A stretch of DNA of 40,835 nt, taken from the NCBI RefSeq assembly GCF_018780585.1, contig NZ_JADMJL010000026.1, forward strand, positions 1-40,835, in the 5' to 3' direction. Under the pieces are notes generated by a model. That model searched no databases and was not told the origin of the DNA. It saw only the letters and a program-made list of their open reading frames with translations. The position numbers were made by a program, and so were the translations under genes. Numbering within the stretch: the first letter of the stretch is position 1; every line of letters begins with the position of its first letter. This document shows, in pieces, positions 1 to 40,835 of the stretch. Source of the DNA: Methyloversatilis discipulorum. GTDB lineage: Bacteria > Pseudomonadota > Gammaproteobacteria > Burkholderiales > Rhodocyclaceae.

Positions 1-35
1 CCCGAGGTGCCCCTCGGGAGGTAAAGACAATACAA

Positions 36-500
36 GGAGCGGCCTTGGCCGCGACGCGGCCGTCGCGGTCCGCAGGCTTCGATACAGGTGGCTGTCGGGG
101 TCAGAAGACCCCTCCCACAGAATCCGGGCGCCGGCCGTGGATCGGGCGCTCACCCTGTAGGAGCAGCCTTGGCCGCGACGCGGCCGTCGCGGTCCGCAGG
201 CTTCGATACAGGTGGCCGTCGGGGTCAGAAGACCCCTCCCACAGAATCCGGGCGCCGGCCGTGGATCGGGCGCTCACCCTGTAGGAGCAGCCTTGGCCGC
301 GACGCGGCCGTCGCGGTCTGCCGGCTTCGATCGAGGCTGCCGTCGGGGTCAGAAGACCCCTCCCACAGAATCCGGGCCCCGGCCGTGGGTCGGGCGCTCA
401 TCCTGTAGGAGCGGCCTTGGCCGCGACGCGGCCGTCGTCGTCCGCCGGCTTCGATCGAGGCTGCTGTCGGGGTCAGAAGGCCCCTCCCACAGATTCGTCG
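36..500. repeat. 124-bp tandem repeat array (about 3.7 copies)
   Basis: The motif GGAGC(A/G)GCCTTGGCCGCG starts at 36, 160, 284 and 408, an exact 124-bp period. Each unit pairs a REP-like element (GGAGCGGCCTTGGCCGCGAC) with an inverted-type partner (GTCGGGGTCAGAAGACCCC followed by TCCCACA). The units differ by scattered substitutions and the last is cut off near 500. Single copies of the same element family lie at 3988-4075, 4118-4207 and 13430-13562, so this looks like a locally amplified REP doublet. The short open frames across it share one repeat-encoded peptide and are not genes. No other feature is seen in 1-532. Confidence 0.93.
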
Positions 501-532
501 CTCCGACTACGCGTCAGGCGCCGTCCCGGGTT

Positions 533-1303
533 TCAGCCGCCCAGCGCGCCCAGCTCCACGGCGTTGGCGGCAAGCAGGGCCGGTAGCGTGTCGGAGGCGA
601 GCACGCCGTATTCGCGCACCCGCGCGGCGCCGATCGGGTCGCCCGCGAGCGCTTGCGTGGCCGGGTGCACCATTACCGCGTCGCCGTCGGCGGCGTTGCC
701 CAGCCAGCCGGAAAGTCGCTGACGGTAGCCGGTGGCGTCGCCGTCGAAACCATAGGCGCCGAGCAGGCGCGGCATCGCACGGATGCGCGCGGTGAAGGCG
801 AGGCGCTCCAGTGCGGCGGCGCCGAGTGCGGCGATGAACAACGGCTTGGCGCCGTCGCCGATGCGCGCGCCGCTGATGCGCAGCCAGGGCAGGCGGCCGG
901 CGTAGCGCGCGACCAGCACCTCGATCAGCGCGTCGCGGATCTGCGGCAGCTGGTGCACGTGCTGGTGGCCGTCCACATAGGCCGGCGCACGGCCGGTGGC
1001 GTCCTCGAACAGTGCGCACTGGGTGGCGATTTCGTCGCGCAGTGCGGACGCATCGAGCCGGTGCGCGAGGCTGGCGCCGATCAGCGGCCACAGGCCGCGG
1101 CGCAGCGGGCTGAATTCGGTGAAGTCGAGGTGCAGGCCGAAGCTGCCCGCGGCACCGATGCGCGACGCCGCCGCCGGCCAGCCCGGCGCGCGCGTCATGC
1201 AGCCGGCACCGGACAGCCGGCCGTCCGCCATCAGCGCCAGGATGGCGTCGTCGACCGCGGCGTTGTAGCCGTAGTCGTCGGCGGTGAGAAACACCGTTTT
1301 CAC
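533..1303 (-). CDS. YdjC/ChbG/HpnK-family carbohydrate deacetylase
   Basis: 256 aa. The start is a GTG that overlaps the stop of the GtrA gene as GTGA; the longer open frame upstream runs back through GtrA and is not coding. The N-terminus has the metal-binding TADDYG motif (about residues 6-11), followed by GLHLDFTE and DGHQHVHQLP, which supply the Asp and His ligands typical of this deacetylase family. Members remove acetyl groups from N-acetylated sugars, and HpnK members accompany hopanoid glycolipid genes. It is the last gene of a three-gene operon with a GtrA-like membrane protein and a polyprenyl-phosphate-type glycosyltransferase, so a role in deacetylating a transferred lipid-linked or surface sugar is inferred. 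No hopanoid cyclase is visible here, so the HpnK assignment is only a possibility. Confidence 0.82.
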   Translation of the reverse strand: MKTVFLTADDYGYNAAVDDAILALMADGRLSGAGCMTRAPGWPAAASRIGAAGSFGLHLDFTEFSPLRRGLWPLIGASLAHRLDASALRDEIATQCALFEDATGRAPAYVDGHQHVHQLPQIRDALIEVLVARYAGRLPWLRISGARIGDGAKPLFIAALGAAALERLAFTARIRAMPRLLGAYGFDGDATGYRQRLSGWLGNAADGDAVMVHPATQALAGDPIGAARVREYGVLASDTLPALLAANAVELGALGG

Positions 1304-1683
1304 GCCGGGGAGTGCGCGAACGCCCAGTAGCGGCCGAGCAGCCAGGTGCTCAGCGCGACGAACACCAGCACGATGGCCAGCGCGACCCACAGCGGCAGCG
1401 GCGTGAAGCGCAGCAGTGCGGCGAGCATCAGCTGGTTGCCGACGAAGGCGGTACAGGACACCGCCAGCAACCGCGGCAGCGCCTGCCGGTGCGGCGCCTG
1501 CGTGCCGGCGAAGGACAGATTGCGGTGGCCGAGGTAGCTCACCGGGAAGGCGCACACGAAGCCGACCAGATTGGACCAGGCGGGGTCGATGCCGGTCGCC
1601 CAGTCCACGCCCAGCGTGACCAGATAGTGTGTCGCCGCCGCGCAGCCGCCAACGATTAGGAACAGCAGTACCGACGCCCGCAT
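1300..1683 (-). CDS. GtrA-like small membrane protein (putative flippase)
   Basis: 127 aa with four hydrophobic segments spanning nearly the whole length, including VLLFLIVGGCAAATHYLV at the start and LWVALAIVLVFVALSTWLLG near the end. The motif SYLGHRNLSF is characteristic of the GtrA/DPMS3 family, which is thought to move undecaprenyl-phosphate-linked sugars across the inner membrane or to anchor partner glycosyltransferases. The ATG overlaps the glycosyltransferase stop by one base and the TGA overlaps the next start, so the three genes are probably translationally coupled. The pairing of GT2 with GtrA is a common arrangement and supports both calls. Confidence 0.85.
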   Translation of the reverse strand: MRASVLLFLIVGGCAAATHYLVTLGVDWATGIDPAWSNLVGFVCAFPVSYLGHRNLSFAGTQAPHRQALPRLLAVSCTAFVGNQLMLAALLRFTPLPLWVALAIVLVFVALSTWLLGRYWAFAHSPA

Positions 1684-2663
1684 CAGCGCTCGTCCCCGCT
1701 GCGCACGATCTCGGCAACCACATAGGGGGGCCGGCCTTTCACCTCCTCGTACACGCGGGCGAGGTATTCGCCGAGGACGCCGATGAACAGCAACTGCACG
1801 CCGGAGAAGAACATGATGCTCACCACCACGGTCGGCCAGCCCGGCACGTCGACGCCGAGCAGCATCTTCTCGACCACGATGTACAGGCCGTAGGCGAACG
1901 CGATCGACGACAGCAGCAGCCCGATCAGGCTGGCCATGCGCAGCGGCAGCACGGAAAAGCTGGTCAGCCCGGTCCACGCCAGACGCATCAGGTTGAGCCG
2001 GTTGAAGGAGGTTTCGCCGGCGGCGCGCGGCAGCGGCGTGTAGGGAATGCCGATCGAGCGGAAACCGACCCAGGCGTACATGCCCTTCATGAAGCGCTGG
2101 CGTTCGGGCAGCGCGAGCAGGGCGTCGACCACGCGGCGGTCCATCAGCCGGAAGTCGCCGGCATTCGGCGGAATGTCCAGCCGGCCACCCATATTCATCA
2201 TGCGGTAGAACAGTTTTGAACCGATCTGGTTGAACAGCCCTTGCTGCGCGCGGTCGGCGCGCACCGCATAGACCATGTCCCAGCCCTCGCGCCAGTGCGT
2301 CAGCATGGTTCCGAGCAGGTCGGCCGAGTGCTGGCCGTCGGCGTCCATGCACACCACCACGTCGCCGCGCGCGTGCTGCAGGCCGGCCGAGATCGCGGCC
2401 TCCTTGCCGAAATTGCGCGAGAAGCGCACCAGCGTCACCGGCAGACGCTGTGTGCAGTCGGCGGCGATCTGCGCGGTGGCGTCGCGGCTGCCGTCGTCGA
2501 CGACGACGATTTCATAGTGCGGCACCAGCGCGGCCAGGTGGCGCGAAATCATGTCCAGCGTGCTGGCGAGCGCGCCGGCCTCGTTATAGGCCGGCACCAC
2601 GACGCTGAGCGTGGGCGGCGTGACACGCGCGGAAGAGAGCGGCAGTGGGGTGGTCTGGTTCAT
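1683..2663 (-). CDS. Family 2 glycosyltransferase, GtrB/ArnC/DPM1 type
   Basis: 326 aa. The catalytic GT-A domain occupies roughly residues 18-240, with LSVVVPAYNEAGAL at its start, VVVDDGSRD, and the DXD-type MDADGQH. Two C-terminal transmembrane helices follow (around 245-270 and 280-305), as in polyprenyl-phosphate mannosyl/glucosyltransferases such as GtrB, ArnC and YfdH. It probably moves a sugar from a nucleotide donor to polyprenyl phosphate at the inner membrane; the sugar cannot be read from sequence. It is the first gene of the operon with GtrA and the deacetylase. The ATG is the first in frame. Confidence 0.9.
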   Translation of the reverse strand: MNQTTPLPLSSARVTPPTLSVVVPAYNEAGALASTLDMISRHLAALVPHYEIVVVDDGSRDATAQIAADCTQRLPVTLVRFSRNFGKEAAISAGLQHARGDVVVCMDADGQHSADLLGTMLTHWREGWDMVYAVRADRAQQGLFNQIGSKLFYRMMNMGGRLDIPPNAGDFRLMDRRVVDALLALPERQRFMKGMYAWVGFRSIGIPYTPLPRAAGETSFNRLNLMRLAWTGLTSFSVLPLRMASLIGLLLSSIAFAYGLYIVVEKMLLGVDVPGWPTVVVSIMFFSGVQLLFIGVLGEYLARVYEEVKGRPPYVVAEIVRSGDER

Positions 2664-2798
2664 CGTGGTGTGGGCGTTCCGGCGGCCACCGACTGCCGGT
2701 GTGCAGAGCGGCCGGGCGCCGGAAACGGCGTGCAGTGTATCGGTTGAGGTGGCTGTCGGTGCGCTTTACAGCATGGGTGCGAATCGTTCGCGCACACA

Positions 2799-2813
2799 TT
2801 GTGACAATCACAA
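2799..2813. promoter_or_regulatory. Inverted repeat TTGTGA-CAA-TCACAA
   Basis: A perfect 6+3+6 palindrome lies 30 bp upstream of a sigma-54 site in the region before the PEP-CTERM gene. A second palindrome, GCGAA-TCG-TTCGC, lies at 2779-2791. Either could be an enhancer-binding-protein site; the protein is not identified. Confidence 0.45.
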
Positions 2814-2843
2814 GACATTGACGCGAAAGCATTTCCGGGTTTC

Positions 2844-2859
2844 TGGCACAGCGGTTGCT
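2844..2859 (+). promoter_or_regulatory. Sigma-54 (RpoN) -24/-12 promoter
   Basis: TGGCACAGCGGTTGCT is a full match to the RpoN consensus TGGCAC-N5-TTGCW. Transcription would start near 2870, giving a leader of about 84 nt before the PEP-CTERM start codon at 2954. RpoN together with the PrsK/PrsR two-component system is known to control PEP-CTERM genes in related bacteria, which fits the gene it precedes. Confidence 0.85.
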
Positions 2860-2953
2860 GAAAGCGCCGTCACGCGCCGAACGGCGCCCATGCAGGCCGG
2901 AAACGCCCGAGCGCATCTGCCTGCCGACACGACAACATTAAACGAGACAAGCG

Positions 2954-3793
2954 ATGACCTTCCCGACTCATTTCCTGAATCTGATCGCACGCGGTGCCGC
3001 GGCTCTGTCACTGGCGCTTGTTGCGTCGCATGCCGGCGCAGCCGTGATTGCCCAGGACGGCTTCCAGTCCTACTCGACCGGCGCGCTGAACGGCGCCAAC
3101 GGCGGCTCGGGCTGGGGCGGCGCGTGGAGCGCGACCGGCAACGCCAACGTCGTCGATCCGGCCGCCAACCTGTCCGGCAATCGTGCGCTGGCCCTGACCG
3201 GCAATGCAAGCAACGCCGCCGTGCGCACGCTGGCTTCGTCCTTCAGCGGCGACAGCCTGTTCGTGAGCTTCCTGCTGCAGGCCGACCGCGGCAGCTCGAT
3301 CGACCGCAACGACTTCATGGGCCTGTGGCTGGATCTGGGCACCAACAACGGCGGCAGCAATCGCCCGAACATCGGCATCAAGGGCAATCAGGACAGCAGC
3401 AGCGCCACCAACGACATCTTCGCCCGCACCACGGGCACCAATGGCAGCTATGCGCCGGACAGCAATCTCGACGTGCTCGACACCTATCTCGTCGTCGGCC
3501 ACCTGTACCGCAATGCGGCTGGCAACTACACGAACTTCGACCTGTGGCTGAACCCGACCGTCGACGACTTCCTGTCGCCGGACGCGAGCTTCACCGGCAA
3601 CGCCGGCATTTCGGCGATCGATCGCGTGGGCATCCGTCTCGCCAACCTCGACAGCGGCGACCGCATCCTGATCGACAACCTGCGGCTGTCGACCACCTTC
3701 CAAGAAGCGACGGCCATCCCGGAGCCGGGCGTGCTCGGCCTGCTGGGCCTTGGCCTGGCCGGTCTGGCGTTCGCGCGCCGTCGCAACACCTGA
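2954..3793 (+). CDS. PEP-CTERM sorting-domain exported protein
   Basis: 279 aa. An N-terminal signal peptide (hydrophobic AAALSLALVASHAGA, cleavage near residue 30) is followed by a Ser/Asn/Gly-rich, cysteine-free body. The C-terminus has the tripartite sorting signal: IPEPG, a hydrophobic helix (VLGLLGLGLAGLAF) and an ARRR cluster. Such proteins are processed by an exosortase (EpsH/XrtA-type) and displayed or released with extracellular polysaccharide, often affecting floc formation. The exosortase is not in this window. A consensus sigma-54 promoter lies upstream and an intrinsic terminator directly follows, so the gene is a single transcription unit. The body may be a lectin-like beta sandwich, but no specific domain was recognised. 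Confidence 0.9.
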   Translation: MTFPTHFLNLIARGAAALSLALVASHAGAAVIAQDGFQSYSTGALNGANGGSGWGGAWSATGNANVVDPAANLSGNRALALTGNASNAAVRTLASSFSGDSLFVSFLLQADRGSSIDRNDFMGLWLDLGTNNGGSNRPNIGIKGNQDSSSATNDIFARTTGTNGSYAPDSNLDVLDTYLVVGHLYRNAAGNYTNFDLWLNPTVDDFLSPDASFTGNAGISAIDRVGIRLANLDSGDRILIDNLRLSTTFQEATAIPEPGVLGLLGLGLAGLAFARRRNT

Positions 3794-3814
3794 GCGCTCC
3801 GGCGCTCGCTTCAG

Positions 3815-3839
3815 GGGGCTGCCGAGGCAGCCCCTTTTT
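3815..3839 (+). terminator. Intrinsic terminator after PEP-CTERM gene
   Basis: GGGGCTGC and GCAGCCCC form an 8-bp stem with a CGAG loop, followed by TTTTT. It lies 22 bases past the stop codon at 3793. Confidence 0.9.
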
Positions 3840-3987
3840 CGTTCACGCACGGGCCGCGGCGCAGCAAGGGCGGTGTCCTGATTCCGGCTTTGGCGGGCGA
3901 TTCGAGGCGGCGCGATCTCGGTGCTCGTGTCGCTCTCGCAGGGAGATGTGCGCCAGACCTCCGCCGGCGGGGCCGGAACGCGGGTTC

Positions 3988-4207
3988 TGTGGGAGGGGTC
4001 TTCTGACCCCGACCGCGGCTTGTATCGAAGCCAGCGATCTGCAGCGGCCGTGTCGCGGCCAAAGCCGCTCCCACAGAGGTTGCGTCTGACCCGCGGCCCG
4101 AGCTAGAGCCGGAGCTTTGTGGGAGGGGTCTTCTGACCCCGACAGCGGCTTGTATCGGAGCCGGCGGACTGCGGCGGCCGTGTCGCGGTCGGAAGACCGC
4201 TCCTACC
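3988..4207. repeat. Two dispersed REP/BIME-type repeats
   Basis: Copies at 3988-4075 and 4118-4207 each begin TGTGGGAGGGGTCTTCTGAC, carry GCGGCTTGTATCG in the middle, and end with an inverted-type TCGCGGCC...CCGCTCC arm. They are the same family, in opposite orientation, as the 124-bp tandem units at the window start. They fill the space between the convergent PEP-CTERM and hemoglobin genes; no gene is seen in 3840-4245. Confidence 0.85.
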
Positions 4208-4245
4208 GCGGGCTTCGGGCCCCCGGAGCAGGGTCCGCTGCGCGG

Positions 4246-4650
4246 TCAGTCGCGGTTCTTCAGCGCCTCGGCGGCGCGGGTGAAGTGCTGCATCAGCCGC
4301 ACACCGACGTCGGTCGGGATGCCCGTTGCCTCGATCGCATGCACCATGCAGCGCAGCCAGGACACGACTTCCGCCTGGCCGATGGCGACGTGCGCATGCA
4401 TCTGCCGCAGATTCGAGTGGCCCATGCGTTCGGCGTAGTAGCGTGGGCCGCCGAGGAAGCCGCACAGGAACTCGAACTGCGCCTCGCGCAGGTGGGCGAC
4501 GCCGAAACCTTCCTGGTGCAGCTTGTGTACCGGCTCACCGTCCGGGTGGGTTTCGACGATGTCGTAGAAGGCATTGACCAGCCGGCGCAGCGGCTCTTCG
4601 CCGCCGATCTGCTGGAACATGCTCGGCGGCTTCATCGACGGGGCGTTCAT
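4246..4650 (-). CDS. Truncated hemoglobin, group II-like
   Basis: 134 aa, the usual size of a 2-on-2 globin. The start is the ATG preceded by GGGAAGAAG; the longer frame upstream is unlike protein. It begins with FQQIGGEEPLRRLVNAFYD, the helix A/B segment of truncated hemoglobins. GGPRYYAERMGHSNLRQMHAH covers helices E-F, with the proximal heme His in LRQMHAHVAIG, and WLRCMVHA is helix G. The family binds O2, NO or peroxide in the cytosol; the exact role is unknown. It stands alone, convergent with the repeat region and downstream of an ABC exporter in the same direction with a gap of about 190 bp. Confidence 0.88.
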   Translation of the reverse strand: MNAPSMKPPSMFQQIGGEEPLRRLVNAFYDIVETHPDGEPVHKLHQEGFGVAHLREAQFEFLCGFLGGPRYYAERMGHSNLRQMHAHVAIGQAEVVSWLRCMVHAIEATGIPTDVGVRLMQHFTRAAEALKNRD

Positions 4651-4842
4651 CTTCTTCCCATGTACGGATGTTGTTGCGGGTCGTGGGCGCAGCGTCGCGA
4701 AGCACCGCGTTGCCGCATGGAGGTCAGTGCAGTTTTCCCTCTGACGGCACAGTCGGAACACCGCGCCCACGGACCGAAGGATTGCGCCGCGGCGGTGCCG
4801 GCGCAATACCGCATAGGGGGTAGTCGGCGCTGTCCACAGGAA

Positions 4843-6552
4843 CTATGCCGGCGCCGGAGCATGCGCATGGAATGCACCGTCACCGGTCAGGCGGCCAGCG
4901 TCCATCGTCAGCACGCGGCCCATGCGCTCGAAGGCGCGCGGGCGGTGCGCGATCAGGATGACGGTGCGTCCGGGCGCGTGCTCGCTCATCAGCGCGTCGA
5001 TCACGCGCGCCTCGGTGTCGGCGTCGAGTGCCGACGTCGCCTCGTCCAGCAGCAGCACCGGTGCGTCGCGCAGCACCGCGCGCGCGATGCCGACGCGCTG
5101 TCGCTGGCCGCCGGACAGGCTGTGCCCCTTCTCGCCGACCGGGCTGTCCAGGCCCTCGGGCAGCAGCGCGATCACGTCGTCGAGCTGGGCGATGCGGCAG
5201 GCGCGCAGCACGTCCACCATGCTCACCTCGCGGCCCAGCGTCAGGTTCTCCAGCAGCGACAGGCTGAACAGTTCGGTTTCCTGCGGCACCACCGCGATCT
5301 GGTGCAGCAGCGCCTCGTGCCGGATGTCAGCCAGCGGCACGCCATCGACAGTGAGGCGGCCCGATTCCGGCGGGTAGAGCGCCAGCAGCAGCTTCACCAG
5401 CGTGCTCTTGCCCGAACCCGAGCGCCCGGCGATGCCGACGTGCTCGCCGCGCGCGATGCGGAAGTCCAGCGGCCCGAGCACGCGACGGCCGTCGTGCGCG
5501 AAGGTGAGTGCTTCCGCCTGCAGCGCGCGCCAGTCGGCCGGCCAGTCCTGCGTGCCGTGCTGGCTGGGCTGCGGCGCGAAGAGCGGCATCATGCGGCCGA
5601 GGTTCGAGGTGCGTTCGATCATCGTCTGCACGCGGTCGGTCATGTCCATCGACGCTTCGCGCAGCGTGTTGAAGTAGGCGCTGTAGGTGAGCACCAGGCC
5701 GACCGACAGCCCGCCCTCCATCACGCCCCAGGCCACGCCGAAGATGTAGATCGCCCAGGCCAGCGCGGTGTGCAGCTGGAACAGCATCCACTTCGTATTG
5801 GTGAGGCGCAGCCGGCGGTAGGCGAAGTCGCGCGCCGCGCGTTCGCGGTCGGCCACGCGGGCCGTCATGTCGGCGCCTGCGTTCATCGCCTTCACCGACA
5901 GGATGTTGGCCGCGCTTTCGACGAAGCTGCCGCTGGCGTTCTCCATCGACGCGTTGATCTGGTCCGACAGCCGCGCGATGCGGCGGTAGAAATACCACTC
6001 GATGAAGCCGAGCACGCCGCAGTAGTAGAGGAAGAAGAACACCGTCGCCGGATGCAGCAGCATGCAGGCGATCAGCGCGCCGAAGAAGGCGCCGCTGGCG
6101 GTGAGCAGCGCATTAACCAGTTCGCTGGTCCAGTCGCGCACCGCGTCTGCTCCAGTGATCACCCGCTGCGCCTTGTTGCCGGTGCTTTCCTTCTGGTGCC
6201 AGGACAGCGAAAAATCGAGCAGCCGCTCGAAACCCCACACCTTGGCGCGCATGCGCGCATCGATGGCCATGCGCCCGATCACCCGCTTGGTCGACAGCCG
6301 CACCAGCGCCACGCAGGCATGCGCCACGCCCAGCGTGGCCACCAGCGTGTACAGCGGCGTGAGGCTGTCACCGCGCTGCCAGCCGAGCAGGAAATCCGCC
6401 ACCCGCCCGATCAGGTAGGGCGGCAGCATCGGGTAGAACTGCACCACGCCCAGCACGCAGATGAAGAACAGGTAGCGGCGGCGGTCGGCTTCAAGAAAGA
6501 AGGCGATCGCGCGCGGGACGTCGGTCAGACGGAAGGCGGGTGGGGCGGACAT
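4843..6552 (-). CDS. ABC exporter, fused membrane and ATPase domains
   Basis: 569 aa half-transporter. The six-helix exporter membrane domain covers roughly residues 1-315. The nucleotide-binding domain (about 335-560) has Walker A GRSGSGKST, Q-loop VVPQETELF, signature LSGGQRQR, Walker B VLLLDEATSALD and switch LIAHRP, so it should be ATPase-competent. It would function as a dimer exporting a lipid, peptide or drug; the substrate cannot be told. The membrane domain is rich in aromatic and charged residues near WHQKESTGNKAQRV. It has no accessory membrane-fusion gene next to it. A long gap follows on the 5' side before the integron-like insert. Confidence 0.9.
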   Translation of the reverse strand: MSAPPAFRLTDVPRAIAFFLEADRRRYLFFICVLGVVQFYPMLPPYLIGRVADFLLGWQRGDSLTPLYTLVATLGVAHACVALVRLSTKRVIGRMAIDARMRAKVWGFERLLDFSLSWHQKESTGNKAQRVITGADAVRDWTSELVNALLTASGAFFGALIACMLLHPATVFFFLYYCGVLGFIEWYFYRRIARLSDQINASMENASGSFVESAANILSVKAMNAGADMTARVADRERAARDFAYRRLRLTNTKWMLFQLHTALAWAIYIFGVAWGVMEGGLSVGLVLTYSAYFNTLREASMDMTDRVQTMIERTSNLGRMMPLFAPQPSQHGTQDWPADWRALQAEALTFAHDGRRVLGPLDFRIARGEHVGIAGRSGSGKSTLVKLLLALYPPESGRLTVDGVPLADIRHEALLHQIAVVPQETELFSLSLLENLTLGREVSMVDVLRACRIAQLDDVIALLPEGLDSPVGEKGHSLSGGQRQRVGIARAVLRDAPVLLLDEATSALDADTEARVIDALMSEHAPGRTVILIAHRPRAFERMGRVLTMDAGRLTGDGAFHAHAPAPA

Positions 6553-6780
6553 GGCGGGGCGGCGAGGGCGAGCCCACCATTATCGCGGGTCGCTGGGGCG
6601 ATGGCGTACAGCGATCTGCGTCGGTCGAAAGGTCGATTGCCGTGTAACACCGCAGATGAGAGGCTCCGATAAACGGACTGCGGCAGTAACGCGATGAAAA
6701 CAGTAAGGAATCAGCTGCGGTGTCCGCTGGAATATCACGCAGGCTTCTGGAATATCCATCAATTTTGATGTCTACATCAC

Positions 6781-6787
6781 GTTAGGC
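6781..6787 (+). other. Left recombination core GTTAGGC of the cassette array
   Basis: GTTAGGC matches the integron core GTTRRRY and sits 15 bp before the first cassette gene. No paired left core (RYYYAAC) is evident in the 180 bp upstream, so it may be an attI remnant or the right half of a broken attC. The 6553-6780 stretch before it holds no gene I can support. Confidence 0.55.
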
Positions 6788-6802
6788 GTCTGGCGGTTTG
6801 CC

Positions 6803-7327
6803 ATGAAAGTTTCCCTCGAGACTTGGTACATCCTTCGCGATCTCAAGGTTGCTGAAGGTCGCGTGGAGGCCCGATTTGTCCCAGACTACTTCCACGCCGG
6901 GATCGTTGACCCAGTCGTTACCCTCAGTGTAGATGGGCCAGCCAATGCTTCTGAAGCGGAGAAGTTTCTGGGGCGCTTTGTCGAGGAGCCATTGGTGGAC
7001 CTTGAGGTATCGCCTCAGAAGATTGAGCTATGGGCCGAGTACGACGATGTTCCTTCAGCGATCTGCGGGCAATCTGCTGCCTGGGTACGTTCGGCTTACT
7101 TGTCGGAAGATCTGCTTCTCATAATCGGGCAGTTGTCCAGTCAGCTAGACAGCTCGCTCGCTCAAATCGCGGGGCTGCGAAAACACCAGAACGAAGCAGA
7201 GTCCTTTATTGCTGAGTTGCTTCATAGAGCCGAAGCCAAGAAGGCTTTGACCACCCTACCTACGACTGTGATTGATGCGCAGATTCAAGTCCTGGTGAGA
7301 GTTCTTGGAAAACTACGAGACGCCTAA
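6803..7327 (+). CDS. Integron-cassette hypothetical protein
   Basis: 174 aa, not recognised. The N-terminal half looks like a beta-rich domain (MKVSLETWYILRDLKVAEGRV...). The C-terminal 75 residues are helical and Gln/Leu/Ala-rich, likely a coiled coil. Its TAA stop lies inside the left core GCCTAAC of an attC site, and a GTTAGGC core precedes its start, the classic layout of a mobile gene cassette. Base composition is clearly less GC-rich than the flanking genes and codon use is less biased, supporting acquisition by transfer. No function can be assigned. Confidence 0.8.
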   Translation: MKVSLETWYILRDLKVAEGRVEARFVPDYFHAGIVDPVVTLSVDGPANASEAEKFLGRFVEEPLVDLEVSPQKIELWAEYDDVPSAICGQSAAWVRSAYLSEDLLLIIGQLSSQLDSSLAQIAGLRKHQNEAESFIAELLHRAEAKKALTTLPTTVIDAQIQVLVRVLGKLRDA

Positions 7328-7390
7328 CCTGTCGCTCGAGCCGACTCGCGTCGGCAAGCCGCCGCTCGCGGCTCAGCTTCAACGTTAGGT
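7322..7390. other. attC recombination site 1
   Basis: GCCTAAC (7322-7328) and GTTAGGT (7384-7390) are complementary cores (RYYYAAC and GTTRRRY). Inner arms GAGCCG (7338-7343) and CGGCTC (7369-7374) complete the imperfect palindrome, 69 bp overall. This is the size and layout of an integron attC (59-base element). Confidence 0.85.
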
Positions 7391-7396
7391 TTCGCG

Positions 7397-7978
7397 ATGC
7401 ACATGGAGAGCGAAGAAATACTGCCCGAAGACGAGGTACGCGAAGCGTCTGAGATCGCCAGACGCGCGCTCGCGTTATTCGCAGTTGTTGGCCTCGCGTT
7501 AGGCGCGCCCAAGGAGACAACTCTCACGTGGTTACGTGGCGAATCGCTGTGGGATGAGCTTTCACCCGAAGAACTGAAGTTCGTCTCTGCTTTGGAACCG
7601 ACCGAGCGGCAGCGGATTAACGCATCTTGGCGAAGCGAGGCATTGCTCATGCTCCTTTGGTCGATCGGTGTCGTTAAAGAACTTCCGGGCCTGGCAGAGC
7701 AGTGCGATGCGGGAAACTTCCAGAGGGTCTTGCCACCCTTCGCGGATGTGACTGTCAATGAGTTCATTTCATCTGCACAGCGCCGCTCAGATGATGAGTT
7801 GTTCGAAATGGCGAACGAATTGCTGGATTCTCATTGGGAAGCGCGCGATGCTCGCATTAATAAAAAACCTATGCCTGCAAACCTCGATATCGGAATAATT
7901 CAAGAGAGGCATCATGCGATCAACTGGGTCATCGGCTATGACGGCTTACCGTGGGATGAAGTTACCACCGACACCTAA
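7397..7978 (+). CDS. DUF4272 domain protein in integron cassette
   Basis: 193 aa (or 191 from the second ATG at 7403). RRALALFAVVGLALGAP, WLRGESLWDELSPEE, WRSEALLMLLWSIGVV and the C-terminal ERHHAINWVIGYDG with WDEVTTDT are recognisable DUF4272 features; the family has no known activity. The start lies 6 bp after the right core of attC 1, and its TAA falls in the left core ACCTAAC of the next attC, so it is a complete cassette. Like the preceding gene it is lower in GC than the chromosome around it. Cassettes rarely carry promoters, so it may be read from upstream. Confidence 0.85.
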   Translation: MHMESEEILPEDEVREASEIARRALALFAVVGLALGAPKETTLTWLRGESLWDELSPEELKFVSALEPTERQRINASWRSEALLMLLWSIGVVKELPGLAEQCDAGNFQRVLPPFADVTVNEFISSAQRRSDDELFEMANELLDSHWEARDARINKKPMPANLDIGIIQERHHAINWVIGYDGLPWDEVTTDT

Positions 7979-8030
7979 CAATTCATTCCACCGGACCGCC
8001 TCCGGCGGCCGGTGAATTCAAACCTCAGGC
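7973..8030. other. attC recombination site 2 (degenerate right core)
   Basis: The left core ACCTAAC (7973-7979) and inner arms CACCGG (7989-7994) / CCGGTG (8009-8014) with flanking AATTCA repeats are intact. The right core reads CTCAGGC (8024-8030) in place of GTTAGGC, two changes from consensus including the G at the cleavage point. Recombination at this site is probably lost, fixing the downstream genes. Confidence 0.7.
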
Positions 8031-8040
8031 GTTTCAAGCC

Positions 8041-8148
8041 ATGCCCGAAGACTTCAAGCGTGCAAGGAACCGGAAACTGTCAACCAAGCTTGCCCGATCA
8101 AAGCAGCTTGGGATCGACTACCCGCGGGTCATCGAGGTTCAGCTTTGA
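8041..8148 (+). CDS. Small ORF coupled to phosphatase-like gene
   Basis: 35 aa, beginning MPEDFKRARNRKLSTK, basic and helical. It starts 10 bp after attC 2 and its TGA overlaps the TTG start of the phosphatase-like gene. It may be a short cassette gene, a leader peptide coupling translation, or the remnant of a longer one. It is not recognised, and evidence for expression is only the tight overlap. Confidence 0.4.
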   Translation: MPEDFKRARNRKLSTKLARSKQLGIDYPRVIEVQL

Positions 8149-8513
8149 AACAAGCGCATGAAGCAAGCGTGAAAGCTTCGGTCCGAACAAATGTCCTGTT
8201 TGTTTGCAGCCGAAACCAGTGGCGAAGTCCGACGGCGGAGCAGGTGTGGCGTAAGCATCCATCGCTCTCCGTCAGGTCTGGAGGAACAAGCCCGAATGCG
8301 AGGCACCCCGTCACCGCTGCCGACCTTTCATGGGCTCATGTGGTCTTCGTCATGGAAGAGAAGCACAAGTCCCGGCTAATGACTGAGTACAGGCGAGTTC
8401 TCGAAAACAAGCCGATTCACGTCCTGGATATTCCGGACGAGTACCGGTACATGGATGCCGGGTTGGTCGAGCTGATTGAAAAGTTGGTGGGGGCGATTCT
8501 TGGACTCGAATAG
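8145..8513 (+). CDS. Low-molecular-weight phosphotyrosine phosphatase-like protein
   Basis: 122 aa from a TTG start that overlaps the preceding stop; a GTG at 8169 would give 114 aa. NVLFVCSRNQWRSPTAE holds the P-loop C-x5-R (Cys21, Arg27 from the TTG), and DIPDEYRYMD supplies the general-acid Asp region of LMW-PTP folds. It is shorter than typical arsenate reductases or LMW-PTPs (about 140-155 aa). Short homologues of this type are common in genomic islands and cassettes. Cytosolic phosphatase activity is expected from the motif; the substrate is unknown. It follows the degenerate attC 2, and no attC is seen after it. Confidence 0.8.
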   Translation: MKQAHEASVKASVRTNVLFVCSRNQWRSPTAEQVWRKHPSLSVRSGGTSPNARHPVTAADLSWAHVVFVMEEKHKSRLMTEYRRVLENKPIHVLDIPDEYRYMDAGLVELIEKLVGAILGLE

Positions 8514-8816
8514 CGGACGCTCTGTCCCGGTGTGCCCGCAAACGCCTTTGGGCGGCGGAGTTCAGCAGGCCGCGCCCGAGGCAGCGAGTGCCACGGTCAG
8601 CGAGATTGAAGTTGACTGCACTCCGCGCTTGCGTGGCGTCGGGACGTCCTCCGAATCCGTAAAGAGGGGGCCGGACAGAGCCCATGCAGTCAATGGGGAC
8701 CGAACACGGATTGAACGAGGAAGCATGAAAGCGTGATCACTCGGTTGCTCCTGTTGCGCCTGACCGTCGCGCGGTGAGGCAGCACGGTTTCCGCCCGTCC
8801 CACGTTGAGATCATTC
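8514..8816. other. Intergenic stretch, nothing recognised
   Basis: About 300 bases between the phosphatase-like gene and the zinc-ribbon membrane protein. Short frames exist on both strands, but none shows protein-like composition or a good ribosome binding site. It has no attC core and may be the decayed right edge of the cassette insert. Confidence 0.5.
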
Positions 8817-9134
8817 ATGTCTGCGCGCTGCCCACACTGCAATGCACGACTGTCCTGGCTGAGCCTGAAGCGCGCTTTCCGTTGCCCCTCGTGTGGCTCC
8901 GATTTCGCCGCGACGACGTTCTGGCCCTGGCTTGCGACCATCGGGCTTTGGTCGCTCGCGGATATCCCGCTCCGGATGGCGATGCCGGTGGCCGAGGGCG
9001 CTGCGGCGTCTCTCGGTGTTGCCGTGAGGGCGAGTGCGAGCCTCGGCATCGGCTATGCCATCGCTTGTGTTGTCGTGGGCACTTTCAGCACCGTTTCGAT
9101 GGCGAACACGGCACATGAGCGCACCGAGTCCTGA
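8817..9134 (+). CDS. Zinc-ribbon membrane protein, function unknown
   Basis: 105 aa from the ATG at 8817 (a TTG 12 bases earlier is possible). An N-terminal zinc ribbon, CPHCNARLSWLSLKRAF followed by CPSC, gives two CxxC pairs. Two hydrophobic segments follow (FWPWLATIGLWSLADI and ASLGIGYAIACVVVGTF). A cytosolic zinc ribbon on a two-helix membrane anchor is predicted. The last 20 bases overlap the next gene, so the pair is probably co-translated. The family was not recognised. Confidence 0.6.
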   Translation: MSARCPHCNARLSWLSLKRAFRCPSCGSDFAATTFWPWLATIGLWSLADIPLRMAMPVAEGAAASLGVAVRASASLGIGYAIACVVVGTFSTVSMANTAHERTES

Positions 9135-9531
9135 GCACGGTGCAGACCGTTCGATCGTGTCTGCAACGGGCGTGATGCTCGGCATTGCGCGGTGCGCAGC
9201 GCTGCTTGGCCTTGGTGTGGTTGGCCTGCTGTATCTGAACGACGCCTTCTTCAGCGCCTGGGTCGCAGGCGGACCGCCGGGACCTCACAAGCTGGGCTGG
9301 GAGCGACGTTCCCTCGCTTCGTTCCTCTGGTCGCTCGCCGCCTTTGTGGCGGCGGTCGGCCTGTTCCGGGCGCTGGGTCGCCTTCCGCGCATCGGTACGC
9401 TGGCCTGGCTTCTGCTCGCGGTGGCGGCCGGTCTGGCGCTCGCCCCCTTCGTCGCACGCGAAATCATGATCGATGCCTGTGTCGACAGGGGTGGCCGCTG
9501 GCTGCATGCGGCGCTCGAGTGTGAGCGCTGA
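9115..9531 (+). CDS. Small integral membrane protein, function unknown
   Basis: 138 aa from the ATG that overlaps the previous gene. Three hydrophobic segments are visible: MLGIARCAALLGLGVVGLLY, FLWSLAAFVAAVGLFRALG and LAWLLLAVAAGLALAPFVA. The tail contains two cysteines (IDACVDRGGRWLHAALECE), placed to form a disulfide if exported. The overlap with the zinc-ribbon gene suggests a two-gene unit. Not recognised. Confidence 0.6.
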   Translation: MSAPSPEHGADRSIVSATGVMLGIARCAALLGLGVVGLLYLNDAFFSAWVAGGPPGPHKLGWERRSLASFLWSLAAFVAAVGLFRALGRLPRIGTLAWLLLAVAAGLALAPFVAREIMIDACVDRGGRWLHAALECER

Positions 9532-9594
9532 GCCTGGCGTATGCTTGGCCGGCCACGCTGCGGGCACGCAGCAGCCGTTTGAGAGGAGCATTCC

Positions 9595-9792
9595 ATGGGA
9601 TTTCCTGGCATGAATCACGGGCTGTTCTTCCTGCCCTTTCTGGTGATCTTCGTCATTCCGGCCTGGCGCATCGTCAGCAAGGCCGGGTACAACGGCGCGT
9701 TCTCACTGCTGCTGCTCGTCCCCTTCGTCAACGTGATCGCGTTGTGGGTGTTCGCCTTTGCGGAGTGGCCGGCGCAGGGGCGCCGCGAATAG
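9595..9792 (+). CDS. Small two-helix membrane protein
   Basis: 65 aa with a clear ribosome binding site (GAGAGGAGC, 7 bases before the ATG). Two transmembrane helices are visible, LFFLPFLVIFVIPAWRIV and FSLLLLVPFVNVIALWVFAFAEW. It resembles small conserved membrane proteins whose helices are separated by a SKAGYNG turn. The role is unknown. Confidence 0.65.
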   Translation: MGFPGMNHGLFFLPFLVIFVIPAWRIVSKAGYNGAFSLLLLVPFVNVIALWVFAFAEWPAQGRRE

Positions 9793-9893
9793 TCTGCGAT
9801 GCTGCGCGGGTCGCCTGCGCCGCCGTTTCGTGAAGGGGGCTGTCATGCATGATCCGCCCGACCGCACGGTCCAACTGAATCAGTCTTTTTGAA

Positions 9894-10382
9894 ATGCGGA
9901 TACGTGAAGCGCTTGAATCCGACCTCGATGCGCTGATGGCGGTGTTTGCCGCGGCGGTTCACGATCTTGCGGGCCGTGCCTATACCCGCGAACAGTGTTG
10001 CGCCTGGGCACCGCTGCCGCCCGATCCGGATGCCTGGCGCGCCCGCCTGTCGCGTCTGCATGCCCGGCTCGCGTGCGACGGTGATGAGGTGGCCGGTTTC
10101 ATCGGCTACACGCATCAGGGTCACGTCGATCTGCTGTTCACGGCGCCGCAGCATGCGCGCCGGGGCGTGGCGTCCGCACTCTTCCGCGCGGCGTGCGCGG
10201 ACCTCCGCCGCGCTGGCGCCGAGCGCGTCTTTGCCGAGGCCAGTCTGGCGGCGCGCCCATTCTTCGAGCGCCAGGGGCTGGCGGTCGTTGCCGAGGAGGT
10301 CGTGCTGCGTCAGGGCGAGGCTTTGCGCCGCTTCCGCATGGAGGGCGCACTGCCATCTCCGCATGTTCCGACGGCGCCTTGA
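9894..10382 (+). CDS. GNAT-family N-acetyltransferase
   Basis: 162 aa. The N-terminus [16 protein letters not shown] is a typical GNAT start. Motif A appears as [20 protein letters not shown] (about residues 78-97), containing the acetyl-CoA loop QHARRGVA, and motif B as [13 protein letters not shown]. It resembles the YafP/ElaA-like single-domain acetyltransferases. The acceptor is not predictable. No strong ribosome binding site precedes the ATG. It stands ahead of msrB with a gap of about 145 bp, so co-transcription is possible but unproven. Confidence 0.85.
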
Positions 10383-10528
10383 AGCGGTCTGTACCGGGTG
10401 CGGCAGAACGGCGTCGGACCCTGAATGCCGGCCCACGATGAGCGGAGCCGTTCGCGCTATCCTCGGCGATGACAAGAAACGCAGAACGCGCCCGCGGGAG
10501 CGCGGTCTACGACGCCACAGGAGGACGC

Positions 10529-10978
10529 ATGAAGACCTATACGAAATCACCCGAGGCGATCGCCCGCCTCACGCCCGAGCAGTACCGCGTTACGCAGCAG
10601 AACGGCACCGAGTATCCGGGCACCGGCGAATACCTGCACAACCACGAACCGGGCATCTACGTCGACATCGTGTCCGGCGAGCCGCTGTTCGCCTCGAGCG
10701 ACAAGTTCGAGTCCGGTTGCGGCTGGCCCAGCTTCACCAAGCCGATCGAGCCGGCGCACGTGACCGAGTTGCGCGATGCTTCGCTCGGCATGATCCGTAC
10801 CGAAGTGCGCTCGGCGCATGGCGACAGCCACCTCGGCCACGTCTTCCCGGACGGCCCGCGCGACCGCGGCGGGCTGCGCTACTGCATCAATTCGGCGTCG
10901 CTACGCTTCGTGCATCGCGACAACATGGTGGCCGAAGGTTATGGCGACTATCTGGATCAGGTGGAGGACGTGCGATGA
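10529..10978 (+). CDS. msrB: Peptide-methionine (R)-S-oxide reductase
   Basis: 149 aa. The ATG follows a strong CAGGAGG site; the longer upstream frame is not needed. [33 protein letters not shown] and [11 protein letters not shown] are the MsrB signatures, with catalytic Cys119 and a second cysteine, Cys64. The zinc-binding CxxC pairs of some MsrB forms are absent. The enzyme reduces the R epimer of methionine sulfoxide using thioredoxin. It overlaps msrA by four bases, so both epimers are repaired from one transcript. Confidence 0.96.
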
Positions 10979-11481
10979 GCACCGAACGCGCTGTGCTTGC
11001 CGGCGGCTGTTTCTGGGGCATGCAGCAGCTGATCCGCCGCATCCCTGGCGTGGTCTCGACGCGCGTCGGTTACAGCGGCGGCGACGTGCCCAACGCGACC
11101 TATCGCAATCATGGCACGCACGCCGAGGCGATCGAGATCCTGTTCGACCCGGCGGTGCTGAGTTACCGCCGGCTGCTGGAGTTCTTCTTCCAGATCCACG
11201 ACCCGAGCACGCCGAACCGCCAGGGCAACGACCGCGGGCCGTCCTACCGCTCGGCCATCTACTGGACCAGCGAAGCGCAGCGCGACGAGGCGCTGAATAC
11301 CATCGCCGACGTCGATGCGTCCGGCATCTGGCCGGGCAAGGTGGTGACCGAGGTCGAACCGGTCGGCGATTTCTGGGAGGCCGAACCGGAGCACCAGGAC
11401 TATCTGGAGCATTTCCCGAACGGCTACACCTGCCACTTCCCGCGACCGAACTGGGTGCTGCCGCGCAAGGCCGATCAGTAA
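10975..11481 (+). CDS. msrA: Peptide-methionine (S)-S-oxide reductase
   Basis: 168 aa. The catalytic motif GGCFWG places the active Cys at residue 12; [25 protein letters not shown] and [12 protein letters not shown] are conserved MsrA segments. The start codon overlaps the msrB stop (ATGA). It reduces S-methionine sulfoxide in free or protein-bound methionine in the cytosol. Its stop lies 14 bp from the convergent protease gene. Confidence 0.96.
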
Positions 11482-11495
11482 GCGCTGCGGGCCGG

Positions 11496-12143
11496 TCAGA
11501 CGTCGGTGTTGCAGAAGGGCAATACGTCCCAGAGCATGTGCGCGAACACCGGCGGCCACAGCTGGCCGCTGCGTACGAAGTGCAGCGCGAAGGCCAGGCC
11601 GATGAGGGCGACGGCCAGCATGCCGACCGGACCCTGGTAAAGGTGATACGACGTGCGCAGCAGGAGCGGAAGGCCGATCGCGACTGACAGGCCGAATCCG
11701 CGCAGGCCGCGCGTCAGTACGCCGAGCAGGAACACCTCTTCAAAGGTGCCGTTGACCATGGCGGTCAGCACGATGACAGCCGACGACGGTTGCGACGCGA
11801 ACATCATCTGCTGCACGTGACCCGCGCCTGAGCTTCCGGCAAAGGGCTCGGTGGCGAACACGACCACAAGCCATGCCACGAGGGCCAGCAGAACGCCGGT
11901 GAGGCTGCCGCGCAGGGTCGGTCGGGGCAGCGCCGGCTGCAGATCCTGCTGTTGCCATCGGAGGTAGGTGAACGCGGCGATTGCGGCCGAAACTTCGAAC
12001 ATGCATGTCCAGAGCATGCTCGTGTCGCTGAAGCCCTCCACCGGAAAATCTCTGGCTGCGGATTGCAGCGACAGGGTGATCGGCAGGCCGAAGCAGAGAA
12101 GGGAAACGATCCCTGCCTCCCGCAGAGTGAGTGTGGTGCGCAA
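11496..12143 (-). CDS. CPBP-family intramembrane glutamic endopeptidase
   Basis: 215 aa with several hydrophobic segments. The CPBP (Abi/CAAX-like) motifs are present in the right order: NGTFEEVFLLGVL with the EE pair, YHLYQGPVGML and AHMLWDVLPF with the conserved His and Asp. This family cleaves or processes peptides and prenylated substrates in the membrane and is often linked to bacteriocin immunity; a specific role cannot be assigned. It is transcribed alone, convergent with msrA. Confidence 0.82.
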   Translation of the reverse strand: MRTTLTLREAGIVSLLCFGLPITLSLQSAARDFPVEGFSDTSMLWTCMFEVSAAIAAFTYLRWQQQDLQPALPRPTLRGSLTGVLLALVAWLVVVFATEPFAGSSGAGHVQQMMFASQPSSAVIVLTAMVNGTFEEVFLLGVLTRGLRGFGLSVAIGLPLLLRTSYHLYQGPVGMLAVALIGLAFALHFVRSGQLWPPVFAHMLWDVLPFCNTDV

Positions 12144-12300
12144 AGTGGGATGGTCCGGATCGCGTGTGAAAGGAGCGCCGGATGTCGGTCACGGCGCGCT
12201 GGCGATGCGCATGTTAGCCATATTGCATCGGCTGCGCATCACCCCGGCATGACGCGACCTGGCCGGTTCTTCCTCACCGGCGGAGGTTGCAGGATGTCGA

Positions 12301-13254
12301 TCAGGCGCTGCGGCGGCGCGCGATCGCGCCGAGCACTGCCAGACCGGCGACCATCAGCCCCCAGGTGGCGGGTTCGGGCACCGGCGGTGCAACGGCGGCG
12401 GTCAGCAGGCCGGTATTGCCTTCGAGCGTGTAGCCCTGCGGCAGCAGGATGCTCAGCCGGCCGGTGTTGAAACCATCGACTGCGCCCCAGGACTGGCTGT
12501 AGTCGAACGGCGGGCCGGCTTCGGGATGGATCGGTTCGGGCGTGACCTGGGTGCTGAGGTTGTTCACCAGCACGAAGCTCTGACCCGGGTCCATCGTGAC
12601 GGTGAGCCGGATTTCGCCGATCAGGTCGTCCATGTCGTCGTTGATGACGGTACTCGTGGCGCCGGCGTAGGGCTCATCGACGTAGACGAAACCCGGTTCG
12701 AAATAGGTGACGTTGCCCTTGCTTTCGGTGCGCACGGCCGTGTCGTCCAGCAGGTCGGTGCGGAACACCAGTTGCGACTGGTAGTTCACGTTGGTGAAGG
12801 CCACCGTGCTCGACGGCACGCCCAGCGTCAGCGTGCCGACAAGCTGGTGGAACACGTTGCCGCTGTAGGTGTGGAAGCTGCCGTCGAAGGTGAATACGAA
12901 GGTGACGTCCACCGGGCCGCTGCCCGGGCTGCCGACGAGCACGCCGCTGCTCGTGTTCTGGGCGAAAGCCGAGCCGATGAGCAGGTCGGGTACGCCGCCG
13001 ACGCCGCGGCTGTCGATTTCGCTGAACACACGCACCGTGCCGGTCGCATCGTCGCCCTGCGCCTTGCCGACGAAGGTGACGCCACCCGCCGACACGTAAG
13101 GCGTTTCATCGAGGTTCACCGACTGCAGACCGCCACCGCTGACAATCTGGCTTTCCGATGGCGTCACCCATTGCACCTGGGTCAGTGCATGGGCCTGGAA
13201 CGACAGCGCGGCGAACAGGGTGAGCACGGGAAGACGGGCAAGGGCGCGCGGCAT
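12301..13254 (-). CDS. PEP-CTERM sorting-domain exported protein
   Basis: 317 aa from the ATG preceded by an ideal AGGAGG; a longer frame starting 75 bases upstream is disfavoured because it would precede the signal peptide. Signal peptide: MPRALARLPVLTLFAALSF with cleavage after AHA. The body is Ser/Thr/Val-rich without cysteine. The C-terminus has VPEPATWG, a hydrophobic stretch (LMVAGLAVLGAIA) and RRRSA, the exosortase recognition signal. A sigma-54-like site lies about 40 bp upstream, as for the other PEP-CTERM gene in this window. It is probably an extracellular or matrix-associated protein; no enzymatic domain was recognised. Confidence 0.9.
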   Translation of the reverse strand: MPRALARLPVLTLFAALSFQAHALTQVQWVTPSESQIVSGGGLQSVNLDETPYVSAGGVTFVGKAQGDDATGTVRVFSEIDSRGVGGVPDLLIGSAFAQNTSSGVLVGSPGSGPVDVTFVFTFDGSFHTYSGNVFHQLVGTLTLGVPSSTVAFTNVNYQSQLVFRTDLLDDTAVRTESKGNVTYFEPGFVYVDEPYAGATSTVINDDMDDLIGEIRLTVTMDPGQSFVLVNNLSTQVTPEPIHPEAGPPFDYSQSWGAVDGFNTGRLSILLPQGYTLEGNTGLLTAAVAPPVPEPATWGLMVAGLAVLGAIARRRSA

Positions 13255-13295
13255 GGTGACCTCCTGGGGCGGTTGAGGGATGAGTCCCGCCCCGC

Positions 13296-13311
13296 AGCAA
13301 GATGCGCACCA
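13296..13311 (-). promoter_or_regulatory. Sigma-54-like promoter of second PEP-CTERM gene
   Basis: On the minus strand, TGGTGCGCATCTTGCT keeps the invariant GG and GC at the correct spacing (TGGTGC-N5-TTGCT), with two changes from TGGCAC. Just upstream lies an inverted pair, GTTCGCA (13322-13328 on the plus strand) and TGCGAAC (13348-13354), a possible activator site. Confidence 0.6.
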
Positions 13312-13429
13312 GCCGAGAACTGTTCGCATTCAAATCAATCATTTGCGTGCGAACGGAAGTGTACGGCCGGAGTGCTGTATGGCGTGTCGACACCCTCAAA
13401 TAGGGGGGGGGCGCGGCGCACGATGACAG

Positions 13430-13617
13430 TGTGGGAGCGGTCTTCTGACCGCGACGGGGCCTCAGATCACCGGCTGCCGTGACTCTTCGAGGCGTGATGT
13501 CGGCGTGGATCGGAGATGGCGGCATGTCCAAGCCGCATCGCGGCCAAGGCCGCTCCCACAAAAGCACGCCCGATTCGCTGCAACGGGTTTTGTGGGAGCG
13601 AGCTTGCTCGCGATTCT
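13430..13617. repeat. REP-type repeats between PEP-CTERM and dmmC genes
   Basis: A doublet runs from GTGTGGGAGCGGTCTTCTGA (13430) to GCATCGCGGCCAAGGCCGCT with CCCACA (ending near 13560). A second single element, TGTGGGAGCGAGCTTGCTCG, starts near 13591. These are the same REP family as at the window start; the second type is also widespread in Pseudomonas. The remainder of 13255-13724 holds a run of nine G residues (near 13405) and no gene. Confidence 0.85.
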
Positions 13618-13724
13618 GCGGGGCGACGCGCTGCTGCACGCATTCAGGCGACGCCGTGGCCCGTCAACGAAAACGGCGGACACGGGCACCCCCCATGTCC
13701 GCCGCGAGCGCGCTGCGGCGCTGC

Positions 13725-14768
13725 TTACTCGGGTTGCGTGCCGGCCGGCAGCACTTCGCCGTCGTCGAACTTCGACAGCCATTCCAGCGTGGTCGGCTTG
13801 TAGCGCACCAGACCCTTGTACTCGGCCAGCTCGTTCGGCAGCGTGCTCAGCACACGGTGCAGACGCTTGGCCCAGCGCGGGTAGGTGGCCAGTTCGTTCA
13901 TGCTGGCCAGATAGCCGCGGATCGAGAACAGCATGCCATTGCTGCGTGGCAGGCGGAACAGGGCCTGCAGTTCGACGCGCAGGTGCACCTTGTCGCCGAC
14001 GTTGTCCGGCGTGACGCTGGCGCGGTCCGGGCCCCACTCGGGGTAGGTTTCCGGCGAGGTGTCGAGACGCGGGTTGATGGTCATGGTCCAGTTCAGGCGG
14101 CGCACCGGTCGGCCCTGCTGCAGCATCAGCAGGTACTTCAGCGCGCGCTCGAACACGCCCAGCTCATGCGCCAGCGGCACCGGACCGTGCCATTCCATGA
14201 AGCTCATGCCGGCGTCGAACATCAGCGACCAGTCGGCCTGCGAGGTGATCATGCCGGCGTCGGCGAACAGGTCGTTGTCGCGCTGGTCCATGATGACGAA
14301 GTCACCCTGGCACTGCCGCGTGATGTACTCGAAGGGCGGGCAGGGGAGGGTGGCGGCGTCGCCGAAGGTGAAGGTCTGCTCGATGCCCAGCGGTCTGTTG
14401 ATCCAGCTCCAGCGCGCGCCGTCCTTGGCCAGCGTGAACATGTCCGGATAGTCGCGCGACAGCGATTCCATGATCAGTTCCAGCGTGTCCCACTCGGCGT
14501 CCATCATGTGCGGCAGCGACACGCAGCGGCCCGGGTCGCGCTCCAGCGTGATGGCGCGGTCGCGCATTTCTGCGATGTAGTGCTCATCGATGTCGAAGGC
14601 GTTCTCGAACACCGAACCTGCAGGCCCCTTGGTGTGCGGCTCCATGTTGACCGAGTACATGTACTGGTCCTGATGGAAGGGGAAGGGGAAGCGGCGGATG
14701 GCCGCCGGCGAGTTGCGGTAGGTGTAGTCGCCGCGGAAGGTTTCGTCCGGCTTGAATGCGATGCTCAT
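13725..14768 (-). CDS. dmmC: Dimethylamine monooxygenase heme subunit (HODM alpha/DUF3445)
   Basis: 347 aa. It belongs to the DUF3445 / heme-dependent oxidative N-demethylase alpha-subunit family, recognised from RRFPFPFHQDQYMYSVNME near the N-terminus, the ERDPGRCVSLPHMMDAEWDT region, and RQCQGDFVIMDQRDNDLFAD. The family catalyses O2-dependent N-demethylation of secondary amines, here probably dimethylamine to methylamine plus formaldehyde. It is the last gene of a D-A-B-C ordered operon, 10 bp after the reductase subunit. That order matches the described dmmDABC dimethylamine monooxygenase clusters, which is why the symbol is used. REP elements follow its stop. The heme ligand was not assigned by eye. 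Confidence 0.88.
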   Translation of the reverse strand: MSIAFKPDETFRGDYTYRNSPAAIRRFPFPFHQDQYMYSVNMEPHTKGPAGSVFENAFDIDEHYIAEMRDRAITLERDPGRCVSLPHMMDAEWDTLELIMESLSRDYPDMFTLAKDGARWSWINRPLGIEQTFTFGDAATLPCPPFEYITRQCQGDFVIMDQRDNDLFADAGMITSQADWSLMFDAGMSFMEWHGPVPLAHELGVFERALKYLLMLQQGRPVRRLNWTMTINPRLDTSPETYPEWGPDRASVTPDNVGDKVHLRVELQALFRLPRSNGMLFSIRGYLASMNELATYPRWAKRLHRVLSTLPNELAEYKGLVRYKPTTLEWLSKFDDGEVLPAGTQPE

Positions 14769-14778
14769 GTCGTCTTCC

Positions 14779-15738
14779 TCACAGGTTCAGGGTCAGGCAA
14801 CCGCCCTTCAGGCGCGACACGCAGGGCATGATCTTCTTGCCCGACGCGCGCTCGTCGGCGCTCAGATACAGGTCGTGATGGATCAGCTCGCCTTCGGCGC
14901 CGAGCACTTCCAGTTCGCACTGGCCGCAGGCGCCGCCGCGACAGAGGTAGGGCGCGTCGACGCCCTGCTGCTCGATCGCTTCCAGCAGCGACAGGTCGCT
15001 CGGCACGGTGAAGGCCTTGCCGCTCAGTGCCAGCTTCACGTCGAACGGCTCACCGCCGGTCGGCGCGAGGAACTGTTCGCTGTGCAGATGGCTTTCCGGC
15101 CAGCCCAGCGACTTGCCGGCGTTCATGCTGGCGGCCACCATGCCGGCCGGACCGCAGATGTAGAAGTGGGTGCCCAGCGGACGGCCGGCCAGCAGCGAGC
15201 CGAATTCGATCTGTTCGCGGCGCGACTGCACGTAGTGATGCACGCGGCCCGGCGCCAGCGCCTCCAGCTCGTCGGAGAACACGCCGTATTCGGGGCCGCG
15301 GTAGGCGTAATGCACTTCGAAGTCGGCACCGAGGCGGGCCAGTTCGCGCGCCTGCGACAGGATGGGCGTGATGCCGATGCCGCCGGCGACCAGGATGTGG
15401 CGGCGGCCGGTGCGGATCAGCGGGAACAGGTTCACCGGCGCCGAAATGTCGATGCGCATGCCTTCGCGCGCCTGCTCGTGCAGCCAGCGCGAACCGCCGC
15501 GCGACTCTTCCTGCTTGCGCACCGCCACGCGCCAGGTGTCGCGCACGGTCGGGTCGCCCAGCAGCGAGTACGGATTGCGGTGCGGACGCTCACCAAGCGG
15601 CAGCGACAGCACGATGTGGCTGCCGCCGGAATAGACCGGAAAATCTTCGCCGTCGGTGCGCGACAGGCTGAACTCGCGGATGCCCGGCGCCAGTTCGCGG
15701 ATGCGGCGGATTTCTACGTTGAGGGATGCACTGCTCAT
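14779..15738 (-). CDS. dmmB: Dimethylamine monooxygenase reductase, flavin and [2Fe-2S]
   Basis: 319 aa, with a phthalate/vanillate-oxygenase-reductase layout. The flavin domain carries RNPYSLLGDP, the NAD(P)H domain carries HILVAGGIGITPILSQ, and the C-terminal plant-type ferredoxin has CRGGACGQC plus a distal Cys (Cys266, 271, 274 and 306). It would pass electrons from NAD(P)H to the heme subunit. The start was chosen at the ATG that overlaps the dmmA stop by four bases; the much longer open frame upstream is a shadow of dmmA. It is co-transcribed with the other dmm genes. Confidence 0.92.
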   Translation of the reverse strand: MSSASLNVEIRRIRELAPGIREFSLSRTDGEDFPVYSGGSHIVLSLPLGERPHRNPYSLLGDPTVRDTWRVAVRKQEESRGGSRWLHEQAREGMRIDISAPVNLFPLIRTGRRHILVAGGIGITPILSQARELARLGADFEVHYAYRGPEYGVFSDELEALAPGRVHHYVQSRREQIEFGSLLAGRPLGTHFYICGPAGMVAASMNAGKSLGWPESHLHSEQFLAPTGGEPFDVKLALSGKAFTVPSDLSLLEAIEQQGVDAPYLCRGGACGQCELEVLGAEGELIHHDLYLSADERASGKKIMPCVSRLKGGCLTLNL

Positions 15739-16331
15739 GGGTAGACCACCTCCGCAGCGGGGACCTCGCCCGGCACTTCGGCGTCGATCTGGAAGCCCAT
15801 GTAGGCACCCAGCCGGCGCGAGAAGTGGTCGCGCACGAACAGCGATCGTCCGCAGCCGCTGCATGAAACGATGTTGGTGTGCACGCCGCGCGTGATGGTG
15901 CGGCAATGCACGCAGAACACCGGGCGTGCCTTGCTGCCCAGTTGTGCGTAGCGAACTTCGTCGCGTCCGACGCCGAAGCCGTCGGCCACGCGCGACGCCT
16001 GCCACACCGCGTCTTCGGGGCCAGCGAGATAGATGCGCGTGCCCATCTGCGCGACGTAGAGCGCGTCGCGCAGCACTTCCAGCGCCTCGGCCAGCGAGTG
16101 CGTCTCGAGGTAGAGCGCACTGTCGGGCAGGCCCTGCGACCAGCAGCTGCGCGCTTCCGCGGACGCGCTGCCCAGATGGATCAGCGTGATGGTGCCGGCG
16201 GGCGGGTTGGAGAGCAGGCGCTGCGCCAGAGCGGCGTCCTCGGCGGCAACGAACAGGATGTGATGCGTACCGGCGCGATCCCATTCGAGCTCTGCGTAAA
16301 CCGGCTGGCTTTTGATGGCTGGGGTGCTCAT
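15735..16331 (-). CDS. dmmA: Dimethylamine monooxygenase subunit DmmA-like
   Basis: 198 aa. The N-terminal two thirds is an alpha/beta domain with no obvious cofactor motif. The C-terminal zinc ribbon, CVHCRTITRGVHTNIVSCSGC, is followed by SLFVRDHFSRRLGAYMGF, the pattern of the DmmA-like C-terminal domain. The role of this subunit is not settled. The gene overlaps dmmB by four bases and follows dmmD after 70 bp that contain a GC-rich hairpin. The start is the ATG of MSTPAIKSQ; further upstream the frame looks non-coding. Confidence 0.86.
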   Translation of the reverse strand: MSTPAIKSQPVYAELEWDRAGTHHILFVAAEDAALAQRLLSNPPAGTITLIHLGSASAEARSCWSQGLPDSALYLETHSLAEALEVLRDALYVAQMGTRIYLAGPEDAVWQASRVADGFGVGRDEVRYAQLGSKARPVFCVHCRTITRGVHTNIVSCSGCGRSLFVRDHFSRRLGAYMGFQIDAEVPGEVPAAEVVYP

Positions 16332-16360
16332 GCGGCGTCTCGATGCGAGTTGCAGACATG

Positions 16361-16380
16361 CCGCGCGCCGGAGCGCGCGG
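16361..16380. other. GC-rich hairpin between dmmD and dmmA
   Basis: CCGCGCGC and GCGCGCGG form a perfect 8-bp stem with a 4-base loop in the only sizeable gap of the dmm operon. There is no T-run, so an mRNA processing or stabilising element is more likely than a terminator. Confidence 0.55.
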
Positions 16381-16401
16381 CGGGTCGGATTCGATGCGCG
16401 A

Positions 16402-17520
16402 TCAGCGCTTCTTGTCCGGATGGGTACGCTGGCGCAGCGGGTCGTAGAACGGCGTCGGCACCACCAGCGCGGCGAGCTTGCCGGCCTTGCTGGCAATGGT
16501 CAGGCGGGTGCCGATGTTCGAATGCGACGGCTTCAGGTGCACCATGGCCAGCGACTGCATCAGCAGGCGGCTGTACGAGGCCGAGGTGACCACGCCGACT
16601 TCCTTCTCGCCGTCATAGACCTTGGCGCCGGCTTCGACCGCTTCGTGGTGCAGCACGGTCATGCCGGCCTGCTTGGCACGTTCGCGGCCCTTCAGTGCGA
16701 GCACGGCAGCCTTGCCGATGTAGTCGCCCTTCTTGTCGAGGTCGACCGCCCAGTCCATGTTCACTTCCCACGGCGTGGTGTCGCCTTCCGGCATTTCGAA
16801 CGGGAAGAACAGCAGCGCGCCTTCGACGCGGGTCAGGTCGAGCGCGGTCCACGAGCAGGGGATGACGCCTTGCGGCTTGCCGGCTTCGAGGATGGTGTCC
16901 CACAGGAACACGGCGTCGGCCGCGCTGCAGTACACCTCGTAGCCACGCTCGCCGGAGTAGCCGCCGCGGCCCAGCGTCACCTTCTTGCCGAACAGCGTGG
17001 TTTCGACGTGGTTGAAGTAGGGCAGTGCAGCCAGATCGGCCGGCGTGTGCGGGGCCAGCACGTCGAGCGAAACCGGGCCCTGTAGCGACAGGATGTGCAC
17101 GTCGAGATCGGCCTCGATCTTCACGTTCTTGCCGGCAGCCAGTGCGGCCAGCGTCTTCGGCGTGGCGCCGCTGCCGTGCGAAATGCGGAATTTGTCGGCG
17201 GCGTCACGGATGATCATGATGTCGTCGACCAGCGCACCGGCTTCGTTCACTTCCCCGCCGAGGCGGGCGGTGCCCGGCTTCAGCTTGGTGATGTCGATGG
17301 TGACCAGGCGGTCGATCACGGCCTCGGCGTCCGGGCCGGTCACGTTGACGATGTTCAGCGCCGACACGTCGTACAGGCCGGCGCGGGTGCGCGTGGCGAC
17401 GACTTCGTCGTGCGGGCAGCTGTTGTAGCTCCACGGGATCGGCATGTTGTTCCACGTATCGCCGTCGAGCTTAGAACCGAGCTGGCGGTGCCGCTCGTTC
17501 AGTACCGAATTCCTCTGCAT
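16402..17520 (-). CDS. dmmD: GcvT-like folate-dependent protein of dmm operon
   Basis: 372 aa, homologous to the glycine-cleavage T protein: YDVSALNIVNVTGPDAEAVI near the N-terminus, LSLQGPVSLDVLAP and GGYSGERGYEVYC in the middle, and TALDLTRVEGALLFF with DWAVDLDKKGDYIGKAAV in the C-terminal half. This family binds tetrahydrofolate and can capture formaldehyde as methylene-THF, which fits an operon whose enzyme releases formaldehyde from dimethylamine. It is the first gene of dmmDABC, with AGGAGA seven bases before the ATG and a shared TMA-regulon promoter about 55 bp upstream. It is distinct from the GcvT half of tdm and from a housekeeping gcvT, which would sit with gcvH and gcvP. Confidence 0.87.
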   Translation of the reverse strand: MQRNSVLNERHRQLGSKLDGDTWNNMPIPWSYNSCPHDEVVATRTRAGLYDVSALNIVNVTGPDAEAVIDRLVTIDITKLKPGTARLGGEVNEAGALVDDIMIIRDAADKFRISHGSGATPKTLAALAAGKNVKIEADLDVHILSLQGPVSLDVLAPHTPADLAALPYFNHVETTLFGKKVTLGRGGYSGERGYEVYCSAADAVFLWDTILEAGKPQGVIPCSWTALDLTRVEGALLFFPFEMPEGDTTPWEVNMDWAVDLDKKGDYIGKAAVLALKGRERAKQAGMTVLHHEAVEAGAKVYDGEKEVGVVTSASYSRLLMQSLAMVHLKPSHSNIGTRLTIASKAGKLAALVVPTPFYDPLRQRTHPDKKR

Positions 17521-17574
17521 TCCCGGATCTCCTTGTCGTGGGCGTCGCCGCGCTGCGCGGTCGATCTGGGACTG

Positions 17575-17633
17575 ATTCTGTTGTCCGGGGGAGGTCGGGA
17601 CAATTCTCAAGAGGGGTTACCCCCTAGGTGGTA
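17575..17633 (-). promoter_or_regulatory. TMA-regulon promoter/operator 1 (dmmD)
   Basis: Palindrome at 17618-17633 (TACCCCC-TA-GGTGGTA on the plus strand). On the minus strand, CTCTTGAGAATTG leads into the -35 TTGTCC (17598-17603), a 17-bp spacer and the -10 CAGAAT (17575-17580). The predicted start is near 17568, giving a leader of about 48 nt before dmmD. The same module occurs three more times with the same 14-bp gap between palindrome and -35. The 7-2-7 geometry resembles NarL/FixJ-type response-regulator sites; the regulator is not known. Confidence 0.8.
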
Positions 17634-17691
17634 TGTGCGCGGGGGCGCCTGCTGCGTACGCTGCGCGCATCACGAACAGGGGAGGCGAGCG

Positions 17692-18090
17692 ATGGCGAAG
17701 GCCGGTGGAGGTGAAGGTGCGTGTCTGTGCGGTGCCGTGCGCTACAGCGTGCGCGGAGCACTGAGCGCACCGGTGGCGTGTCATTGCCGCCAGTGCGCGC
17801 GCACCAGCGGCCACCATGCGGTGATGGCGAGCTGCGCCGACGCCGACCTCGAAATCATGGCCGGCGACCCGCTGCGCTGGTACGCCTCGTCGGCCTCCGT
17901 GAAGCGCGGCTTCTGCGCACACTGCGGCGGCAATCTGTTCTGGAAGGACGCCGCATCCGACGTCACCTATGTGACCGCCGGTACGCTGAACCGCCCGACC
18001 GGGCTGAAGCTGTCGGCCCACATCTTCGCCGGCTCGCGCGCCGACTACTACGACATCGACGACGACCTGCCGCGCAGCGACGCCTGGTAG
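17692..18090 (+). CDS. GFA/CENP-V family zinc protein
   Basis: 132 aa. The cysteine pattern CLCGAVRY, CHCRQCARTSG and FCAHCGGNLFW is that of glutathione-dependent formaldehyde-activating (GFA)-like proteins, which bind zinc through these cysteines. It lies inside the methylamine cluster, divergent from dmmD and convergent with tdm. Since Tdm and the dimethylamine monooxygenase both release formaldehyde, a part in formaldehyde handling is plausible, but the formaldehyde activity of this family is disputed. The ATG follows GGGGAGG. Its promoter would overlap the dmmD operator region. Confidence 0.85.
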   Translation: MAKAGGGEGACLCGAVRYSVRGALSAPVACHCRQCARTSGHHAVMASCADADLEIMAGDPLRWYASSASVKRGFCAHCGGNLFWKDAASDVTYVTAGTLNRPTGLKLSAHIFAGSRADYYDIDDDLPRSDAW

Positions 18091-18144
18091 GGGCGAACGG
18101 TCACCGCGCCGGCGCAGGCGCCGCGGATTTCCATCGCGGGAATG

Positions 18145-18179
18145 AAAAAGGCGCGGAACGGCTTTCGCCATTCCGCGCC
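18145..18179 (-). terminator. Intrinsic terminator of tdm
   Basis: On the minus strand GGCGCGGAA and TTCCGCGCC pair, with an inner GGC/GCC helix and a 4-base loop, followed by TTTTT. It lies about 20 bases past the tdm stop, and the stem could also serve the convergent GFA gene. Confidence 0.88.
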
Positions 18180-18199
18180 CTGCTGCCGGCGTACTGCGA

Positions 18200-20482
18200 T
18201 CAGGCGCGCACGCGGGCCTTAGTCGGGTCGTAGTGCGAGGTTTTCACCTGGGTGGCCTTGATGCGCTTCTGGTGGCCGTCCAGCTTGCCGATCTCCACCG
18301 TGGCACCCAGCTCGACCGCCGACACGTCCAGCCGCGCCAGCGCGATGGTCTTGCCGAGGATGGGCGAACGGGTGGTGCTGGTGATCTGGCCGATCTGCGC
18401 GCGACCGTTGAAGATCGGGTCGCCGTGCGCCACCAGTTCGGTGCCTTCGATGTCCAGGCCGACCATGACGCGCGCCGGGTGGGCCTTGCGCCGCTCTAGC
18501 GCGGCCTTGCCGACGTAGTCATCCTCCTTGTCGGCCGCCACTGCGAAACCGATGCCGGCTTCGAACGGGTCGGTCTGATCGCAGAAGTCGTACTCGGCAA
18601 AGATGAGCGCGGCTTCGATGCGCAGCATGTCGAGTGCGGCCAGGCCCATCGGCGCGATGCCGTGCGGTTCGCCCGCCTTCGCGATGGCGTCCCACACCTG
18701 CACTGCGTGCTTCGGGTGGCACCAGACTTCGTAGCCCAGTTCGCCGGTGTAACCCGTGCGCGATACGACGACCGGCAGGCCGTCGATCTTGCCCACGGTC
18801 AGGCGGAACCACTTCAGTTCGTCCATCGACGCATTGCCCGGCGGCGTGACGACGATTTCGCGCAGGATGTCGCGCGACTTCGGGCCCTGCACCGACAGGT
18901 TGTGCAGCTGGTCGGTGGAGGACTTCACCCACACGCGCAGATTGTGCTTGGCCGCCAGTTCGCGCAGCCACACGCCGCAGTAGTCGTCGCCGCACACCAG
19001 ACGGAAATTGTTCTGGCACAGGCGGAACACGGTGCCGTCGTCGATCATGCCGCCGTGCTCGTAGCAGAGTGCGGTGTAGACGATCTGGCCGACCGCCAGC
19101 TTGCGGATGTTGCGCGTGGTGGCCAGCTGCAGCAGGGCTTCTGCGTCCGGGCCGGTGATTTCGAACTTGCGCAGCGCGGACAGATCGATCATCACCGCGC
19201 GTTCGCGGCAGGCCCAGTATTCGTCGATTGGGCCGTTGGACGAGAACGAGTCCTGCAGCCAGAAGCCGCGGTACTCGACCATGCGGCGGGTGAGCGCGGA
19301 GGTGCGGGCGTGGAAGCCGGTTTCGCGCGTGAGCTTGGGGGCGGCGTCGGGCGTCATGCGGTGTGCGATCCCTTTGGAGAAGTTGTTCGAGGCGTCATAG
19401 ACCCGCACGTGGATATCCGTCGGGTTCCAGCCGTTGGCCGGGTCGATGTCGTCGGTGCAGGACGAGGAGGCGCAGACCAGGTCGGTCATCGCGCGCAGCA
19501 GCACGTAGTCGCCGGCGCGCGACCACGGCTCGTCCAGGCTGATGCTGTCGTCGTGATTGACGATGGTGTTGTAGAAGAAGTTGATCGCCGGCCAACCGGC
19601 GCGGCGGGCGACACCGTGCGGTTCGAGCGCGTTGTTGAAGTTGTCGCTGCAGTTGGCGTGACCGGGGTAACCCATGTCGTCGTAGTACTTCGCACTGCAC
19701 GCCAGCATGAAAGTGTCGTGGCGGCCGACGGTGTCGCGGATCACCTCGACCAGCGGCACCTGGCGTTCGTCGTAGTACTTGTTCAGCAGACCGGGGCCGG
19801 GGCTGGCCGACCCCATCAGCGTGCGCGTGGTGGTCGGGTCGAGGTCGTATTCCTGACCCTGCGCCAGCGCGGCGGCGTCGAAGGCGAGGAAGTCGGAGCA
19901 CTGTCGGCCGTCGACGTCGATCACCTGGATGTAGTCGCCGGCCTTCACGCGGTAGGCCTGGGCGGTGCCGGCGCCGATGCGCAGGTCGAGCACCGGCGGT
20001 GCCAGCGGCGGCGGCGCGATGCCGGCCACCGGTTCGGCGCACTCGATGTCGGCGATCAGTTCGGTCGGCGCGTTCTGCGCGTCCGGTTGCATGTCCTCGC
20101 CCGGCGCGTGCAGCGCGCAGCGCACGGCGCCGGGTGCGGTGACGACGCGCTGGCTGCCCGGCAGCCCGTCGCTGCCGAACACTTCGGCACAGACCAGGCT
20201 CCAGCCGGCCGGCGCACCGCTGAGCAGCGCGCGGGCGAAAGCCGGCACATCGGCCGGCGTGGTGACGGGTAGGCCGGGCAGCATGGCTGCGGCGATGCCG
20301 GCCGGGCCGGCGACGTAGAGCAGCCCCGGCTGCAGGCCTTCGGGGTCGGTCAGCGTGAGGCGGTCGCCGGCGGCGAGGTCGAAGGACACCGCCGCGCCGC
20401 CTGGGGCGACGTGACGGACGTGGCGTGCACGCGTTCGCGCGGCAGTCGCCGGATTCAGCGAAGGTTCGACGATCGTGTTCAT
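18200..20482 (-). CDS. tdm: Trimethylamine N-oxide demethylase (DUF1989-GcvT fusion)
   Basis: 760 aa in two parts: a DUF1989 domain (roughly 165-350) and a GcvT-type tetrahydrofolate-binding domain (roughly 385-755). This fusion is diagnostic of Tdm, which cleaves TMAO to dimethylamine and formaldehyde and passes the formaldehyde to THF. Cys262, Cys278 and Cys342 (in FMLAC, HANCSDN and ASSSCTD) have exactly the 16- and 64-residue spacing recalled for the three zinc cysteines of Methylocella silvestris Tdm. In the GcvT half, MIDLSALRKFEITGPDAEAL and GYTGELGYEVW are conserved. It sits 104 bp downstream of tmm in the same direction and ends in an intrinsic terminator, so tmm-tdm is probably one transcript. 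Confidence 0.95.
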   Translation of the reverse strand: MNTIVEPSLNPATAARTRARHVRHVAPGGAAVSFDLAAGDRLTLTDPEGLQPGLLYVAGPAGIAAAMLPGLPVTTPADVPAFARALLSGAPAGWSLVCAEVFGSDGLPGSQRVVTAPGAVRCALHAPGEDMQPDAQNAPTELIADIECAEPVAGIAPPPLAPPVLDLRIGAGTAQAYRVKAGDYIQVIDVDGRQCSDFLAFDAAALAQGQEYDLDPTTTRTLMGSASPGPGLLNKYYDERQVPLVEVIRDTVGRHDTFMLACSAKYYDDMGYPGHANCSDNFNNALEPHGVARRAGWPAINFFYNTIVNHDDSISLDEPWSRAGDYVLLRAMTDLVCASSSCTDDIDPANGWNPTDIHVRVYDASNNFSKGIAHRMTPDAAPKLTRETGFHARTSALTRRMVEYRGFWLQDSFSSNGPIDEYWACRERAVMIDLSALRKFEITGPDAEALLQLATTRNIRKLAVGQIVYTALCYEHGGMIDDGTVFRLCQNNFRLVCGDDYCGVWLRELAAKHNLRVWVKSSTDQLHNLSVQGPKSRDILREIVVTPPGNASMDELKWFRLTVGKIDGLPVVVSRTGYTGELGYEVWCHPKHAVQVWDAIAKAGEPHGIAPMGLAALDMLRIEAALIFAEYDFCDQTDPFEAGIGFAVAADKEDDYVGKAALERRKAHPARVMVGLDIEGTELVAHGDPIFNGRAQIGQITSTTRSPILGKTIALARLDVSAVELGATVEIGKLDGHQKRIKATQVKTSHYDPTKARVRA

Positions 20483-20586
20483 GTCATGGAAGCACCCGCG
20501 ACCCGACGTGCCCGGTTGTGGCCGGGCAGGTCAGGTCGCATCAGGGTTGGTCGGTCACGGGCGTGTCACCCGTGGGCCCCGGGCCG

Positions 20587-21948
20587 TCAGGCCTGCTCGG
20601 TCGAGGCCGGCTCGTTCAGGTAGGCCTCGAGCGAGTCGTCCAGTGCCTCCAGCCACGAGGTGTGGTGCGGCGTGGCCATGGTGCCGGTCATCAGCGAGCG
20701 GTAGCACTTGTTGCGATAGCCCATGATGTCTTCGTACTTGTCCTTCTTCCATTCGAGGAAGGTCTGGTTGACCTCGGGAATCGGGAAGCTCGGGTAGTCG
20801 GTGGCGTCGATCAGGTGCTGGATGTACTTGCCCTGGAATTCGAACATCTGCTGGGCGTCTTCCAGCGTCAGTTCCTCTTCGCGCCACTTCATGTCCTCGG
20901 CGTGCATCTCTTCGTACGACGGCACCGGCAGGCGGCCGAGGATGACGTCGCGCGCGTACCAGGCCTGGGCGTCGAACATGTTGAAGCTGTACCACTGGTC
21001 CTGCATGCCGAGGTACATCAGCTGCGGGTTGTCCTCCCACATGATGCCCTTGTACAGATTGAGCGGCCACAGGCGGTTGTCGGTCTTCAGGCGTAGTTCT
21101 TCCGACAGGAAGGGGAAGTGGTGCTTGTAGCCGGTGCACAGGATGACGGCGTCGATGTGCTTGCTGGTGCCGTCGGCGAAGTGGGCGGTCTTGCCCTCGA
21201 CGCGCAGCAGCTGCGGCTTCTCTTCCCAGTTGTCGGGCCACTTGTAGCCCATCGGGTTGGTGCGGTAGCAGCTGGTGATCGAACGGGCGCCGTACTTGTA
21301 GCACTGCGAGCCGATGTCTTCCGCCGAGTAGCTGGCGCCGACGATGAGCACGTCCTTGCCCTTGAATTCGAGCGCGTCACGGAAGTCGTGCGCGTGCAGC
21401 ACGCGGCCGCCGAAGGTTTCGAAGCCCGGGAAGTAGGGCACGTTCGGCGTCGAGAAGTGGCCGCTGGCGACGATGACGTAGTCGAACTCTTCCGAGTAGG
21501 TCACGTCCTGGTCGTAGTTGTGCACGGTGACCGTGAACTTCTTGGTCTTATCGTCAAAGGTGACGTTGCGGGCGGCGGTGTTGAAGCGGATGTACTTGCG
21601 CACGCCGGCTTTCTCGACGCGGCCCTTGATGTAGTCCCACAGCACTTCACGCGGAGGGTAGGAACCCATCGGGCGACCGAAGTGCTCGTCGAAGGTGTAG
21701 TCAGCGAACTCCAGACACTCCTTCGGGCCGTTCGACCAGAGATAGCGGTACATGCTGCCGTGCACCGGCTCGCCGTGCTCGTCCAGGCCGGTGCGCCAGG
21801 TGTAGTTCCACATGCCGCCCCAGTCCGACTGCTTCTCGTAGCACACGATTTCCGGAATGTCGGCGCCCTTGGCCTGGGCGGACTGGAAGGCCCGGAGCTG
21901 GGCCAGGCCGCTGGGGCCGGCGCCGATGATGGCAACGCGCTTCTTCAT
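20587..21948 (-). CDS. tmm: Trimethylamine monooxygenase (flavin-containing)
   Basis: 453 aa, the normal length for bacterial FMOs. The FAD-binding GAGPSG is at residues 9-14, the FMO fingerprint is [11 protein letters not shown], and the NADPH-binding VGASYSAED and [12 protein letters not shown] follow. Tmm oxidises trimethylamine to TMAO with NADPH and O2 in the cytosol; co-location with tdm and dmmDABC makes TMA the likely substrate rather than a general amine. The ATG of MKKRVAIIG was chosen because it starts directly at the Rossmann strand and has AGAGGGA upstream; the longer open frame is leader sequence. Transcription is predicted from a TMA-regulon promoter about 100 bp upstream. Confidence 0.95.
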
Positions 21949-22030
21949 GATCTGTATCCCTCTTGTGTGGTCCGTTCTGGATACGACCGCGGCATGCTCT
22001 CGGCCGCCCGGTCGGTCGCTGGACGTCGTG

Positions 22031-22059
22031 CATTCGCCGCGTCTCAGGTGCGGCGAATG
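22031..22059. promoter_or_regulatory. 10-bp inverted repeat over tmm -10/start region
   Basis: CATTCGCCGC (22031-22040) and GCGGCGAATG (22050-22059) are perfect complements around a 9-base centre. The right arm overlaps the predicted -10 box (22057-22062) of tmm and the left arm lies in the early leader, the usual position of a repressor operator. If transcription starts farther upstream it could instead fold as an RNA hairpin. Confidence 0.55.
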
Positions 22060-22115
22060 ATGCGAAGGCGGACCAATGCCCACAATTCTCAAGAGGGATT
22101 ACCTCTTAAGGGGTA
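22057..22115 (-). promoter_or_regulatory. TMA-regulon promoter/operator 2 (tmm)
   Basis: Palindrome TACCTCT-TA-AGGGGTA at 22100-22115. On the minus strand CTCTTGAGAATTG leads to the -35 TTGTGG (22080-22085), then 17 bp and the -10 CATCAT (22057-22062). It has the same architecture as operators 1, 3 and 4. It faces away from operator 3, which drives the divergent torF gene. Confidence 0.8.
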
Positions 22116-22140
22116 AGCAGGGACCAGGGGTCAGGGGCTG

Positions 22141-22200
22141 GGGGCTAGAGGGGCCGCGCCCTGACCTCGTGTGGCGCAGCCACACCTGTTCCCTAGCCCC
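22141..22200. repeat. Nested inverted repeats between divergent operators
   Basis: Outer arms GGGGCTAG (22141-22148) and CTAGCCCC (22193-22200) enclose an inner perfect palindrome GTGTGGC-GCA-GCCACAC (22169-22185). This fills the 100 bp between operators 2 and 3. It could be a cruciform spacer, a terminator-like block insulating the two promoters, or an extra regulator site. Confidence 0.6.
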
Positions 22201-22217
22201 TCGACTCACCCGCTCCT

Positions 22218-22277
22218 TACCCCCAAAGAGGTAATCCCTTGTGAGAATTGTTCCGACGGCGGCCCGCTTCCAATAAT
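22218..22277 (+). promoter_or_regulatory. TMA-regulon promoter/operator 3 (torF)
   Basis: Palindrome TACCCCC-AA-AGAGGTA at 22218-22233, then CTTGTGAGAATTG (two changes from the other copies), -35 TTGTTC (22248-22253), 18 bp and -10 AATAAT (22272-22277). Start predicted near 22284, which leaves an unusually long leader of about 310 nt before the porin gene. Confidence 0.8.
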
Positions 22278-22283
22278 CGGACC

Positions 22284-22595
22284 CACATCGAGACGACCGC
22301 GCAACGTCAGCCGGTCGCGAAGTGCGGGGAGATCAGGGTGACGCAGTGCAGCTGCCGTTTTGACGCCGATCACGGACACGCCTCTCCGGACCCCTTCCGC
22401 ACTTCTTCCTTCAGCACTCCCGCCAGTCGCAACGCTGCGGCCGGTGCAGATTCTTCGCCACACCCGTTTCCGAGTATCAGGGTCGCATCCGGCAACGACG
22501 CCAGGTCGCGCGCCGACTCACAACCGGACAGCTATGGGCAGGCCGTCCGCTTTTTCAGATCGCCCGAAACCGTGGATCAACAGAGGGAGAACACC
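22284..22595 (+). other. Long untranslated leader of torF
   Basis: About 310 nt lie between the predicted start and the GTG of the porin gene. No convincing ORF with a ribosome binding site is seen, although the porin frame stays open through it. Near its end, CGGAC (22525-22529) and GTCCG (22545-22549) can pair just before a TTTTT run (22551-22555), a weak attenuator-like element. Confidence 0.4.
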
Positions 22596-23390
22596 GTGCT
22601 TAACCACCGACGTCACCGCAACACCCTGAGCGCCGTATTGCTGGGCCTGCTCGCCGTACCGTTCTGTGCCCAGGCAGAAGAAGCCGCCGCACCGGCCTAC
22701 ACGATCAGCGCCAACGTGGGCCTGTTCTCGCAGTACATCTTCCGCGGCATCAGCTATACGCAGGAGAATCCGGCGGTGCAGGGCGGTTTCGACCTCGCGC
22801 ACTCGAGCGGCGCCTACCTGGGCATCTGGGGTACCAATGTGAGTGATCTGGCACTGTCGAACGCGACCGGCGAGATCGACGTGTACGGTGGCTTCGCCAA
22901 GACCATCGACGACTGGACCTTCGACGTCGGCTTCCTGCAGTTCATTTTCCCGGGCGGCAAGTACGATCCGTCGGGCGAGAGCCTGAACACGCTGGAACTG
23001 AACGCGGCGGTGACGTGGAAGTTCATCCAGCTGAAGTACTCGTACGCGGTGACCGATTACTTCGGTTTCAGCAAGAAGGCCTTCGGCGCGGATTCGGACG
23101 GTTCGGACTACATCGAGCTGAACGCGAACTACGAGTTCATGCCGTCGTGGATCGCCAACGTTCACGTCGGTCACCAGAAGGTGAAGAACTACGACGATTA
23201 CGACTTCACGGACTGGAAGGTGGGCGTGACGAAGAACTTCGAGGGCGGCTGGCAGGCGGCAGTGGCGTATGTCGACACCAATGCCGACAAGAACTTCTAC
23301 ACGATCTGCGATACGGCCGGCGGGGTGTCTACGCGCTGCAAGGACACCGGCGACAGCAAGTGGCTGATCTACGTGAAGCGCACGTTCTGA
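22596..23390 (+). CDS. TorF-family putative outer-membrane porin
   Basis: 264 aa from a GTG preceded by AGAGGGAG. The frame is open much farther upstream, but the signal peptide (TLSAVLLGLLAVPFCAQA, cleavage near residue 27) fixes this start. The mature protein begins AYTISANVGLFSQYIFRGISYTQ, typical of the TorF (TIGR02001) family, consists of alternating amphipathic strands and ends in an outer-membrane-type aromatic residue (VKRTF). It is probably a beta-barrel for uptake of small solutes; methylated amines or TMAO are likely from context. It is divergent from tmm under the same operator type and followed by the permease. Confidence 0.85.
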   Translation: MLNHRRHRNTLSAVLLGLLAVPFCAQAEEAAAPAYTISANVGLFSQYIFRGISYTQENPAVQGGFDLAHSSGAYLGIWGTNVSDLALSNATGEIDVYGGFAKTIDDWTFDVGFLQFIFPGGKYDPSGESLNTLELNAAVTWKFIQLKYSYAVTDYFGFSKKAFGADSDGSDYIELNANYEFMPSWIANVHVGHQKVKNYDDYDFTDWKVGVTKNFEGGWQAAVAYVDTNADKNFYTICDTAGGVSTRCKDTGDSKWLIYVKRTF

Positions 23391-23397
23391 TGACCAG

Positions 23398-23419
23398 GGG
23401 GCCGCAGCGATGCGGCCCC
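23398..23419 (+). other. Intercistronic hairpin with GCGA tetraloop
   Basis: GGGGCCGCA and TGCGGCCCC form a perfect 9-bp stem closed by the stable GNRA loop GCGA, between torF and the permease gene. There is no T-run, so partial termination or 3'-end protection of the torF message is more likely than full termination. Confidence 0.65.
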
Positions 23420-23441
23420 TTGCGCACAAGGGGGATATGAC

Positions 23442-25142
23442 ATGAGCAGCAATGCGGATGTGATCGGAGCGGCGCCGGTACGGTCGGCCAGCCGCGCCGA
23501 AAGTGCTTCACTGCACCGGAAGATCGACTGGACCGGTGCGTTCTGGGTGGCCAGCGGCGTGCCGGCGCTGGTGCTGTTTTCCATCGGCGCCATCGCCGCC
23601 ACCGTCGGCAAGCCGTCGTGGATGGTGTGGGCACTGTCGATCGGCTTCGGCTTCATACAGGCCTTCACTTATGCCGAAATCGCCGGCCTGTTCCCGCACA
23701 AGTCGGGTGGCGCTTCGGTGTATGGCGCGGTCGCCTGGGTGCGTTACAGCAAGATCATCGCGCCGGTGTCGGTGTGGTGTAACTGGTTCGCCTGGTCGCC
23801 GGTGCTCGCCATCGGTTCCGGTCTGGCGGCCGGCTACATCCTCGGTGCGCTGTTCCCGGCCGATGCGGCGATCAACACCTGGCAGCTGACGCTGGTCGAC
23901 CTGAGCTTCATCAAGTCCGGGCTCGAACTGCGCATCAACGCGACCTTCCTGGTCGGTGTCGTGCTGCTGCTGGCGGTGTTCGGCATCCAGCACGGCGGCA
24001 TCCTGCGTTCGGCGCGCACGACCATGGTGCTCGGCGTCACCGCACTGATTCCGCTGATGCTGATCGCGCTGGTGCCGCTGCTGTCCGGCGACATGCCGTC
24101 GACCCACTTCTCGCCGATGGTGCCCATCGCCTACGAGAACGGGCTGGTGGTCGATGGCTCCTGGAACATGGCCGGCGTCACGCTGATGGCAGGCGGCCTG
24201 TTCATCGCCGCGTGGTCGACCTACGGCTTCGAGACCGCTGTCTGCTACACCCGCGAGTTCAAGGATCCGAAGAAGGACACCTTCAAGGCCATCTTCTACT
24301 CGGGTCTGCTGTGCATCGTGGTGTTCACGCTGGTGCCGCTCGCCTTCCAGGGCCATCTCGGCCTGGGTGAGGTGATGACGCCGCCGGTGGTCGAGGCGGA
24401 CGGCACGGTGAGCACGCCGGCGGTCTACAGCGGCATGCTGGCGCCGGAGGTCTACAGCGGCATGGGCGTGGCCAACGTGATGTCGCACATGGTCGGCGGC
24501 GGCGAAGTGGTGGCCAATGTTCTGGTGGTCATGCTGGTGCTGGCGGTGCTGCTGTCCATCATGACTTCGATGGCCGGTTCGTCGCGCACGCTGTACCAGG
24601 CTTCGGTTGATGGCTGGCTGCCGCGCTACCTGTCGCACGTCAATGAACACGGCGCACCGACGCGCGCGATGTGGACGGATCTGGGCTTCAACCTGATCCT
24701 GCTGCTGATGTCGGACTACGTGTTCGTGCTGGCCTGCTCCAACGTCGGCTACATCATGTTCAACTTCCTGAACCTGAATTCCGGCTGGATCCACCGCATC
24801 GACCGTCCGGACTGGGAGCGTCCGTTCAAGGCGCCGAAGATCATCCTCGGCATCGGTGTCGTGCTGGGCTTCGTCAACCTCGCGCTGATGGGCCTCGGCG
24901 CCGACATCTACGGCGCCGGTACGCTGACCGCCGGTCTGGTGTTCGCCTCGCTGATCATCCCGGTCTTCCTGTACCGCCACTACGTGCAGGACAAGGGCAA
25001 GTTCCCTGATGCGATGCTGGAGGACATGCACCTGAACGACCAGCTGGCGGAAGGCGGCAAGCGTGCCGGCATCCTGCCCTATGTCACGCTGGCTGCTGGC
25101 GTCGCGGTGGTGATCATCGCGCACAACATGGCCGTGTATTGA
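23442..25142 (+). CDS. APC-superfamily amino acid/amine permease
   Basis: 566 aa with about 12 transmembrane segments. The first helices show the APC pattern (TGAFWVASGVPALVLFSIG, FTYAEIAGLFPHKSGGASVYG), and a conserved segment reads WSTYGFETAVCYTREFKDPKK. It is an inner-membrane, cation-coupled or facilitated carrier. Given co-transcription with torF and divergence from tmm-tdm, the substrate is probably trimethylamine, TMAO or another methylated amine, but the sequence does not prove this. It is longer than typical amino-acid permeases (about 450-500 aa) because of an insert near residues 305-345 (VMTPPVVEADGTVSTPAVYSG) and a hydrophilic segment near the C-terminus. Confidence 0.88.
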   Translation: MSSNADVIGAAPVRSASRAESASLHRKIDWTGAFWVASGVPALVLFSIGAIAATVGKPSWMVWALSIGFGFIQAFTYAEIAGLFPHKSGGASVYGAVAWVRYSKIIAPVSVWCNWFAWSPVLAIGSGLAAGYILGALFPADAAINTWQLTLVDLSFIKSGLELRINATFLVGVVLLLAVFGIQHGGILRSARTTMVLGVTALIPLMLIALVPLLSGDMPSTHFSPMVPIAYENGLVVDGSWNMAGVTLMAGGLFIAAWSTYGFETAVCYTREFKDPKKDTFKAIFYSGLLCIVVFTLVPLAFQGHLGLGEVMTPPVVEADGTVSTPAVYSGMLAPEVYSGMGVANVMSHMVGGGEVVANVLVVMLVLAVLLSIMTSMAGSSRTLYQASVDGWLPRYLSHVNEHGAPTRAMWTDLGFNLILLLMSDYVFVLACSNVGYIMFNFLNLNSGWIHRIDRPDWERPFKAPKIILGIGVVLGFVNLALMGLGADIYGAGTLTAGLVFASLIIPVFLYRHYVQDKGKFPDAMLEDMHLNDQLAEGGKRAGILPYVTLAAGVAVVIIAHNMAVY

Positions 25143-25197
25143 TGCAGCTGGGCCGTCGCGCGCTCGCGTGACGGCCGCGGAACAATGTCCGCACTTG

Positions 25198-25244
25198 CCG
25201 GCATCGGCCACTCCTGCGGGGGTTGTCGATGCCGGTTTTCTTTT
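25198..25244 (+). terminator. Intrinsic terminator of permease
   Basis: CCGGCATCG (25198-25206) and CGATGCCGG (25227-25235) form a 9-bp stem whose interior pairs further, followed by TTTTCTTTT. It closes the torF-permease transcript and separates it from the downstream promoter at 25277-25335. Confidence 0.9.
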
Positions 25245-25276
25245 GGCGTCGCGGTCCCAGGCTGTCCGCGCATGCC

Positions 25277-25335
25277 TACCCAGAATGGCTTACTCCCTCT
25301 TGAGAATTGCCCGGCCGGTGGCGCTTGCTGATAAT
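25277..25335 (+). promoter_or_regulatory. TMA-regulon promoter/operator 4 (small RNA)
   Basis: Palindrome TACCCAG-AA-TGGCTTA at 25277-25292 (the weakest of the four), then an intact CTCTTGAGAATTG, -35 TTGCCC (25307-25312), 17 bp and -10 GATAAT (25330-25335, five of six matches). No protein gene lies downstream on this strand; the next gene is convergent. Confidence 0.78.
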
Positions 25336-25341
25336 CGCTCT

Positions 25342-25512
25342 GCCTTGCCTGAATCGGCGAATGACGTACTCAGGCGGAGCAAGCGGGAATGCGGGGTGCA
25401 TTCCCGCCGGATGCGCAAGTCGCGGTGCGAGCGCCGCGACAACCAACTCTCCTCACCTTCACCGGCACGTGCAGCCAGCTCCTCCTGGCGAGCACCTGCC
25501 GGTTTCTTTTTT
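25342..25512 (+). ncRNA. Candidate small RNA of the TMA regulon
   Basis: About 170 nt from the start predicted by promoter 4 to a terminator T-run. Stem 1: 25341-25352 with 25370-25381 (12 positions, one mismatch and two G-U). Stem 2: 25383-25391 with 25399-25407 (9 bp, perfect). Stem 3: 25419-25425 with 25434-25440 (7 bp, perfect). An unpaired CU-rich linker (25441-25460, containing CTCTCCTCACCTT) follows, then the terminator hairpin. The linker and the terminator loop (CTCCTC) are complementary to Shine-Dalgarno sequences, as in anti-SD-type regulatory RNAs. It does not resemble a known family that I can name. A 70-codon open frame crosses it but has no ribosome site and reads through the terminator. 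Confidence 0.72.
25461..25512 (+). terminator. Rho-independent terminator of the small RNA
   Basis: ACCGGCA (25461-25467) pairs with TGCCGGT (25497-25503); inner helices GTGC/GCAC and GCCAG/CTGGC continue to a CTCCTC loop. TTTCTTTTTT follows. It terminates only on the plus strand. Confidence 0.92.
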
Positions 25513-25547
25513 CAGGTCTGCGTTAAGGGCTGCGCTCAGGTCTGCGC

Positions 25548-27662
25548 TCAGGTTTGCGACGTGGCCGGGCTGAAACAGCTCAGGCGCAGCAGCTCTTCGG
25601 GCCGCACCGGTCGGCTGAACAGATAGCCCTGCAGGCGGTGGCAGCCGAGTTCGGTCAGCTGCGCCAGCTGCCCCAGCGTTTCCACGCCCTCGGCGACGAC
25701 TTCCAGCCCCATGCTGTCGGCCAGCGAGGTGATGGCACGCACGATGGTGACGGCGTCGGAACTGCTGCGCAGCTGGCTCACGAAGCTGCGATCGATCTTC
25801 AGCGTGCGCACCGCAAAGCGCATCAGATAGGCGAGCGACGAGTAGCCGGTGCCGAAATCGTCGATGGCGAGGCTGATGCCCATGGTGTCGAGCGCGCCGA
25901 GAATGTCGGTGGTGCGCGGGATGTCCTCCATCAGCGTGCTTTCGGTGATCTCCAGCTCCAGCATGCGCGGATCGACACCGGCTTCCTGCAGCGCGCTGGT
26001 GATGTCGCTCACCAGGTCGTCGTCGCGCAGCTGCCGGCCCGACAGGTTGAAGGCGAGGTGCAACTGCGGCTGTGTCGCCTGCAGCATGCGCAGGTCGCGC
26101 AGTGCTTCGCGCAGCGACCAGCGGCTGACCGGCACGATGAGTCCGGTTTCTTCCAGCAGCGGAATGAAGCGGTCGGGTGGCACCACGCCTTCGGTCGGGC
26201 TGTTCCAGCGCAGCAGCGCCTCGACCGTCGCCACGCGGCCGGTGCGGGTGTCGATGATGGGCTGATAGACGAGGAAGAACTCGCGCCGTTCGAGCGCGCC
26301 GTGCAGCGCGATCTCCGCCGACAGCTCGGTGTGCGCGTGGGCATCCATGCTCTGGTCGTAGAAGCGCAGCGTGTTGCGGCCCGCAGCTTTGGCGCGGTAC
26401 ATCGACAGGTCGGCCCGGCTGAGCAATTCGTCGACCGAGTGTCCGTTCTCCGGAAACAGCGCGATGCCGACGCTGGCGCTGACGAAGAACTCGCGCCCCT
26501 GCACGCGCACGCCTTCGGCAAGCGCCGCCAGTATCTTTTCCGCGATCTCGGTGACGGCGGTGCGGTCACCGGTCTCTTCCAGCAGCACGGTGAACTCGTC
26601 GCCACCCAGTCGCGCCACCGTGTCCGAGGCGCGCACGCAACCGCGCAATCGTGCCGCCACTTCGGTCAGCAGTGCGTCGCCGACGCTGTGACCCAAGGTG
26701 TCGTTGATCACCTTGAAGCGGTCGAGGTCGATGAACAGCACGGCCAGCGGGCACTCGGTACGCATGGCGCGGCGCATGGCCTGGCGCAGCCGGTCGGTGA
26801 ACAGCCGGCGGTTGGGCAGGTCGGTCAGGGCGTCCATGCCAGCCAGATACTCCAGCTGGTCCTGCGCGCGGATGCGTTCGCTGACGTCGCGCGAGGTGGC
26901 AACGTAGTGACTGATCCGTTGCTGCGCGTCGCGGATCGGGCTGATCGTCTTCTCTTCGTGATAGAGCTCGCCGTTCTTGCGCCGGTTGGTGAACACCATG
27001 CGGAACACCTCGCCGCTGCGCAGTGCACGCCACAGCCGGGCATAGACGTCGGGGCCATGCAGGCCCGATTTCAGCAGGCCGGGCGAGCGCCCCAGCACTT
27101 CTTCGGCGGAGTAGCCGGTACTGCGCTCGAAAGCTGGATTGACGTACTCGATCAGGCCGCCGGCACAGGTGATCAGCACCGCATCGCCGGCCTGGTGCGC
27201 CGCGCGCGCCAGCAGGCGAAGCTCGCGCTGCGCGGCGTCCTCAGGCGTGCCGTGGCTCACGCGCAGCAGCCAGTCGCCGGCCGCGTCGCCGGGCAGGCGG
27301 GCGCACTCGACACAGACGGCTTGTCCGTTGTCGCACAGATGCCAGACGTGGCGGCTCACGTCGCCGCCGCTGTCGGCGCAGAAAGATGGCCAGTGCGAGC
27401 AACCGTCGTCGTCGAGTTCGCGGAACAGGGTGTGTACCGCCCGGCCCTGGACAGGGGGCAGTGTGTCGGGCCAGCCGATCTGGTGCAGGACGCGGCCGTC
27501 ACCGGCAAGCCGCAGCAGTGCGACCGGCGCCGATTGCGGCGCGTCGCCGACCGCCGCGGCGAAGGCGTCCGGGAAGGAAACGTGCTGCGTGCATGGCATA
27601 TCCATGGCGCTGCAGCTGAACAGTGCGGAAACGACGGCCATCGTGCATCCCCCGGTCTTCAT
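25548..27662 (-). CDS. PAS-GGDEF-EAL cyclic-di-GMP protein
   Basis: 704 aa, without obvious membrane segments. A variable N-terminus (1-150) precedes a PAS domain with PAC segment (about 155-275: LIEYVNPAFERSTGYSAEEVLG, EKTISPIRDAQQRISHYVATSRDVSE). The diguanylate cyclase domain has an intact GGDEF in ARLGGDEFTVLLEE, and the phosphodiesterase domain has EALLRW, NLSGRQL, ELEITES and IDDFGTGYSSLAYL. Both active sites look complete, so it may make or degrade c-di-GMP depending on the PAS signal. Starts at MAVV or MDMPC are also possible. It lies 162 bp after the ANTAR regulator in the same direction and is convergent with the small RNA. Confidence 0.93.
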   Translation of the reverse strand: MKTGGCTMAVVSALFSCSAMDMPCTQHVSFPDAFAAAVGDAPQSAPVALLRLAGDGRVLHQIGWPDTLPPVQGRAVHTLFRELDDDGCSHWPSFCADSGGDVSRHVWHLCDNGQAVCVECARLPGDAAGDWLLRVSHGTPEDAAQRELRLLARAAHQAGDAVLITCAGGLIEYVNPAFERSTGYSAEEVLGRSPGLLKSGLHGPDVYARLWRALRSGEVFRMVFTNRRKNGELYHEEKTISPIRDAQQRISHYVATSRDVSERIRAQDQLEYLAGMDALTDLPNRRLFTDRLRQAMRRAMRTECPLAVLFIDLDRFKVINDTLGHSVGDALLTEVAARLRGCVRASDTVARLGGDEFTVLLEETGDRTAVTEIAEKILAALAEGVRVQGREFFVSASVGIALFPENGHSVDELLSRADLSMYRAKAAGRNTLRFYDQSMDAHAHTELSAEIALHGALERREFFLVYQPIIDTRTGRVATVEALLRWNSPTEGVVPPDRFIPLLEETGLIVPVSRWSLREALRDLRMLQATQPQLHLAFNLSGRQLRDDDLVSDITSALQEAGVDPRMLELEITESTLMEDIPRTTDILGALDTMGISLAIDDFGTGYSSLAYLMRFAVRTLKIDRSFVSQLRSSSDAVTIVRAITSLADSMGLEVVAEGVETLGQLAQLTELGCHRLQGYLFSRPVRPEELLRLSCFSPATSQT

Positions 27663-27786
27663 GGCAGCGTCCTGTAGCCGGATGTCCGGATCAGGCTGCG
27701 TTGAGTGTCGGGCGGGGTTCGGGCCCTCGTGCGCGCTCTGCGGCGCGCCTTCTTCTGCTGCTTACGGTTCGCGCAGGTGCGGTCTT

Positions 27787-27813
27787 GAGGGCGCCTGTCA
27801 CGCCGGCGCCCTC
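27787..27813. other. Hairpin between ANTAR regulator and c-di-GMP gene
   Basis: GAGGGCGCC and GGCGCCCTC form a perfect 9-bp stem with a 9-base loop just after the regulator stop. No T-run follows on the minus strand, so termination is uncertain. Confidence 0.5.
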
Positions 27814-27824
27814 GGGACTGGATG

Positions 27825-28439
27825 CTACTGGCCGGCGCCGGCCCTCGGCGTGCCGCCGCCGAGCGGCTGCATCATGTCCTTGGCCACGTCCTCGATGCGC
27901 CGGCGCTGAGCGCGGGCGGTCTTGCGCAGCATTTCGAAGGCGGGCTGGCGATCGATGCGCAGGCGCTCCATCAGGATGCCGACGGCGATGCTGATCTCGC
28001 GCCGCTCGTCGAGGGCGCGCTGCAGGTGCTGGCCGGTACTGCGCAGCTGGCGCAGCTCTTCCGAGCGCGCCAGTGCGGTGCGCAGCGTGGGCAGCAGCTG
28101 TTCGACGTCGAGCGGTTTGACCAGATAGGCCAGCGCACCGCGCTCGATGGCGCTGCGCACCCGACCCGGGTCGCCAAAGGCGGTCAGGAAGATCAGCGGC
28201 AGGCTGTGGTGCTCGCGCAGCACCGCCGCGAACTCGAGCCCGGTCATGCCCGGCAGCTTCTCGTCGAGGATGACCAGATCGATGCGCGTCGTCCCGAGCA
28301 GCGCCAGCGCCTCTTCGGCCGAGCGCGCGACATGGACGCCGTAGCCGTGAGCGCGCAGCCCGTCGCCCAGCGTGGCTGCGTTCAGCCGGTCGTCCTCAAC
28401 CAGCAGCAGTTGCGGGCTGGTGTCGTCGTATGTGTGCAT
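27825..28439 (-). CDS. ANTAR-domain response regulator
   Basis: 204 aa from the ATG of MHTYDDTSP (a TTG 18 bases upstream is possible). The receiver domain has the acidic pair VEDD, the phospho-acceptor Asp in LVILDEKLPGMTG, Thr in FLTAFG and Lys in YLVKPLD. The C-terminal ANTAR domain (about 140-195: RREISIAVGILMERLRIDRQ, AFEMLRKTARAQ) is an RNA-binding antiterminator. On phosphorylation such proteins dimerise and prevent termination in target leaders (AmiR, NasT, EutV). It overlaps the 3' end of the kinase gene by 44 bases. Its targets are unknown. Confidence 0.92.
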   Translation of the reverse strand: MHTYDDTSPQLLLVEDDRLNAATLGDGLRAHGYGVHVARSAEEALALLGTTRIDLVILDEKLPGMTGLEFAAVLREHHSLPLIFLTAFGDPGRVRSAIERGALAYLVKPLDVEQLLPTLRTALARSEELRQLRSTGQHLQRALDERREISIAVGILMERLRIDRQPAFEMLRKTARAQRRRIEDVAKDMMQPLGGGTPRAGAGQ

Positions 28440-29931
28440 GGTCGCTGGTCTCGTCAAACATAATGATGGGTGGCCGCAGTGCGAGGCGCGTCAGTACGCG
28501 TCCCGGCTGCTGGCGAAAATCCAGTGTGGCGTGCTCGGTCGGCAGCAGCGCGGCCAGCAGTTCGAGGCCCTGGCCGAGGCCGCGGCGCGCGGCGAAATCG
28601 AAGCCGGGCGGCAGCTCGCCACCGTTGCCGATGACGATGAGTGCGCCGTCGTCGTCCGTTGACAGCTCGATGTCCACGCGGGCATCGCGGTCGATCTGCC
28701 GGTGCTTGACCGCATTCATCAGCAGTTCGTTGAGCACGATGGCCAGCGGCACGGCTTCGCTGTCGGCCAGACGCAGTTCGAAGGCGCTGAGATCGCGCAC
28801 GTCGAGCTTCACCCGGGCGTCGAACAGGCCTTCGATGCTGCCGGCAATCATGCGCAGGAATTCACCGAGCTGGACCGGTGCGCCGGCTTGACTGCCCTGC
28901 AGTTCGTGGATGACAGCGATCGATCGAACCTGACTGATGGCGCCGGTCAGCGCCTGGGCGAGCGCCGGGTGCTGCCCGGCGCAGCGGCGCAGCAGGCCGA
29001 CCACGCCCTGCAGGCTGTTCTTGATGCGGTGGTGCGCCTCACGCACCAGCGTTTCGCGCTGCCGTTCGGCCTGCGCCAGCCGGTGCGCCTCGGCTTCCTT
29101 GCGCGCAGTGATGTCCTCGGCGACACCGGCCACGCGTGCATGGCCGTCCTGCGCCTGCCACGGAAAGGCGCGGCAGTGCAGCCAGCGCAGACCGCCATTG
29201 CGATCGGCGACGCGGACCTCGACTTGCGCTGCCTCGCCTTGCGCCTGAGCAGCGAGAAAGGCTTCGAAGCGCGATCGGTCGGGCGGTGCCACCGCCTTTG
29301 CCCAGCCATTCAGATCGCCGGGCTGCTCGCCGTCCGGCAGTGTACTGATGTCCGAAAAGGCCGGGCTGGCGTAGTAAAGCGCACGCGTGTGCGGATCGCT
29401 GACCCAGAAGATTTCGCGGATGTGCTCGGCCAGCAGATAGAACCGCTCCTGCGCTGCACGCAGTGCGGCTTCGGCCTTCTTGCGTTCGCGGATGTCGCGC
29501 ACGACCGCGATGACCGCGGGGCCACCGGCGAACTCGATGCGCGAGCCGACGACGTCGACCGCGACCGTTTCACCGTCGCGGGTGAGTGCAATGCCATCGA
29601 GGTAACGCGTGCTGCGCCTGATCGCCAGTTCGTCGAAACAGGCCTGGATGCGCGTCTCTTCGGACGTCGGGTAGAGCATGGATACGTGCTTGCCGGCGAC
29701 TTCGGCGGGGCGGTAGCCCAGCAGTTCGCTCGCTGCGCCGTTCATGTGCATGATGACGCCGCGCGGCGTCATCAGAAGCAGCGCGTCGGCGATGCCCTCG
29801 AACAGTTCAGGGAAGGCGGGGATGCCTATGGCATCGGCTTCGCGCTCACTCTTCCCCAGTCGCGTGCCTGCGACCTCTCCGCCCGGAAGGCCCGGTGCGG
29901 GTACTGCTGGGAATGCAAATTCGCGAACCAT
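28396..29931 (-). CDS. PAS-sensor histidine kinase (HisKA_2 type)
   Basis: 511 aa and soluble. Two PAS domains are present (about 40-170 and 175-300), the second ending in a PAC segment (VRVADRNGGLRWLHCRAFPW). The dimerisation/phosphoacceptor helix EAHHRIKNSLQGVVGLLRR is the HisKA_2 (HWE-related) type. The ATPase domain has NELLMNAVKH and a G-box in RRGLGQGLELLAALL. It is the likely partner of the overlapping ANTAR regulator, the same pairing as EutW-EutV. The start was chosen at MVREFAF; the frame upstream is open but unlike protein. The signal is unknown. Confidence 0.9.
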   Translation of the reverse strand: MVREFAFPAVPAPGLPGGEVAGTRLGKSEREADAIGIPAFPELFEGIADALLLMTPRGVIMHMNGAASELLGYRPAEVAGKHVSMLYPTSEETRIQACFDELAIRRSTRYLDGIALTRDGETVAVDVVGSRIEFAGGPAVIAVVRDIRERKKAEAALRAAQERFYLLAEHIREIFWVSDPHTRALYYASPAFSDISTLPDGEQPGDLNGWAKAVAPPDRSRFEAFLAAQAQGEAAQVEVRVADRNGGLRWLHCRAFPWQAQDGHARVAGVAEDITARKEAEAHRLAQAERQRETLVREAHHRIKNSLQGVVGLLRRCAGQHPALAQALTGAISQVRSIAVIHELQGSQAGAPVQLGEFLRMIAGSIEGLFDARVKLDVRDLSAFELRLADSEAVPLAIVLNELLMNAVKHRQIDRDARVDIELSTDDDGALIVIGNGGELPPGFDFAARRGLGQGLELLAALLPTEHATLDFRQQPGRVLTRLALRPPIIMFDETSDHAHIRRHQPATAAG

Positions 29932-30272
29932 CGTGGTGCGCCCCCCTGGCTGCGCCTGTAGTGCCGTACTCGAAAGCTTCGCGCTGGGGCCGGGCGCTGA
30001 GCGTACGCAAATCTGCTGCCACCTGATGCGTGGCAACTCTCTCGATTCAAGTTTAGCGCAAGCACGGCGGCGGATTCGGGCCACGAAATGCTTTGCTGCG
30101 GCCATTTGTAACGATCGCATTACGGAGGGGAGGGGAAATCGATCTGCCTCGGCTGGCGATGGCGGCGACAGCGACCGGAAGCGATCGCCGGAGCACGCTG
30201 ATGGCGGTGTGCGTGCCCCCAAGACTGAAAGCAGTCGGGGCCGCCCGCGAAAAGAGCCAGAGCGTCGCCTGG
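29932..30272. other. Intergenic region upstream of the kinase gene
   Basis: 340 bases between the kinase start and the end of dgkA. No gene is supported. It must hold the kinase promoter; a TAAACT box on the minus strand near 30050 is the only candidate I see. A hairpin CCCC-AA-GACTG/CAGTC-GGGG lies at 30217-30240 without a T-run. Confidence 0.4.
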
Positions 30273-30659
30273 TCAGGCGCTCCAGAATCGGGCGCTCAGC
30301 ACCAGGGCCCACACCAGGAGCAGGTTGAGCAGAGTAACCATGACGGCGGCCGAGCCGATGTCCTTGGCGCGCTTGGCCAGCGCGTGGTTCTCCAGCGAAA
30401 TGCGGTCGACGGTGGCTTCGACGGCGGAATTGAGCAATTCGACGATCAGCACCAACAGCACCGAGAACACCATCAGCGCGCGTTCGACACCGCTGTTGCC
30501 GAGCCACAGCGCGAGCGGCAGCAGCAGTACGGCGGCGATCACCTCCTGGCGGAAGGCGTCTTCGTGGCGGAAGGCCGCACCCAGACCTTCGGCCGAGTAA
30601 CGGGTGGCATTGAGCAAGCGGCGCAGGCCGGTCTTGCCCTTGAACGGACTTTCTTGCAT
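30273..30659 (-). CDS. dgkA: Diacylglycerol kinase
   Basis: 128 aa with three transmembrane helices. RHEDAFRQEVIAAVLLLPLAL and the signature VELLNSAVEATVDRISLENHALAKRAKDIGSAAV (conserved Glu and Asn of the active site) identify prokaryotic DgkA. It phosphorylates diacylglycerol at the inner membrane to recycle it as phosphatidate. It is the last gene of the minus-strand housekeeping run, separated from tpx by a strong hairpin. Confidence 0.96.
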   Translation of the reverse strand: MQESPFKGKTGLRRLLNATRYSAEGLGAAFRHEDAFRQEVIAAVLLLPLALWLGNSGVERALMVFSVLLVLIVELLNSAVEATVDRISLENHALAKRAKDIGSAAVMVTLLNLLLVWALVLSARFWSA

Positions 30660-30684
30660 CGGCTCAGCGTAGGGCGGAAATGTT

Positions 30685-30708
30685 GCAGGGCGCCGGTCGG
30701 CGCCCTGC
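30685..30708 (-). terminator. Strong hairpin after tpx
   Basis: GCAGGGCGCC and GGCGCCCTGC make a perfect 10-bp stem with a 4-base loop, 8 bases past the tpx stop. The tract after it (AACATTT) is only mildly T-rich, so readthrough to dgkA may occur. Confidence 0.7.
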
Positions 30709-30716
30709 GGAAGTAC

Positions 30717-31220
30717 TTACTTCAGCGCGGCCAGTGCGGCAGCGTAGTCGGGTTCCTGCTTGATCTCCGGCACCAGTTCAGCGTGCAGCACAGTGTCGTC
30801 GGCGTCGAGCACCAGCACTGCGCGCGCGGTCAGGCCCGCCAGCGGGCCGTCGATGATTTCGACGCCGTAATTGGCCATGAACTCGCGGCCGCGCAGCGTG
30901 GACAGCGACTGCACGTTCTGCAGACCTTCGGTTTCGCAGAAGCGCTTCATCGCGAACGGCAGGTCGGCGGAAATGACCAGCACGACGGTGTTGGCGATGC
31001 TGCCGGCCTGTTCGTTGAACTTGCGGGTCGAGGTCTGGCACACGGGGGTGTCCAGGCTGGGTACGATGTTGAGCACCTTGCGCTTGCCGGCCAGAGCGGC
31101 CAGCGACACGTCGGCCAGGTCGGTGCCGACCAGCGTGAAGGCGGGCGCCTTGGTGCCCTTGGCAGGGAAGTGACCGGCGAGGTGAATGGGGTTGCCGGCG
31201 AGCGTGACGGTCTGGGTCAT
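30717..31220 (-). CDS. tpx: Thiol peroxidase Tpx
   Basis: 167 aa, an atypical 2-Cys peroxiredoxin. The peroxidatic Cys61 lies in [14 protein letters not shown] and the resolving Cys95 in RFCETEG, the same residue numbers as in E. coli Tpx. It reduces alkyl and hydrogen peroxides using thioredoxin. An AGGAGG site precedes the ATG. It lies 48 bp downstream of the DUF3426 gene and is followed by a strong hairpin. Confidence 0.97.
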
Positions 31221-31268
31221 GGGGTGTTCCTCCTGGTGCGTGGCGCTGCGAGGGGCCCGATCGGTTGA

Positions 31269-32480
31269 TCAGGGATAGAAGACGTAGAGGCGGTAGCCGC
31301 CGGCGTTGGTGTCGGTCGGGTCGACCAGCACGCTGACCGCCTGTTCCGATGCGGCTGCGAATTCGCTGCCCTGACGGTCGGCCGGCAGGTAGTCGGCAGG
31401 TGCGAGCACGCGGCGCACGATGGGTCGGTCGCTGGTGTCGGTCAGGCTCAGTTCGAGATGCGGCCAGTCCTGCGCGTGCGTGGCGCCGTTGCGCAGCAGC
31501 GCGTTCAGACGCAGCAGCGGCGCCCGTTCGCTGTCCGGATTCAGTTCCGACGACTCGATGCTGATCAGATCGGCGCGACGCGGCGCAGGCAGCGTGCAGC
31601 CGAGGCGGGCGCAGACCTGTTCGAACAGCGGCTTCAGTGCCGGTTGCGCGATCACCAGTTCGGTGCGGAACAGATAGGCAAGCTGGGCGGCGGCCAGCAG
31701 CGAGAGCAGCAGGATGCCTGCGCTCCACAGCGTCGTCTTCAGCGCGCCGCGGCGAGGCGTCTGGTCTTCGCCATACAGTTCGCGGCGGATGCGCTGTACC
31801 GCCGGGTCGCGCACCGGTTCGAGCGCCGGCGGCGGGTCGAGCAGGGGATCGCGCGCGGACGTCGCGGGCGCGGCGACGATGTCGTCGTCGGGTGCCGGCG
31901 CGGCTTCGAGTTCGACGATGTCCAGCGGCTGCGTGACGTCCGGATCGGGCTCGGGCGCCGCCTCGCCTGCAGCGGTCGCGCCGGGATGGTCGTCGACGGG
32001 GGCTTCGTTTTCGGTGGTGGCCTCGGCGGCTTCTGCCGGCGCCGTGTCGTCGGCGCGCGTCTGCCAGTAGTCGGTGGTGCGCTCGACCAGCGCTTCCATG
32101 CTGTCGCCGGGCAGTGGCGAGGGCGGCGCGTCGGCGCTGCCGACGTCGAGGTCCAGCCGTTCGGTGGTGACAGCGGCCGGGTCGTCCGCCACCAGTTCGA
32201 TGTCCGGCTCTGCCGCGAAGGTCAGCGTGGCATGGCTGTGTTCGGGTTCGTCCGCGACCGGCGCCGCGTTCTCGATGTCGGTGGCGGCGGACGGTGATGC
32301 GAGGTCTGCGGCGGCGGGTGCCGGCGTGTCACCGCTTTTCGGGAGCGGCACGTCCACCATTGCGTCGACAGCGTCGAACACCGTGTGGCAGCGGCCGCAG
32401 CGCACGCGGCCCTCGCGTGCCCGGAGCTGCACCGTGTCGACGCGGAAGACGGTGGCGCAGGCCGGGCAGCGGGACAGCAT
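31269..32480 (-). CDS. Zinc-ribbon and DUF3426 membrane protein
   Basis: 403 aa. The N-terminal MJ0042-type zinc finger (CPACATVFRVDTVQL then CGRCHTVFDA) is followed by a long acidic Ala/Pro/Asp-rich linker (about 45-235). One transmembrane helix (TTLWSAGILLLSLLAAAQLAYLF) precedes a periplasmic DUF3426 domain (QVCARLGCTLPAP to the C-terminus). The function is unknown. In betaproteobacteria it regularly follows prmA, and here its ATG overlaps the prmA stop. The start was set at the ATG just before the zinc finger; the longer frame is a shadow of prmA. Confidence 0.88.
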   Translation of the reverse strand: MLSRCPACATVFRVDTVQLRAREGRVRCGRCHTVFDAVDAMVDVPLPKSGDTPAPAAADLASPSAATDIENAAPVADEPEHSHATLTFAAEPDIELVADDPAAVTTERLDLDVGSADAPPSPLPGDSMEALVERTTDYWQTRADDTAPAEAAEATTENEAPVDDHPGATAAGEAAPEPDPDVTQPLDIVELEAAPAPDDDIVAAPATSARDPLLDPPPALEPVRDPAVQRIRRELYGEDQTPRRGALKTTLWSAGILLLSLLAAAQLAYLFRTELVIAQPALKPLFEQVCARLGCTLPAPRRADLISIESSELNPDSERAPLLRLNALLRNGATHAQDWPHLELSLTDTSDRPIVRRVLAPADYLPADRQGSEFAAASEQAVSVLVDPTDTNAGGYRLYVFYP

Positions 32481-33412
32481 CAGACGCGCGTCCCGGTCAG
32501 CAGCACCCAGCCTTCCCGCTCGCCGGCAACCTCCAGTTCGAAGGCCGGGCGGTAGGCGGCGCGCACCATGTCGGTCTGCGCGGCGAGGATGCCGGACAGC
32601 GCGATGCGTCCACCGCTGCGCGTGAGACCGCACAGCAGCGGCGCCAGCACGGTGAGCGGGTTGGCCAGGATGTTGGCCACCACGACGTCGGCCGTGTGGT
32701 CGATGTTTTCGCGCGAATGCAGCAGTTCCAGCGTGGCGCCGTTGCGCTCGGCGTTGTAGCGGGCGGCGTCCATCGCGTGCGGGTCGATGTCGGTGCCGGT
32801 CACGCGCGCGGCACCGAGCTTGGCGGCGGCGAGCGCGAGGATGCCGGAGCCGCAGCCGTAGTCGATCACCGTTTCGCCGCCGCGGATGACTGAATCCAGC
32901 CATTCGAGGCAGAGCCGGGTGGTCGGGTGCGAGCCGGTGCCGAAGGCCATGCCCGGGTCGAGCGTGATGTTGATCGCCGCAGGATCGGGCTGGTCATGCC
33001 AGGACGGCACGATCCACAGACGCTTCGATACCGGGATGGGCTCGAACTGGGCCTGCGTGATGCGCACCCAGTTCTGCTCGTCCAGCGGCGAGGTCGTGTA
33101 AGGGGGCGGTGCTGTCAGGCCGGCCTGTTCGGCCGCTTCCGCCATCGCGGTCGCGTAGTCGGCGTCGCGGTCGAACAGCGCGTGGATGCGCGAATGCGGC
33201 CACAGCTCGACGGCGACCGGCATGCCGGGTTCGCCGAACTGCGGCTTTTCGTCCGGCGTGCCGGCGTCGGCGTCCTCGATGTCGACCGACAATGCGCCCG
33301 CTTCGAGCAGCGCGTCCGACAGTGCCTCGGCGTTGGCCGAGTCGGCCAGCAGCGTGACGGTGATCCAGCCGCCCGCCTGCTGCTCGCCCGGCTGTTCGCG
33401 CGATTCGCTCAT
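32480..33412 (-). CDS. prmA: Ribosomal protein L11 methyltransferase
   Basis: 310 aa. The N-terminal L11-recognition domain is followed by [20 protein letters not shown], the SAM-binding [20 protein letters not shown] and the NILANPL motif. It trimethylates ribosomal protein L11. The ATG overlaps the accC stop and its own stop overlaps the next start, so it is tightly coupled in the acc operon, as in many proteobacteria. Confidence 0.96.
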
Positions 33413-34770
33413 TTGACTTTGGCCGCTTCCTGCGCCGCGAGCTTCTGCTCGAGGTAGTGGATGCTGGTGCCGCCGTCCATGAAGCGGGTGTCGTGCATCA
33501 GTTCCTGGTGCAGCGGGATATTGGTCTTGATGCCGCTGACGATCATTTCCGACAGCGCGATGCGCATGCGGCGGATCGCCTGGTCGCGCGTGTCGCCGTA
33601 GGTGATCACCTTGCCTATCATCGAGTCGTAGTGTGGCGGCACGGTGTAGCCCTGATACACGTGTGAATCGACGCGCACGCCCGGGCCGCCCGGCGGGTGA
33701 TAGCCGGTGATCTTGCCCGGGCTGGGCGTGAACTTGTACGGGTCTTCGGCGTTGATGCGGCATTCCAGCGCGTGGCCGGTAAGCTTGATGTCGCGCTGCT
33801 TGAAGCGCAGCTTTTCGCCGGCGGCGACGCGGATCTGCTCCTGCACCAGGTCGATGCCGGTGATCAGTTCGGTCACCGGGTGCTCGACCTGGATGCGGGT
33901 GTTCATTTCGATGAAATAGAACTCGCCGTTCTCGTACAGGAACTCGAAGGTGCCGGCGCCGCGGTAGTTGATGCGGCGGCAGGCCTCGGCACAGCGCTCG
34001 CCGACGCGGGCGATCAGCCGTGCCGGAACACCCGGTGCCGGTGCTTCCTCGATGATCTTCTGGTGGCGGCGCTGCATGGAGCAGTCGCGTTCGCCCAGAT
34101 AGACGGCGTTGCCATGTGCGTCGGCCAGTACCTGGATTTCGATATGGCGCGGGTTCTCGAGGAACTTCTCCATGTACACGGCGGGGTTGTTGAACGCCGC
34201 GCCGGCTTCGGCACGGGTCATCTGCACCGCGTTGATCAGCGCCGCCTCGGTGTGCACGGTACGCATGCCGCGTCCGCCGCCGCCGCCGGCCGCCTTGATG
34301 ATGACCGGGTAGCCTATGCCACGCGCGATGCGGACGATTTCCTTCGGGTCGTCGCCGAGCGCGCCTTCGGAGCCGGGTACGCAGGGTACGCCGGCCGCCT
34401 TCATCGCGTCCTTGGCCGACACCTTGTCACCCATCAGCGTGATGGTTTCCGGGCGCGGACCGATGAACACGAAGCCGCTGCGCTCGACGCGTTCGGCGAA
34501 ATCCGCGTTCTCGGACAGGAAGCCGTAACCGGGGTGGATGGCTTCGGCATCGGTCACTTCGGCGGCCGAAATGATGGCGGGGATATTCAGGTAGGACTGG
34601 CCGGACGGCGCCGGGCCGATACAGACCGACTCGTCGGCCAGTCTGACGTACTTCGCCTCGGTATCGGCTTCGGAGTGCACCGCCACGGTGCGGATGCCCA
34701 GCTCGCGGCAGGCGCGCAGGATGCGCAGCGCAATCTCGCCACGGTTCGCGATCAGAATTTTTCCGAACAT
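33409..34770 (-). CDS. accC: Biotin carboxylase subunit of acetyl-CoA carboxylase
   Basis: 453 aa, near the usual 445-450. It starts [20 protein letters not shown]. The ATP-grasp glycine-rich loop is [12 protein letters not shown], and [26 protein letters not shown] contains the metal and bicarbonate ligands. It carboxylates biotin on AccB using ATP and bicarbonate, the first step of fatty-acid synthesis. It lies 11 bp after accB. Confidence 0.98.
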
Positions 34771-34781
34771 GGGGAGGTCGC

Positions 34782-35234
<453 letters not shown>

Positions 35235-35278
35235 GGTGTATCCCCGCGTAAGCCGGCCTTCGTTGTGCCGGCGAGTGT

Positions 35279-35797
35279 TTATTTTCTGGTGTCGAGCCGC
35301 CGCAGCGCGAATTCGAGCGCGGCTTCGTAACCGTAGGCGCCCAGACCACACACCACACCGACTGCGATGTCCGACAGATAGGAGTGGTGCCGGAATGCTT
35401 CGCGCGCATGCACGTTGGACAGGTGCACCTCGACGAACGGAATGGCGACCGCAGCCAGCGCGTCGCGTATGGCCACACTGGTGTGCGTGTAGGCGGCCGG
35501 GTTGATCAGGATGAAATCGACGCTCTCGCTCCGGGCAGCCTGGATGCGACCGACCAGATCGCCTTCGTGATTGCTCTGGAAACATTCGAGCGATACGCCG
35601 GCAGCAAGCGCATTCACCTTCAGCTTCGCGTCGATGTCGGCGAGCGTCAGATGACCGTAGATTTCGGGTTCCCGCGTGCCCAGAAGATTCAGGTTGGGCC
35701 CGTGCAGCACGAGGATGCGACGGGTATTGGGGGTCGCATCCTGCGCCGCCGGCTGCGTGGCAGGTTTGGTCGCCTTGCGGCGCGTTGTTGGCTGCAT
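35279..35797 (-). CDS. aroQ: 3-dehydroquinate dehydratase, type II
   Basis: 172 aa with a basic N-terminal extension of about 25 residues beyond the usual start of the fold. [20 protein letters not shown] contains the catalytic Tyr region; [20 protein letters not shown] and [20 protein letters not shown] hold the substrate-binding and catalytic His. It makes 3-dehydroshikimate in the shikimate pathway. It lies 44 bp upstream of accB, a common betaproteobacterial order. Confidence 0.97.
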
Positions 35798-35854
35798 GGC
35801 GGCAAGTTTGCCGGAATTCGCGTCAGATTGTCCAGCTGCGCCCGGTCCGGGCGC

Positions 35855-36391
35855 TCAGCGCAAGCGGGCGAGCAGGATGGCCTCCAGCTCCTCTTCCTTG
35901 TAGGTACCGAGCTTGCGTTCGACGATCTTTCCGTCCGGCGAGAAGATGACGGTAAAGGGCATGGCCTGCGCCGCATTGCCGAGATCGGCCGACAGCTGGA
36001 TGGCGTCCGAGCCGCCGATCAGCAACGGATAGGCGATGTTCTCTTCCTGCAGGTAACGGCGCACGTTGTCGGCGTTATCGATGCTGATGCCGACAAACTG
36101 CACGCCGCGGTCGCGGTACTTCTCGGCCAGGCGGGAAAAGGCCGGCATTTCTTCGCGGCAGGGCGGGCACCAGGTGGCCCAGAAATTCACCACCTGCAGC
36201 TTTCCACGCCAGGCGGAGAAGGGCATGGGCTGGCCGTTCGCGTCGGCCAGATTGAGCGCTTCGAGGCGCGCTGCATCGGTCGTCGCAGCCTCGGTCAGCT
36301 GCGGTTGCCGGCTCTGGCCGAACCACACCCCGGCCACGCCGGCCGCGACGACCACCGCGGCGATCAGGCCGCGGCGCATCCAAGCATTCAT
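35855..36391 (-). CDS. TlpA/ResA-like membrane-anchored thioredoxin
   Basis: 178 aa. One N-terminal helix (GLIAAVVVAAGVAGVWFG) anchors it with the thioredoxin fold in the periplasm. VNFWATWCPPCREEMPAFSRL has the redox CPPC, and MPFTVIFSPDGKIVERKLG holds the cis-Pro loop. It probably reduces periplasmic disulfides, for example for cytochrome c or CuA assembly; the partner is not known. It overlaps the preceding gene by four bases and lies 57 bp before aroQ. Confidence 0.92.
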   Translation of the reverse strand: MNAWMRRGLIAAVVVAAGVAGVWFGQSRQPQLTEAATTDAARLEALNLADANGQPMPFSAWRGKLQVVNFWATWCPPCREEMPAFSRLAEKYRDRGVQFVGISIDNADNVRRYLQEENIAYPLLIGGSDAIQLSADLGNAAQAMPFTVIFSPDGKIVERKLGTYKEEELEAILLARLR

Positions 36392-36960
36392 TCCGTTTCC
36401 TCTTCCTTGTCCAGCAATGCGCGCAGTGACTCCGCGCGCAGCCTTTCGCGTCCGCGAGAGCGTTCAAGACCGGCCGGATAGACCGCGAGTTCAACCGGCA
36501 GGTCGTCCCAGTCGAACAGCAGCGTGGTTTCCGGGCTGTTGCGGTCCGGGCGACGTGGGTCGCGCGAGTCGAAGTCGACGCCGTTGTTGAGCAGGAAGAG
36601 CTCGACTTCCTTGGCGCTGTCGGCGAATACCTGCAGCTCGATTGCGGTGAAGCGCCCGGCCGTGCCGTCGACCACGCCGCCGGTCGCGTAAGGCTTGAAG
36701 CGGTCCAGTTCGACCATCAGCTCAAGCGTGGCGTTGCGCAGCGTGCGCAACTGTTCGGGCTGCTCGTCGGCGAAATAGATGGACTGGTAGTCGCGCACCG
36801 CCTCTTCGATCTCGGCATTGGTGGGCAATTCCTCGTTCGGGCCGACGCCGAGCTGGCGGGCGGCCTTGCGTTTGGCCAGGCCGTAGTCGCGGATGCCTTC
36901 TTCCGCGATCAGTCGCGCCGCGGCACTGGCGATCTGGCGTCTGATGTTGCTGGGGCGCAT
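36388..36960 (-). CDS. Conserved hypothetical, nucleotidyltransferase-like
   Basis: 190 aa. The N-terminus (IRRQIASAAARLIAEEGIRDYGLAKRKAARQLG) looks like a helical, possibly DNA-binding segment. The centre (FKPYATGGVVDGTAGRFTAIELQVFADSAKEVELFLL) resembles small nucleotidyltransferase-like proteins that lie next to mpl in many betaproteobacteria. There is no firm function. It is the first gene of the minus-strand housekeeping run, divergent from mpl, and overlaps the TlpA-like gene by four bases. Confidence 0.7.
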   Translation of the reverse strand: MRPSNIRRQIASAAARLIAEEGIRDYGLAKRKAARQLGVGPNEELPTNAEIEEAVRDYQSIYFADEQPEQLRTLRNATLELMVELDRFKPYATGGVVDGTAGRFTAIELQVFADSAKEVELFLLNNGVDFDSRDPRRPDRNSPETTLLFDWDDLPVELAVYPAGLERSRGRERLRAESLRALLDKEEETE

Positions 36961-37029
36961 GTCGGGTGCTGCAGGGAAAGGAGGGGCGGGTTGATAGAAT
37001 CCGCGACCATTCTGTCACATCGACCCACC

Positions 37030-38379
37030 ATGCACATTCACATCCTCGGCATCTGCGGCACCTTCATGGGCGGCATCGCCGCGCTGGCGCGCGAAGCGGG
37101 TCACCGCGTCACCGGCTGCGACGCGAACGTCTATCCGCCGATGAGCACGCAGCTCGAACAGCTCGGCATCGAGTTGATCGAGGGCTACGATCCTGCTCAG
37201 ACAGCGCTGGCGCCCGATGTGTTCGTGGTGGGCAACGCGGTGTCGCGCGGCAACCCGCTGCTCGAGGAAATCCTCGACCGCGGCCTGCCATATGTGTCCG
37301 GGCCGCAATGGCTGGCGGAGAACGTGCTGGCCGGCCGCTGGGTGCTGGCGGTGGCCGGTACGCACGGCAAGACGACGACCACTTCGATGCTGGCCTGGAT
37401 GCTGGAAGCGGCCGGCCTGAAACCCGGCTTCCTGATCGGCGGCGTGCCGCAGAACTTCGGCGTTTCGGCGCGTCTGGGTGATGCGCCGTTCTTCGTCATC
37501 GAGGCCGATGAATACGACACCGCCTTCTGCGACAAGCGGTCGAAGTTCGTGCACTACCGCCCGCGGACCGCGATCCTGAACAACTTGGAGTTCGATCACG
37601 CGGACATCTTCCCGGATCTGGCCGCGATCGAGACGCAGTTTCATCATCTCGTGCGCACCATGCCGCGTCTTGGCCGCATTGTGGCCAATGGCGGCGAGGC
37701 GTCGCTGAAGCGTGTGCTGGCGCGCGGTGCATGGAGCGAGGTCGAGTGGTTCAACGACGCCGCCGGCTGGCGCGTCGAGTCGACCGGCGAGGCGCTGGCG
37801 GTGGTCGGGCCGGCGGGCGAACGCGCGGCGGGGCGTCTTGCGATGCCCGGCATGCACAACGCGAACAATGCGCTGGCCGCCATGCTGGCGGCGCGGCATG
37901 CCGGTGTGCGACCGGAGCAGGCGCTGGCGTCGCTCGGTGAATTCGTCGGCATCCGGCGCCGGCTCGAGCGCGTCGGCGAGGCCGGTGGCGTCACCGTCTA
38001 CGACGACTTCGCCCATCATCCGACGGCCATCGACGAAACGATACGCGCGCTGCGTTCGGTGGTGGGCGACGCGCGCATCGTTGCGGTGATCGAGCCGCGC
38101 TCCAACACGATGAAGCTCGGCGTCATGAAGGCGCGTCTGCCCGATGCGCTCGCAGAGGCGGATGTGTGCTACTGCCTCGGCGGCCCTGCGCTGGGCTGGG
38201 ACGCGGCCGAGGCGCTGGCGCCGCTGGGCGAACGGGCCCGTGTCGCGTCGTCGGTGGAGGATCTGCTTGATGCGCTCGCCGGCGGCGTGAAAGCTGGCGA
38301 CCACGTGCTGGTGATGAGCAACGGCGGCTTTGGCGGCGTGCATCGTCGCCTGCTTGATCGCCTTGCCGGCAGGGTCTGA
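37030..38379 (+). CDS. mpl: UDP-MurNAc:L-Ala-gamma-D-Glu-meso-DAP ligase
   Basis: 449 aa Mur ligase. The N-terminal nucleotide-binding HIHILGICGTFMGGIAALAR is typical of Mpl. The ATP loop is AGTHGKTTTTSMLAWML (about residues 110-126), with EADEYDTAFCDKRSKF and NNLEFDHADIF in the central domain. It reattaches recycled murein tripeptide to UDP-MurNAc. The ATG is nine bases into the leader CATCGACCCACC, with no strong Shine-Dalgarno sequence. It is divergent from the hypothetical gene by about 70 bp. Confidence 0.96.
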   Translation: MHIHILGICGTFMGGIAALAREAGHRVTGCDANVYPPMSTQLEQLGIELIEGYDPAQTALAPDVFVVGNAVSRGNPLLEEILDRGLPYVSGPQWLAENVLAGRWVLAVAGTHGKTTTTSMLAWMLEAAGLKPGFLIGGVPQNFGVSARLGDAPFFVIEADEYDTAFCDKRSKFVHYRPRTAILNNLEFDHADIFPDLAAIETQFHHLVRTMPRLGRIVANGGEASLKRVLARGAWSEVEWFNDAAGWRVESTGEALAVVGPAGERAAGRLAMPGMHNANNALAAMLAARHAGVRPEQALASLGEFVGIRRRLERVGEAGGVTVYDDFAHHPTAIDETIRALRSVVGDARIVAVIEPRSNTMKLGVMKARLPDALAEADVCYCLGGPALGWDAAEALAPLGERARVASSVEDLLDALAGGVKAGDHVLVMSNGGFGGVHRRLLDRLAGRV

Positions 38380-38405
38380 AGGCACCCGCTTGGTGCGGGG
38401 CAATA

Positions 38406-38419
38406 TTGATAAGGATCAA
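38406..38419. promoter_or_regulatory. Perfect FNR/Anr-type box
   Basis: TTGATAAGGATCAA matches TTGAT-N4-ATCAA exactly, 78 bp before the DUF2244 start. Its left half (TTGATA) could also serve as a -35 box, in which case FNR would repress; with a TTAAGC box at 38442-38447 it would sit at about -41.5 and activate. Either way it suggests oxygen control of the DUF2244-cox genes. Confidence 0.8.
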
Positions 38420-38496
38420 TACCCGTGCTAGCTTATGCCTGTTAAGCGGCCTGCAGAAGCCGTGTCAGGGGGAGATAACACTTCCGGGGCAGTTCA

Positions 38497-38967
38497 GTGT
38501 CCGCAGTGCTCAGCCAATCCAACGAGTTCAGCATCGTTGCGCGCCGCAACTGTTCGATGTCGCCGCGCGCACTTCTGGCCTTCTTCCTGGTCACGGCTGT
38601 GTTGTCTCTACTGATCGCGATGGCGTGGGCCATGGCTGGTGTCTGGTGGGTACTCCCGTTCGCGGGCGTCGAAATCGGGGCGCTGGGCATTGCCTTCATC
38701 GCTTTCGGCAGACGTGTAGGTGATTTCGAACGCATCCATCTCGACGACAGCAGGTTGGTCGTGGAGGTCTGCGAACGGGATCGTGTCTGCAGACATGAGT
38801 TTGTGCCCGCATGGGCAAAGGTCGAAACGCGCAGGGTCGGCCTGGGTTCCGAGGTAGTCGTGCGGTGCCGCGACCAGCAGGTCGTGGTGGGGCGGTATCT
38901 GGACGAGGGCGGCCGCGAGTTGCTGGTGCGGGAGCTGTCGGCTAGATTGCGGGAAAGACGGTTTTAA
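38497..38967 (+). CDS. DUF2244 membrane protein ahead of cox genes
   Basis: 156 aa from a GTG; an internal ATG at 38557 would give 136 aa. Two adjacent transmembrane helices (LLAFFLVTAVLSLLIAMAWAM and WVLPFAGVEIGALGIAFIAFG) are followed by a cytosolic beta-rich domain with EVCERDRVCRHEFVPAW. DUF2244 proteins commonly lie next to cytochrome c oxidase operons, and an assembly role is suspected. It starts the unit that continues with coxB. Confidence 0.85.
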   Translation: MSAVLSQSNEFSIVARRNCSMSPRALLAFFLVTAVLSLLIAMAWAMAGVWWVLPFAGVEIGALGIAFIAFGRRVGDFERIHLDDSRLVVEVCERDRVCRHEFVPAWAKVETRRVGLGSEVVVRCRDQQVVVGRYLDEGGRELLVRELSARLRERRF

Positions 38968-39013
38968 GACCGCGGTTTCAGAATCAATCACAACATATAT
39001 CTGGGGTTGCAAT

Positions 39014-40159
39014 ATGGCGCTAACAAGAGGTGGCTCGTCCATCGCCCGCAGGGCGTGGGCCGGGATGGGGTTGTTTCTGCTTGCTGGGCTTGCCCAGGCG
39101 GAAATGAAGCTCAATCTGCAGGAGCCGATCACCGAACTGGGTCAGAAGGTGTATGACCTCCACCTGCTGATGACCATTGTCTGTGGCGTCATTTTCGTGG
39201 CCGTCTTCGGCGTGATGTTCTGGTCGGTATTCGTGCACCGCAAGTCCGCCGGTCACAAGGCCGCAACCTTCCACGAAAGCACCACGGTAGAAATCCTGTG
39301 GACCATCGTTCCGGTCTTCATCCTGCTCGGCATGGCCTGGCCTGCCACGAAGACCATCCTCGCGATGCGCGACACCAGCAATCCCGACATCACGATCAAG
39401 GCCACCGGGTACCAGTGGAAGTGGGGCTATGACTACCTGAAGGGCGACGGCGAAGGCATCAGCTTCACCAGCAACCTGTCGACGCCGCAGCCGCAGATCC
39501 GCAACGAGGCGGCTAAGGGCACCGATTACCTGCTCGAAGTCGACAACGAGCTGGTCGTGCCGGTCGGCAAGAAGGTGCGCATCCTGACGACGGCGAACGA
39601 CGTGATCCACGCATGGTGGGTGCCGGCGCTGGCGGTCAAGCAGGACGCGATTCCCGGCTTCATCCGTGATACCTGGTTCCGTGCCGAGAAGACCGGTACG
39701 TTCCGCGGTCAGTGTGCCGAACTGTGCGGCAAGGACCACGGCTACATGCCCATCGTCGTCAAGGTGGTGACCGAAGACGAATACGCGGCATGGGTCGACA
39801 AGAAGAAGGCCGAGCTCGCCGCTGCGGCTGACGACCCGAACAAGATGTACACCGTCGAGGAACTGAGCCCGCGTGGTGCCAAGGTGTTCGCCGCCAATTG
39901 CGCCGCCTGTCACCAGGCCAATGGCCAGGGCCTGCCGCCGGCCTTCCCCGCGCTCGACGGCTCGAAGGTGGTGCTTGGCTCGCAGGACGCGCAGATCAAT
40001 CTCGTGATGAACGGCAAGTCGGGTACTGCGATGGCCGCGTTCAAGCACCTGAGCGATACCGATCTGGCTGCCGTGCTGACCTACACGCGCAACAGCTGGA
40101 GCAATGCGACGGGCGAGGTCATCCAACCGTCGGACATCAAGATGGCCCGCGAAGAGTAA
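39014..40159 (+). CDS. coxB: Cytochrome c oxidase subunit II with fused cytochrome c
   Basis: 381 aa. Signal peptide (GMGLFLLAGLAQA), then two transmembrane helices (about 50-70 and 95-115). The CuA domain has ligands in VIHAWWVPA, RGQCAELCGKDHGYMPIV, and the C-terminal class I cytochrome c has CAACH at residues 296-300 and a probable axial Met in SGTAMAAF. It passes electrons from soluble cytochrome c through CuA to subunit I. The fused cytochrome (caa3-like) is common in betaproteobacteria. The gap to coxA is 48 bp. Confidence 0.97.
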   Translation: MALTRGGSSIARRAWAGMGLFLLAGLAQAEMKLNLQEPITELGQKVYDLHLLMTIVCGVIFVAVFGVMFWSVFVHRKSAGHKAATFHESTTVEILWTIVPVFILLGMAWPATKTILAMRDTSNPDITIKATGYQWKWGYDYLKGDGEGISFTSNLSTPQPQIRNEAAKGTDYLLEVDNELVVPVGKKVRILTTANDVIHAWWVPALAVKQDAIPGFIRDTWFRAEKTGTFRGQCAELCGKDHGYMPIVVKVVTEDEYAAWVDKKKAELAAAADDPNKMYTVEELSPRGAKVFAANCAACHQANGQGLPPAFPALDGSKVVLGSQDAQINLVMNGKSGTAMAAFKHLSDTDLAAVLTYTRNSWSNATGEVIQPSDIKMAREE

Positions 40160-40207
40160 GCGGCTCTCTGAACGTTCAGTCACTTTCTAGATTTCCAGGA
40201 GATACAC

Positions 40208-40835
40208 ATGGCTGCGATTCCGGGCGGTGCCGACCACTCGCACGATCATTCGCATGATCACCACCCCAGCGGACTGATGCGCTGGGTGACCACCACCAAT
40301 CACAAGGACATCGGCTCGATGTACCTGTGGTTCTCGTTCGCAATGTTCATCGTCGGCGGCATCATGGCGCTGGTGATCCGTGCCGAGCTGTTCCAGCCGG
40401 GCCTGCAGGTGGTCGATCCCGACCGCTTCAACCAGATGACGACGCTGCACGGTCTCATCATGGTGTTCGGCGCCATCATGCCGGCCTTCGTCGGCTTCGC
40501 GAACTGGATGATCCCGCTGATGATCGGCGCATCCGACATGGCGTTCGCGCGCATGAACAACTGGTCGTTCTGGCTGCTGCCGCCGGCCGCCATCCTGCTG
40601 ACGACCTCGCTGCTGGTTCCGGGCGGTGCCGCCGCGTCGGGCTGGACGCTGTACCCGCCGCTGACCATCCAGATGGGCATCGGCATGGACATGGCGATCT
40701 TCGCGGTCCACATCCTCGGCATCTCCTCGATCATGGGTTCGATCAACATCGTCACCACGATCCTGAACATGCGCGCGCCGGGCATGACGCTGATGAAGAT
40801 GCCGCTGTTCTGCTGGACCTGGCTGATCACCGCCT
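40208..40835 (+). CDS. coxA: Cytochrome c oxidase subunit I (partial, runs off window)
   Basis: The first 209 codons are present. The ATG follows CCAGGAGATACAC, and a His-rich N-terminus (DHSHDHSHDHH) precedes RWVTTTNHKDIGSMYLWFSF, the classic subunit I start. TTLHGLIMVFGAIMPAFVGF contains a heme a ligand His, and PLMIGASDMAFARMNNWSFW follows. No frameshift is seen up to the window edge. It carries heme a and the heme a3-CuB centre of the terminal oxidase. Confidence 0.97.
   Translation, partial: MAAIPGGADHSHDHSHDHHPSGLMRWVTTTNHKDIGSMYLWFSFAMFIVGGIMALVIRAELFQPGLQVVDPDRFNQMTTLHGLIMVFGAIMPAFVGFANWMIPLMIGASDMAFARMNNWSFWLLPPAAILLTTSLLVPGGAAASGWTLYPPLTIQMGIGMDMAIFAVHILGISSIMGSINIVTTILNMRAPGMTLMKMPLFCWTWLITA

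Follow-up and report, generated by a model that had tools for sequence, protein, structure and literature searches.

The stretch of DNA analysed here (the window, 40,835 nt) is the whole of contig C73 of an assembly of the genus Methyloversatilis (G000) that comprises 4.56 Mb in 81 contigs. The cluster on it encodes a trimethylamine monooxygenase and a trimethylamine N-oxide (TMAO) demethylase, both above their curated cut-offs, and the trimethylamine (TMA) label that an earlier note had given to the cluster is therefore correct. The small RNA (sRNA) locus studied here, 25277-25512, is flanked by a TMAO permease gene (23442-25142) and a convergent GGDEF-EAL gene (25548-27662). It had been described as an operator, a promoter, hairpins, a linker and a terminator in this order and without a plausible gene, and all of these elements were found. 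The features of the locus and its upstream neighbours are listed below.

22596-23390, plus strand: putative porin of the TorF family (TIGR02001)
23442-25142, plus strand: trimethylamine N-oxide permease (NF053774, above cut-off)
25199-25245, plus strand: terminator belonging to the TMAO permease gene upstream, separate from the RNA (sequence; fold of the G010 counterpart)
25277-25309, plus strand: operator TACCCAGAATGGCTTACTCCCTCTTGAGAATTG, of the form TACCC-N9-TAMYYCCTYNTGAGAATTG (pattern search)
25307-25335, plus strand: promoter-like TTGCCC-17-GATAAT, the -35 element overlapping the operator (sigma-70-like site search)
25342-25380, plus strand: predicted 5' end of the sRNA and imperfect hairpin 1 (fold; start placed from the -10 position)
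25383-25407, plus strand: hairpin 2, 10 bp, perfect, loop GGGGU (fold)
25419-25440, plus strand: hairpin 3, 9 bp including one G-U (fold)
25445-25460, plus strand: CU-rich linker with the anti-Shine-Dalgarno (anti-SD) sequence CTCTCCTCACC at 25447-25457 (sequence, alignment of copies)
25461-25503, plus strand: terminator hairpin with covarying stem (fold, covariation)
25479-25484, plus strand: anti-SD hexaloop CTCCTC, inside GCTCCTCCTG (fold, invariance in the copies)
25503-25512, plus strand: T-tract of the intrinsic terminator (sequence)

The torF leader, from the operator promoter to the assumed start codon, measures about 300 nt (22290-22595). On the minus strand, downstream of the TMA permease, 27825-30507 encodes a REC-ANTAR response regulator (27825-28457) and a PAS/HisKA_2 kinase, and this pair is syntenic in G000, G010, G001, G004, G002 and G005.

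The locus had been said to share its operator with other promoters of the cluster, and the pattern search bore this out. At up to 3 mismatches it returned five sites in G000 (17601-, 22083-, 22218+, 25277+ and one on contig C80) and none with the reversed pattern; the pattern was composed from some of these very sites, so that the 0 mismatches at 25277-25309 are partly by construction. Four of the sites lie in the TMA cluster, where the element at 25277-25309 fits the module that precedes the other promoters, and the fifth precedes a universal stress protein (Usp) gene. The latter site (G000:C80:122849-122881), whose gene was named from the Pfam Usp domain of the G010 orthologue, is also present before the Usp gene in G010 and G001. 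Among the 13 genomes of the genus, the operator was found in 11 and the reversed control pattern in none. The promoter-like TTGCCC-17-GATAAT is the sole sigma-70-like site between 23000 and 28000 (0.4 expected).

The left half of the operator (e.g. TACCCCT-TA-AGAGGTA) resembles a 7-2-7 site of NarL-type regulators. An orthologue of a NarL-type response regulator is encoded in 10/13 genus genomes (E<=1e-60), namely in 10 of the 11 operator-bearing ones, and this protein is therefore likely to be the regulator of the amine regulon. G007 and G009 have neither operator nor orthologue, and G000 carries operators but gave no match to the regulator at E<=1e-60. Behind the permease of G011 and G012 come a plain terminator and the NarL-type regulator, in this order; in these two genomes and in G006, G003 and G008 the regulator ends about 3 kb from the operators. 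The G011 locus (L125:1692-4000) holds the NarL-type response regulator and a HisKA_3 kinase adjoining the permease.

Folding of the predicted RNA (25342-25512) gave -80.8 kcal/mol with a z score of -4.25, and 0 of 200 shuffled sequences were equally stable. Of the three stem-loops reported earlier all are present, and of the two called perfect only hairpin 2 is so, hairpin 1 being imperfect and hairpin 3 containing a G-U pair; the CU linker (25447-25457) and the terminator loop CTCCTC, both anti-SD, are as described. No plus-strand ORF of at least 20 aa has both ends inside 25342-25512, and a small-protein reading is therefore unlikely; a 45-aa ATG ORF (25389-25526) extends beyond the terminator. 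Rfam 15 gave no match in the window at gathering score, and relaxing the limit to E<=5 brought up no credible family in 25140-25560. Judging from its sequence, we conclude that 25277-25512 is a real, predicted sRNA gene.

The RNA might instead serve as a protein-binding decoy, e.g. as a target of an ANTAR protein or of CsrA, the REC-ANTAR regulator at 27825-28457 (minus strand) binding its hairpins. The position of an ANTAR regulator and histidine kinase 3' of the RNA or its conserved module in G000, G010, G001, G004 and G005, and 3' of the permease in G002, speaks for such a role. RNAs bound by ANTAR proteins have two hairpins with A1/G4 hexaloops, whereas the terminator hexaloop here is CUCCUC and the predicted fold holds no second hexaloop hairpin; the hairpin 2 loop is GGGGU, and the other loops on the sense strand also lack the GGA of CsrA targets. 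Both the ANTAR and the CsrA readings were discarded on loop sequence, and a decoy of this kind appears very improbable.

Operator and RNA together are 97% identical to the window in G010 and 93% in G001, and the three 5' hairpins are common to G000, G010 and G001 only. Hairpin 3 of G001 differs by one double compensatory change (a single event) that keeps every pair. G004 has the operator, the promoter and the same linker and terminator behind a different, likewise highly structured, 5' part, and the linker plus terminator (the 3' module) is therefore regarded as the conserved core of the predicted RNA. A model of this module found 10 copies in 5 of the 13 Methyloversatilis genomes (one in G000, two each in G010, G001 and G004, and three in G005). 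A pattern search over the genus gave no match in the other 8 genomes and returned the same five, plus one G010 match with unfitting gap and context. The expectation that stems and CU linker would be conserved next to torF and the permease thus held for the 3' module in 5/13 genomes and failed for the 5' hairpins beyond G000, G010 and G001. Among relatives that share the cluster, the terminator stem covaries where the module occurs, and G002, G011 and G012 carry the cluster and operators without the RNA, their permeases being followed by plain terminators.

Among the 8 distinct module copies, 90% of the cells of the structure are paired, and 6 pairs (13 cells) are changed on both sides. The covariation score was 0.340 vs 0.186 +- 0.029 in shuffled alignments (0/500), and slid structures did not exceed 0.150; the alignment was itself fitted to the model, a bias toward the structure. 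The number of further pair types, 12 vs 12.2 in shuffles, showed no excess. The loop context GCTCCTCCTG and CCTCA of the linker are invariant in all 10 copies, in each of which the hexaloop has a mean probability of being unpaired of at least 0.99. Most modules folded in isolation leave the linker open (p 0.69-1.0), whereas it is partly paired in the full-length folds, most so in G004; bases 2-4 of its CUCCUC have p(unpaired) of 0.24-0.28 in full-length G000 and 0.45-0.56 in G001 and G010. An unpaired anti-SD motif on divergent stems is therefore evident for the hexaloop and less clear for the linker. A minus-strand reading was ruled out, since all 10 copies have the T-tract 3' of the hairpin on the strand of the module. 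The permease terminator region of the window (25183-25247) matches the module model weakly (19.1 bits, E 0.014), and this terminator, whose loop is not anti-SD, may be a decayed module copy.

An operator and promoter stand upstream of four of the ten copies, which are separate units behind another terminator; such operator-driven RNAs occur in 4/13 genomes (those of the window, G010, G001 and G004) vs operators in 11/13. The remaining six are 3'UTR terminators that begin at most about 60 nt behind a stop codon, and they occupy amine-permease or N-methylglutamate-pathway loci, an addition to what the earlier note had described. G005 has two TMAO-permease homologues in tandem (92% and 79% identical), each followed by a module, and the 3'UTR of the orthologue of the window's TMAO permease is such a module. 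In G004, G001, G010 and G005 a module lies 3' of a small membrane protein gene, between a second gene of the amino-acid-permease type and a second torF (torF2). This second locus includes a glutamate-synthase-domain gene (G005 copy) and ORFs that on reading look gmaS- and mgsABC-like, and was therefore assigned to the N-methylglutamate pathway of methylamine use. In these four genomes some 14 kb separate the NarL-type regulator from the second copy of the module. In G000 a second amine permease was not found (best match 30% identity); as the permease and the regulator are both missing, the whole N-methylglutamate block of this genome, including module p2, may be absent or unassembled.

The rarity of a CUCCUC terminator loop was assessed in the complete genome G010. 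A genome-wide search for exact CTCCTC followed 8-26 bases on by TTTTT gave 10 matches at 7 distinct places vs 9 for the reversed control; the raw count is therefore ordinary, and the hairpins alone set the matches apart. Of the 7 places, three form a terminator whose loop holds CUCCUC, namely the stand-alone RNA, the module in the 3'UTR and the torF2 terminator, each of them in one of the two amine loci; the other four have no such fold. In G010 and G001 the torF2 terminators (loop UCUCCUC) have a common stem that is unlike that of the module, the torF2 terminator of G004 (loop ACUCCUC) has another stem, also unlike the module, and that of G005 has no such loop. An evenly spaced sample of 400 kb of G010 gave 72 terminator-like hairpins (some possibly within genes), none of them with a CUCC, UCCUC or CCUCC loop, the nearest being CCTCTC. 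This census recovers p1, p2 and torF2 of G010; two cruder ones (44 candidates, and 37 in 400 kb with 0 such loops) missed known modules. With 3/3 such terminators in amine loci and 0/72 in the 400-kb sample, the association of the loop with these loci is real in G010, in small numbers.

A simpler account of these data is that the module is only a terminator that spread with duplications of torF/permease operons, its loop kept by descent without function in trans and the stand-alone unit being a decayed remnant. That 6/10 copies are 3'UTR terminators and that the copies follow the torF/permease duplications are both in line with this account. The stems, however, have accumulated compensated changes with no change in the loop or in the linker's CCTCA, CUCCUC loops recur on the non-module stems of torF2 terminators in G010, G001 and G004, a dedicated promoter precedes 4 copies, and such loops were absent from the 72 sampled hairpins. 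We judge a terminator without further function to be unlikely.

The family was then sought beyond the genus. Model R1 matched 64 of 249 genomes of the family at E<=1, the strong matches (E<=3e-11) being solely in the five Methyloversatilis genomes; next came G063 (E 2e-4) and G091 (E 0.004), and the remainder were weaker. The G063 matches are probably one place, because the same 125 bp stands at two contig ends. Model R2 matched 7 of 399 genomes of the order at E<=0.02, i.e. G000 and six others. The best of these others, G434 (L134, E 1.5e-6), ends a gatB-like gene with a terminator that lacks the CUCCUC loop and was rejected, as were L136, L137 and L138, which look coding by eye. A scan of 84,980 species genomes for the exact pattern found 22 stretches, of which two are in M. 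universalis EHg5 and one is copy G005a; the other 19 stand under other taxon names, with about 10 chance matches expected (a rough estimate). Two elements in other genomes of the order were met along the way. At L139 ~1380-1550 (G473) two tandem intergenic terminators are preceded by the CU-rich stretches CTCCCCCTTT and CTCCTCCCTTT, and from their sequence the pair looks like unrelated sibling anti-SD sRNAs. At L135 ~1501-1564 (G395) an intergenic terminator with a 14-nt CU-rich loop, preceded by a CTCAC stretch, is a possible independent anti-SD sRNA.

The target prediction proposed for the linker yielded no candidate in the window's genome, where the 13-nt complement of the linker (up to 1 mismatch) occurs nowhere but in the RNA itself. 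The same was found in G004, and G010 and G001 have one further place each. Complements of the loop with one mismatch were at the level of the reversed control among the matches listed. Linker and loop were also scored against the starts of tmm, torF, the permease, EAL, ANTAR, kinase and Usp genes (those of tmm, ANTAR and kinase being uncertain, and the set being exclusive of the gene behind operator 17601). None passed the 5% point of 2000 random windows, the nearest being Usp for the linker (-11.5 vs -12.5) and, for the loop, the permease (-10.7 vs -10.8).

A candidate target was met by chance, through the terminator pattern: the second permease suboperon has a leader gene (117 aa, a membrane protein by eye) with a strong SD, AAAGGAGGAGAGCAAG, whose AAGGAGGAGAG is kept in 4/4 genomes examined. 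Ranked by pairing energy against 314 sampled G010 gene starts, this SD stands at 0/314 with the torF2 loop (that of G010 and G001), 5/314 with the module loop and 15/314 with the linker in G010, G001 and G004, and at 8/314, 5/314 and 15/314, respectively, in G005. Other SDs of the second locus rank lower, except that of torF3 of G004 with the linker (1/314). GAGGAG occurs in 13/314 of the sampled starts, a frequency that leaves target specificity without explanation. As a post hoc hypothesis from sequence comparison, this leader gene is the best target candidate; G000 does not seem to carry the block that holds it.

The same SD bears on the possibility that the module is a cis-acting 3'UTR element that sets mRNA stability with no separate sRNA, its loop either binding a protein or pairing at the ribosome-binding site of the mRNA that carries it or of a neighbour. 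The leader SD AAAGGAGGAGAG of the permease suboperon in the N-methylglutamate locus does match loops 3' of the same permease, but the modules of the window and of three relatives form units of their own, each having a promoter and lying behind another terminator, and we regard action purely in cis as quite improbable.

As a single explanation of the locus we therefore return to a stand-alone anti-SD sRNA gene whose 3' module pairs with target SDs, a reading that we consider reasonably probable. A gene of about 171 nt would be transcribed from near 25342 once the operator is bound, probably by the NarL-type response regulator of the methylated-amine regulon, and transcription would stop at the hairpin with its U-tract. 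The CU linker and the CUCCUC hexaloop would then pair with GAGGAG/AGGAGG SDs of target mRNAs and block ribosome binding, while the 5' hairpins would stabilise the RNA; masking of SD sequences is the most likely mode of action that we infer for it in trans. Cleavage could free the same kind of RNA from the 3'UTR modules of the amine-permease and N-methylglutamate loci. Since the same module ends 3'UTRs in these loci, the gene that stands alone here is probably such a module that gained, or retained, a regulon promoter of its own. That the RNA represses 'competing or costly mRNAs', as had been suggested, is conjecture. A more specific proposal, which we put forward tentatively as possible and rather less than probable, is that anti-SD terminators constitute a dedicated amine-uptake code, in which 3' ends, released or stand-alone under the NarL-type regulon, cross-repress the permease suboperon with the leader AAAGGAGGAGAG. 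If this were true, cross-repression would let RNA set a hierarchy, or an overflow control, between the uptake of trimethylamine and that of methylamine; selection would act on the loop while the stems turn over. How the uptake of methylated amines is controlled has consequences for the turnover of carbon and nitrogen. A compact, genus-limited family that is both a stand-alone regulon gene and a 3'UTR terminator would offer a clean system for the passage from 3'UTR sRNA to independent gene, and would suit a test of trans regulation by a terminator loop alone.

Among the matches listed in a search mostly of journals outside subscription, no description of a bacterial trimethylamine sRNA, or of an sRNA in Methyloversatilis, was recognised. 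CcsR1-4 of Rhodobacter sphaeroides carry anti-SD loops, and for the sibling sRNAs of Neisseria we know of no amine-regulon operator. The expression paper on M. universalis FAM5 reports amino-acid permeases responsive to methylamine, and a term search of its text gave no match for small RNA or non-coding (PMC5023235). Likewise, the 2026 paper on TMA regulation describes protein regulators, and the available part of it does not mention sRNA or small RNA (PMC13390433). The comparisons below refer to the accessible portions of the papers cited. CcsR1-4, a comparable case, are multicopy 3'UTR-derived sRNAs that modulate C1 metabolism, and differ in originating from the ccaF1 3'UTR with RNase E (PMC8625941). 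The Neisseria siblings, likened here by description, are a betaproteobacterial pair regulating metabolism and amino-acid uptake (PMC5362039, PMC13104608). The anti-SD device itself has been documented experimentally for alpha-r14/NfeR1 and LhrC (PMC10746234, PMC4132741). LhrC1-5 of Listeria, also likened by description, are multicopy, carry CU-rich motifs in a loop, a single-stranded stretch and the terminator loop, are under LisRK two-component control and block the SD of lapB; unlike the present RNA they have a UCCC motif and belong to a low-GC Gram-positive, and 3'UTR copies are not mentioned in the portion consulted (PMC4132741). Another close system is alpha-r14/NfeR1 of Sinorhizobium, which has unpaired ultraconserved anti-SD motifs on diverging stems, a place in nitrogen metabolism and its own regulated promoter, and whose target candidates are mostly ABC transport systems (PMC10746234). 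It is alphaproteobacterial, the same portion does not mention 3'UTR copies, and it has three CCUCCUCCC motifs, whereas one CUCCUC hexaloop and a CUCUCCUCA linker are present here (PMC10746234); CCUCCUCCC in three hairpins was not found in the window RNA, whose other loops differ. The functional kind, an anti-SD sRNA, is thus already known, and the present RNA most likely represents a new, genus-limited family of trans-acting members of this kind, related to 3'UTR terminators of amine-transport operons.
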